A program made the position numbers and the translations under genes. Below, piece after piece: positions 1 to 64,000 of a stretch of DNA of 64,000 bases. Each line of letters begins with the position of its first letter. Position 1 is the stretch's first letter. The notes beneath the pieces are model-generated. The model ran no database searches, was not told the DNA's origin, and saw only the letters and a program-made list of their open reading frames with translations. Origin of the DNA: Allacma fusca (lineage: Eukaryota; Arthropoda; Collembola; Symphypleona; Sminthuridae); assembly GCA_947179485.1 (NCBI GenBank), contig OX359247.1, positions 61,477,131 to 61,541,130 of the forward strand, written 5' to 3'.

Positions 1-1517
1 GCCTCAGTGATTGTAGCTACTCCCACTCCTTGAAGTGCCTGCACATTCTGTGGGGTGGCTAGTCGTTGGCGTTTAAGACCAAGCCTGGTGACCAGGGAGG
101 AGGAGATGAAGGATTCATCGCTGCAGTTGTCCAGCAGGACGCGGCAGTCCAAGTGTTGGTCACCCTGGCCCATGACCTTTACCATGGCCGTTGGCTTCAG
201 CTTCATGGACGGTTGCGATGTTTCCGTGAGTGAGGTTGTTGTCGTTGGCCGTTCGACCTTCTTTGGGTTGAAAGCTACGTGCAAAAGGCTGTGGTGCTTT
301 TGCTTGCACTCCCTACAGGACGCTGATGATGGGCATTTTTTCCAGAAGTGGCCGACCCGTAGGCAATTGGAGCATACTTTATGCTGGCCGATGAAGGTTC
401 TTCTGTCAGCTGGAGGGGTGTCAGTTAGCTTAGGGCAGGTATAGTTGAGGTGGTCCCCCTTGCAAAATTGACATGTCGGTTTGTTATTACCTTTGGCCGG
501 GATTGAGGTAGAGGTGGACTTGCGGTGGTCCCCGCCGGAGTGCGAAGAAACCGGTGCTACTTGGTGGGTGGCGGATGACAAGTCTGCGATTTCCTTGCGA
601 AGGAAGGCTGTGAGAATGTCCCACTTAGGCATGGCGGTGTCCGGTAGCGATTGATGGAACCTCAGCCGGGTGCGGGGGTCCAACTTCCTAACTACGATGG
701 TCACAATGATGTCCTCCCCTTCCGTAGGCTTCATCTTCAGGGCTTCAATTGCGCTTAGCGCATTCGTTGTGGTGGCTAGGAGGGCTTGAAGGGTCGTTGC
801 TGTGAGGTCACTCACTTGTGGATGATCCAGGATACAGCTTACGTGGCGGTAAATGAGCTCCCTTGTGTGCTCGTATTGTTGCTTGAGCTGGTTCCAGGCG
901 GGTTGATAATTTGCATTATTGATAGGAAGTGACTTGATGGTTTCGGCGGCGGGGCCTTCCAGGGATGCTAGTAGATATTGAAGCTTCTCTGCGTCGGATA
1001 GATCTGTGCGGGAGTGGACCGACTGGATAAATCTATCGCGGAAATGCAGCCAGTCTTCAAATGAGCCAGAGAATTTCGGCAGGGCCAGTGTGGGAAGCTT
1101 TGGTCTCTGTGATGGGGGTTGAGTGACCACGGGCGGCGTTGATCCTGCTGCAGCGGCAGTCGCAGCCTGTGCTTGCACTTGAGCTTCTATGCGTTTAAGT
1201 GCGGCTTGCTCTTCCTTTTTTGACTCCTTCTCTGCTATTGTCGTGTCCCACTCGTCCAGCTTGTTCTCCAGGTCGACAATTTCGTCAAGGACTGGGTTGA
1301 TGTCCGCCTCGACCTGGTCAATGTCTTTCTGGTCTTTGCATAGAGCCAACAGCTCTTGGAATACATCGTCAATTTTGGACTTGAGTCCCTCAATGTTCTT
1401 GAGGTATGTGTTGTGGCTGGCTCGGGTGACATTATTGATGTCGAAGTCCTGGATTGCTTTCTTGTATCTTGTGAGGGCTCCCTTGAGGCCTCGGAAGCTG
1501 TTCTTGGGATCTGCCAT
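1..1517 (-). CDS. BEL/Pao retrotransposon gag and start of protease (partial)
   Basis: The minus strand is open from an ATG at 1517 to the left edge (505 codons) with no stop. Visible in order: a charged coiled-coil-like N-terminus, a Gln/Ala linker, a DUF1759-type capsid region containing LPKFSGSFEDWLHFRDRF (about 1020-1080), a CX2CX3HX4C knuckle starting CQFC and a CX2CX4HX4C knuckle starting CSNC (about 370-470), then CRECKQKHHSLLH. The protease begins near 150 with LLDNCSDESF. This order is that of BEL/Pao gag-pro (DUF1759, zinc knuckles, peptidase A17). The protease active-site stretch reads D-N-C-S where a D-S/T-G-S pattern is usual. RT, RNase H and integrase should lie to the left of the window. 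Plus-strand ORFs here are shadows. Confidence 0.9.
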   Translation of the reverse strand, partial: MADPKNSFRGLKGALTRYKKAIQDFDINNVTRASHNTYLKNIEGLKSKIDDVFQELLALCKDQKDIDQVEADINPVLDEIVDLENKLDEWDTTIAEKESKKEEQAALKRIEAQVQAQAATAAAAGSTPPVVTQPPSQRPKLPTLALPKFSGSFEDWLHFRDRFIQSVHSRTDLSDAEKLQYLLASLEGPAAETIKSLPINNANYQPAWNQLKQQYEHTRELIYRHVSCILDHPQVSDLTATTLQALLATTTNALSAIEALKMKPTEGEDIIVTIVVRKLDPRTRLRFHQSLPDTAMPKWDILTAFLRKEIADLSSATHQVAPVSSHSGGDHRKSTSTSIPAKGNNKPTCQFCKGDHLNYTCPKLTDTPPADRRTFIGQHKVCSNCLRVGHFWKKCPSSASCRECKQKHHSLLHVAFNPKKVERPTTTTSLTETSQPSMKLKPTAMVKVMGQGDQHLDCRVLLDNCSDESFISSSLVTRLGLKRQRLATPQNVQALQGVGVATITE

Positions 1518-1582
1518 TCCGCACACAATTTTTGCAGCACTTCACTCCGAAAACTCAAAAAACTGGCGCTGGTTCACACCAC

Positions 1583-1600
1583 TTACGTTCGAAGGACCAA
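1583..1600 (-). other. Primer binding site of the BEL/Pao element
   Basis: On the minus strand the LTR ends ...AAACA and is followed by TTGGTCCTTCGAACG. The position directly behind the LTR and the TGG start fit a tRNA primer site. I could not assign the tRNA. Confidence 0.55.
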
Positions 1601-1992
1601 TGTTTGCCTGATGTTATGGCTGTGGATGTATGCACCATGAGATTGAGTAGTGGGAATAATAAAATGCAGTGAATGGGGAAACTGAGACGTTTGTAGCCAA
1701 AATTAAATATAACTTTATTTTAAGTTTAAGAATGATGGGCAATTGGTTTGCTTGGCTGCTGAGAGAAGAGTGATTAGAGGTAGCTTCCTTGTACATTAGA
1801 ATGTTTTTGTAGTTTATGATTAGGTTACTTAAGTAAATAAATAGCAGAGGGTTCCCCGCTGGTAGTGCGGGTTCACTGCAGGTCAAGTTGATAAGATAAG
1901 GGAGATCTGGGTTCCCTGCGTTAATGTTAATTATCAGGTAAGCAAAGTGTATATTTACATTTAACTGGTCATTGCTCATGTTGGCGTAAACA
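1601..1992 (-). mobile_element. 5' LTR of the BEL/Pao element
   Basis: The 392-base stretch between the primer site and unrelated flank starts TGTTTGCC and ends GGCGTAAACA on the plus strand, so its ends are imperfect inverted repeats of the TG...CA type. It lies directly upstream of gag in minus orientation. An AATAAA signal can be read on the minus strand near 1710. The partner LTR is outside the window, so the outer boundary is inferred from the terminal repeat alone, and no target duplication can be tested. Confidence 0.7.
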
Positions 1993-2263
1993 ACTAGCAA
2001 ATTCTAAAAACTTTATGAATACGTTTCTTCCCTAAAGACGATCCCACATAAACAGTTTGTTTTAATTGATTCGGGTAAAATAATAAGGGATGAATTGAAA
2101 ATTGTTTTAAAAAAGTTAATTAATAAGGTGACTGCGTCAGTACAGTGAAATAACGCAGTCATAGAAGGACGTTCGTATGCGGCACTTCTTTGTGCGCGTA
2201 CAATATATCCAAAATTGGGATATTTCGTTGAAATGTAAGTGATCGCTATCCGTTGATTTTTAG

Positions 2264-3728
2264 TTGGAGTGCTGGGTTTCGGGAAGTGGGACATTCGGAA
2301 GTTCATCGAGAAAGGACAACGCGCTGAATTTATACGCTACGTGGATCAGGTGTACATAAAAGCTCTAGACATGATGAAAGGCCGAGTTACACGAGACGGG
2401 GTTCCAGTGACACAATTTGTTGTCGTTTATGACATGGACGGTCTATCCATGAGAACATTAACTTCATACACCGGTAAAGCCTTTGCTTGCCTTGTCTTCA
2501 TTAGACGAACTTTTAACTTCTATAATTGAGGCTCAGAATCAAATCAGATGCTTGTTTCCCTTAATTGCTATAATTCCTTGAACTGTCAGCTCTGGACACT
2601 ATTTTGGAAACTCTCAAGAGATTCGAAGCCAATCACCCCGAAACAATGAAAAGGGGCTATGTTGTCAACGGTAAGTAGGTCTGTTATGAAATAAAACTAA
2701 TATTAGAGACGAACTTAACATTTAACCTTAAAAAGTGTGGCATATAATCAGTTAGTAAAAATTGTGCATGACTAACCAAATTTCTGCAATACTGGTGCAA
2801 AATGCCACTACGGAGCTGTTTACCACGCATGTCTATGAATTCTTTATAGAACATAATTTTTAATTAAATGACGGAAAAAAGTAACAAAAATTATATTTAC
2901 TTATGGTTTAAATATATGTTTACTTATTCATTTGCAGCCACTGCGGTTTTCACAATGCTGTTCGCCTTGGTCAAGCCTCTACTTTCCCAAAGGACCTTTG
3001 GAAAAATCGACGTATTCGGATTCAACAGTAACAAATGGAAACCTGTGTTGCTAGAAGCCATTCCATCTGATATCCTTCCAGTGTGTCTAGGGGGCAATAA
3101 TGTCAGCTCTGTTATTAATGTAATAACTACTTCTTTTAACACGTTTTCTGAATCTGCAAACAAAATACAGAATTATACATTAAACTATTGTCATCCTTTT
3201 AATTATATTAAAATACACAATGTCATGTTTAGGAATTATTAATTAGGTGTATATAACAATGTGTACAGAATGGAAAACGAGACAAACGTACAATTTTGCA
3301 GAGATTAAACTCAATGAATCCTGGCTTCAAAAGTCTGCGTGTGAAAGCTGGAGAGACAATTCCTTTGGAAATTAACGTATCTACTCCTGATACAGTGCTA
3401 AGGTACTGCTTGAAACATACCAAAATGACTTGAAAGAAATACACGAAATACTAATGTATGTATGTCGTAATTTTTCAGCTGGGAATTCCAAACTGAGAAT
3501 CATGACATCGGCTACTCCATTTTTTACGAAGGGAAAGAAGAGGTCGTTCCTTTTTCTCGAGTGGATTCCCAATTGAAAGAAGTAAAAGGATCCATCATTT
3601 GCAGACACCCTGGACGTTACGTCATTGCTTTCGACAACACTTACAGTCGTCTAAGAGCCAAATCTGTCTTGTATAAAATCTCGCTGAGTACCAAAATGAT
3701 TGAGGATCCAACAAGCATGATGTATTGA
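2264..3728 (+). CDS. SEC14-like protein, CRAL-TRIO plus GOLD domain (5' part missing)
   Basis: Five exons join in frame: 2264-2473, 2590-2670, 2938-3101, 3269-3402 and 3479-3728 (TGA). They give about 278 residues. The first visible exon begins with two bases that finish a codon, so upstream exons lie to the left, and the BEL element at 1-1992 sits in or before that intron. Exons 1-3 carry the CRAL-TRIO lipid-binding fold (FGKWDIR, QFVVVYDMDGLS, then the AFxLVKPLLS and P.DILPV region). Exons 4-5 form a GOLD beta-sandwich (LRVKAGETIPLEI, GYSIFYEG, CRHPGRYVIAFDNTYS). Family members are SEC14-like phosphatidylinositol or tocopherol transfer proteins; the ligand cannot be told here. The 3101 donor (AAT/GTCAGC) is weak but is the only one that keeps frame. 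Confidence 0.85.
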
Positions 3729-4961
3729 AACTTTTAATAACTACTGTCATTGATTTGTCCGATAAATAATTTCTAACTTTATGCATTTTAATTAAGTTAT
3801 ATCATTCCCTGGGTCTGGGTTATTTTCGAGTTGGCACAGTAATAAATAGGTCAACACAGTCTGTGATACTACATTCCAATTGAACCATTGAAGTGATATT
3901 TATTATACAATTTAAGAAGCACAAAAACCGACACAGTATTATTTTTACACTCTATTGCTATAAGGTTACAATAATAAAACTACTCATAGGCCAAATCGAA
4001 AAGTCATATATAAACCTGATACGGATAATTACTTAGATACTACTGCAAATCGTCTAGAAATATTAGAATATATTTGTCATTGTTTATTCAGAAGTCTAGT
4101 AGGCGAAATCCTGTAATTCACAAAGGGTATTTTAAAACAAGTACCACCAATAAACATAAACTCACAACACAATTTCACATAATATGTATGTATAATCTAT
4201 ATCTAATATCTATTCCTGGACCTTCCTTCCCTTCGACATTTTACTTTTACTGAGACAATATCTAACTGTACGTGGAGTTTTATGCTCATCTACCTCTGGG
4301 TACTATAACAAGTCGGTTGTACTAACAACGAGAAAGAACTAACCCTAGAAGATATAACCAGCTCATTGTAGCTCTCAGTTAAAATTTTAAAATAACTTGA
4401 CTTCGAACCAAGTTCTTAGCTAGACTTTGAAATTTTGGTTTGAAACTGTGAAAACTGTTCATTACAATGTAATGTGCATATGCACGCTTAGTGAGCTACA
4501 AAAAAGGTGCGGGACAGCACAATATGACCGGTAACCAAAAGTTATGAGTTCACAGGTTCCAAAAAGCTCGGGACATTTCAAGGAATGCATGGGATACACC
4601 TGCACTACCAAGATTGTGAATAATTGTTTAGCTCAAATGATTTGCGTGGACTGCTTCCGGCAGCCATATTGGTGGGTCACAAATGATCATAGGAATTTTA
4701 ATTAATCATTTACGCAATAATAAAATTAATCATTGATTAAATGACAGGGCTAAATGTATCATTTAATCAGTTACATTTAGCAATTAAATTCATTGTTGTC
4801 CTAGTTATATTAAGATAAGCCTGGCAAAATAAATGCTGGATACAAAGCCTACTGTTGTAAATATTCCTCATTAAACACTTACTAATTAAAAAGATAGTTG
4901 AATTAAAACGTAATTACTTAACGACAATAAAAATGCCAAAATTACTTACTGAATTCGTCGC
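3729..4961. other. Intergenic space between convergent genes
   Basis: This stretch lies between the stops of the SEC14-like gene (+) and the MIF4G gene (-) and should hold both 3' UTRs. The sequence is AT-rich with several AATAAA signals. I see no coding potential, RNA gene or clear repeat. Confidence 0.6.
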
Positions 4962-7544
4962 CTAGTTCACATTTTTTAATCCGTTCAAAATGCTTACTGC
5001 TGCTGAATTAGTTACTAGCAAATGTCTCTTGAGTTCAGCATTCATGCAACCATTTGCTTTGAGCTTGTCACATTGTGCCTTTAGTTTCGTCACCTCCTCG
5101 AACAAAGAGGGATCTGGTTCTTCCATTAAGGTTGGTTTCATCAGCTAAATCAAAACGCACGGATTACTTTTTATCATATTACATTATAACTCATTTATTT
5201 CAATGACATGAATAACAGGTTAAATAAAATCGATAAGCCTATAAATTAAACCTGCAATAGCTCCCTCGCACAGACCAAATTTTCCTTAAGTAAGTCGGAA
5301 CCTTGGACCCCCAGAAGAGTTCGCAGTAATTCCACAATGGCGACGGGAAATATTTTGATCCTACTGGATGCTTTGTTCCCGATGTGAATGTACAGCTGGG
5401 CAAGAAAGCCAAGAAATTTGGCAGCGTGTATCTCATGATCAGAACCTTTCCCAACAGATGCAATCAGCTTTACAAATTCGCCCTGACAACTGAAACCCAA
5501 ACGCACTAATCAAATTTAAATTTAAATAACGTGGTTACGGCTAACGTACAGTTCGGTAACAGATTAATACAATTATATAGATATACAAAAGTAATGATTA
5601 CTGTTCTATGAGCTGATTTCTGTAGCTTGGATTAGCCTGGTGAAACTTCTGGGAAATATTTGCCCCTAACAAGGTAAATTCGGACTGTTGGAGCGCCTAA
5701 AAATTCTCAAATTAAATCATATAACATCAGCAAATTACCTACAAAACTAGAAATTGGGATTTTTAATAACAATTATTACAAATTCATAAACTGCAATAGC
5801 CACTTTCTTAACATCCTCGACATTTCTGATCTCCGAAGCCAAGGCCATTAAATGTTTGGAAGCCGATTCAAAACTACCAGGGTCAGCAAAAACGGCGGTC
5901 AAGCATTCAATCAACTCGTCACAGCTAGAATCTTTCCATTTGTAAACTGGAGCTACAGTTGATGTTGGTGAACTGTGGCCAAAAAAATTAACTAACTACA
6001 TGTACACGCACATAAAACAGAATAGATGAAATAGTAATACAAATGGTCAATACGTGTTTGTTTTTCCCAAACCAGGTCTCACTATTCTCGGTTTCGCTTG
6101 ATTCTAACAGAGATAAAGATAAAAGTATCTACAACGATCTAATATTTCTACAACGATTATAATGGCGAATTGGGTCAACTGGATTCTAAAACAAACAACA
6201 AGCGCTCACCAACTGGGAATCAGAGGGAGACAGCGTATCGATTTCTCGAGATTCATCGACGCCAACTCCAACGGTTGCCTGAAGCGCACTACCCACATCC
6301 CGAGAAATAGCTCTTACATCCGCTACAGGTTTCAATAGCATCAATTTAGGTTTCTCTTTCGTAGCCAGGTCAGAGCGATTAACTGAAAGAGGTACAGGCT
6401 TCAATAGTTTTGGTGTCCTCCGCACAATGTCGAGACCATTTAGCTCCTTCAAAGGATTACCATCAACAGTGTCTTCGTTCTTCCTTCCAACAGCACTCTC
6501 ACGTACTGTCGCTACACTGACTACACCATTTTTTAAACAAAAAATTAGCTTGAAATACTTGGATTTCGCACAATAACAAGTCTCATTATGAAGTTTCACG
6601 AGATAGTTTCGAAACTCTACAAAAGTTTTAATACGTAAAGAAAGCCAGCAAAAGCATAAAAAGCAACAACGCTTTCATTTTGACGGTCTAATTCCCCCAA
6701 AATTCTCCCTCTTTGAAATAAATCATAATTAATAAAAACTACAGCTACTAAAGTTTTAAGAACTGATACCGACCTGCAGGCGCCGGACCCCAAATGATAT
6801 CAGACTGAAATTCGACACACTTGACAAGATTCAAAGCGATGCGCTCCAGTTTCTCCATCCTTTCCAACAGAGATTCCTATTTTTGGTTAGGTTAGGTTAA
6901 ATAACGAAACATACTGATTACAACCCCAACTTGTTAACATTTACTTTTTTGAATGATCACCCCAGTCAAAGCAGTGACGCATATTTGGGTGGTGGTGGAT
7001 AATTAGCAATAACAAATGTACCGGCTGTTTTTTTCCCGGTGGTGGTATTTAACAGTATACCATTTCTAGCGTAAAAGTAAAACTCAGTCGTACACACTCA
7101 CTACAATAAATGCGTTTACTCGTGAAAGTGATCACAATTAAAGTACTTCCACTACCCGTTCCCACTAACTAAGAAATAATCTCCAAGTAATACACACCGA
7201 ACCAATTTAAATCCTAATATATGTAACGTATGACTTCCTACTTGAGTACTGAATTGTTAATAGCACTTCCTTACATTAATGAAAGATGAACAATTGTCGT
7301 CATTGTGGGCATTATCTCGGACATTAATTTGATACTTCTGGTTCTTCTTCAGCTCGTCACAGAGTTTCTTGGTGCTCATTACCAGAGCCTAGTCAAAATA
7401 AAAGAACAGCCAAAGAACCCATCAAATCAACATTTATTACATGAATACGGCTCATTTGAAAAATATTACATTATTATAGCTTTTAGTTACCAGATGATCT
7501 TCTCTGAGCTCTGCCTTAACAGATGCTGCACTCACGGGATGCAT
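4962..7544 (-). CDS. MIF4G-domain protein, CTIF/PAIP1/MIF4GD-like
   Basis: Nine exons join in frame to 446 residues: 7491-7544 (ATG), 7275-7388, 6774-6876, 6210-6520, 6054-6103, 5780-5972, 5602-5696, 5252-5489 and 4962-5144 (TAG). The N-terminal 210 residues are a coiled-coil-like start and a basic, low-complexity linker. Residues about 215-446 look like an all-helical MIF4G repeat: DELIECLTAVFADPGSF, then ALQQSEFTLLGANIS, then HAAKFLGFLAQLYIHIGN and IVELLRTLLG. Single MIF4G domains of this size occur in CTIF, PAIP1 and MIF4GD/SLIP1, which tether eIF4 factors to cap-binding complex, PABP or histone mRNA. Which of these it matches is not settled by eye. All splice sites are GT-AG and phases agree throughout. 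Confidence 0.75.
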
Positions 7545-8261
7545 TATTAACAATCAACAAAGTCCAGACGAAATATTTGCGAAATTACAGACAGCTGTGG
7601 GAAAGTAAATAGCAATGCAGTGAAGAGAAATTAAGCCAACAATGAGATTCTAAAAGTATTAATTACTTAAACTCAAATAAAATTATGGTAACTGCCTCAC
7701 CCGAAATCTAAAATTTGAACTGCGAAACGGTTAACAATAATAATTCAACAGTTAACGCTCACTACGATGACACACCAATAATAATTATTCTATTATATTA
7801 CATATGTTCCCTTAACGAGTAATAACTACCGAACATTCAGGAAAAATTCCTAAGCGTATTTATGCAAACACTGTTTAAAACCCTATATATCCCAACGTAT
7901 GGCCAGCGTGGCCAGAAAACGATTTTTTTGAAGTTAAAGATTTAATTTAACAGGAATTTTAGTGACTACACCTACGAAATTTTTCGTGCTGGAACATAGA
8001 TATGTTCACTCGGTAGATGTTAATTTTGAAATCTCTAGGTCAAACCAATCAGCCAAAAATAAATCATGACTGGGTCAACTTCGGATTGTTTCCTCCATTT
8101 CCTATGTTGAGTAAATGGCCGTATACTTCCAACAGGGACCCATCACATATTTCAATGGAAATTTCCTTGCAGACTAAGGCATCACGCTTTACCTACACTG
8201 TCTTATGTAGCTGTACGGAATTATACAAGGCAGTGAGAAACATTGTAAATCTAGAGTAGAG
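7545..8261. other. Intergenic region upstream of the MIF4G gene
   Basis: This should contain the MIF4G gene promoter and 5' UTR. An 80-codon plus-strand ORF at 8017-8259 has no recognisable domain or splice context, and I do not call it. Confidence 0.5.
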
Positions 8262-8740
8262 CGATGTGACCTTGATGTTGACTTCAGTGACACTGATGTT
8301 GACCGCTGTGACCATTATTTTGTATATAGTGAATCTATTTTTGACCGGTGAACCCATGAGTTTGACTGACCGATACGAACCTTAATCTGTTCGATGTAAC
8401 CATATATTTGACCGATGCGACCTCAATTTTGATCGATTTGAACAATTATTTTAGACTGGAACTACAAACAAAGCAAACGGGAACTAAATTTGGACCGATG
8501 TAAGCAAGACATCGGAGGCCAACTACAGTTGGACTTATGTAAACAAAAATTTGACCGATGCAACTTATAGTCACATTGATCGATAATGTCATTTGAATCG
8601 ATAAATTGGTAACACCTGTGGATAATAATCGATGGCTATCGGTCGATACTTTGCTCGCCTGGGTCGATATTTTGGTCACATCGGTTGAGTGTGGGCAAAT
8701 CGGTCCAGTGTGGTCATATAAAAAATTTGTACCAAATCAA
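8262..8740. repeat. Degenerate tandem repeat built on a GACCGATG-like core
   Basis: Variants of the words TTGACCGATG, GTGACC and TCGATC recur every 20-35 bases (for example near 8297, 8341, 8411, 8494 and 8552), and reverse-complement copies (CGATCGG, ATCGGTC) appear toward the right. The unit is too decayed to fix a consensus by eye. Related TTGACC words recur near 10130-10190. Confidence 0.5.
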
Positions 8741-10152
8741 TGTATTTTTTTATTTCGAATTACGGTTTCTATATAAATCTGTTATTATTGATATGCCCGG
8801 GTAGCACGATACCCGGGCCTTTACTAATACAATCAAAATCTCCAATCATTTCAAAAAAAGGGAATTTCTCACCATACTAGATGGATCTAGCTTTCATTCG
8901 GACGAATGATCCATCCCGGGTAACATAATATCCGGCAAGACTAACGCCAACCGACCTTTGGGTCTTGGGCTACTGTCACCCGCCTTCACTTTTCCAATTT
9001 CATGAAATTTCAGGGAAAACAATCAAACGAAACAAATCTGATATAACCACGGAAATGAATTCGATGGTTACTGAGGCCGTGTGAAATGCCTCACCCACCA
9101 GATTTTTTTTGTCTACACACGTAAACCGAAAAGCCAATGTTTGTGGGGCCTGTGTAAAGGATGCACTTTGGATTTTACTCGAGCCATTTTTCCATTAATT
9201 AGGGTCGATTATATTTTTATTCTGCATATCAATGATGCTATGAATGAAATTGATTTTCATAGGAAATGGAAATAATATCACCCAACGGTATTGAAATTAA
9301 ATTGGTTCAGCAATTATTAATAACAAACCATTAATTATCATTACTAATAACCAGGAATTCACATTTGTGAATTTTCCTTCGCTACGCTCCTATACATTTG
9401 GTTATTCTGAATCTAAACTAGTGATCCAATTTTGGGGCCGTGAAAATGTACTACTTGCCCTGCCCAAAATGCCCAAAATCAGGGCATTTTCAAAAGCTGC
9501 CCACGTGCCCAAAAATGGGCATGTGGGCAGTCATTTTGGCCAATTTCAGCTGGGCGGGCAAATACTGCAAGGCATTTTCAATCGAAATACCGTGGATGTT
9601 ATTCGTGTGAGTGTAACAGCAACGGGTTCATAACGGTCAACATAGGCCATCACCGCGGTCAATAGTTAGTCACAGTGACATATTAGTGGTTCGGTATCCT
9701 AATGACTGCAAATTGGGGTAGGTTATGACCTAACACTTATGTGTTCATGTATGCTATCATGTGAATGGCCCCAGCTTTGGCGCAGTAAATGTGGCCAAGC
9801 CGGCCATAGGTTGGGTTCCTGTGGAAGCGATTAAATGTTAGGAAGTATAGGGTTAAAGAAAATGTGGAAACACTTGATTACATTCCTAGCTGCTGCGACA
9901 GCTCACGTCACTAATACTGGATCTAGAATAAAAAATGTATGCAAACGAAACGCGGACGTTAGGTGGTATATGCTGCACATTTCAGGCTCTGTCCCGTCCA
10001 GATACATCTGAATGTGTTTCTATTTGGTGCAATGCAAACATGGGCGCCTGCCTAGATTCTAGGCCCTAGAATATAGGCTAAGGCTCTGGGAAGCTGTAAG
10101 TTCGTCAACGTACAAGGTCATGACATTGATTTTGACCCCACGGGCAGCGTGG
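8741..10152. other. Gene-free region with hairpins
   Basis: No coding exon is seen. Structures present: a perfect hairpin with 9-base arms at 8795-8818, a nested imperfect hairpin at 8881-8914, and a TGCCC-rich palindromic patch at 9450-9560. The last has 15-base arms 9497-9511 and 9516-9530 with one mismatch. Such patches resemble subterminal parts of decayed DNA transposons, but I found no terminal repeats or target duplication. Confidence 0.5.
8795..8818. repeat. Perfect GC-rich hairpin
   Basis: Arms GCCCGGGTA (8795-8803) and TACCCGGGC (8810-8818) flank a six-base loop. It stands out in AT-rich surroundings, and CCCGGGTA recurs near 8915. Confidence 0.7.
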
Positions 10153-10924
10153 TCAAAATGTTCTGATTTTTCCAAGGGGGTCAAAAGTAACTCTGGTATG
10201 CTCGTTGTAAATGTATGAGCGCCCGTCTATTTTGTATGTATGTTCTCGCCCAATTTCCCTATTAATACTCAACGCAGTTTCATCTTGTACAGGTCGAGAC
10301 TCTGCAAGTGGTAAATTTGCTAGCTGATCAGCCGATAGCGGAACCTGTAAATAAAAAATGTATATTATTTAAGTAGATAATATCACACAAACTCTCCCTG
10401 TTATGATGCAAAACACCTCCCATAGCTTCTTTCTTACACCAAGTTTCTCACTTTATACACCACAGTGTTTCCTGATAGTCCGGATTGTTTAGTAGTGCCT
10501 TCCCTAGCGTTGTTAAATGATAATAATACAAAGGGATTAGCTGGAGTTCATCGGAGTTCGGGAGTAATGTCTTAACTTGTATTTTGCAAAACAATAAGGC
10601 TGAAATTAGATATGCAATTTTTGTTTCCATAGATTCTTCTTAAATCATTTGGTTTCATTAGGTTTCGCAGACTCAGAGGACGATATCATTTATGAGGATT
10701 GAGTATCGGAAATTTTCAATAATATATAAATCCTCATCAATGAAATCATCCCATGAGACTGCGAAACCGAATTTATCTTCGAACGTCTCAATCCTTGCCT
10801 TATTGGACTTGGCTTCTCGAAAAAGTTCCCGGATCTCATTGGACATGGTCTCCGAAATTACCCCTGACTGAATGTCATAATAAAATTGGAAGCGAGACTC
10901 GAATTTGTAATTATATATGTGCAT
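10153..10924 (-). CDS. Possible small secreted-protein gene or remnant
   Basis: Three minus-strand open stretches look exon-like: 10673-10924 (83 codons, acidic, helical), 10448-10630 (starts with a hydrophobic signal-like METKIAYLISALLF), and 10153-10344. The last follows a good TTTACAG acceptor and ends in TGA after a stretch containing ADQLANLPLAESRPVQ. I could not join the three with phase-consistent donors, so this may be a decayed gene or two separate ones. It lies just left of the Ty3/gypsy insertion. No family is recognised. Confidence 0.25.
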
Positions 10925-11034
10925 TTCATGCTACATTGTAATCACTTCCATTCTTCTATTTAAAACCTACAATAATAATTAATTATTCAACGCAACTCTG
11001 CTGCACATAATTGCCAAGGATATCTAAATAATAT

Positions 11035-11265
11035 TGTGAGGGTTGGCTCCCCTCACTTAAACTAATGTGTAGGTGAGCCCTGACTCACAGTGGCTCCATA
11101 AGTTTAACGTGAATAAAGGTAATCAGTGGATAATGAAATACGAAGCGGAGTGGTCGCATGGGAGCACGCTCCCTTTTATTTTCGGCGTTTTCCCGATTCC
11201 ATAATTCTCCAATTAACTAATCATCATTTAAATTAATTAAGAGAGTTACCAAAGAGTGACTCTCA
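11035..11265 (+). repeat. 5' LTR of the Ty3/gypsy element
   Basis: It starts TGTGAGGG, ends GACTCTCA and has the same 231 bases as 23874-24104; I found no mismatch reading row by row. It contains AATAAA near 11112. Confidence 0.93.
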
Positions 11266-11268
11266 TTC

Positions 11269-11286
11269 TGGTGGAGGTGCGAGACC
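11269..11286 (+). other. Probable primer binding site
   Basis: TGGTGGAGGTGCGAGACC begins three bases after the LTR. Position and the TGG start fit a tRNA primer; the tRNA was not identified. Confidence 0.45.
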
Positions 11287-12045
11287 TTTTCCCTCCTCCC
11301 TCTCACATCCGCCAAGTTTTTTCGCCCTTTTTTCGGATTCCTTGTGGAGTTTATTTGATTTTGGAAGCCGCGTGGTCCTCCATTCCTTTCAGGGACAAGT
11401 GAATGACCAGCTGGGACGAGACTCGACTCATCGGAGGTTCCCGATTCCTCCGTATTGCAGCTCCCGGGTCTTCGGATTTCCACAGAACAGTGTGAGTAAT
11501 CCTCCGTTCTTTCATTGGTTAAACTAATTTTTTCATTTTTGTGTTTAGGTATCTTCCATTTTTCTCTCCTTACGGCGTGGTCCTCACATTATTAGTGAGC
11601 ACGTGCCATACAGGAATTTACCAGGAGGGACCATACGACGTCAGTGAGGATAAGCTCCGACGGAGGGCTCGGTTCATTACTGTCTCGGCGTTCACCTCCT
11701 CTCCGGAATTCACCCGATTCGTAATTTCGGTTTCCCTGTTGGCACCATCCACTTTTACATTCACGGATCTCCACAAATCTACGGACTCGCAGACCACCGA
11801 TGAACCGAATATACCCAAGTTTTCGATTTTCCGGCTGACGTATCTCCGGTCCCATTCACTGGAACAAGGTTGAACATTCCGAAGAATTCCGGCGCACATC
11901 CATCCCACGGATTATCCCAGAATTTCGTAAGTTCTTTTCCTACATTTTCGGTGGTTACCTTTATTATTACTTTTGAGGTCTAGGTTTTTCCCGACGTTTG
12001 CACTTACCTCCCCTTGTGTCCATCCATCTCTCTTCTCACTCCATC
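11287..12045 (+). promoter_or_regulatory. Leader of the Ty3/gypsy element with likely introns
   Basis: The 760 bases between primer site and gag contain two GT-AG intron candidates. One runs from a GTGAGTAATCC donor near 11491 to TTGTGTTTAG near 11548 (about 57 bases). The other starts at GTAAGTTC near 11928 and ends at an AG near 11980. No long ORF has coding features. Splicing is inferred from sequence only. Confidence 0.35.
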
Positions 12046-13281
12046 ATGGCCGACCATAATGAGACAGAAGAGGAAAAGAAGGATCGGCTCCTACGGTCGC
12101 GGGAATCCGATGAAAAATATCGGCGCCTGGACAAATTCCGGTTGGAAGTTCGCCAATACTCCAGCCAAGAAAACCCAGCATCCTTTATTGATGCCGTGGA
12201 TCACTTTGCCTCGGATCTCTTTGTGACCCCTGACATGGTCATCCGGAACCTCTCCCGTCTCTTCCTGGACTCTCCGGACAAGGATGTCAGGGAGTGGTTC
12301 CAGTCCATATTCCCCCGGATCCGAATGTTCCTGGACAGGAAGACGAAGTCCTCCCAGGAAATTTGGGCCTACGTTTGCGATGAATTGAAGGAGCGGTTCG
12401 ACCACGACCGGTTGAAGGCTGAGAAGCAGGCCGACTTGGATGCATACCGGTATCGGTCCGGCATGACCCCTCACTCCTTCGTCGCTGGTCTCCAGAAACT
12501 TTGCTGGGACCTTGATCCTCTCATGGATGAAGAAGACATCGTGGAAAAGGCTCGTGGGAAACTTCCACTCCGGATGGAATCCTTAGCCATTACTCCCTCC
12601 CGGAACCTTCGGGATTTGGCTAAAAACCTTAAGGGACTCCTTAAGGACCCGGAACTTAACCCCGCCATTCGGACCATCCCTACGCAGTCGTCAGTGGAAC
12701 AGGCCCCTCAACTAGGATCTGTAGCCGTCCGTGCGCTGACGGTGGTCACCTGCGACTACTGTGGTCGTCAAAACCACATCATGTCTCAATGTCGGACAAT
12801 GCTGCGGGATGTCACGGCGGGTAACACACAACGTCTGACTGCTATGGTCAACGCTGGGAAACAAGGCACTCTTGAGGTCAGTCTTCCACCGCAAAATAAT
12901 TTGGTACCTAATTCTCTTTCCTTACAGCCTCCAGTGCAACAACAGCAGTCACCAATGCCAATGACCGACCGACAACCAGCCAACAATATCAATGGTGGAT
13001 CCCGAAACCAACGCGGGAATTTCCGCCGCCAGGATCAGTTCCCTCAGAACAGTCATCCCGGTTACTACCCACCTACGAGTAACTACACCTGTGGCTATCC
13101 TTCTCATCAGGCAGTTACTCCTCTATTTTATTGGGACGGTCAGCAGTACCGGCCTTTCCAGATGCCGGCTCCACAACAGCCGCCGCCCCAACAAGGCTCT
13201 TGGGCGCCACCGACCCCACAACAAAACGTGGGCGCTGGTCCTACTCAGCCCCAACCTACCAACAATCAGGGAAACTGCTAG
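12046..13281 (+). CDS. gag: Gag of the Ty3/gypsy element
   Basis: A 411-residue ORF from an ATG at 12046 (in-frame upstream codons exist, but MADHNE is the likelier start). The N-terminal half is charged and helical, like a retrotransposon capsid: ELKERFDHDRLKAEKQ and SGMTPHSFVAGLQKL. A CX2CX4HX4C knuckle, CDYCGRQNHIMSQC, lies near residues 237-250. The last 120 residues are Gln/Pro/Asn-rich. The end overlaps the pol frame by about 150 bases and pol is in the -1 frame, so Gag-Pol could arise by -1 frameshifting; I did not find a convincing slippery heptamer. Confidence 0.88.
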   Translation: MADHNETEEEKKDRLLRSRESDEKYRRLDKFRLEVRQYSSQENPASFIDAVDHFASDLFVTPDMVIRNLSRLFLDSPDKDVREWFQSIFPRIRMFLDRKTKSSQEIWAYVCDELKERFDHDRLKAEKQADLDAYRYRSGMTPHSFVAGLQKLCWDLDPLMDEEDIVEKARGKLPLRMESLAITPSRNLRDLAKNLKGLLKDPELNPAIRTIPTQSSVEQAPQLGSVAVRALTVVTCDYCGRQNHIMSQCRTMLRDVTAGNTQRLTAMVNAGKQGTLEVSLPPQNNLVPNSLSLQPPVQQQQSPMPMTDRQPANNINGGSRNQRGNFRRQDQFPQNSHPGYYPPTSNYTCGYPSHQAVTPLFYWDGQQYRPFQMPAPQQPPPQQGSWAPPTPQQNVGAGPTQPQPTNNQGNC

Positions 13282-16200
13282 GTCTGACGTGCGGGGACGT
13301 TCAGACCAAGCAGCCTCTCAACCTTTCCCCTCTAATTCAGCAGAGAATTAGGGAACTCAGCCTGTCCAATCAGCCTGCATCCTCTAATTCTCCTAAAATA
13401 ATATCGTTTCCTACGGGATTTACTCCCAACAGTGACACTCCTCCGAGCGCCGAGATCACACCACCACCTACCTTTATTACACCTAGATTACCGGCAACTT
13501 CGTCACCAGTGGCGACATCCGCTATCCCACCGGTAATCTTGCCTATAAAACCAAAATCTCGGGAAACTCCGGTGCTTCCTCCGGAGATACCTCCGGCCCC
13601 GCTAACTTTAACAACAAATCCAGACGAGGTCCCCCGGCCGTCGTCTCCCTCTTTAGGAAGTGGATATTTATCCAATCCCTACATCTTGCCTAAACAATTC
13701 TTATGCAAACGATCCAGAATGGCACTTCGGGCTATTCCGACATGCCTAGACTCGAAGAATAAATTACAGACTTTTACTTTTTTCCCTAATACTACGAGTC
13801 CTCACGCTTATGACTCCGAACGCGAGATTCATGCGGAGTTCACTCGTCTCTCGCATCTAGCCTACTCCAGGCAGGACAGAATTTACCAGTTACGTTTAGC
13901 TGGTTACCGTGTCCGTCTGCCACACTGACACTGGGTCCATGATTTCAACTATGGCTTCGGCGACTGCCGCTTATTTGGAAAACCACTTTCCTAATTCCAT
14001 AGTAATAGTTCCCCATGAGCCCAAGCACTTCTCCACCATTTGTAAATCCATGCAAGGTTCCTTTAATCGATCTGCAATTTTGTTTTTCAGAATCGACGAT
14101 GCGCCGATGTCAAAACACAATTACAGATTCGCCATTATCGAGGAAATGGACACTCTCATCCTCCTCGGGTCTAATTTTCATGATAAATTCGGCTTGGACA
14201 TGAATGTCCGGCGGGGATACACCCGATTTGAGGGACTCGATCCCCTGGCTCACGCCACAGCACATTCTCCAGTCTCAGTCGACGCTACTGATCATAGCCA
14301 GGTAGACTTGGAACCTCCCGTGACTGACTCCCTTGAGTCTATCCGGCGTCTGTCGGACTCCTCCAAACAACATTATCAAAGAAGACACAAACTGGCTGAC
14401 TCTATGGCTCGCCGCATTGCCCGCGGGGATCCCACCGCTGATGCAATCTCCAGCCGAGAATCCGCTACCTCTATACCTACCACTTACGATTCACGTATAT
14501 GCAGTAGTTATGTCTCTTTGTGTGAGGGCTCTTTAATTGCACACTCAAATCTTCCAGGTCACTCAACGGCTCCCTCCGCTCGATCCCACTCTTCGATGTA
14601 CTCTAAGGGACCTACGGAAATTAAGCCCATGACCTGGCGACGCCTGACAATTTACTCAGAGCACCCTGGCTACTCCGGGGACGTCATCCTCACATCCGAC
14701 ATAAACCCGGTTAAGGGATTTTTATTTAAACATTCCATTTTACGTTTGCGAAATGGTAAAGCTCAAATTGCGGTAGTAAACCGTAACCCCTACCCAATTT
14801 ATGTCCCCTCTGTTAGATATATAGGGAAAATCGAACCTTTTACGGGTACCGAAATGAGACATAACTCAAACCCTACTCGCTTCCCAGATCCGGATATTAC
14901 TCCCTTTAAACTTCCTTTTAAGGAAGAGGAGGTCCATTTAGGATCTAACCTCACCTGTGATCAGAGGTATGCCCTCTTAGCTGTAATAAACTCATTTCTC
15001 CCCAATTTTGCTAGATCTGACGACGAGTTGGGTGTGGTTTACTATCCTCCGGTAGTGATTAACACCGGGGATAGTAAACCATTCCATAAGTACTCGTACC
15101 GTCTGGCTCACACCGAACGACAGATCTTAGAGGAACATGTCGCTCGCAACCTAAAATTAGGAGTAATAAAGCCATGTGTATCCCCCTATAACTCACCTGT
15201 AATTGTCGTTTCCAAAAAACCGGACGACTCCGGAGTTGCGCAACATCGGGTTTGCGTGGACATGCGTGAGCTCAACTCCAAAGTTGAGCAAAATACATAT
15301 CCCATTCCACGCATCGATGATTGCCTGGACCACCTAGCAGGTTCCCAATATTTCATCACTTTAGATGCCCTCTCCGGTTTCCTCCAAATGGAACTGTCGG
15401 AGGACAGCAAAATAAAAACTGCTTTCTCAACTCCGAAGGGGAAATTTTGTTATAACCGACTTCCCTTCGGTTACAAAAATTCCCCAGCGGAGTTCCAAGC
15501 AATGATGGATGTAATTTTGGGTGACCTCAAAAATCGCATGTCTTATTTACATAGACGATGTCCTGATTTTTGCGAAGACTTTCGAGGAACTCCTCACACG
15601 TTTCCGCCTTGTGATGCAACGTGCTTCCTCATTTCATTTGACGTTTAAATTAAGGAAATGTTTTTTTTGGGTATCAGGAATTGCACTTTTTAGGACATGT
15701 CATCAGTTGGGAAGGCACTCGACCGGATCCTGCGAAAATCCAGGCGGTCTCCACATTTCCCAGTCCCAAGAGCCTGAAGGACGTTCAATCCTTCCTGGGA
15801 TTCTGTAATTATTACAGAAATTTTGTCCAGGATTTTGCCGGCAAGGCTAAGGCCCTCCACGCACTCACCCGGAAGGAAGTCCCATTTCACTGGGGCCCCG
15901 AGGAGGAGGAGGCCTTCCAGTCCTTAAAAACTGCTATGACGTCCACCCCCGTCCTGGATTTTTTCGACCCCGAGGCCGAAATCCGTTTGGTAACCGATGC
16001 CAGTTATTACCGCATTGGTGGGGCTTGCGAACAATCCAGAGATGGTAAAATCTGGAAGCCCATTGCTTTTACATCTAGACTGTTAAAAGGGGCTGAACTA
16101 AATTATTCCAACCCTGAGAAGGAATGTCTTGCCATTGTAAATGCTTTTCAGGTATTCCGTCCCTATGTTTATGGACGACGGGTCCAGGTGAGAACCGACA

Positions 16201-19052
16201 ATGCGGCTTTAACGTCCCTCTGCACAATGAAGGACCCTCACTCCCGTATTGCTCGGTGGCAGCTCTTTTTGGCGCAGCAAGAGAACATTATTCACGTGCC
16301 GGGAAAACAAATTCCTCACGCAGATTGTCTCTCACGCTACCCAATTCGGTCGCTTACACTCCCAGTCCCATATTTAACCCGCCATCAAATTACGGAGGAC
16401 GAACCAGTAATTCAGGCGGTCCTCGGTGGAAATGTGGAGGCTTTCGTTGAGCACCAACAGAAGGACGCCGCCCTAAAAGCTGTTATTGACGATCTCCAAA
16501 TTAATGGTCAAAATGACGGACTTCAGGGTAATAAATTTTCCAAACAATTTGCTCTAATTTCTAATCTTTTATTCCGTATAGACAATTCCTCTTGCGAGCC
16601 TTACAAACTCGTCATCCCACCGACGCTTCGGGGACCAATCCTCAAGTTGGCTCATGACGACGGTCTGGATGGAGGTCATGTGGGTCTATACAAGACCTAC
16701 CAGAAACTCTACCGACGATATTATTGGCGTCGCATGAAGGAGGACATCTTGGAGTACATAAAAGGATGTACCACCTGCCAGGCTGGAAATCCCCGTACAA
16801 CAAAACCTCATGGACACATGAAAATTGTCCCACCTCCTGATAATGTTTTTACCCGTGTAGCTATCGACTACGCTGGGCCCCTTATAACATCCAGGTCAGG
16901 TAACCGATATATTTTTGTGGCAATCGACCACACCAGTAGGTTCGCATGGGCGGCGGCCACTCCTACAGCAACTGCGGAGGACTCCGTACGATTGCTCAAA
17001 AAATTAATCTTTGAGCAGATTGGAGTGGTGCCCCAAATTGTCTTAGACAACGGCCCTCATTTTACCGGTAAGGTGTTTACCGAATACCTAAAAAAGAAAG
17101 GTGTTCAACATATCCGTATTATGCCCCATCATCCCGAGTCGAACGGGAATGTCGAGCGCAATAACCTCGAAATTAAGCGATATTTAAAAAAATATGTTTC
17201 ATACCACAGGGATGACTGGGATGAGCATTTAGGTAAGGCTTGCAAAAGCCACAATATGCACGTACATGCTGTGACCCAATACACTCCCTTCAGTCTTGTC
17301 TACGCTGTCCAACCGAAGACTCAGTTAGACTTAATGACCCCGGTGATTACCATTGCATCCCCCAACTCTCCGTCCCAGTTAGAGACTACTCGGCGGGATC
17401 GAGTGTTCCGTGCCAACTTGAACACGACAAAGTCGCAGGAACAACGGGCGAAAAGATTTAATCTTAATCGACCTCTTAATAATTTTTGTTTAGGTCAATT
17501 AGTCTGGGTTCAGGATACCCAAGCCTCGGGACTTGACCTACGATGGATTGGTCCCTATCAAATTGTCAAGGTACGTGGAGACACGTCTTTCTCGGTGGCT
17601 TATCGTGGCAACAACCGTCGAGCCCACACCCAGAGAAATGTCCACTCCCATCGGCTGAAGCCATACCTTCCTCCAGTAGCTTGGCAAGGTCAGTACGATG
17701 ATTTATTCGTACACAAAACTTTGGCCGAGTTCCATCCTCACAGATCATCTGAGCGTACTATTATCCGGGAACCACCCCAGTATGCACCTGTTGTTAAAGA
17801 CGTCATCTCCCAATATGGTGACAGCCAAGACTCCGGATGCGACTCACCAATCCGGTCTCGTACCTTTTATAATAGTACCAGGAGCTCTGCTAATTCAGGT
17901 ACCCCGTCAGGGGACTTAACCCACCACTCTTCCGAGGGTGAGTATTTACCTCCTCACTCGACAGGTGCGGATACTGTTCGCTCTCCGATAGTCGCTCGCC
18001 TGCGTTCGAGACGGGAATCAGGAACGGCTGAGACCCCTCCTACTATTACTCCCATACCAATTTCTCCAGGTAATCCTACCCCTGTATACAACATCACTCA
18101 TTTCTACAATATGCTCGGAGGGCCGCCTAATTCTTTTCTGCAGGTGGGCGCCTCACTTCCCTCGGCTACCCCCAACCTACCGTCTGAAACCACTGTTGTT
18201 GAGCGGACTGAGGAATCCAACATCCCTAGCCCCACCAATGCTCCACAGTTGATAGACGAGTCAATCCCGGTAGAAAACTTTTATTTTGGTGATAACCGGA
18301 ACGGCGGTGCGGAACCGCCTCCGACTTTATCGCCCAACCCTCCGATAGGATTTCCTGTCAAATCCCCTCCTCAGGTTCGTGCTACCCCTCTTACAACTGA
18401 CACGACACCCTTTCGCTTTTCCAATGTCTCCGCTATCTGTGACCAAAATATACTGGCCCCGCCATTTCCCGGTGCCACGGCGGCGAAGCCTCCGGTCAGG
18501 TCCGTGACTCCTGGGCGTATTAGTTTCAAGCCAGTCAATTATATCCCTCCGGTTTTTAACCGGAGTGCCGAAGAACTTTACTTCGCTGACCCCAATCAAC
18601 CGGGTCCCACTTCCACTGTCTCTACAAATGACTATCCATTTCCTGCGAGTATTGATTACAACATCATCCCCACAGGCCCTACCGATTGCGAAGTTGTTCT
18701 TAAACAACTTGATCAGGTTGTCCCAGTCCCGTCCGTGTGTCTCCAACCCTTTGAATTTACCTCACCTGGTAATTCCCGGAGATCGCCTCCGACACACTCA
18801 CCTGTTCGATCTTCGAACATTCCGGAGACTCATGTAAGCTCCGAAATGTTCACGGCATCCCATGGACTGTCCGGGCATCTCGAATCCTCCGAGATCATAC
18901 CCTCTCGGGTATTTCACTCATCCACACATAACTTGTCAAAGTCTCATTCTGAACAAAACACTAATGTTCATGACCTCTCTTCTTTACAGGAGTCTCCGAT
19001 TACCCCTGCCGAGGATAAAAGTCCGGCGATCGAGCCCTCAGGAAATAATTAA
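13131..19052 (+). CDS. pol: Pol of the Ty3/gypsy element, with frame breaks
   Basis: Reading order: a Pro-rich linker (13131-13928), aspartic protease with DTGSMIS near 13924 and a later LLGSNF, reverse transcriptase (about 15080-15800), RNase H (VTDAS near 15990, NPEKECLAIV, TDNAAL), and integrase. The integrase has an HHCC finger (about 16650-16800) and a DDE core (VAIDYAGP, VLDNGPHF, ESNGNVERNN), then a GPY/F-like module (RWIGPYQIV) near 17540. The frame changes three times: near 13910 at the protease, near 15530 in an A-run just before the YIDD box, and near 15665 in a T-run just after it. These may be real inactivating indels or homopolymer errors. After the integrase the ORF runs another 450 residues of Pro/Ser/Thr-rich sequence, unusual for Ty3/gypsy. 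Confidence 0.9.
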
Positions 19053-20159
19053 TCCACCTTTAATTTTTACTCCCGCAGGTCCACAGCAGTCACAGTTGAC
19101 CCCGCCTCGGATGGACTACTCCCCGTACCGGCTGCCACCGAATCCACGGACAGTCATAACTCCACCATCCTCCACGTCTACGGTAAAGCCGACACAATCC
19201 CGCTTACACTCCGCTCGGGATTCCGTCGCCATGCAAAAGCAAAAAAAGAAATTACGGAAACGTGACCGCAAGGCCACGTCAACCGCAGACACGGCTGCAT
19301 CATCCACAGCGGTTGGTGAGGTTACCGACCCCGGTATGGGTAATGTATCTCAACGCTCCTTTGCGGAGGTTGTTAAAAGTCATGGGTATACGTCATCACA
19401 AGAAATTCCTAGTGTTGGAAAATTTAGGGATCCTACTTCACGTCCGGGTCATGCAATTTTGGATTTATTCCGGTCTCCTCAGGAGGCTCCCCGCACCCCG
19501 TCTAAAATTCCCATTTCTAACATTTCTCTTCTTTCCCATACCCATTCCGGCGACTCGCTGACGAGTGGGCGTGTCACAATAGGCGACATCCCACTCGTCA
19601 ATCCATTCTTGAGCCCTCGAAAATCTGTAAATCCTGCAGGTCTGGCTCCATTATCTCTAAAAAATCTAACTCGGGTACTTCTTTGTTTATTCCGACAGGT
19701 ATTCCCACCGACGGACCAATAGGTGCTCCAAATGTGCGGGACGCACTCATCCCCACCCTAGGGGGAGGTTCGGGTGTTCCCGAAAAATTATCGTCGGTGC
19801 CACCGACCAGAGTGGGTGTGTCACCCGTAGTACACTTTCCAGGGAGACCCCTGCTCCCCATCAAAAAAACGGCGCCAAAGGTGTTGGCGGAAATACCGCC
19901 CCCCGAGGTAACGCGACCCTTGCCGGTGCCCCCGGTCACTCACAGAGTCTCTGTAAAGGGTCCTCATGAGAAGCTTCCCCGCCCATCTAAATTGCCAGGA
20001 CTGAAGAGCACAACCCCATCAAAGCGGGTGCCTCAAGAATCCGCAATTACGGGCCAAGTTGCTCATCCGGAAACGGAGGATTTTGGTTGGACAACAGTAC
20101 CGCCCAGAAAAGCCTCCACCGCCGTTGCGAAAAAATCCTTTTCGCAAAGCCCGGGCTGA
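18862..20159 (+). CDS. Proline-rich continuation beyond pol in two more frames
   Basis: From 18862 one ORF (to 19722) and from 19683 another (to 20159) carry on the Pro/Ser/Thr-rich composition seen at the end of pol, with a basic patch QKQKKKLRKRDRK near 19240. No membrane segment, signal peptide or envelope feature is seen, so this is not an obvious env. Several CAG acceptor-like sites (near 18990, 19078 and 19699) could allow spliced joining. Function unknown. Confidence 0.45.
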
Positions 20160-21642
20160 TCTGACATTCGTCCTCCGGAAAGCAGGAGATACCCGAGTCG
20201 GAACCGGAAGCCCCCAGAAAGGCTTCAGTCGGGTCGTAAATAATCTTCAGAACTTGATTTCGTGTATCGGGAATCATCTGTAAGGTTTTATTTTTTTTTT
20301 ACTATTATACTTAAATCCCTTAATCCCTTACACATTTTTACACACGTCCCCTCCGATCTTCACTCGAGCGAGCGACTGTGTTGTAATGTAGTAAGCTGGT
20401 CGACCGTTCTCCAACGTCCCCGCTGCTTACGTTTACCTACAAAAGCCTACGGGCTTAAAGGTCATTTTTTTTAGTCCCTCATTTCACATCAATGGCACGG
20501 GCAAACACCGGGACTATACACGATTCGAACGAGAGTGCCTGCTGTATATATTTCCCTTTTACATTATTAACATATATCCCCACGCCTGGATTGGCCCCTC
20601 CTTGCTAGGCGGCCGCTTTATCCTTTCCATATACTTAAGATAACTAAATATTTAACCTGAAAGAGCACCAGGCTCCACATATTTAGGGCTCCTCTAAAGC
20701 CCCCATACACATTATACACTATACCATACGCGTATATTATTTTACATACATTTTTTTTGAACATACACATACATATACACTCCTACGAATGGCCGGATTC
20801 TATCCTCCAGCCTCCCGTATAGGTATACCATTAATGGCCCCCGCCATGTCATACGGCGTGCGGCGTCATCCTTCCCTTCCTTTCGGGGATTTATCTTTGT
20901 TGGGCTTCTCCTTTCTTCACCTTGACCTTCAATACATTGGAGTCCTGAATAGTGTGACGGTAGAACCGTCCATACAGTTAGGGGAGAGGGAGAGGAACGA
21001 CCACATTCCTTACTACAATTCAATTTTTATTAACATTTGAATACCTTTTTGTGGCTATCGCCACTAATTTACCTAAAAATACAAGAGCCTAAAATACTCA
21101 ATATGCCAAATCGGAAAAATTTCCTTCCAATTTCAATATAACTTACCACTTCAACCTTGCAAGATAAAGCCGGTCGTCAAACCTTTTGTCCGGACCGTTT
21201 ATCTCTAAAATCCCTAAGGCACTCACACAACGTCCTTACCCATCGTACGACATTCCTATTTAAATAATTTCCTACCAGGAAATATCCTACACAAATTATT
21301 TCATAAGTCTGGTCCTCTTGGACCCTTCCATCCATTTTTATAACTCATTCCAAACTTACCTGAGCTACCTTGTGGCCGTCTCCAATTCTTCTCTCCACGA
21401 AAGTTAACTACTGCCACTCTGTTCCCTTCGGACTCTACTCCTTGAATCTTTCCTGAAGCTTTCACATACAAGGTCCGGCATGTAAGTATATACTCTTTTT
21501 ATTTTTTGCCGGTCGGAGGTAATTTTGGGGCTCCATGACCCCTACACAGGACACTTTTGTTAATTTAGTAGTGGCCGGACTTTGCCTGGTTTAATTAAAA
21601 TACGAGGTTCATTCTAAGTCCCCCGTTATATTTTAAATTAGT
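20160..21642 (+). other. Non-coding spacer inside the Ty3/gypsy element, with a possible leader exon and intron
   Basis: There is no coding signal across 1.5 kb. Toward the right, a pyrimidine-rich stretch ends in a GTAAGTATA donor near 21481, and a TTAAATTAG acceptor lies directly before the ATG at 21643. The arrangement suggests a separately initiated, spliced transcript for the next ORF. Confidence 0.4.
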
Positions 21643-22704
21643 ATGGCTCAACAAGTACTTTGGAGGGGCACCCCTGTCCTCCCCTCTCGGCTCTGTGATG
21701 CGATCCTACAGCGCAAAATATTTGCCCGCATTCAAACTCATGCGTTCTATCTCGCCCGAGCTAATCCTCAGTGTCCCTCGGAGTGCTCCGACCTCCTTCA
21801 TTCGGTCCAACATCACCTCACTACTATTTGTCCCTCCGGTCACCTCCTGCAGGTCTACAGGGAGGAATGGATGGGGCTTTACCTCCGGTTACTCGACACT
21901 GATTCTAACATCCGATTGGATGTCCGGGTCATGGATGTTCGCGTGGATCTACCTACCGACCCTTCCTACACTACTGCCGAAATTTTGACGGATCTCGACA
22001 TTCTTCGAAATCACCTCGGTAAAGCCGGATGGCCCCGTTTTGTGGTACTGACGCGGGTTCTCACACTGAAAAACGATCTTCCCGCGCTATTCTGTTTTCA
22101 TTGTGCTTCTTCCAACCACATAGAGGATGACTGCTCAGCGGCACCCGCCAACGATCTGGCAATGAGCACCATGCATGACCGTCTGTCCCGTCTTCAACAT
22201 CTGGTGTTCCGGACTGAAACATTTCTCTCGAAAAAATCAGATCCGGCCACCCCATGGCGGGAGATCGACGTTCTTGAGACCATTCCCGAAACCGAGCCGA
22301 ATCCTGGCTCTTCCAACAGATCATCCGCAGATTTTTTCACTCTCATGGGAAACACAGTCCCTGAAGTCACCATAACCGTTCAGGGCGGATATTCAAAACA
22401 ATTTCACCGGTTGGTGTTGGTTACCCACTCACCGTTACTCCATTCGAAATTGGCGAAAACCACTAAATCCTCACACCCCGACGCCTATGCAATTGAATGG
22501 CCAGCTTGTTCCCCGGAAACTCTAAATTTGCTCTGGCAATTCCTGTATCACGGAAACGTCTCCATTCCCCCCGACAGTTACGAGGAGACCCTCGCGCTCT
22601 TTGAACATTTGGGAATCAAGCATTTTCCCACCAAACCCGCTCCGACGGACTCCGTGTCAAGAGCAACGGCATCGGCTCATCCACCGGCCGAGAAAAACCC
22701 CTAA
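21643..22704 (+). CDS. Accessory ORF of the Ty3/gypsy element: zinc knuckle plus BTB/POZ-like domain
   Basis: An uninterrupted 353-residue ORF. Residues 1-150 are helical with no family I recognise. Residues 151-164 form a CX2CX4HX4C knuckle (CFHCASSNHIEDDC), the retroviral nucleic-acid-binding type. Residues about 241-327 read like a BTB/POZ fold: EVTITVQGG, FHRLVLVTHSPLLHSKL, SPETLNLLWQFLYHGNVSI, ETLALFEHLGI. These follow the BTB order of first strand, HR.VL..SP.L helix, SPE...L..FLY.G segment and final helix. BTB domains mediate dimerisation or Cullin-3 binding. The ORF is on the same strand as gag-pol and inside the LTRs, so it belongs to the element. It is intact while pol is broken. I infer capture of a host BTB gene joined to a Gag-type knuckle. 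Confidence 0.75.
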   Translation: MAQQVLWRGTPVLPSRLCDAILQRKIFARIQTHAFYLARANPQCPSECSDLLHSVQHHLTTICPSGHLLQVYREEWMGLYLRLLDTDSNIRLDVRVMDVRVDLPTDPSYTTAEILTDLDILRNHLGKAGWPRFVVLTRVLTLKNDLPALFCFHCASSNHIEDDCSAAPANDLAMSTMHDRLSRLQHLVFRTETFLSKKSDPATPWREIDVLETIPETEPNPGSSNRSSADFFTLMGNTVPEVTITVQGGYSKQFHRLVLVTHSPLLHSKLAKTTKSSHPDAYAIEWPACSPETLNLLWQFLYHGNVSIPPDSYEETLALFEHLGIKHFPTKPAPTDSVSRATASAHPPAEKNP

Positions 22705-23433
22705 TTTACGTTGTTGCTTCTACAATAATATTTTTTCCTCCTCTCAAACATTTCTATAAATTTTTTGTGTACTTGAGGGAGGCTGTCGCAATTTTTTCTC
22801 TGCCCTTCAAGCGCCACCTAGCAAGTGCAGGCCGAACCCGCTAAGTACTTAACTATTATTGTTCAATCATAACATTTCTGTTAATTCAGCTCATTAAAAC
22901 TCTTAAATGTAAAGGTAATCGCCTGAGTACTTTCGGCTATGTACGCCTTCTTTGGCATATACATACGCACTTGCATTCCGTCTTCACGTTCGAATTAAGT
23001 GTATCGGTGTACTCCTTACAACCATTACTTACAGTGGATCCCCAATAGCCTTACCCCTCTTATCATTATGGTTACAATACCACGTAATGTATATCTATAC
23101 CAAGCTCTCACCGTACGTACGGTCCACTTCAACAGTACACCTTCCCTTTACCTTTCCTCCCTCTCACTCACTCATTCCCATTTCAGTCTCCGTGCCGCAC
23201 AGTCGTTCACTGCACGCGCTCTATTCTCCCTTTCTTGCATACGCATTTTCAGTTTCATAAGCGTCGGTCTCCGACTCCTTGCGTATTTTCTCCGACTTGT
23301 GAGTAACAAATTTAATTTTTGTGAGCCTGTACTCGTTGCTAATATTTTTTTTGGTGTGAATAATGTGTGTTGTGTAATCCTTCTTATTCCATTTTGTTTA
23401 TTTTTTGTTGTTGTTGTTTTGGTTTTCCAGGAA
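22705..23433 (+). other. Spacer and intron before the second accessory ORF
   Basis: It contains pyrimidine-rich leader-like sequence. A TTGTGAGTAAC donor lies near 23297, and a TTTTGGTTTTCCAG acceptor ends at 23430, three bases before the ATG at 23434. The intron would be about 132 bases. No independent ORF is convincing. Confidence 0.45.
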
Positions 23434-23904
23434 ATGGCCGACACTACTTCTCCCAGTCTGGTGGACCTGAAATATGTGCGCAATGTGCAGATAACTGCAA
23501 GCGAGATACTCCTTGGTCTCGAACGTTCAGATCTTCAGCACGCCCGTGATCATCTTCGGTTTCTTCGGCAGGAGTTTTTGCGGTTCATCCCTCCAAGCCC
23601 GTTCTTGAGTTTCGCCGAACCTATCCAAGCTCACGGATCAAACGTTCACCTTATTCAGGCCATCATCGCTGATTTACATATACTTCCAACGGCGCTCTCG
23701 GACCCCGATTACATCATTTTGGGTCATCTAACGTCCCTTACGGACCTTCTCTGGTTAAACTTAGAACAGGAAATTCTTCACCCCGACCAGGTCCGCACCA
23801 ATTTTTGTTCGCCTTCCCCACACTTTCCCCTACGGGCTTTCACTGGGACAGTGAAAGTGGTGGTGGGGGAAGATGTGAGGGTTGGCTCCCCTCACTTAAA
23901 CTAA
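23434..23904 (+). CDS. Second accessory ORF, ending inside the 3' LTR
   Basis: 156 residues from an ATG directly behind a strong splice acceptor. The frame is open further upstream to 22999, but that part looks like intron and leader. The protein is mostly helical and leucine-rich (ASEILLGLERSDLQHARDHL, TDLLWLNLEQEIL), without cysteine motifs, signal peptide or membrane segment. Its last residues cross the polypurine tract, and the stop lies in the LTR. No family recognised. Its MAD- start behind an intron mirrors gag. Confidence 0.55.
   Translation: MADTTSPSLVDLKYVRNVQITASEILLGLERSDLQHARDHLRFLRQEFLRFIPPSPFLSFAEPIQAHGSNVHLIQAIIADLHILPTALSDPDYIILGHLTSLTDLLWLNLEQEILHPDQVRTNFCSPSPHFPLRAFTGTVKVVVGEDVRVGSPHLN
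23851..23873 (+). other. Polypurine tract
   Basis: The purine-rich run GTGGTGGTGGGGGAAGA directly abuts the 3' LTR, as expected for the plus-strand primer of an LTR element. Confidence 0.75.
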
Positions 23905-24104
23905 TGTGTAGGTGAGCCCTGACTCACAGTGGCTCCATAAGTTTAACGTGAATAAAGGTAATCAGTGGATAATGAAATACGAAGCGGAGTGGTCGCATGG
24001 GAGCACGCTCCCTTTTATTTTCGGCGTTTTCCCGATTCCATAATTCTCCAATTAACTAATCATCATTTAAATTAATTAAGAGAGTTACCAAAGAGTGACT
24101 CTCA
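23874..24104 (+). repeat. 3' LTR of the Ty3/gypsy element
   Basis: 231 bases identical to 11035-11265. It is followed by AAATAAAATC, which is not a clear duplicate of the left flank. Confidence 0.93.
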
Positions 24105-24308
24105 AAATAAAATCAAAATAAATAGGATGGTACATAAATTTACGTAAACTGAGAGGTTTTCAATTGAAAACAGCATATATATTAGCAAATTGAATTTGAT
24201 CACTTAATTTCTTTATTACAACTTTTTCATTACAAATCGTTAAGATAAATTCCAGCTTACCATTACAGTAATGAGAGGCACATACTAACTAATTAAAAAT
24301 ACAAGACT

Positions 24309-25621
24309 CTACATATTCATTTTTAGCAGACTATGGTCACTCATATGCAGGCTATTCCATTTGTAAGGATCTATGCTAATGATGCGATAACCCATGATTT
24401 CCAAATATCTCTTCATTAGAACATGTTTTCCCTTCAGCTTCCGCTGGTTACTAGAAAAGTCCTTGGGTCTGTGAACAATCATTGCTATCCTCGCTCCCTC
24501 TACTTTTTCTTGACTAGTTTTCGAACTAATTTTAACGGGTTGGCCGAATTCATTGAGTTGAAGTAAAAAATCTGTAAGAAACCATTTAGGGATTGTTGAT
24601 AAAACTTTTTCAAACATAATTCATAAAACACAGAAGTTATGTTACTTTAATGACATTGAATTACCTATCGGATAAAAATAAGGTGAATAGGTTCTTCTAG
24701 TAAAATATCCATTTCCTACAACATCCTCTAAAACCTGGGCAACTTCAGAGTGTAAATAAGTTTCTCTTCGGTAACCTTCTGCAGTCATTCAAATGCAGCA
24801 ATTTAACAATAGAATATTACATATTTGTAATATGTTGTCAATTGTGCTAATAAAGCAGCATAATAATTTGCATTCACTTACCGATTGCTACTACTTCTAT
24901 GCAATATTTCTCATGAAACCACGGAACATTTGCTTCAGGCATGTCCAAACACACCACCCTATGTAATTCCATGAAAACATCCCGCAGTCTCCAAGGTATT
25001 AGCGAAATCTGAAAAGTTGTTCATAAAGCGTCAAAACTCTACTAGAATACTAGAGCTACTCGAACATGATTATTACACTTATTCAAGCTTACTTACATAA
25101 TGAGTAGCTTTAATATATTTGTCCACTTCATCAAGAAACCTCAACGCAAAATGTCTTGGCAACCGTTTCTCTATCCAAATAACCTTGGAAACAAAGAGCC
25201 AAGGCGGACTCTAATAATGGAAGCGGATGCATTTCGTGTGAATTCGTTTAATAACATATAACACTTATAAATTACCTCAGAATTAATTTAAATGAGAAAT
25301 GAGAGATGTTAACGAGTATTGCATTTGCCAGTTCTTTAAAGCATTACCTAGTAATAAATTCGAACGCTTTCCTCAATGCCTTTAATACCTTCCACCCCAA
25401 AAGTGAAGCAAGCCCACAAAAACCTCTCCTGAGAGGCTCCAAAGAATGACTGAGACGTCATTTGGAAACTCGCAGATTATTTTCGATACTCTTTCAAATG
25501 GCCCCCTTAAGATGTCAAATGTCAACAGTAATTCGTGTAGCACTTCTCCCCACACATTTCTTTCGCACTTATCTCCTGCATTTTTCGGAATAAACAATTT
25601 ATTTATCGGAAACTACTGCAC
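24309..25621 (-). CDS. FAST-kinase-domain-like protein, C-terminal part with RAP domain
   Basis: Exons 25097-25210, 24882-25008, 24665-24778 and 24309-24571 join in frame. The last carries a RAP domain (RIAMIVHRPKDFSSNQRKL, then HVLMKRYLEIMGYRII, DPYKW). The second holds a FAST_2-like stretch (FMELHRVVCLDMPEANVPW). FASTK-family proteins bind and process mitochondrial RNA. A further open stretch at about 25382-25621 is probably an upstream exon, but I cannot join it with matching phase. Beyond it lies repeat DNA, and no N-terminal exons are visible. About 210-290 residues are seen against 500-800 usual, so this is likely a truncated copy or has distant 5' exons. Confidence 0.65.
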
Positions 25622-26160
25622 CGATTTCAACCAATATTGAACTCCGCTGAGCTATGTAGTTGAAGAGCATGTGTACCAAGTTTGGCGGAAATTGGTGTAG
25701 TAGCTTTTAGAAAGTGAAACTTTCTAATAGACGAGTCTGTTCCGTCCGTCCGTCTACAAAATCTTGTGAGTCGCACAACTCAACGACGGAATGACACGGA
25801 CGTAGGACTTGTCCCAAAACATCGGGCATGCATTCTAAATGTGCCTTTTGGTATTTTCCCTGACCCAGGGGCAACTGTTTGACCTCAGAAAATTATTTTC
25901 TGGATACAATTATCAAAAAAACTTGCATTTGCTATATCTTTCCAACGGATCGACATATGGACATGCGTCCTTTACATATAACAATCCAACTATATTTCCC
26001 TACCCTACTATAAATCTTTAAATATAAGTTTCACTTTCCTGCAAACAAAGTATGCCCAAATCAGTGCAGTGCACGGATTTTTCTTTATTTGTTTCCACGG
26101 ACCACCCTTTGTACAGATGTACGGACGTACGGACACGCACAATCACTAGAATGCCGCTTA
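25590..26160. repeat. Dispersed-repeat fragment with inverted motif
   Basis: AACTACTGCACCGATTTCAA near 25611 and its approximate reverse complement near 25683 (GGAAATTGGTGTAGTAGCTT) form an inverted pair. CCGTCCGTCCGTC runs near 25741 and a second CGGACGTACGGACAC run lies near 26123. Such C/ATTTCAACC plus CCGTCCGTC words are common in arthropod interspersed repeats. Boundaries are approximate. Confidence 0.45.
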
Positions 26161-26666
26161 TGCAGCCTTAAAAAGAGTAGCAACATTTAACCGAAAAAAA
26201 ACTTAAAACGAACATAATTGGTTCTCGTTGTGCTGCGATAAGGAATGTGTTTAAGTATAAGTACATAAGTAATTACTCCAGATGAACGCTATAAATCAAA
26301 ATTACGACAAAATGTAGCCTCATAAGTAAAAAACAGCTCTAGAATTGCCACATTTTATTTCCAAGATCTACTCTAAAACATTTAGATTAGAGAAAACAAT
26401 CATATGTACATCATACCGCATTATGCAGGTGTTAAATGTCCCTAGTTAACCGAATATTAAACGAAGTACTACGGTCGCTTCAATCCACCCTGCTCATCCC
26501 ACCTCGATGCCCGATTTGGTTCAAATGACTTCAAAAACCTGAAAGCCCAACAAAATAACAGTTGGCATTAGAAAATCACAACTGAGGTTTGCAAGACATA
26601 AGTAAACCTGTAAAAAAGTAGGTTCGGAAATAAAATAGTGCATCTAAGACTTAAGACAATGAACCC
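26161..26666. other. Intergenic, 3' side of the LARP4-like gene
   Basis: AT-rich sequence that probably includes the LARP4-like 3' UTR. Nothing else is recognised. Confidence 0.5.
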
Positions 26667-29600
26667 TTAAGCAACGGACTGAGACACAATAATGGCTGGC
26701 GCTGGCGTTTCCGACTTCAATTTGCAGTTAACGGTTTCCTCTACCTGTTGTAGCACAATTTTGGTAGGATAAAATGTCCGAGCTACAGCAGCGTATGATA
26801 ACTGTACCAGGTCTTTCACTTTGGTTTTGCTATCGGATGAAACTTCAGCCAACTGTTTGAAAAACAATTATACTTATGAGCAACAGAGCACACTTTTTCC
26901 AGCACATACTTACTACTTCAGATTTCTTTTTAGAAATACTTTACAATAACGTCTTTGTATCAAACTATGTTGTGCAATTACTGGTACCTTACAATTGTCT
27001 TGAAAATCTCCAGGATTTGACAAATACGCTTTACAGTTTTCAGATGGTAAGCAAGAAAGATCCACAGCGCTTGAATGCTGTCCCAAATCCTGATTTGCAG
27101 CTACAGGATACCCATTCGAATTGGTATTTTCAGCGGTTGTTCTGGTGTCACCAATCGTGCGATTCTCCAGAGTCTTTTCACGCTTGGCGGGGGCAAGGAC
27201 TGCGTTATTTGAATAAGTCCCTAATGATGAATCTTTTTCTTCATTAATTGGACTAAGTTTACCAGAATTAGAAATTGTTTGTTGCCTCTCAATCATTGAA
27301 ATGGTTTTGAATTTAACTTTTGTATTAATTCTGGATTCATGTGCAGGATTCATGCTCCTCCGGCAGTTGTCACATAAAAATTTCAATTTTTCACGAGTGG
27401 ATGGTACGCCAACTTGAAAATCAGAATTCCTTGTACCTGAATCTGGCTCCAGCATCTCATGAGTGTTTCTTAGTACGCTGTAAGTTTTCCGTGGGCCTAA
27501 GAAATTAGGCATGGTAAAGACGCGATCGCTAGACGGATAACTGTTTTTGAGGGTCAATGTTTCCATGCTTTTTAGCAACTGATCTCCACTTCTATTCTCA
27601 TCATTCTTTGTTTGTATCAACCGATCCCCACTTCTATTTTCATCATTTTTTGTTTGTAACAATTGATCTCCACTTTCTTTCTCATCATTTATTGTTTGCA
27701 CCAACTGGTCTCCTTTTCCTGGCTCATCACTGTTCGTTCGTAATTTCGTTCGCGCCTTCCAACTACTGTCAAGACCAAATAAAATAAGCGTAAAGAGTAC
27801 TTTAAGTCTAACACTGTTTGAAAGTCACCAAACTAAACGCAAATAGTAACTCTATGTATTCAAAACTTTATAGTACATTAATTATTTAGTTAATGATTAT
27901 TAAGCATTAAGTTTACAGTACATGTAGTACCAAATAATTATTTACCTAAAAATTTCGCCAAAGGAATAAACGCCGTCTGGTACCAACGACATCCTTTTTA
28001 CTTCAGCAACTTGTCCATTCTCCGTGTCATTTTTAGCCAACGTCGTTGGGTATTCTGGACATTTCTCGATGTCGAATGTACTGGAATAGTTGTAAGAATA
28101 ATTGTTCGATGCTGACACTTCAACATTTTCATTCACACCATTTGTAACATGCTTGTCGACAGCTTCCCGTTTCAGTAAAAGAAGTTGCTTCCGGTCTGTT
28201 GGTCTCAAATCGGAACAATTATTATATAATAAGTTGGAATGACTTTGGAAGTCATTAGAACTTTTTTGCTTGACACTCCACGGGGATTTTATTCCCCTAC
28301 CAGCCTGTAGCGATAAGGTCTTCGGGTTACTATTTTGAATCTCTGAAAATTCCTGAGAGGAAGGAGAATCAAATGGGAGCGCATAATACTGATGTTTATT
28401 CATAATTTTAGTAGGTCTAGGCCAAGGACATGATTTAGAATTCTTTTTGGATGATGGCATCTTCGGATTGAAATTAAATTGTTTGCAATTGGGTCTATTT
28501 CTTGACAATTCTTTTGTTTGATTAATCATTTCAAATTGAGCATCCTCGTTCAGCTTATTCATAATAGGTCTGAAAGAAAAAAAAGGAACTGGACCTCAGA
28601 CCTCAATGTACTCGGTAACTAACTTGTCTTCTCTCTGTGTACTGTACACAACATAATCATTTAACATTTTTACTGTACTGATAAAACAAACTTGGACCTG
28701 TTGTTGCACGCTTCTTTGATCCCAGAGAAACAAGGTGGGGTTGAAAAAATTGATTGCATGTTTTCGTGTTCCAACTGATTTCCGGAAGGCTTGAAAGGAG
28801 CACATTCAGCATCAAAAGGAAACGTAAAGCCAACTTGAAATTCTGGAGACGGTGGAACAGGAACCAAAGAAATTAATTGCGGACTTGACGTTGCACTTGA
28901 AGGTGCGAAATCAACTACTTCTCCTACATTAGTTGCAAGATACGGAGTTTGCAGCTGCAGTACAGAGAAATGCATTTAAAATCAACATTAAAATACATTC
29001 ACAATGGATTAAAGCTACTAACTGATATCTTGCTGCCAACTTAATACTGCAAACCTAGTAAAACTTCAAAACACTCACAAAGTTGTCGATTGAAATCGGT
29101 ATGGGATTTATAGGATGTGAAGGCTCAGGTACTGGAAAGGGTACTGGAGCTTGATAAGGGAAATATCGTATCGAGTTTACATGCAATGACGCTTGGAGAT
29201 CATTTGGAAGATTTATCGTAGGGTTGCTAAACTTTTGTAGATCGAAGCTGGGAAAATTGAAACTCTCAAAGTTATGCGTCATTGGGGTGTTTTCTGACGC
29301 AGAGTTTTTAGTAGTGATATCCAAGTTAAAATCAGTTGCTAACAGACCGGTACCCTGCATACTATCAAACTCATTTTCCATGCTGTTGTTGAACATTGCA
29401 AAAGCTTCGTAACGAGTTGGATCTTCGTATGGATCATACTGATTGTATCTACCATACACATTCGTCTCTTTCGACCTTAGAAAATCCGAATTGAGTAAAA
29501 CATTCCAGTGTGTGCTATCCTGTCCTGTATTTTCTTCAGCAACTATGTATTCCTCTGAGTAAAATCCACTGTAGTCAAAATTTGGCTGACAATTCTGGGA

Positions 29601-30800
29601 AATCGTAGTGGCAGTTCTACTGTCTGAGGGAAGTTTTACGCTCTGCATGGTTTTCACGCGGGCTGTAACCACATTTCCCTGTAGTTGTGAAAAAAATAAA
29701 ATACGAATACAAAACGGTTTAGAAACCAAAGGAGGGGGAGCAATTTATTAAGCGCACCACTATTTTGCATCACTATTTATAGTTTCAAAAAAATTACCTT
29801 AAAATGAGGAACTAGTTCACAGACGTACTGAATTGCTTGCCGTGCTAAGCCATCCTCATAAAAATAAACATACCATATATTCTGATACACAAATTCTATC
29901 CTGGCGATTCCGGCTGATATTTCTGGATTGAACAAATTCTGAAAAAGTATTAAACATAAAGTAGTTGATTTCACGGATCCACAAGATTCCACAGACCGCA
30001 CTATCAACAAGTAACAGTTATTAATTCATTTGTTTTTTTAGCAAGTGCACATTCTGACCTTTACTTCGGCAAGAGTTGTTTCCTGAGGAGGTCCTCTTAA
30101 AACCAAATAGCATTTTGCAACGGAATCCCTCAGCCTGACTCGAGTTCCATCCTTGCTAACCTGGAATTTTTCAGGACGCTAGGACCGGGCATAAAAATAG
30201 CACTTACAACAAAAAAAAACTTTACTACATTTCTTTTTCATCAAAAGAAATCTCAAAAGAATCCCATTCGAACAGTCGCACTTCTCTAAACCATCAGGCA
30301 ATATAATTATATTTAACAACAAAAATAGGCAACAAATATCGGTATAATTAATATGAAGCAAAGAACAAAACAGTTTTAAATTACCTCCTCCAAGACTTTC
30401 GAAAGAACACTGCTACATTTGCAAAAATTCTTGATCCGAATATGTGTCACGAGATCCGCAATTGTAACAAAACCTGATTCGTCAATGGACCCTTCCAAAT
30501 ACTTGTCTTCCTCCAAATTATCTCTGCAATAACGTGGTAAAAACATATTCAAATGAAGTTCAAAAAGTAAGCACTTCATCACATATTATATTACAGGGTT
30601 GAATTGAAACTTGAAACTCCATGTAGTCTTCATCGACTTAGTATTTGCTAAATAAACCAAAACACTACATGGTTCGATGTCATCTTTGAGCTAAAAATGA
30701 ATTTAAACCAAACGGGAACCTTGATAAGAGGTAATCGACTTGATCCGCAATTTTCCGATGGAGGTTCCCCACAAGGAGCATTTTTCAAAATGTCGAGCGA
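26667..30800 (-). CDS. LARP4: La-related protein 4-like (LARP4/4B)
   Basis: Eight exons join in frame: 30385-30523, 30059-30178, 29798-29938, 29079-29678, 28698-28954, 27946-28569, 26988-27765 and 26667-26852 (stop). A likely earlier exon is 30720-30800; its link to the La exon, and the start codon, are unresolved. The first holds most of a La motif (NLEEDKYLEGSIDESGFVTI). The next two form the RRM-like partner (DGTRVRLRDSVAKCYLVLRG, then GIARIEFVYQNIWYVYFYED), followed by GNVVTARVKTM as in LARP4. LARP4 binds poly(A), PABP and RACK1 and stabilises mRNA. The remaining 800 or so residues are Ser/Asn-rich and disordered, with four 14-residue tandem repeats starting GDQL or GDRL at about 27565-27725. 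The protein exceeds 940 residues, longer than the roughly 720 typical of vertebrates. Confidence 0.82.
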
Positions 30801-33220
30801 CTAAACCAAGATTAGGTTTTTAATGAGCACACAAGGTCCTGGTCCAGGAGTAATCACCGAATCACCACTAAAATCCTTATTGAATTAATTAATTGTTAAT
30901 TAATTACAAGCCCTTCCAACCTTTCTCCCGTCGTAACCCTGGGGATGTAAACAGTTTTTAAATTACTTCCAGGGGATCCCTCAACCTCAAGTATGTATTT
31001 GCAAGCACAAGTATAATAAAATAAATAATTATTAATAATAAATGTAGTATAATAAAATACATATGTAAGCATAGCCCGTTGTTATCTCCGTCCTAGAGTT
31101 CCAATTTCAAATCTTCATCTCAGATCTCAGCTCAAGATGCTCTCACGATGCGCAAAACAGTCCCGCACGAAAATGAAAATAAAAGAGAAAAGTTGGAATG
31201 CCGTAAAATATTTCGACCTCTCAAAAAGAGCAAAAATATTTCCGCATCTTCTCTCTATCAAAATATGACATGTCACATAGTTCATCCCTCTCCCTGCAAG
31301 AGCTTTCCGCGGTAACAGTCAAACCGAGAGAGAGAGACTATTACACACGAGATGGGTATGAGACGAGATATGCGATCTTGGGATTCCGTGGGGAATCGTA
31401 GTAATTTGCTTTTTCGATAAAAGTTTGCTTATTAAGCTAAAAAGTAGATACTTTAGTGGTTGTGTAGGATTTATTTAATTTCCCTCAATGTAAGTAACAT
31501 TGACGGAATTTTTCAGGGAGTCACCTCATTGTGAGTCTCTGATGTATTTAACAATAAGCAAATTATCTCAGAGTGCCCCAACGCGTGAATCCATTCCTTG
31601 CATTTGATTTTGAACGGAGATCCCGGACGTGTCCTCAAGTTATCAGTTACTCATAGCGTTCCATAGAGGAAATATAATTTTTGTTTTGAATGTAAAACTT
31701 TATCAATCAAATTAGACACAAATATCGTCCAAGAATAACCACGCCCAGTAGTCTCATTAGTATTTTTGTAGATAGATGACATTATTACACATGACATGAT
31801 CTCTCGAGGCTTGCTCCGTTTAATAAACACAGTATCTTTTGATCGCATCATCATTTTATTTTGGAGTTCATAATTACACAAGTATGGAAGGGATTTGAAC
31901 TGATTAGTGTATGGATTCATTGGTTGAATTACGACGACTGATAAAAAGAGCTTTTGTCTCCCGTCCCGGCTTGTGAGTAAAAATGAAGCGGTTGACGTAG
32001 AGAGAAAAGTAAGGCTTTATGATGCGACACTGATTTATTAAGAAAATCCGGATTTGGATGAATTGCCCACGAGCTCCTTTGGAAATCCCAAAGTATATAG
32101 TATAGAAGAGCCCCATGGGACAGAAATAGAATCACTCCTCGTCATACCTTTCCCACTCCAATGGCCTAGACTGGTAGCATATTTTTAGCCCTTGATGTTA
32201 AGTCAAGTCATAATTACGCAAGAGATGGTCTCGCACAATTCCTTCCCCTCCATCCGTTCCCCCTTAAATATTCTTTCCTTCCACATGGCTCTCTTCCTTT
32301 CATCTTCAATCCAGGGTTGTTTTTCTTACAGTGCAAGTCACATCTATCAAGGAGTGGTCACTACGGATTTTTTCCCCAGCTCCCTTTTTTTTATTATTCT
32401 CACAGTCACAAGTTCCTTACCTCAGGAGAGACAATTATTTTATTTTAGGACAAAATAATAATAAACCATTTTTGTAATAAGAGTATAGATTCAAAGACCT
32501 GACTTATAAACATACAGTGTACTCTCATTATTATTTCACCCCTAATAGCCCCCAAATTGTAGGTACAGTGACATGCTCTTACATAAAATAATATATTTAA
32601 AAGGACAAAGTAACCTTGTCGTGAGTGGGAGTGTTTGGAAATCATTTTGACCCCGTAGACACAATTTCCTTAATTTGCTGTTGAGTACAGCGTCAATTAT
32701 CAAACCTACACTGTAAAGTTCTACCCTTAAACTGGATACTTACAGCAAAGAATAAGCATTAACCAAATCGGTGAGATAAATGATTTTGTTTTAATTTATT
32801 TTTAAACCTTCCAAATGTACACTCATAGTCGGTTATTAATTCTTAGTGCTATGTAAATATTTGCATAATTACAGGACACATGTATTTAAATATTATGTAT
32901 TATACTGAACATCCAATGTCATCTTTCAGTTTTGCGTTCCTCAAGAAGAGTTACCTTAAGTTTTAAATATTATTGGTTTTTATTTTGGAGTCTGTTTTTT
33001 ATATTGAGTTTAATATAAAATGAGGATCTTACTGTATTTTGTATGACCCAATGCCCTTTTAATTTTCAGTGACATTCTTTTTCACTTAGGTCCTTCACGT
33101 GCTTGATACGCTTCAACAGATTGTGAGTAAGTGAGAGTCGTGGAAGAAGATCGAGTTTGTTTTCTTAAAAGGCGTTGTAATACATTTCTCGTTGACAGAA
33201 TTTGGAAATTCTGGGGGAGG
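30801..33220. other. Intergenic between divergent genes
   Basis: It should hold the promoters of the LARP4-like gene (-) and the STMP1-like gene (+). A purine-rich GAGAGAGAGA patch lies at 31322-31340. Small ORFs at 31651-32135 and 32192-32458 have no recognisable domains. No RNA gene was found. Confidence 0.5.
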
Positions 33221-33909
33221 ATGTGGGTTGTGTTCACTTACGTGTACAATTCCCTTTTAATCTTATTCATCGCAGTACATCTGCTTGTAGGTGCTCTTGT
33301 AAGATTATTTTTAGTTTTTCACTCTTTTTTTTCCTTCCACCCATTAAATTATTATTGGACTAAGAAACAATCACTAAATGCGTAGAGACGTTATTGGCTC
33401 AAATAATGTACATGCCTTGAATTTTCAGATCACATTCGGCCTCGGAGTGTATGTTGGCATTTATCTCAGCCAGAATTATGAAGTAATAATTTGTTTTAGC
33501 ATTCTTTCTTAATTTGGGGCATCGTGAAAAATATGTAGGGAATTCAAAATGCAGTGCACTGCACTTACGCCAAACTGTCATTCATAATTTGTAGAACTGC
33601 TGTGGGGAAAAATGTATGTACTTTTAAATACTTAAGCAAATACTTGGGATGATTCTGATGGAAACAATTTGAAATTCTTGACAATAGATTCCTCGAATTG
33701 ATGAGCCTTTTAAACTTTGGAGTTACTTCGTGAAATTCCTGGAACAGCGGAAAAAGCCCGGAGCCATGTCCATCTTCCAGCTGAGTAGATCGGGTTCCAT
33801 TCGAGGGTCAGGGGATGTTTCCTATGGGTCAACTTTAGAACTCAAGGAAAATTCAGAAGTCAAATCCAGACCTTCAACGCCAGCCCCGGAATCGGAGAAA
33901 GTTAAATAG
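33221..33909 (+). CDS. Small membrane protein, STMP1/DUF4535-like, with tail
   Basis: Three exons join in phase: 33221-33298, 33429-33482 and 33688-33909 (TAG), giving 117 residues. Exon 1 encodes a hydrophobic segment (LLILFIAVHLLVGAL). Exon 2 gives the family core ITFGLGVYVGIYLSQNYE. Exon 3 gives IPRIDEPFKLW...FLEQRKKPG and then a Ser-rich tail absent from the 47-residue vertebrate protein. STMP1 is a mitochondrial inner-membrane micropeptide linked to the respiratory chain. Exon 1 is the least certain part: its ATG and GTAAGA donor give a good phase, but other short first exons are possible. Confidence 0.65.
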
Positions 33910-34575
33910 AACATATTGAAGTTATAGTGGCTATAAGTACTTCTTATCCATTCGAATGTTTCAGTTCATTGTCAGTGTTAATATTTATCATTTGTTATTT
34001 TTGTTTTTGTAAAAGTATGTTTGTTTTATTTATTTGACACGTTTACTCTCAATTTGTTTATCAGTAGTTCATCGGAGACAGGAGTGTCTATAAAAGTTTT
34101 GTGGTTCCGTGTATTTTCCAGTTTTTTATCATACAAAATAAAATCTATGTTGTCTGTGTAAAATATTTTAAAATGTACTTGTTTCAAAATTTGCATGCTT
34201 ACCTACTTAAGCAAGTTTAACTGACCGTTCAGAGGTGCAAACTCAACGAACGTCTTGTCTCATTCGACCCCATGAATTGCATACAGTTGGATTCATTACC
34301 AGTTGTTGTGAGCCCAGAAGCAAGCAATAACACATCGTTTTCAAAAGTCATGCAAGATTTACAAAACTTGACAGTTTACTAATGGTAATGAAGGCTCGAA
34401 ATGAAGCAAGGTCTTTCTGGGAGGGAGGCTAAAGGAAGGACGAATTCATTTAAAAATCAGGGAGTCAAATAATTTTAAAGGCTCTATTCATTGGTAGGAA
34501 GGACTACTTTTTTTATGAGCGAAGCGAAGCGGAGAGATATAATACAGCGGTTAATGGCGCTTGTGTGTTTGTCCA
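33910..34575. other. Intergenic
   Basis: 3' UTR of the STMP1-like gene (AATAAA near 34137) and AT-rich sequence. Nothing else is seen. Confidence 0.5.
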
Positions 34576-34970
34576 GACATTTCCTTACTTCACAAGCGCA
34601 GTATCTTTTAACCAATCCGGCACATGCGCAGTACATTTTTACTAATCAGGCACATGCACAGTTCAGTTCTAGTTATCTTACACATGCGCAGAAAGCTCCG
34701 ACGAAACCTGGGCATGCTCGGCAAACATTAACTAATCCACAAATGTTCAGCATTCAGCATCCTGTGCCCAATGCTGCAGATATGTAGTTACCAAATTATG
34801 CACATGCACAACCGTATAAAATAATCCCGCGCATGCGCGGTACACTTTTAGCTAGTATTTCTACATGCGCAGTAATATATAACCAATACTGCACATGCGC
34901 AGCGCCCTTTGAGCAATAAAGCACTAAGCTCTAACCAGTCCTGCACATACGCAGTACCTTTAACCAATCC
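34576..34970. repeat. Minisatellite of about 30-base units with CACATGCGCAG core
   Basis: At least ten units contain CACATGCGCAG or close variants, spaced about 25-40 bases and joined by TTTAACCAATC-type spacers. One unit holds the 12-base palindrome CGCGCATGCGCG (34828-34839), a match to the NRF1 consensus, and others keep GCATGCGCA. The ORF 34491-34787 crossing the left part only translates the repeat. Confidence 0.75.
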
Positions 34971-35197
34971 CATACATATTAATTAATACTAATTAATGTT
35001 CCATAGATCTTGTTCTTGTTTCAACTTTTGTTCCTGGAATGAATTATTAAATGAGCCTAATTGTTAGTTTAACATTTGTGCCACATTTCATTTACCACCA
35101 TTTTCTACCACAAAACCCACTACCACCTGTCTACCACGCACGTATGCACCATACAATATCTGCTTTCCAAATATCTACCCCCATCAATGATTCAAAC

Positions 35198-35922
35198 TAG
35201 AGCATCTCGGGCGGTTGAAATTTGCGGGTAAGCCCGTAAAAAGCCCGGCCCGCCCGGGCTTTGGGCGGGTACGGGTAAAATTTATTACACTTGACGGGCT
35301 ACGTGCGGGTACGGTCATTTCAATGCGGTTGAAAAAGACAGTGAAAGCCCGTAAAAGCTCATGGAAAAATTCATGTGTGGTGCATGCTGGATCAGGGGTT
35401 GTAAAAGTACATTTGCTTGAATACATAACACGATTTTCGAACGTTTGTAATTTTATCTTTAAAAACTTGACATCCAATGTCAACGAATTAAATTGCAGGA
35501 AACAGTCGGAAGATTGCAAGTTTGGAAATCATTTAAACACGTACTAGTTGAATATAGGTTTCCATAAATTATGTGAATGCAATGAGTGCAGGGACATTTT
35601 AGCAGGCAATCGCGCTAAGGAGGTACGTCAACTCTGTCCAAACATAATTGTAAGAATTCTGCAGTGGAAGTACCACCAGCTCTTACCAATTTCATTCAAA
35701 AAAAGGCGAAAATGTAAAATTGAATTAAAAAATTGTTCTGGGTCTATAGTTTCTGGGGATTTACAAGTTGCACTGGTATTAGCGGGCGGGCTACGGGCTT
35801 TTTTAAATTTTACGGGCCGGGCTTTATTATTGAACTTTAATTTCGGGCCGGGCGGGCACGGGTAAACATTTACGGGCCGCGGGCGGGTACGGGCCTAAAA
35901 TATCCCACGGGGTGATGCTCTA
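35198..35922. mobile_element. Non-autonomous hAT-type DNA transposon, 725 bases
   Basis: The ends read TAGAGCATC and GATGCTCTA, inverted copies of each other. They are flanked on both sides by the same 8-base word ATTCAAAC (35190-35197 and 35923-35930), a perfect 8-base target duplication as hAT elements make. Subterminal zones are packed with CGGGTACGGG, GGGCGGG and ACGGGCC words on both sides, in striking GC contrast with the AT-rich core. There is no transposase; the ORF at 35215-35547 is a by-product of the GC-rich end. Confidence 0.88.
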
Positions 35923-35954
35923 ATTCAAACATCTACCATCCAGTATATTCCATA

Positions 35955-36185
35955 CAAGTACCTGCCACCCGTTTAAACTTCAGTGTAACCCCAAACTCGA
36001 GTTCAATTACAAATTCGAGTATGCACTCAAGCTTACCTTAAGTGTAGCTTGAAATTCCAGCATGAACTTCAGTGTGACTTAAAATGCAATTTGAAATTCG
36101 GGTTTGAACTTAAGTACAACTCATGAGCAACTTGAAATTCCAGTTCGAAGTCGAGTTCCACAAGAAATTCAAGTTAAGATTAACT
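35955..36185. repeat. Degenerate 12-base repeat (CTTGAAATTCCA-like)
   Basis: Words such as TTGAAATTC, GAACTTCAGTG, GAACTTAAGTA and GAGTTC recur about every 12 bases. Decayed, with no clear borders. Confidence 0.5.
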
Positions 36186-37200
36186 AATACTACTACTAAA
36201 ACTTACGCAAAGTAGTACAGTATAATGGACGAGACCCACGACCCCTCCCATCAAACATTCACTCCCCACACGCTCGAAAATCCTGGAATGGAAAAACACA
36301 GTTTGAGTTTAATTTTACGAGCACTGCACAGCCAGCTATTGCTGGATCAGAATGGCAAATGTAAATAGGGAAGGCAGCAAATAGTTCCATTTAATAGCTA
36401 GCTGTAGTGTTATTGACGTCGATGCATCGAGAGCGCGCAAATATTTGATTCTTACCATGATGGTCACTTTCACCATCACCATCCACTCGTTCAGCTTAGA
36501 AGAGAGGATTCAGTCCAAAATATATGTCGGATTTTGTTCGGGATATTGAATAATTCTGTATTCTATATTCCTCTACAATATTAAATCGTCGATTGTCTTT
36601 ATTGTCTTGAAAGTCACAGGTAGTTGGAACAGATAATCTAGTCCAAGTTCATAATTAAAAGCTTAATTAGAAACAATTTACAAGCCAGAATAAAGTCCAA
36701 ATAGCAGGCAAAAGTTTCATCATGTCAATGTGTCATACAAATTCTTATAGGCTCGATTCTATAGTCTTGAGTTGGTCTTCCGTCGATCTTGAGTCCTGAG
36801 TCCCGAGAGTTTTATTACCATCATAAAACTATCAATGTGTAGTGTCAGCACAGTCCAATGTCTTGCATCCTCGCGGTCAAGTTTCCTCCTCTTGAAACTC
36901 TGTGTAGATGTGTTTCTGTCCAGTCAGCACTTTCAGTTCCTCTTTACTTTTGACATTCACTCATGAATACTTTTAACATGATAAATCCATGTGTGACAGA
37001 ATCATTCATGACATTCTTACAATAAAATTAGTCAATTTCCTTAATTCATAAATGTTTTAACAATAATTTCAACAGCTTTGTGAAAGCGTTAATAAAATAA
37101 AAAATCCTGTCTGGTCTCACGTTTGAAATTTCTGAGTCCCCCGATCTTAGGCTTAAGAAAATTTTAAAATAAAATCCAGTAAAAGTACAAGTTTTATTTA
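36186..37200. other. Gene-free region
   Basis: No exon-like stretch or clear repeat unit is recognised. Confidence 0.45.
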
Positions 37201-37450
37201 TCTAGTTTATTTTGATAAATATCCCCAGGGGGGCGTGGAAGGGTTTCATTTCATTCTCACAAAACGGACGGGAACAGGAACAGGCCATGTTTCCAGGCAA
37301 ATGGAATGTAGCGGTCTGGGTTGGGTAAAAATAAATAAATTTGCAGGGGGGGCTGAATAAAGTTTGATAATTTCTACACTGGCACGGGCCGGGCTGGACG
37401 AAACAATATTGAACGGGCCTCAAATCTACCAACGACGGGCTGACGCGCTG
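37201..37450. repeat. GC-rich patch resembling the hAT subterminal region
   Basis: It contains ACGGGCCGGGCTGGACG and ACGGGCCTCAAA, sharing words with the 35198-35922 element (ACGGGCCGGGCT near 35811). I saw no terminal repeat or target duplication, so it is at most a fragment. Confidence 0.3.
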
Positions 37451-39762
37451 TCAACAACGATCCTCCTTCACGGAGTAATTTTATAATAATTCATGTATTG
37501 TTCCATGTTCCATACTTATATGCCATGATGTAGATGGGATCGGGATGGAGACTGGGGGAGTTGGGGCTGCGGTCACTCAATGGCCGGCTGTAGAATCTTT
37601 TAGAAATATTATGCCAACAATTACGTACGCAGTTACTATGTATGTACGAAGGTGGCGGAAGTGCAATCCATTTTGCCTGTAAAGTGAAACTGTTAATGTA
37701 AATGCATGTAAATCGTTTTGTCTCTTTATATTGCGATAGTTTCGGCGTCCGCGCGTCCAGTCCAGAAACAGCATCCTGAATGCATTTTAAAAAGCCAAGG
37801 AAGTTATACTTACTTCTAGTCAGAGCCTCTCTCTCTCGCTCTCTCAGCTGCGGTTTGTGGGACGAACAGGAGCTCTTTTGGAGGGAGGATATTCACTGTC
37901 ATTGTGTTCAATTTAATTGTGTGGAAAAGGCAAATATAGCGTCCTCCTGGTTAATTTAATCAAATTGTTATCAATTTATCTAAAAGGTGAGCTTTCCAAT
38001 ATTTATATGTGACATTTCTTCCGGATTCGTAACCGCATCTCATTATTTACTTGATTTACTGACATTTTTTAGGTATATTTTGTGGACGTTCTAAATATCC
38101 ATTCCAAGCTTCATAAATCCTTCTTTGGTGTAGTCCCCAAATCATTTAGATTAATGTGCCCCCAGAAGTTGAGCTCAGGTTGTATTATTTTATTAAATTC
38201 TAAAAGCCTACAAGCATTTTTAAAGAGAGCATTTTTATAATCCTGGTATTTGGTTTTGTGAGATATTCCAGGAGGTAGTCGTTTCGATCAGAAATTGTTT
38301 GAATATTTAAGACTGAAGAGAATCGAATTTGCCTATCATCAGTTTTTGAAAGAAAGTGATTACCAGATGGAGAACAGTATGTAGGTAGATAGTGCTGTAG
38401 TTTGTCAACTTGAAGAACTTGTGTAAATTTGGGGACCGGAATGGCTGAGTTTTGCTTTTCCCCCAGAAATAGTCTGAAACGTCGTAGAGGCAGTATCTTT
38501 TGTTTTTTAACCTAATGTAACCAAAATAGGAAGAATTTGAGAGAATGTAATATGTAATTAATCAAACCTGCAGAAACAATTGGTGGGCGAGGTTTTGAGT
38601 GGTGGTTGGTTCAAAAGTCCAGCGGCATAGAGTACCGATGGAAGGAAGGTGTGGGAAATGAATACCTGAATACCTTAGCGTTTGTTTTGAAGTTGCGGCC
38701 GAATTTTTTTAGAGTCGTTCACATTCATTTTTGAGGTCATTTACGCCTCCTTGAAAGGGCCGGCCTTTCCGTTCGATTGTGCGAGGATTAACCCTGCAGA
38801 GACCAACCTATTACCACGCTGTCCAAAAACTTCCAAAACAGAATTAAATTTGATTTCCTGAGTACATGGTTCAACTTACAGTCTTGAAAAAAATCGTATG
38901 TGTTCATTACTATTTTGTTAACACTCAGGTCAAGTTTCGTGTCCCCAACTTTCGTCAATTTTGAATAAAAAAATAAAATGTGGGACAACTTTAGCATCTT
39001 AGGCGCCATTTACAATGTAAAGCATACGGCAGCATTGAACGCATTGGGGCCCGAAACAAATTACATACTTCAGATCACGGGTTCACGCACAGCTTGATGC
39101 AAATTATTTTGGGTCAATTTGTAGGACCTACACAACTAAAAAAACCGGAGAAATAAAAACTACAGACAAAAATATATATTACGTATATATTATATATAAA
39201 TATATTATATTACATATATACATTTATACATTTATTATATATTATGTGCATATATATTATATATTACATATATTTTATACATTTATTATATATTATGTGT
39301 ATATATATTATATAATAAATATATAAAATATATGTACTATTTAATATATATTAATTGATACAGATGAATTTGTTGTTAAGTTAATGTGTATATGGTCCCT
39401 GCTAAGAAAATTAACATTGGACAGAGTGGTAATATGTTGGTCCACTCAACCAAGCACTTTTGTTGGTCACTGCAGGGTTAAGCTTCGATGGTAGTATATG
39501 GATGTCAAGTTTAGTTTTAAAATGAGGATGCAGTGCAGCGATAAAATCTTCTTGCACTTATACCATTGCGAGGTTAACAACATTGACCCAGTATCGGAGA
39601 GTTAATAGTAGTGTTGGGAGGAATTGAAGTTGGAATGACATAGTTTGGGGTTAGTTTGCTTCAATCTTGAAATTGGTGTATTTTTTGTTTTTTTAGTTGG
39701 TTTGGTCGGGTCCTATTTGTATATGAAGATTTAGAGCGTAATAAACACCGAAGTAATAGTCC
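37451..39762. other. Upstream region of the CMTR1-like gene
   Basis: A CTCTCTCTCGCTCTCTC tract at 37828-37846 may mark a promoter or first non-coding exon. An AT-only microsatellite lies at 39165-39355. The ORF at 38788-39009 (-) is not convincing. Confidence 0.4.
39165..39355. repeat. ATATTA-rich microsatellite
   Basis: Nearly pure A/T, with repeated ATATATTATATATTA and TACATATATTTATAC words. Confidence 0.85.
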
Positions 39763-42700
39763 ATGGATAATAGGCAAATTTTGAAGGCTGTGAAAAAGGT
39801 AGCACCTAGTCCTCCCAGCATCGGGTCTGGGTCGTCGGGTGTTTCCAGGAAACTTAAACCTCCACCGGCTCCTTCCATCGGAAGTGGTTCAGTTGCATCC
39901 GTCAGTTCATCTGGTATCTATTTTTATTAACCATTATTATGTTTGTGTGTTTGTTGAAAATGAATGCCGAGTATTTCTGTATTGATTAATCTTTATTAAG
40001 AAAATGTAGTAGGTTGTAGTTCTTGATTCGTGTTTTCATTGATTTATAAGGCGCGGGTTCCAAAAGAGGAAGCGAGACCAGTCATCGTAGTGGCAGAAGT
40101 GGCTCTGCGAAACGGTCTCGATCTTCTCTTTACCCTGAATCGGAAAGCAGTGACGATGAGCCTGATATCACTCCGGAGAATCGAGTAATGTCAGCTAATA
40201 TTATTGATATTTACATTTGAAAATAATGGCAACAAATGGTTAACTTCGTTCGTTCAGTATAACTATAATAATGAATTAATTCATCTTCACTCAATTTTTT
40301 GTTTGCCTTGGGTTCTAGTTAAAGTTGATTAAGGAGCAAAGTAGGATTCTATGGATTAAGGCTAACCGGGTCAATTGGAAACTACATTACAATAATCTTC
40401 TCCTTGGTAGGAAAATTGACCACATTGAACCTGAAAATTACGTTTACACGACATTTTGCCGATCCGATTTGCTGCAAAAACTCATGGATCTAAAGGTTTA
40501 GTTTTGTGTTATATTTTACCCATGCATCACTAACAATAAATGATTTTTTTAGTTTCTAGAAAATCGTTTAAAAATTATCTAGTCCAGCTAGATTTGCAAA
40601 TTACAGGCTTCTTAAAAACAACATTATTTTTCTGTTTTGCAGTACAAAATCCGAAGCAATGGGGCGGATAAATTTTTCGAACTGCGAGCGAAATTGAGCT
40701 CGTTTGTAGGAATGGAGGGTATCATTTTCCATAATCCAGAAGCTATACGTATGGCGAATATCGATGCCTTGATGGGGTATCAGCTGTCAAACCCAAAAAA
40801 TTTCCGTGGGGAGAGTTTGTTAGGGCCAAATGAATTGCTGTATTTCGTAGATATTTATGGAGCACCTGGAGGAGCGGCTGAGTTAGTATACTTTGTTTGA
40901 ATATTCACTTTTACACCAATAAGTTAGTTTAGTCTCACGGGCATATTTACATCAGGTACTTTCTGTGGAAAAAGCAATGGAATGCGCATGGATTTGGATT
41001 TACTTCGAAACAATTGGATTACGATTTGCCAGTTAAACCGCACTACAGCGCTGAGAGTTTCGAAGCAGTATATGGTAAAATTAATATTGGGCTGGTCGAA
41101 ATTTTATCTACGTTACTTCTCTATTCGAATGTCATGTGGGTTTTTGCGTCCAGGGTTCCATGGTAAGAAAGGCCAAGGAGATATTTACAACCCAGATGAA
41201 GTGGATTTCTTCATGCGTTATGTACGGAAGAGCACGGGATTCACCGGAGCTCATATTTGTATTGCTCAAGGGGTGAGTTACGGTTTCTTCATCCTTGCCT
41301 GGAATTCGTAGGAGAAATAACGACATACATTTTGAAACATTGTTGTGATCAGTTACTAATGTACTGTCTGTCGTTCGTAATTAGTAATTTTACTGTTATT
41401 TATGCTTTTTTTAAGGGAGAAATGTCCATTGGCGATGAAGATCGCAAGGAGCTACGAGCAAAGTATTTACTCATGTCCGAGTTCATGATTGCACTGGACG
41501 TTTTACGGGAAGGTGAACATGCTTTAATTCTAGATTAATTTACTTTAGTCTTGTTTAGAAGTAAGATATTTTAATGTGAACATAGTAACTTCATAATAAT
41601 AATTGTATTATTATTTTATATTAAGGACAGTTCAATTTAATTTAACAATAATTATAGATATTGTGAAGTGAATGACTGTCTCTTGTGATTTACAGTGATT
41701 AAGCATAATTGAAGTATTTGATTGTTATGTCGATGTAAATGAAATTACCAGCTATTTTTTTCATGAAGCCTAGCGTGCAGAGGAAATTCGGTGGGTATGT
41801 AAGAATCTGAACGAAATTTTTCTCGGAAAAACAGTTTGAGAGATATGAGATGTCAAATGTCATGTTGTGTAATTTGTAGTACATGTATTTTTTTAACAAG
41901 GCATTTTTTTGATGTTCTTGCTCATGTTAAATCGCTTATTTCAATATTTTTCATGTTACATATGCACCCGTGTAACATAATACATTACATAACTTGACTC
42001 AGATATCCGAAACTGTGTTTCCGAGAAAGCATTTTGTCTGATTATTCATGTATTTACCAAATTAGCTCTTCACGCCAAGTTTCTTGATAAATAAAATGTG
42101 GTAATCTGTTGGTATCCTGCATAATTTCGGATTTTTCCATCGTATTATTGCTATTGCTACGATGTAGAATGTATCTACAAACAGCTTGCATTCCTATTTA
42201 CTATTGTTGTTTTGCAGGAGGACATTTTGTGTGCAAGATATACGATATGTTCACCAGTTTCACTGTGGGACTCATTTATCTGATGTATCGAACTTTCGAT
42301 AGTGTAGCTATTTTTAAACCCGAAACATGTCTTCCGGCCAGTTCGGATCGGTATATTCTTTGCAAATACAGGAAAGCAAATCGTAACATATTAGAAATTC
42401 GACGTTTTCTAATGGATACCCTCACGGCCTACCGTAATTCTCAAAGATTGTAAGATGGATTTCTAAGTTTGAAGTTATCCGGAAAGTTTATGCAGTTAAA
42501 TTAAAATATAGTATTTAATTTATTGGCCAAATACATGATTGTTTTTCTATCCCCCAAGGTCCAAAGGACCTAACGACGATGTGGCCGATATAATTGAGTT
42601 AGTTCCTTTCGAAGCAATACGCCAATCCTACAGTTTTTATGACCACATTCTTTCTGCCAATGTTGCGTAAGAAATATTTTATAGTATTTCAGAACTTAAA

Positions 42701-45700
42701 GATGACGCCAATAGACAATAATAAATATAATTTTGCAGGCTTGGTGAGCTTCAGTTAAATCAAACTGACGAAATTGTTCACAACATAAGACTTGGATATT
42801 CTTTCTTGAAAAATCGATTAGAAGAAATCCGGAAAAAAGCCCTTTCAATTTGGGGTATTCCAGAACAATTCAAGCTAAATGCGAAGTACACGGAAGCATC
42901 AACTCCTGATCTTCGAGCTTCCAAGTTGGTCCGACCGCACCCACCAGGTTATTATTTTTGGCTCGATTGTCAATTATGCACATTAAAACCGGGGGTAATA
43001 CCAACTGATAAATATTTCGTTGCACAGTCTGTTCGCTATTGAAGTTACAAGACGAAGTCGTGATTATTATCTTGCATTAAATAATGTTAACACGTATAGG
43101 AGTTTGGGGGGAGAGTATTATAATTTTAATGCTGCAGGTAACAACTTTACGAGATAACCACAGGGGCAAAGGTGTCCACCTATCCTATTTATAGGCCTAT
43201 ATATAGGAAAAAAATAGGCAGGATGCAAAATCCAAGTAATTATAGGTAGTAAAATAGGGTGCAGTAATTACCGCTAAAATTAATCCTATATTATATGTAG
43301 GAGCTGCAAGAGTTCACTTTTTAATTAGGAACAAGGTAGGCAGTTTGCGAAGGTAAAAATGGGCATATTTAATAATCTATTGACAAATTTGTCAAGCAAT
43401 TATTTGATTTAACCTTAAAATAAATCTCAAAAATATTCTTCAAATACGTGAGATTTTAGTAGTTCGATTTTGTTCATGTGTTACGATTGCACGTACATAC
43501 ATAGATGATTTTTAGTTGAAAAAATAAGCCTTTATAGGCTAAAAATAGGTGTTCATAGGCTAAAATATTGGCCTTTATAGGCTAAAATATAGGCAGAAAC
43601 ATTACAGGAGTATATATGTAGGCAAATAGGTAGGCAATTTATTTTTGATAAATAATGTAGGTTAATATGTAGGGAAGGCAAAGCTGCAAAAAATATGTAG
43701 TATTTTAGGTAGGCTGAACCTTTTGGACACCTTTGCACAGGGGTGCAACACTTATACTTACTAAGTCAAACCGTGGGGAGAAATGTGAGGAAGTCGAATT
43801 TTTCTATTAATTTGGTTAAAATATCTTTGGAAACTGCTGTTCAGAACCTTGAACCTGACGCTGTTCCGAGATTTAAATACTCGATTATACCTATGGGTTT
43901 CTCCTTCTTATATACTTCGAAAAATTTTAAAAGGTGGAAATTTTTATAGCTTGTGTGTGGTGGTGGGTTAAGCTGCAAAAATTTAAGTAGACAGAAATGT
44001 TGGAATATATATCAATTATCAATATTTCCAGTAAAGTGAAACAAATTTCATTTACTTATTGAGTATTTCTTGAATGACCAAGCATTCATTTTAATTCTTA
44101 AATTAGAAATCACTTTTTAAAAGAATCAAAAATGTTGGAATGCATTAATAGAGTGTATTTTTTCTTTTCATCAGTTACATTTTAGTTAACAGTTTATCTG
44201 ATCTACTTAAAAGATTTGCTTGCAGGCTTTGCAAATAAACAATGTATACTAAACATGAATCAATCAGTTACTATAATAGATTGATTGCATGACATCTTGT
44301 CATGAAATGTGGAAACGTAGGCAGATTCTATCCTGTCCATGATAGTAATTCACCAAAAAATATGATTTTCTGCCTTTTCTTCCGGACTTTTTGACCTAGG
44401 GGGAATAGTGCACCGCTTCTGTTGGCTACCCAGTATGGGAGTTTATCGGTATCTTAAATTTGGCATATGTAAATGTTTACGTTGAATCTTCGAACTTTTA
44501 AAAAATGCATGTCTTGATGTCATGATGCCATTAGAAAATGGAATCTAAACTAGATTTGAAAATCTGAAGTCCATGTCACTACGAAGCATACAATATGCAC
44601 ACAGTAGTTAGGGGTTTTAGTTATTTTCTGTGCCAGTAACTAACTTCACCGAATTTCCAGGTCTACATAGTTACATCGTAGAACTTGTAGTAATTAATTT
44701 AATTAACCACTAGTTTTTTATTGTACCGGAAAATTATGTCACTGACTCAAGTATTATGTGTAAATATTTAACTTGTGTTTCGTTTAGATGTTCTATTTCA
44801 GATAGAACGAGATGGCGAGGAGGTCCTCGGATTCTCGAACATGGAGGATGGGTTGACCCATCCGAGAGAGTGGCATTTTCTTCCAGTGGGCCGTGATCGC
44901 GGTTTCTTTCTTAGTTTGGGCGGAATGCAAGTTTATCGTTATTCAGGGTCGGGTCCAAAGTGGGAGGAGATTCCTGAAAAAATTGAAATGTGTAATAACA
45001 CTCTTATCTATGGAGATATCATAGAAGAAATCACTATTTATGAGGACAAGCAAGTAATCACATCTGGACTGAATATAATTGACGCCATTCTGTTGGGTGG
45101 GAAGGACATTCGGCACCTGCCTTATGTTGAGAGGTAAAAAAAACGAATTCATTATTAATTAATATTACCGTCAGTTTCGAATAGCGTGTTATATGAAAAG
45201 TGCATTTTTGTTTGAAGGAATGAATTGTGCCAGAAGTTTGCCCGCTCTATGAACAAACCTAACAGAGACGACCTGGCGGCGATGCGTTGTAGGAAGCCAC
45301 GCGAATTGTTAGAACTCCCTAGATGTCTTGCATTGTAAGACAGGTTGATTTGTTTTAATCAGTTCAGTAATTAAATTATTTGCGTCTAGAGTTATGAGCT
45401 ACGTTTAGTTTAGATTGTGATTTGATACTGTGTGGATATTCCGTTACTACTCTTTAGGAATTTGGTAATTAAATACAATGACGATATTAATGCTCTAGCG
45501 GTATTTGCCTGAAATCCCTGTGTGATGTATTGGCAATATACCTTTCACTCTTCTCCCAAACCTTACTGAAGATATTCAGTAGTATTATACACTTGGGATT
45601 AGACTAGTACAGTTCTGGCACGTGATTGAGAATAATAAAGACTGACTTGCATTGCAATTGTTGGATTGGTTTAATAACTATTTTACTGATTATAACACAG

Positions 45701-46246
45701 ATACTGCTCTATGTAAAATTAAATATACGTATTTCCTGGCACGTATTATTAGGTTAAAAAATGAGAGGCTAAAAGGAGGGGGTAAAGGACCAAGCAAGCA
45801 AGCCATTTATCCCGTTGACGACGGTGACGTTGATTCGGAAGGACAACAGCCTTTTCGTAGACCGCGCGCACCCTGTGTCTTCAAACCGTCAGGGTTTGCG
45901 ATTTTCAAAACTTCTAAGGGTGGTAGTGTCCAAGGAGATTTTTTGTAAGTTTGAATGTGTCTTATTTTTATGGTTGAAAATAAACGAAGTTCCCGTTTGC
46001 AACATTTGGAACGTATGCTGGTTATATCTGATGCAATAAAAATGTTTCATAATAGTGCCAGCAAATACTAAATATTTATTACAACTTTTCAGGTATGCCC
46101 TGCAAAATAGGTTGTACTGGCGGTTCACAGAAGATGTCAATTTGGATCCTGCTTTTGATGACTGGCAGAAAGATGCGAATGAAAAGTATGGTCCCATTCA
46201 TGCTGCTACATTGATTAATTTTATTAAAACTCAGTTGAAAAAGTAA
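39763..46246 (+). CDS. CMTR1: CMTR1-like cap 2'-O-ribose methyltransferase, probably inactive
   Basis: Fourteen exons join with agreeing phases: 39763-39913, 40051-40184, 40319-40495, 40643-40881, 40956-41074, 41154-41272, 41416-41512, 42218-42449, 42559-42666, 42739-42947, 44788-45133, 45218-45334, 45753-45944 and 46093-46246; 797 residues (human about 835). The N-terminus is Ser-rich with a basic nuclear-signal-like KRGSETSHRSGRSGSAKRSR; no G-patch is seen. The RrmJ-type domain shows ELLYFVDIYGAPGGAAEY, GFGFT, AHICIAQGG, GGHFVCKIYDMF and SDRYILCK. The C-terminal guanylyltransferase-like part has NNTLIYGDIIEEI and IIDAILLGGKDI. CMTR1 methylates the first transcribed nucleotide. Its catalytic K-D-K (human 239, 364, 404) here reads R (40748-40750), Q (41267-41269) and K (42235-42237). 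Intron 10 holds a hAT-type element. Confidence 0.88.
43167..43735. mobile_element. Non-autonomous hAT-type DNA transposon, 569 bases, in a CMTR1-like intron
   Basis: The ends CAAAGGTGTCC and GGACACCTTTG are perfect 11-base inverted repeats. The 8-base word CACAGGGG flanks both sides (43159-43166 and 43736-43743). The interior is full of TATAGGCTAAAA and ATAGGTAGG words, in particular toward the right end. No transposase ORF. Confidence 0.88.
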
Positions 46247-46782
46247 CAGATATTTTATTTTATTGTATGGACTTATTCTGAGTGTCAGAATTGACTTCAT
46301 GCTGAACTTTAGTACTTTAACTTACTGTTAATTAATTATTTGGATTTGAATTTTACTGTTGGGAACTTTATAGTTCTTTTTAAACTATTGTTATTTATGT
46401 TAGACGTGTGTGATTTTATTTGCGAATCAATCGTTTGTAGTTTAGTCTTCAGAGAATTGGGTGTATTTTTTGATATTGCGTAAATAAATCACTTCAACCA
46501 AAATTCTTTTTTTAAACTTTTACTGGTTGCGCAGAAAATAGCTAAAAAAGTACACATATTAAGCATTAATAGTAAATTCGCAGAGAAGATTAAAACTTCG
46601 TATTTAAAATGTCTGGGAAAAGCGGCAAAATTACATACATAAAGTTATACTAAAAATTCAGTGGTGGTTAGATTAAAACTGGTACTTCTTAAAAGATAAA
46701 AATATTCCGGGATTTCCATTCACATGGTACATTAAAAAATGCAAGAAGGAATCATCATTACGACAGACGAGGACATTCAACT
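46247..46782. other. Convergent 3' UTR region
   Basis: It lies between the CMTR1-like stop and the NSMCE3 stop. AATAAA occurs near 46481. No other feature is seen. Confidence 0.5.
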
Positions 46783-49248
46783 TCATGTACGAACACTCTT
46801 AGGTGTGGACACTCTATCCAACTGGGCAAACACATTGCGAAGGTCCTGAAACTCAGGGTCAGATTCTTCATCGGATTCAAATTCCTCGTAAGAACCAGCT
46901 CCAACTGTTCCAAACTTTTCAATCTGCTTCTTGGCATCACCATATGCATATGACATGCTCTTAATGTCCGCAACACGAAGCCTCTGGAATTCCAAAACAC
47001 AGTTTATTGTTAGTGAGTTAAAAACATTTGGTATTATAAGTAACTACTAAAAGAACTACTACAAATACGTTAAGAATGAATGAAAAATGCAAATGAACTG
47101 CAATATTTAAAATTTAAATCCTTACCTCCGCCACGTTCCTAAGCATTGCCATCTTGCTGAACTCGTAAAGTGATCGAAGTCCCCACTCATACGTCGACTT
47201 CTCTTGATTTCCTTTAGTTTTGGTGAACTCACGTACGTATAAGTATTGCTTCGAAACATATTCCTACAAAGCACAACAGGGTCTATCTATACACACGAAA
47301 TCGACTGAATGTATGCATTGCTTTATGATAAAATCCTGTTAAGGACTTTACACATGAAATGTTATGAGCATCTGACAATAAATACACGAAACACAGGATT
47401 GGCACCCTTTAACTTTTGGGTTTCCCCAACTCAGACGCACTCCTATCGAGTGCTTTTAGTATTTTTGCGGAAACACCTAACAGGGTAGCCCCTAGAAGAA
47501 AGGTTACGACTGTTGTGAAAATTCAAACATGTGGCTAATTCTTATTAAATTTTGCTTGTACAGACCCACAGTATGGTTAAGATAATCTCAAGTGTAAACA
47601 AACTGAAGAGAAAAGTAAAATAATATTCCAGAAGCCTTACGTTTCTGAGGAATTTTTCAAACTGTTCTTCTTCTGGACATATTTCCTGAAACTGCATTTT
47701 GCACAGAATTGCCCAAAGTCGATCTGGAGCAAAAACAAAACACAAAACACCTTTCACAAAATAATTTACATCTGCATCCCGACGATAAGACCGGAGCCAA
47801 ACCTGCGCCTAATGGAGTTCCTCCGATGTAAATCGAAGTTAGAATTAGAGCCAGGAAATTCCTAATAGGATCAATCTCCCTTTCTTCAAGGCCATAGGCA
47901 ACGTCTACGGGCAAGCGACTTATAAGGATGTAAGAATCGAACTCCAAATTTTTGGACTTAGCTTCTTCGAAACCAATAAGTTCCATCAGGAAAGTCTAAA
48001 TAATATGTGAGTCATTGTTCATGCTGCAATTATTACACAAATACAGAATAAATAGACAAGTTGAAGAAAGCGTACATCTTTTAATATTTTCTGAACTTGC
48101 ATCAATATCAAAGGAAAGTCCTTTCTCTGACCGCACATTGCTTCCCGTGTCAATTCCACCCTACTGAAAGGAACCAATCTGTTCTGCCGAACCAGAAGGT
48201 AGATAAGCGTGTTTTCAACCAAAACAGGAATCGGCATTCCTGTTTCTTCATCGCCAACAACCTCTCTTACAATGTTTTTTCTACGGCTATTCTCATTCAA
48301 CTGACTTTGACTTTGAGATCCATCTTCACTACTCTCACCTTCATCTGAATCGTTTTCCTAAATAAGTAATAGCAAAAAATATATTTTAATAACGTTCTTC
48401 AATGGAAGGAATATTGTGTATTATTTTCAAAACACCCTACTTTGTAATATCTAATTATATATCTGATGGTCCTATGAAATGAAGGTACTAACCTCATCAG
48501 TTACTACAATGAATCCACCACGCTTTCTACCTTTAGAGACAGGTGCACTTTTCCTGGCCGGTTTCCCTCCGACTGACCTTCTCTTTCTCGGTGTTTCTTC
48601 CGAGGAACTGGCGGACGATACCTTCTTAATAATGATTGAAAAAAAACCAATTTCGCTACTGCATTGTAACTCATGAATCATCCATATTTTAAAATAATTT
48701 TGTATTTAACTACATTAATAACAGTTAACTCCTAATTTATATTGATCCCATGTCCACCTGTTCTTTTGAACACCCAATAACATACCCCAATACCCTTTAA
48801 TCAACGAGGAGATAATACCTTACAGAGAGAAAAAACATAGATAGAATATTATATGTAGTACAATATTCTACAATCCTTGGGAAACACATGAGATTAAACG
48901 ACCCACTTCTGGATTGTTGAAACCAACTACCCGACGAACCCTGACACTGGCTGTTATTATGAATACCCACAGAAAAAAGAAATAGTTCAAGAACTTCACA
49001 CGTACATGTACCCTCCCCTTGACAGTCAGGACCCTGTGCCCCTTCCGAAGCTGGCTAGTCCGAGGTCGCTTGACCTTTGGCCCCTCCGGAGATTCATCCG
49101 AATTAAGCTGGGACTGAGATCCACTTTGCGAGAAACTACTACGGGCAGGAGTGTTGGAGTGTTGGAGACCTCTTGATTTCGCCCCCTGACTTCTGGATCC
49201 CCCGGGTTGATTTGACCCCCTTCCATTGTAACTCCGTCCGGGATGCAT
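46783..49248 (-). CDS. NSMCE3: SMC5/6 complex subunit NSMCE3 (MAGE family)
   Basis: Seven exons join in phase to 421 residues: 49012-49248 (ATG), 48493-48624, 48076-48357, 47803-47995, 47641-47723, 47126-47263 and 46783-46983. The first 150 residues are Ser/Gln/Lys-rich and probably disordered. A MAGE homology domain follows: VLVENTLIYLLVRQNRLVPF, ILMQVQKILKD, FDSYILISRLP, NFLALILTSIYIGGTP, DRLWAILCKM and STYEWGLRSLYEFSKMAMLR. The tail is acidic (EEFESDEESDPEFQD). NSMCE3 pairs with NSMCE1 (a RING ligase) and NSMCE4 in the SMC5/6 DNA-repair complex. A single MAGE gene outside mammals is normally the NSMCE3 ortholog, which is why I choose that name. It is longer than the human 304 residues at the N-terminus. 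Confidence 0.85.
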
Positions 49249-52200
49249 CCTCGATTTCGCCTTTCAACTTAAAGCCGGAATAATAACCAGTTTCATTATT
49301 AAATTCAGAATCATTGATGACGTGTGACATTATAGAAAGGAATTCATTCACATTCTACAAAATACATATAATTAATTAATCCTTTGCAAAGTTTCCAGCT
49401 CTGCCCTTCTTGAGATACAAGGGTTAACTAAAATAGTTCCTTCATATAGATGACTACAGAACGGCTAGTTCAAATAGTTTTTTTTAAATTGACTACAAAC
49501 AAAATAACTACATTTATGTGACGGATTATTCCTTAAAATAATTATTATTTAAAATGTTAATATATGTAATACGTGCTTATACGCTTCTTGGAAATTACAT
49601 ACTTACGTGGGGAACACGGCGATTGATATATTTAATCACACTTTGACCTATATTCAGTTTTTAAGTCAGCCCTTCGCCTCAATTTGATCTTGTACAAAGA
49701 ACAATGTGCAACATTCAATAAAATTGTAGAATAATTAATTACATGGATACGCAATGGTAAAACACGCTTTAACGTACAGAACTATTCCCACCTCCCTCTC
49801 CGAACGCCAATAATTAAGTATCGCAAAGCGTTAGCGAAACGGTTAGTCAAAATTTGTCACACGCATGCTTAAGTACGTATGTACATATATGTGCTGGGGA
49901 GCATGAGCATGGGTTCGATTCCTATCTGCATCTGTCCCTATTGGTTTCTGTTAAATATGTAGCAAAGGCAGCAAAACTAGCTCTGTATTTCGCAAATACA
50001 AAAATTTATTTCAGCGCTCTCGCGCCTGCCAAGAGACAAGAGACCGTCTGTCTTATGTAATAGCATTTGATCTATTGGGAAAAAAATATTTAGCCAATAT
50101 GCCATGTACTATCCCCAACGTTATTATTCCTTTTATAACAAAACCCTTTCATTACAAGAGTATTTTGCTCCGTCAGGTCAGGGGCCAGGGGTGCCTTTAT
50201 GAAGAGAGTATACAATACACTCTGCTTAAAGAAGTATGTAATAAAAGGTATTGCGTGAGCAGTGTAAGGATTTCACATTTCACGCCGCAACAATAGGCTG
50301 TAAGTAATTTGTTTGAAGATAAGAGTATCTGTATAGCGTGTGTAGACGTAGTTTTCCCCAAGAGATGAACTTGAGCAGATGAGGAGACTTGTCAAAATAG
50401 CTCGAAAGGTATGTGTATATTTGGATGCTAAATGATTTGGGATGCGGAAAGTAAGTCGACGCAGACCGTTATGCCCACATTGAAGGAGGATGAGCGGAGA
50501 GTCGGCTACTTGGTTATACTTACATGTGTCTGACACGGATTCCCTTCCTCAGCTCGACATCCCATACCATTCCTCCTCCAACAACAATAACAGTCAAAAT
50601 GAATGGCAAACCTCAGCTCGTAAAAGTCAGTCACAGACCGGCATGAGCTCTTCAGACACTAACAATAAACTCAATCCTCACAACTTTTGTCAGTTTTTTT
50701 TAACAAAATCCGGAAACAGTGCTTTGACTTCCAAAAACAGTTTTTTGCTGTGAGCAAAATACAGATAATTATATGTAAGTTATAAATTATGTGTAAAGAT
50801 TTCTCATGCACTGTGCCAGAATTTTGCTCAGAAAGTCTCCAGGTGTTAGGAAAGCGTCCTTGAATGTTTTCTTCCAAATCCAAGGTAAGGAAAAATTGTA
50901 CTTTTTTATTTTGTATTATTTTGTCAGCTGGCAATAGCAGTCAGCCACAAGCTCATATTATCATGACATGACTTGCATACAGTTTTTAATTTTTGAATGA
51001 TTAAAATATAAGGTACAAAAACGGGTAGTGTTTTAGTACATAAATACAAAATGGGTTCATTCTCAATTTATTTTTGGTTTATTTTGCACTAACGTTCCTG
51101 AATGCTTCAAAAATTACTGGGATTAATAATAATTTTATTATTGTATGAATTATAAGCGCTGTACTTATATAATAAGAAGCCAGCACAGTGAGCACAGTAC
51201 ACCTTTTGCTATAAGAGCATCTAACAATTTTAACATTTAAGTAAGAGCTATTAAAGGAAACAACGTTTGTCTGCATGACATTAAGTATTTGAGATGTTCT
51301 TTAAGGGAGCTCTCGTTATAAGGAACACCCGGTCCCGCCATCCTTGTACACAATTCTTGAGGGATTATGCTTACCACAACAGGTGTTAAAAGTGAGGGAC
51401 CAAAATCTCCGAGTATCTTATTTAATGATAACTTCTGTACAATAAAGTGCCTTGAAGAAAGAGAGCACCATAAAATAATACACTACAAACATTTGTGTCA
51501 TGAAACTTAACCCACCAAAGGTATGTACTTTTGCTGTTTCCTAATTCCTAATCACAGATGATATCTGATTGTGAGCTCTAAATTAGCACACATTTGGCTT
51601 AAAATATTACCAACAACATGGAATTTTTTTGAAATAATAATTAATCCTCCACTTGTCAGCTGCTATTATGCATGTTAAAGTGCATGCAATGGTTTATTAC
51701 GCTCTAACGTGGGTTATCAAGCGATTCATGTCCAACTATACAGTATTTATATTTAAGTACTTTCCAGTTGGTAGTCGAAGCAAAACTGAAGCCAGCTACT
51801 TCCTGAGATTTTACAGTGGTTTTGTTGATTTTTAGGGTAGAATTTAGAGCTGTACAGGGTGGATCATACAATGTGCTCTCAACTCAGAGACTCAGAGAGC
51901 TCATCCAAGATTGTATTCCGTAGGTGGTGGGGAATGTCGTTCAGGATTTTCTAAAATTTGTTTTATTGAATATTTGGGGTTCCAAACCTGAAGAAAATTT
52001 GGGATATTTTAAGGGCTTCGTAATTATACCAAATTTTGTTTCTACATTACTGTTATACTTTTTCAAAAAAATATACACTTCAGAACTTCTGGCGTCCTCT
52101 AACTTCAAATATTAACCTGGGTCAATGAAACTTTCAAAAAAATTTAGAAGCTACAAGCTTGGGGGAATGCAACTGCCATTATGTGGGCAAGAGGTGTAAA

Positions 52201-53284
52201 TCTAACGAACCACCCTAATACTTGATGGGTGCAGTGACAAACCACCGTGAGCGTGAAAAGGACTCACAATTACAACTTCCGTCTCTGTAATAAGTAACTA
52301 ACTGTAACTGCTTGTAAGGTTTACATTTTACAATTGGATTAACAGCATAACATTAGAATTTTATAATAAACACATAAAATGGAGTACATATACCTTACAA
52401 TAAGCATAATTGATATAATAAGTGCATACTAAATAATTATACGAGAAATAAAATAGTAAGCATTTTAATATTTTAATAGATACATTTCTTATACGTACTT
52501 CATCTGCTGTTGTGAAGAGATTTTAGTTATCACTTACTTTTGTGTTAATTTTTGCTGCAAATAAACCTATGAATTTCCAATTCTGTGCATATGCATTGCA
52601 TGTGAGTTGTGAGGAAATAACCCCTGTCGTCAGTATTGTGCCATGTATGTATTCTTTAAATAATTCATATTAACTAAATCATACAAAAAACGGATCAATC
52701 AACATATAAATATTGTTTGGGATATTATCTTCTCGCGTGAAATATTAACGAGTTGAGAAAGCTGTAAGATTTAGTTCGGAAGTGTGATTGAGCTTCACAA
52801 CCGGTTGTCTTCAATCTCCCATCATTCACTGAAGCAGTGAAAGTGGGGTAGTTCGTCCAAAACCTGTTTTGTCTCACCTTGCCCCATAGACGTATTAATT
52901 ATAAATGCAAACTTTGCTTGAACGTGATTCACGAATTCTCCCTCGTGTGGGGTGGTATAGTTTTAAATGCAATTTTCCTTTACGAAGGATCGAATGTTAG
53001 CAATTGCACTAGAGTTTCTTACGATCATAAAATTCCTTGCTGGTATTGCAAATCCTGACCTCAATTAAAAGCCGTTCTTGACTTCCCTTGCACGCTTACG
53101 TCGAGATCAGATGGAAGTAGAAGGAAAAGCAAATGCTCACATCTCTGTTAATTCACTTGCATTTCCTCATATCCTCGCGTTCAGTTCACAGTTAGAAAGA
53201 AGCATTGTGTTGAGATAAACGACAAGCTAAATTTCCTAAATATTCAATTTTCTAATTGTCTAGAATTATTCCCAACTTACTGTA
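49249..53284. other. 4-kb gene-free region
   Basis: I see no exon-like stretch with a recognisable domain. A GGTTCGATTCC word (49912-49922) with an upstream TAGCGAAACGG (49832-49842) resembles Pol III box B and box A, but the 80-base spacing is too long for a tRNA. ORFs at 50490-50753 (+) and 50671-50934 (-) overlap each other and lack support. The region just before 53285 probably holds the promoter of the next gene. Confidence 0.4.
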
Positions 53285-53732
53285 ATGAATAAAAAAGGAG
53301 ATCGACTCGTGTCTCGGAAGGATTTTGAAGAGGAACAGAATAATAATGTGTCCCGTGTGCATTCCAAGGAGTCACGCCGAGTGTGGGAAAGAATACCGGG
53401 AATTCAAAAAGTAGTCCGGATATTTTCAGGGAAATCGGGGTGAGACTTAGACAATTTTATTTTATTCGTAGATATTGAAATGTTTAATACTAATTATGTA
53501 CATCAGAAGAATTTCCTGTGTTTACGTCCGACATATCATTAGCATTTGTTCAATTCCAGGATGTTCGCGTATACAACAGAGCTATGGGATCAGAACTGGG
53601 AAATCGGGAGGAGGGAATGAAACTGTATCAAAAATGACTCACAAAAGTGACAGTGAAGCTGACTGTGAGCGTACTGACAATGAGTCAATTGCAACTGAAA
53701 GTGAAGACCAATACTATACTATACAGAGATGA
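53285..53732 (+). CDS. Small two-exon gene, reading frame of exon 2 unresolved
   Basis: Exon 1 (53285-53439) opens with an ATG and encodes about 51 charged residues (MNKKGDRLVSRKDFEEEQ, then SRRVWERIPGIQKVVRIF) before a strong GG/GTGAGA donor. A good acceptor (TTCCAG) ends at 53559. Direct joining gives a short tail ending at 53620. The neighbouring frame, open to 53732, has a coding-like acidic Ser-rich composition (SDSEADCERTDNESIATESE). All frames are open for a while, so the true join is not decided. No family recognised. Confidence 0.4.
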
Positions 53733-54195
53733 TTAGACTGCCTTTTTTTCTGAATGTTCTACTATAAAACAGAAATAATAGTCCATGCATACACTTATGC
53801 AAATAGAGTAAATATATACAATTGTATGCATGTAGACACTTGAACTTGGAAATCCACAATCCATATGGTTCCCCATCCAGAAACATTTAACTTAGCATTC
53901 TATAACTATTGCTGTCAATTGTTAAGCAATAGAAATAAGTACTACTCTTACTATCTGTATAAATACATGGCTATCATTTCTGGCTGGAAGGCTGGTAATA
54001 AAGTAAAAATTAATTATTTGTGAATTATAATAAAGATCAAGGATAATAGTTTATTCTGAAACACTCTGCCCGGTAAATTTACAAGCTTTTTTTTATACTG
54101 ATTAATGCCTAAACAACCTTCAAATTTTCTTGTTCTTGAAATACTGTCGTAAAAATACAGGCATCAAAAACCTAGAAATGTATCAAACCCTGGTA
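53733..54195. other. Convergent 3' region
   Basis: AT-rich sequence between the small gene (+) and EMC4 (-). AATAAA-like signals are present. Nothing else is seen. Confidence 0.45.
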
Positions 54196-54821
54196 CTAAA
54201 ACAACGAAAGACCACCCCCGTAAAATTCCATTCGCTCCTGCGGCTCCACAAAAGCCAGCCAATCTGACGCGTGTGTAGGGAGCAAGCCCATGGACTGACA
54301 TTTGTACAACGCCACTCCCAAGTTGACTAAATTTCCTAAGCAGAAAACTAACTTCTGAACCAAATGATGACTTCCTTCGATCATTTTAAAAGCGGAAGCT
54401 ATTGACAACATAGCTTTGATCGGTCGCATAAACAGCATCCCCACCATCATTATAGGAAAGATTGAGATAGAATTCCCAGCCATGTACATCAAAAACAAAT
54501 TCATTGGAACCTGGAAACGTGGTTTATAAAAAAAAACATGTAATACAACTTCATTTTCCCTTCCAGTTTCCCCACTAAACGTTTTATGGCTATTTAGAAT
54601 CATACCTGCTTTATAGGACCAAGGGCAAAGTCCCAGGAACGTTTCACAATTAAGTTTGGATCAACTTCCCGAGTCGTTTCGGTATGATGAAATGACACAC
54701 TAGAATTGTAGCCTGGAGGATTTGCGATGTCACTTGGCCTACTTTTGGGTGTGTAGTCAAGAGCCCATCTGAAACGCTTTGAACTAGCTTTGACTTGATT
54801 ATCTCGATTCGCCATGTTCAA
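54196..54821 (-). CDS. EMC4: ER membrane protein complex subunit 4
   Basis: Two exons, 54606-54821 and 54196-54510, join in phase to 176 residues (human 183). Family signatures: [10 protein letters not shown], a conserved [15 protein letters not shown] across the splice, [18 protein letters not shown] (first membrane segment), a second hydrophobic segment [16 protein letters not shown], then [18 protein letters not shown] near the end. EMC4 is part of the EMC insertase for tail-anchored and multi-pass membrane proteins in the ER. A second ATG two codons in could also start the protein. Confidence 0.95.
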
Positions 54822-56473
54822 AATTTCTGTAAAATAAGAATTATCTTATTAAAATAATCATGAGATTTCAACTAAAGTGAAGACTACACTTAACTATTAA
54901 CTCAATAATTTCAATACACGTGAATACTTGAGTACGTATAACCATGCATTTAATACAATAATAACAATGAACCGTGACACGTGAACATCGTGAATTGTGC
55001 TGAGCAATGGAAATTGCAAATCATGAAAGAAAAAACATGCGGAGTGAGTTTTCACTCTAACCGACCTTTTCCAACGTCAGAGCAGACTTTCAGTAAATGT
55101 TTTATTTTCACTTTTTTTGTAAACTTTCACAACTCACGTTCCTTTCGAACAGGTCAAGGGGTTAGGAGAACACTGGCAGCAATATTTGTATTTTAACTTT
55201 GTGATATTGCGACTAATGAGTGACTTTCGTCGTTCACTATTTTCCGTCCTAACTTTTTGTTAATTTTTCCACTTTAACACTTTTCAAATTGGGAGCGGTA
55301 AATTGTTTAAAAGGCTTAATTGGATTCAACTGAAGAGCGGGAATCTTATCCTTCGGAATGGATTCCAAAATCAAGAAAAAAACAAGTGTACCTATACGTG
55401 GGCAACTAGTAACAAGGTCCACCATCGCCGACTACACCAAGTAGTAACAAGAACATCAAAAAAGTTCAATCCAATAATTTTGTATTTTTGGTACCCGAAA
55501 TCAAGTCTTGAAACTATTTCGAATAAACAATCTGGGACGTGCGTGACAGCTCTTCCCGCAAAGTAAAACAAAGAAGAGTTGTACACTTTTGAAAGAGCTT
55601 TGTAAGTACCAACTTAACCTAACGCTTGCTTAAACCCAACCTAAGTTAAAACAAAATGTATTAAGCTGCGTCTTCTCCTGGATTCACTACTTATTGTGTC
55701 TACAATAATTTCTCACCTTGATTCTGCAAGGCTGTTTGGTACATGTACCTATCGGAGTCTAAGCCACAATTTATTATTATTTATTATAATTTCTCACCTG
55801 CGTTTCCCAATATAACCTACATTGCTAAATTTACTGCCATACTTGTAAATATTCTGAAAATAACAGATAGAAAATTTTCTTTAGTGGTATATCTTATCCT
55901 GGTATTTACTCTTTGGCTTTTTGAGTTTTAGAAAATAGTGTCAACACCAATCCCTGGGATTTTCAAAAACAAATCGGGCCCTTGGTAAGCTTAGCTTTGA
56001 GCCTGGTTATGTAGCTTATTTTCAGTTTATATGCATTGTTAGGTGACCCTAGACAAATCCTTAAAAGAATTTGTTCTAATGATTAATTACACATGACATC
56101 AGGACCACAGACAGGTAGCCTATCACATAATCTCTGGGATATTGATAAAATTATGCGAGACATGTAAAGTGAATTGCTGTCGCTGCGCGGTGAATATGAA
56201 TTACATTCCACATGTGCACACAGCAGACACACACAGTTGCAGTAGTTGCACTATACTGTGCATTTGTGCAATGCAAACCGGGTAACTCATAGTTCAAGTG
56301 TCTCGCATGTTACGTTTTTAATTTGTTTTTTAGTTGTAGTTTGATCGTACTGGACGCTATCGAAATACTGGTTGATGTCTCAAGCTCTATCTCTTTTCCA
56401 GCTTATGTTTGTTTTCGGTTTTATTCCTATTTGAGAAATAGGTGTATTTTTGTTGTGACAGAGAATGAAACAA
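54822..56473. other. Divergent intergenic region
   Basis: It lies between the EMC4 start (-) and the QTRT2 start (+), so it should hold both promoters. Small ORFs at 54981-55196, 55303-55566 and 56323-56601 have no domain; the last overlaps QTRT2 exon 1 in another frame. Confidence 0.5.
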
Positions 56474-58153
<1,680 letters not shown>

Positions 58154-60179
58154 TATCTAATATATTGTATATTTTTGATTGTGTTTAATTATTTTATATT
58201 GGCAGCGATTTTGTAGTATGTGTATATTGTGTAGTGTAGCTGCGGCTATTAAAAGGAACTGATTATCTTCCTAATTCTGTAAGCAAACAGTATGTATTTG
58301 TAATTGCCGCAGTTAAAAATCGTTGCTATAATCTTCTAATATCTCTTCTCCAAACTTAAGATGTATACGTTTGTGGATGTGTGTTTTTTATGAATGACAT
58401 TTTACGGACAATGATGTTCGGCACTATAATCTTGCCATGGAGATGAAGGTGAAATACTTTCACCACTTTCTTCTGCTCTTAGAACCAGAGGATGGTATGG
58501 CTTTATGAAAGCATACACCAGTTCCTTGTACCAGAGTACACTTGTGAGAATAAATGTGATACGTCAAGTCGGTCAAATATAGTGTTTTTCAAAAATTATT
58601 GCAGAATTGCTAGTATTTTATCATTTTAAGTTAAGGATTGTTCAACCTTACCTCTTTTACTACACTTATTCTTGAGAAAGCTTGTTTTGAGATTTTTTTG
58701 AAACACATTTTTTAGTTCCATGTTGTAGTCCCACGTGTCAAACCTATAGTTTTCATATTTAACTCAAATACACATGCTTTCTTACATATTCACAAGTACA
58801 TACATGAAATCCGTAATTGACTGAAGTAATTACCTATGTACATAGCATTGATGATCTCACATATCAACGTATCTGCTGGAGAAGAAAGTTTTGAACAAGA
58901 ACTCTGAAGAGGTAGTAATGTCTTGTCATTTGCTAAATTGTTTTCCGAATAGCAAATGTTTTGGTAATTTTTATGCCTAATGTGCCCATTAAGCTGGTTT
59001 GTCATGCCGAAAGGTTGTTAGGAAGGTAGGATTAAGGTTGAATCTCCCTAAACTGGAGATGCAAATGGGGAAGACAATGTTAACTAAGCTAGTCAATTTG
59101 CAATAGATTCTGTAACTAGTGACTTCTGTTCTTCTGCACCCTTTTGATTTCCGGCTTATTTGCATTCTCACTAAACGTACCTTGATTATTATTACAGTGA
59201 GGTTAACTCTTTTTATTTATCAAATAAATCTAGCCTTACTGAAACATCAGACTGCCTCGACTTTTTCCCATTATACATGAAAGTTCCCTCGTGAATATTT
59301 GCCAAGAACAACTTGTGGCAAAATATTTTTGGAACGTCTAATCACTAAGACTCACATTATAAGCTTCATAATTACCTAGAATGTTAAAAAGGAATACTCA
59401 TCATGTAGATTAGATTATTTTAGCATACTTTCGTAACTAGTGTTTTTATTGACATTGAATGCATGGATGATTTCAGCATAAGTTTTGGCTCGAGATGATA
59501 AAAACGATTACAAAATTTGGAACGGTATACTTCAGCTTATACATTTTGATAATAATTATCGAAGGTCCACTGAACGCAGGGTGATTATAATTTAAAGTCT
59601 TATTTCTGCTCTTATCACTAATTATAATATCTACATTTTATTATATTTAAGTATTTATAATTACGTACATATTACAATAAAAAGTGAGCCACTACATGTT
59701 TTGTAGTGAGGATTCAGTTACAACATCCTCAGACAGTGGTTTTCTCTCAACACAAAACAACTCCGAAAGTTTGATTACAGCATACACAACAACACAACTC
59801 AAATAATGAGACTTGGAAATAAAAATCCATTAATGACTTTTGATCGCTCAGTCTGAATAAAATTCGCAGATTCTCTTAAATTAATATCCATTTCATTGCA
59901 CTCACAATTTCAGATCTCCGTATATTTGTCGGAAAACTGGGGCTGTCAATCAACTGGAAGAAAACTCAGGAATCTCGGCACAACACAATCCCCCAACCCA
60001 TATTGGAAATGTACCTTTAACTCAACTCTGCTGAAAAACTTATGTTGAATATCATGAGTACAAATAGCCTTCCCCACTGTGGGGTTTGAGTAAATAGTAA
60101 TAATTAATTATTAACATTATTGTTATTATTATTATAGTCTAAGCGTGGATGATGGATTTTGACAATTTATCAAACATGA
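58154..60179. other. Convergent intergenic region
   Basis: Two kb between QTRT2 (+) and BPNT2 (-). Several AATAAA signals lie near both ends. The small ORFs at 58790-59171 lack support. No repeat or RNA gene was recognised. Confidence 0.5.
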
Positions 60180-61871
60180 TTAAGACTCAATGTAGAGTGG
60201 AGATTCCTTGAACTTGTCAGATAACTCGGATGACTTGATGTAGGCCAGGATGCCTTTGGAGTTCATTGGGTCGGTGTCAGGAGAGTAGTCCAGTTTCTCT
60301 CCATTCAGAGTGACCATTGTTCCTTCAAGAGCGTTCAGGATAGCATTTCCAGCGCAAAGATCCCACTTCTTGATGTTAGTCACATGTAAGTAAGCGTCGG
60401 CGTTGCCTTTTATCACTTCCAGTACTTTGTAACCTAAGGAAAAAAATGTTTAAAGTAGTACCTTGAAATTAGTGAAATTCATATGTATGAAAATGTAAAA
60501 CTAAGGAATAAAATAATTAAATTACAGGAGTTTGAAATTAAATTCTATCTGTGTTAAATCTGAATAGGGAGTAATTTTCTAATTTTCATCGAATAGTTAT
60601 TTATATCTATAGCATATTTATGTTTTCATGATTATTTAAACACCTGCTCCAGCTGCAGTTTTGATTTCAAAGGTTTGTTTTGATCCTAGAATTTGTTCAG
60701 TGAGGTTGCGGACGGACCCCGCGTGGGATCGTGAGACTACAATTTTAGTCGGGCTCTTACTCACAGTGGAACCTTTCTCTTCACTCTTCTCTGATTTCTT
60801 AGCTACATCCAAATTTTGTGAGTGCCCGTAACCCACGATTGCCCAATACGTCTGTACTGGAGGAAAGGGTTTATGAATGACCCCAATTATCGGCACCCCC
60901 TTTACCGCCACGCATACCATCGTTGTCACATACTCCAGGAGATTCTCTACACAAGTTAATTATGCGTGTTTTCTCAAAGTTATACCAAAATGTTATACAA
61001 AGATTTTGTAACGATCCAGCTGATTATAAAATGCAATTCCATTGATTTGAAATTACCCGTGTATTCTTGAGTAGCATCCAGAGGATCGATCCAGACGGAG
61101 ATGTCCTCAGCCGAGATATTTGTATCACCAATGACAATATTGGAAATTTCATTATTAACATTCGTTGGCACTTCTATATCCCGGGTATCTGTATTTGCCA
61201 TGTGTTCTTCCGAGATCACCTACAAGCAAGGACGTTTTTCATAATTAATTAATTCCTTTAGAGTCCGGCAAATAAATAATTTGACCAGTGCAACATTGAA
61301 GCGTACTTTAACTTGAGGAAAGGCCTTTCTGAGTCCATAGTACATGACTCGATGGGACCGGAAGTCACCCTGCGTTACCCTGTCCTGCGCCCCTTCTTTT
61401 GTTTTTCCTAGAAAGTAACAATAAACAAACAATATTTTACATTCATTTCATAAACAATCTCCGCGTAAACATTCAATTTGATTTGGGTATAATATCTATT
61501 TATGTATTTGCATTTATTGAACTCTTTGAAATTCAATCCTACAGTAGGAACTTGAGATTTGCATAAAGCCAAAATAACACAAGAGCCCGACCTTTGACCT
61601 GCTGTCCCAAGTCATTCGAGCTAGCTCGGACTTGTACAACTTCTTGACCTCCTCGCTCTGCGACATCCACCGCCGCAATCAAAAGAGATTTTGCACTAAT
61701 ATTGCTGCCGTCGTTGATTGCCTTCTTGAGGAACTTCGTTGAGGTGAGAGGTGAGGAGCTGTTCGAGGAGCTCTTGTGAGTGTTATAGGTGAAGAGGAGG
61801 AGCAGAATGGCGAGTGCCAGCAGAATGGAAATCCCGCATTTGTTTATTCGTACGGCACCTCCGAAATTCAT
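60180..61871 (-). CDS. BPNT2: Golgi 3'(2'),5'-bisphosphate nucleotidase (gPAPP)
   Basis: Five exons join in phase: 61592-61871 (ATG), 61307-61407, 61057-61219, 60644-60946 and 60180-60433, giving 366 residues (human 359). A signal-anchor segment ([16 protein letters not shown]) lies at residues about 13-28. Metal-binding motifs of the lithium-sensitive inositol-phosphatase fold are intact: [17 protein letters not shown] across a splice, and [27 protein letters not shown] is also typical. The enzyme removes PAP left by sulfotransferases in the Golgi lumen. It is called BPNT2/IMPAD1 rather than cytosolic BPNT1 because of the anchor. Confidence 0.94.
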
Positions 61872-62952
61872 CTTGCTGCAAAAATCTGACTAGAAAAATA
61901 TATACTTCTCAATAATAATAATTGGATAGCAGCACGAAAACTGTGTGCCGATGTCACAGCTTCTTTCACTAAAAATACATTTAAATGCTGAGTCCGTCTT
62001 CCCAGTGAATAGTTTACTCCAAACTGTTTTTCCCCAGCTATTGTTCAAAGATCCCCTCAACGTTCTTTCCACCTATATCTTCCTTCCTGTACTCCATTTG
62101 TTGTCCCAACTTATTACGAAAGTCTCGATCCCAGTTCCAAATCACACATACAAATCGATCAGCATCCGTTTCCAAATCTCCAAAAGTTCACCTAGGCCCA
62201 TAAATGGAACACAAGTTCGCTACAGAATCACTCTTGCACTAAACCATTCGATCATAGTATCACCAATTATCTCATCTCCACCAACCCAGATTATTCGTCC
62301 AGTTGCTCCGTGATGACTAAATCTACATTCAAATCAATTACACATATGTTAAGTAAACAATAATTGTCATTTGTAACATTTATATTATTTTGAGGTTAAC
62401 CATAAATCAGCTGACAATATAATCACTGTACACATGTAACATCTGCTTTACTCATGGTTTATTATTGGTTTACAGGCAAAGGTAGAATAAACACTTGTGA
62501 CAAATTCCTAACGAAACTAAAATTGACTGTCAATACCTCCATTCTTTAAAATACACAGTAGTGTGTACACCCTCGCTATAAGAAACTTCCTTATGGGAGC
62601 CAAAAATTATTTCGAACTCATCCCAATCGACATAACATCGATTTTTCCCCCATTTAGGAACATATGTAAGTAATTACCTCTATTCGAACATTACATCCAT
62701 TTTTTAACTCCGAAAGGGAGAGTTCACTGTATTTTACGTATTAAATATATATCATATGATTTATTCATATTATAGTATTCTATTAAACAACTACATTCAT
62801 TTTTGCTTCTTAATAATCAAAATTAAATTTTTAACTCACATTCGGAGCCTTGCGCCGTAGAGGAACCCCAACTCTGAACTTACAATTAGTCCCGGCCTTC
62901 AATTCATTTTTTGGGCAATTTTTTTTGTATTGATGTAGTAATTAGATAAGGA
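61872..62952. other. Upstream region of BPNT2
   Basis: BPNT2 promoter and 5' UTR side. A 122-codon plus-strand ORF at 61945-62313 has no domain or splice context and is not called. Confidence 0.45.
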
Positions 62953-63108
62953 CTACTTCTCACTTCCACTTGTTTTTAGACTCTCTGATCCGGCGTCGTC
63001 AGTCATTTTTTGGGTCAGAGTTAATTTTACGGAAGTATTGACGAGCCCCGTCTTTGAGCCACTTTTTGTGGACGACAATGCAGTCACTTCATTGGAGGCA
63101 AAGAGGTT
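62953..63108 (-). CDS. Possible last exon of a gene continuing to the right
   Basis: Behind a good minus-strand acceptor (ACTACTTTCTAG), 51 codons run open to a TAG. They encode a Ser/Thr/Lys-rich tail (ASNEVTALSSTKSGSKTG, KMTDDAGSESLKTSGSEK). The plus strand of the same bases also shows an acceptor and an open frame, so strand is not certain. No partner exons were found up to 64000. Confidence 0.3.
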   Translation of the reverse strand, partial: NLFASNEVTALSSTKSGSKTGLVNTSVKLTLTQKMTDDAGSESLKTSGSEK

Positions 63109-64000
63109 CTAGAAAGTAGTAAATTTTAATGAAGGTAACGGGTAATTAAATCAGTTCTCATAGCTTGTAAATCTTTCCACAGTTTATTTAACTTTCTCAA
63201 AAAGATTTTAAATAAATACCAAAAACAATCAAGCTATTAAATTTGTTTGCACTTCTCATGTAAGTAAAAGTATGTAACTGTGTAGGATGTGCAGGTGCAA
63301 AATGACAATTGTTATAAACGAGCTAGCTCTATAAGCGTTGGGGTTTCAAGTTTCAATTGTGCCCGAAGAGCAAGTTATTCTTTTGCAGTAACCTCTTTCC
63401 AGCTCTAAAGCTCCAACCAAATATTTCCAGCCAGTCCTCACCATCTTTTAATTTATTGACTTATTCTTAGTTCATTTAAGCATTTTAGCCCGTGATAAAA
63501 AGGATACTAACAAAACTGGATTTAAGACACTGAGACTTAAATACCGAATTTGTCGACTAGGGGCATGCTCTAAGGACAAAAAATTGTAATGTGGTAAACG
63601 GGTCTTTCAATAATTTCCTAATTTTGATCCTCTAGATAAAAACGTCTGATGCTACAATATTATTGTGTCCCTTATAGCTTAAAAGATAGTTTATAAATAT
63701 TTTTATATATTTCAGCAAATTATCTGAAAATACTAATTTGTAATAGGTAGCAACACCGAACACTACAATATTTGCTGAGAGTAATAATTAATTATATCAA
63801 ACTCTCGCCCTCGTTATATAAAAGAAGACCTTTCCCTGGAGCTCAAATATTTGATTAAATTCCCCGGAATTTTAGTTCTTCCCCTTATTTTGGGATTTTT
63901 CTGCGAAAAGGGTCAAATTTTGTTTATTGTAGGGGGCATTTTATAAATGGAGTAGCTTGCTCTTAGCTACTTACACAAAATTGCTTTACTAATTGGAGAT
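63109..64000. other. Right end, no feature seen
   Basis: AT-rich sequence. If the exon at 62953-63108 is real, this is part of its upstream intron. Confidence 0.4.

What the first reader, a model, noticed from the sequence alone, without database searches (positions are those of the whole stretch)
21643..22704. LTR retrotransposon ORF that fuses a Gag-type zinc knuckle to a BTB/POZ-like domain
Seen: an intact 353-codon ORF between pol and the 3' LTR with CX2CX4HX4C at residues 151-164 and a BTB-like pattern at 241-327 (HR.VL..SP.L, then SPE.L.LLW.FLY.G, then a closing helix ending LGI). Known: Ty3/gypsy elements carry gag, pol and sometimes env; BTB domains dimerise or recruit Cullin-3. Inference: the element captured a host BTB sequence and may use it to target chromatin, form assemblies or redirect ubiquitination.
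Basis: partly seen in the sequence, partly recalled or inferred. Interest (0 to 1): 0.88.

Follow-up and report, generated by a model that had tools for sequence, protein, structure and literature searches.

The report
Springtail retrotransposon carrying a BTB gene
A mobile genetic element of a springtail carries an extra gene that joins a zinc knuckle to a BTB protein-interaction domain, and related copies across the genome have kept that domain under selection, which suggests the element uses it in its life cycle.

Summary
Confirmed, and larger than reported. The 353-codon ORF is the third gene (ORF3) of a 13-kb Ty3/gypsy element with identical 231-bp LTRs. Residues 240-328 are a BTB domain (Pfam 1.9e-10); a CX2CX4HX4C knuckle is present but below Pfam's cut-off.

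67 of 95 lie downstream of the element's integrase (0.16 expected). 10 of 13 same-strand LTR pairs enclose both. 6 of 6 scorable sister copies have 4-bp target duplications.

The BTB is under purifying selection (dN/dS 0.10-0.35 in 16 measurable pairs of 28). ORF3 BTBs form one group against 17 sampled host BTBs. BTB modules were swapped between subfamilies; one subfamily has ORF3 without BTB; three close relatives examined lack ORF3 and ORF4.

Acceptor-like sites precede ORF3 (14 of 17) and a new ORF4 (7 of 7).

Best mechanism (inferred): a CERV/Rev-like accessory protein from a spliced mRNA, knuckle and N-domain binding element RNA, BTB multimerising it or docking host BTB proteins. A CUL3 adaptor role looks unlikely. 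Five literature searches listed no earlier report.

The parts
11035..24104 (+). whole Ty3/gypsy element copy (pol broken in this copy)
   Evidence: LTR pair; Pfam domains of pol; GC about 0.44-0.53 against about 0.33-0.42 in most of the rest of the window
11035..11265 (+). 5' LTR, TGTGAG..CTCTCA
   Evidence: 231 bp identical to 3' LTR; 40 matches in host
11269..11283 (+). candidate primer binding site (TGG...)
   Evidence: read from sequence; TGGTGGAGGTGCGA(G/C) or one mismatch in the 6 leaders seen; tRNA not identified
11492..11548 (+). candidate leader intron (GTGAGT ... TTTAG)
   Evidence: GTRAGT donor and YAG acceptor kept in 6 of 6 leaders; sequence only
11927..11932 (+). second candidate splice donor (GTAAGT)
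   Evidence: GTRAGT in 5 of 6 leaders
12046..13281 (+). gag, with one CCHC-like motif
   Evidence: ORF; Pfam Retrotrans_gag E 0.0065 and zf-CCHC E 9.5, both below cut-off
13909..19052 (+). pol: RT, RNase H, integrase and a long proline-rich tail; the RT region is spread over three frames, so broken here
21640..21641 (+). AG of candidate splice acceptor just before the ORF3 ATG
   Evidence: (C/T)AG within 20 nt of the ATG in 14 of 17 copies given
21643..22704 (+). ORF3: N-domain, zinc knuckle, BTB
22093..22134 (+). CX2CX4HX4C knuckle, residues 151-164
   Evidence: ligands kept in 20 of 20 BTB-bearing rows, 0 of 4 F rows
22360..22626 (+). BTB/POZ domain, residues 240-328
   Evidence: Pfam, PDB profile search
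23428..23430 (+). CAG of candidate splice acceptor before the ORF4 ATG
   Evidence: 7 of 7 copies given have such a site
23434..23904 (+). ORF4, cut after about 120-127 codons; the open frame runs on through the pre-LTR region into the LTR
   Evidence: full-length 445 and 464 aa in L009 and L010; 107 matches in host
23851..23873 (+). polypurine tract before the 3' LTR
   Evidence: kept in L029 and in the 6 sister copies printed
23874..24104 (+). 3' LTR

Best explanation
Shown: ORF3 is a conserved, selected accessory gene of a multi-subfamily Ty3/gypsy lineage in the host genome (inferred to be the springtail Allacma fusca). It encodes an N-terminal domain of unknown fold, a zinc knuckle and, in most subfamilies seen, a BTB domain. 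Inferred: like CERV of the C. elegans element Cer1, and like Rev, it is made from a spliced subgenomic mRNA (leader donor joined to the acceptor at the ORF3 ATG) and acts in the nucleus on the element's unspliced RNA. Knuckle and N-domain bind the RNA; the BTB multimerises the protein or docks host BTB partners; the outcome is export, protection or packaging of the genomic RNA. ORF4 would be a second spliced accessory gene. I put the shown part at about 0.97 and the CERV/Rev-like action at about 0.4; the confidence given is for that action.
For: 67 of 95 ORF3 places lie downstream of integrase, 0.16 expected; 10 of 13 LTR pairs enclose both; BTB above Pfam cut-off in 8 of 11 ORF3 proteins scanned; BTB dN/dS 0.10-0.35 in 16 of 28 pairs; knuckle ligands in 20 of 20 BTB-bearing rows; leader donor kept in 6 of 6 leaders, acceptor-like AG before ORF3 in 14 of 17 and before ORF4 in 7 of 7; precedent: CERV comes from a spliced Cer1 mRNA, is needed for gRNA export, and is described with a multimerising domain, an essential Cys loop and a G-protein-like domain (PMC10309623, abstract and sections 6 and 15). 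Copies that lack ORF3 also lack the downstream acceptors, as expected if ORF3 serves mainly RNAs with retained introns (inference).
Against: No transcript, localisation or binding data. Acceptor-like AG missing before ORF3 in L018, L024 and L025. The knuckle is below the Pfam cut-off and its ligands change in F. F has ORF3 without BTB, so the BTB is not essential to every form. 19 of 54 places with integrase at 88% or more show no ORF3 match downstream, so ORF3 is not needed in cis. No export signal was looked for and similarity to CERV was not tested. Structure models failed.
Confidence: 0.4

Rival explanations
1. Decoy or anti-silencing: the BTB hetero-oligomerises with host BTB chromatin proteins (Mod(mdg4), Ttk or Lola type) that silence or insulate elements, and disables or hijacks them at element DNA.
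For: After L033, the host BTBs scoring best against the ORF3 BTB profile, in the sample of 18, are L036, L038, L035 and L037 (32.8-36.5 bits), which I take for TTK-type from recall. Mod(mdg4) variants repress a Drosophila retrotransposon (PMC9723646, listing and abstract start only). Module swaps fit an arms race. Subfamily E also carries a C2H2-like tail.
Against: No interaction data; 18 of 153 listed host matches sampled; the alignment shows purifying, not positive, selection at domain scale.
Confidence: 0.2
2. Second structural or packaging protein: ORF3 is a Gag-like nucleocapsid helper in which the BTB replaces capsid contacts.
For: Zinc knuckle of retroviral spacing; weak, non-significant nucleocapsid match at the knuckle (0.085).
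Against: No supported similarity of the ORF3 N-domain to the element's own gag beyond the knuckle; gag is separately present.
Confidence: 0.15
3. CUL3 adaptor: the BTB recruits CUL3 to degrade a host restriction factor, as Vif-type proteins use other cullins.
For: BTB domains of KBTBD4, KLHL3, KLHL11 and SPOP are among the PDB matches (E 2.4e-6, 9.3e-4, 0.01 and 0.009).
Against: phi-x-E motif (recalled) absent at the aligned position in the rows compared by eye; only 25 residues follow the BTB in the window ORF, so no room for a long 3-box/BACK region.
Confidence: 0.07
4. Passenger: a host BTB gene or another element inserted into this copy, with no role in the element.
For: A BTB exon outside any recognised element (L033/L051, C8:47.02 Mb) shares the TLMGN signature; ORF3 is dispensable in cis.
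Against: Same position behind pol in lineages whose integrases are only 65-71% identical; purifying selection; LTR pairs round it.
Confidence: 0.02

Closest known systems
CERV of Cer1 (C. elegans LTR retrotransposon), PMC10309623
   Same: Extra protein of an LTR element from a spliced mRNA (splicing only inferred here), with a Cys-rich nucleic-acid module, a multimerising module and a domain that may come from a cell gene.
   Different: CERV has a G-protein-like domain and an M domain, no BTB is described in the sections read; sequence similarity to ORF3 was not tested.
Bdelloid rotifer LTR elements with captured ORF3 (Vesta, Juno), PMC5408684
   Same: Animal LTR retrotransposons with a non-envelope ORF3 that differs between families and is missing from some.
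   Different: Their ORF3s encode GDSL esterase or DEDDy exonuclease; no BTB in the parts read.
[quoted passage not shown]
   Same: BTB joined to a retroelement-type zinc module.
   Different: The reverse direction: a host gene holding an integrase domain, mostly in chordates; not an element holding a BTB.
Additional ORFs of plant LTR retrotransposons, PMC7264820
   Same: Conserved ORFs between pol and the 3' LTR.
   Different: Env-like or antisense ORFs of mostly unknown role; no BTB in the abstract, the only part read.

Membership tests
Ty3/gypsy LTR retrotransposon (Metaviridae) | Paired LTRs with TG..CA ends | tested here: met
   231 bp identical pair; sister pairs
Ty3/gypsy LTR retrotransposon (Metaviridae) | Pol order RT, RNase H, integrase | tested here: met
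   Pfam RVT_1, RT_RNaseH, Integrase_H2C2, rve in that order, over more than one frame
Ty3/gypsy LTR retrotransposon (Metaviridae) | Short target-site duplication | tested here: met
   4 bp in 6 of 6 scorable sister copies of 7 fetched; the window copy itself has ATAT/AAAT, imperfect
Ty3/gypsy LTR retrotransposon (Metaviridae) | RT or integrase phylogeny inside Ty3/gypsy | not tested
   Only by best matches, some of them named gypsy-type by their sources; no tree built
BTB/POZ domain (PF00651) | Sequence profile above curated cut-off | tested here: met
   8 of 11 ORF3 proteins scanned; L021 only just (21.2 against 20.5); the 3 F proteins have none
BTB/POZ domain (PF00651) | BTB fold | tested here: inconclusive
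   Poor single-sequence models; Foldseek not significant
Retroviral-type zinc knuckle (PF00098) | CX2CX4HX4C ligands | tested here: met
   20 of 20 BTB-bearing rows; 0 of 4 F rows
Retroviral-type zinc knuckle (PF00098) | Profile above cut-off | tested here: not met
   11.9 bits in the window, 16.1 in L020, cut-off 20.8
CUL3 adaptor (BTB-BACK, KLHL or SPOP type) | phi-x-E motif (recalled) and 3-box/BACK region | tested here: not met
   Read by eye for window, B, D and E rows; 25 residues after the BTB in the window ORF
CERV/Rev-like RNA export factor | Spliced mRNA | tested here: inconclusive
   Splice-site sequences only; no transcripts
CERV/Rev-like RNA export factor | Binds element RNA, multimerises, needed for gRNA export | not testable with these tools
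   Needs bench work

The most novel reading that the evidence does not exclude
A retrotransposon lineage acquired an animal BTB domain once and kept it as an exchangeable interaction module. It swaps BTB variants between subfamilies by recombination, so that its accessory protein can engage, or act as a decoy for, a changing set of host BTB chromatin factors, while ORF3-free gag-pol copies use the helpers in trans.
Probability: 0.15. Interest if true: 0.88.

Novelty: new variant of a known kind. Interest (0 to 1): 0.68.

Why it matters
LTR elements with a third ORF are known, but in the searches made here none was listed as carrying a BTB domain, a common oligomerisation and partner-recruiting module of animal chromatin and ubiquitin-pathway proteins. 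Here the module is shared by several subfamilies, under purifying selection, swapped between them, absent from one relative and missing from close gag-pol relatives. This natural series of with, without and swapped makes the role of an accessory gene in an animal retroelement testable.

Tried and rejected
Host gene or nested insertion: rejected. ORF4 as a truncated second BTB gene: I first read the end of window ORF4 as a BTB strand; comparison with L029 showed that this stretch is the conserved pre-LTR region, and full-length ORF4 has no Pfam match. ORF3 and ORF4 N-domains as paralogues: not supported (pairwise score no better than shuffles at standard gap costs; hhalign probability 1.8%, only the Cys cluster aligned; the comparison used a wrong ORF4 frame and is void). 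Gag origin of the ORF3 N-domain: not supported; only the knuckle aligned at BLOSUM62, with 10 of 300 shuffles as high, and 85 of 500 at BLOSUM45. Relatives elsewhere: none among 2005 candidate proteins for the ORF (E<=0.01) or 7998 for its alignment (E<=1) from a collection of about 5.8 billion, none in IMG/VR; these collections need shared words and are not chosen for springtails, so this is weak evidence of absence. Structure: see observation check. tRNA scan of the window (bacterial code) and Rfam scan of 10000-26000 were empty. A host search with the LTR of the ORF3-less type (L029:3731-3955) was asked 13 times and never answered, so I cannot say how many ORF3-less copies have LTR pairs.

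Full report
Observation. The ORF at 21643-22704 is intact, 353 aa. Pfam puts BTB at residues 240-328 with E 1.9e-10 and sees the knuckle at 151-165 only below cut-off. It sits behind pol and before a 3' LTR identical over 231 bp to the 5' LTR. The element's 1-kb bins have GC 0.44-0.53 against about 0.33-0.42 in most of the rest of the window (the first 2 kb are also high), and the ORF3 bins (0.44 and 0.48) go with the element.

Host. The window is C10:61477131-61541130 of an assembly of 392,743,791 bases in 91 contigs. C10 has 66,084,411 bases, the scaffold N50 printed for Allacma fusca qeAllFusc8.1, and the other five large contigs match its chromosome table to 0.01 Mb (PMC10427803, part 1 of 3 of the text read). 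The printed totals differ slightly (392,786,974 bp, 95 scaffolds). I conclude that the host is this springtail and that the window lies on chromosome 3: an inference from lengths.

Is ORF3 a gene of the element? A protein search of the host gave 116 matches, merged to 95 places, the window included. The integrase search gave 109 scored matches out of 2467 candidates, merged to 106 places. 67 of 95 ORF3 places lie within 12 kb downstream of an integrase place on the same strand, against 0.16 expected from random placement on the six large contigs. Both lists hold only the best-scored candidates, so the 28 ORF3 places without integrase may have one that was not scored. Of 40 LTR matches, 13 neighbouring same-strand pairs lie within 30 kb; 10 enclose both integrase and ORF3 matches (whole or in fragments), the other 3 are short (2.8-4.8 kb) and enclose neither. 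Of 7 sister copies whose LTR ends I fetched, 6 could be scored and 6 of 6 have a perfect 4-bp target duplication; LTRs are identical in 4 of 5 pairs compared and differ at one site in the fifth. The window copy has flanks ATAT and AAAT, not a perfect duplication, and its pol is broken, the RT region being spread over three frames. Copies with long open pol frames exist.

Architecture and its variation. I aligned 24 ORF3 proteins. Subfamilies, by identity: A (63-100%), B (38-43%), C (36-37%), D (32%) and E (31-33%), with BTB in each one scanned; and F (28-31%, matched over the N-domain only), with a changed Cys cluster, no BTB and a C2H2-like tail. E has both BTB and a C2H2-like tail (L021 372-393, below cut-off). 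Of 11 ORF3 proteins scanned by Pfam, 8 pass the BTB cut-off (L021 only just, 21.2 bits) and the 3 F proteins have no BTB match. The knuckle ligands are kept in 20 of 20 BTB-bearing rows and 0 of 4 F rows. A profile of the alignment finds BTB chains in the PDB (KBTBD4 2.4e-6, MIZ1-BCL6 8.3e-6, BCL6 2.9e-4, KLHL3 9.3e-4, SPOP weaker at 0.009), and HIV-1 nucleocapsid at the knuckle without significance (0.085).

Selection. Nei-Gojobori dN/dS for the BTB is 0.10-0.35 in the 16 of 28 chosen pairs where both rates could be computed; the other 12 were saturated or lacked a BTB. The N-domain gives 0.05-0.44; the linker goes up to 0.76. The pairs are not independent. This is purifying selection on the BTB as protein in more than one subfamily.

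Module exchange. L013 (B) and L017 (C) differ in the N-domain by dN 0.46 but in the BTB by 0.02. Window and L006 differ by dS 1.85 in the N-domain and 0.26 in the BTB. Window and L012 show the opposite (N-domain dS 0.31, BTB dN 0.38 with saturated dS). The BTB tree puts C inside B, the N-domain tree does not (some of the forks are below the star level). Recombination between copies, for instance template switching (inferred), has moved the BTB between subfamilies.

Origin of the BTB. PF00651 gives 153 matches in the host, ORF3 copies among them. I fetched 18 that are not on the ORF3 list, except that L033 had also matched the ORF3 query over its BTB; one shorter than 75 aa was dropped. In a tree with 20 ORF3 BTBs, the ORF3 BTBs are one side of a 99/99 branch, in 98% of 200 bootstrap trees. 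This fits a single acquisition, for that sample. The best host match to the ORF3 BTB profile is L033 (47.5 bits, next 36.5), a BTB exon with the TLMGN signature and no other element gene found in the 8 kb round it. It may be kin of the donor or a decayed or co-opted copy; the tree does not join it to ORF3.

ORF4. A second ORF follows. It is full-length (445 and 464 aa) in L009 and L010, its L009 form has 107 matches in the host, it has no Pfam match, and its C-terminal Cys/His cluster is seen by eye also in L020, L021 and L025. In the window it is cut after about 120-127 codons, where an internal deletion joins it to the pre-LTR region.

Splicing. In 6 of 6 leaders aligned, a GTRAGT donor and a following YAG acceptor are kept, and a second GTRAGT donor in 5 of 6. 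A (C/T)AG lies within 20 nt of the ORF3 ATG in 14 of 17 contexts given (not L018, L024, L025), and just before the ORF4 ATG in 7 of 7. Many contexts come from closely related copies, and no chance rate was computed. No transcripts could be examined.

Copies without ORF3. Of 54 places with integrase at 88% or more, 35 have an ORF3 match downstream and 19 do not. I fetched 3 of these 19 (L029-L031): after pol comes about 0.8 kb of the shared non-coding stretch (72-73% identical) and then sequence like the window's pre-LTR region and LTR (74-82%), with no further ORF of 100 aa. L032, from a more distant integrase (69%), also shows no further ORF of 100 aa in the 3.9 kb after pol. So ORF3 and ORF4 seem not to be needed in cis. 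They may be supplied in trans, or be needed only by RNAs that keep the downstream splice acceptors; the second idea fits a Rev-like role and is an inference.

Mechanism. The closest worked-out precedent is CERV of Cer1: spliced mRNA, surfaces predicted to multimerise, an essential Cys loop, a G-protein-like domain, needed for gRNA export (PMC10309623, abstract and sections 6 and 15 read). ORF3 has a comparable kit with BTB as the candidate multimer part. I give this reading about 0.4, a decoy for host BTB chromatin proteins 0.2, a second structural protein 0.15, a CUL3 adaptor 0.07 (motif recalled and not met), a passenger 0.02; the rest is other.

Novelty. Five full-text searches (20 of 57, 20 of 60, 20 of 83, 1 of 1 and 12 of 12 papers listed) showed no report, in titles and abstract starts, of a BTB domain in an LTR element; a sixth on springtail elements (11 of 11 listed) likewise. 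The library lacks most subscription papers. Rotifer elements with captured ORF3s (PMC5408684, abstract and section 3.3 read) and plant additional ORFs (PMC7264820, abstract read) make this a new variant of a known kind. The opposite fusion, BTB host genes with an integrase zinc domain, is known (PMC12062965, passages read).

Noticed in passing
23434-23904; L009 and L010 for the full-length form: A second accessory gene, ORF4 (445-464 aa), with a Cys/His-rich C-terminus and no Pfam match; cut in the window copy by an internal deletion.
   Followed up: partly
L029, L030, L031 (C1:25.16 Mb, C9:35.01 Mb, C8:46.31 Mb): Close relatives (integrase 95-97% identical) without ORF3 and ORF4, with sequence like the LTR soon after pol; several integrase matches of this kind have equal scores, which hints at recent amplification.
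   Followed up: partly
L013 against L017; window against L006 and L012: BTB and N-domain have different histories: recombination swaps the BTB module between subfamilies.
   Followed up: yes
L024, L025, L027, L028: Subfamily F: ORF3 with N-domain and C2H2-like tail but no BTB, followed by an ORF4 relative ending in a CCHC-like knuckle (L025).
   Followed up: partly
L051 (C8:47015800-47023800): A lone BTB exon with the ORF3-like TLMGN signature and no other element gene found nearby: donor kin, or a decayed or co-opted copy.
   Followed up: partly
23838-23856: Inverted repeat TTTCACT-GGGAC-AGTGAAA just before the polypurine tract, also in L029; role unknown.
   Followed up: no
C12:667308-690365: An LTR pair 23 kb apart round integrase and ORF3: perhaps a copy with a further insertion.
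   Followed up: no
56867-57637: ORF of 256 aa that I take from recall for a QTRT2-like (queuine tRNA-ribosyltransferase accessory subunit) exon; no call tested this.
   Followed up: no
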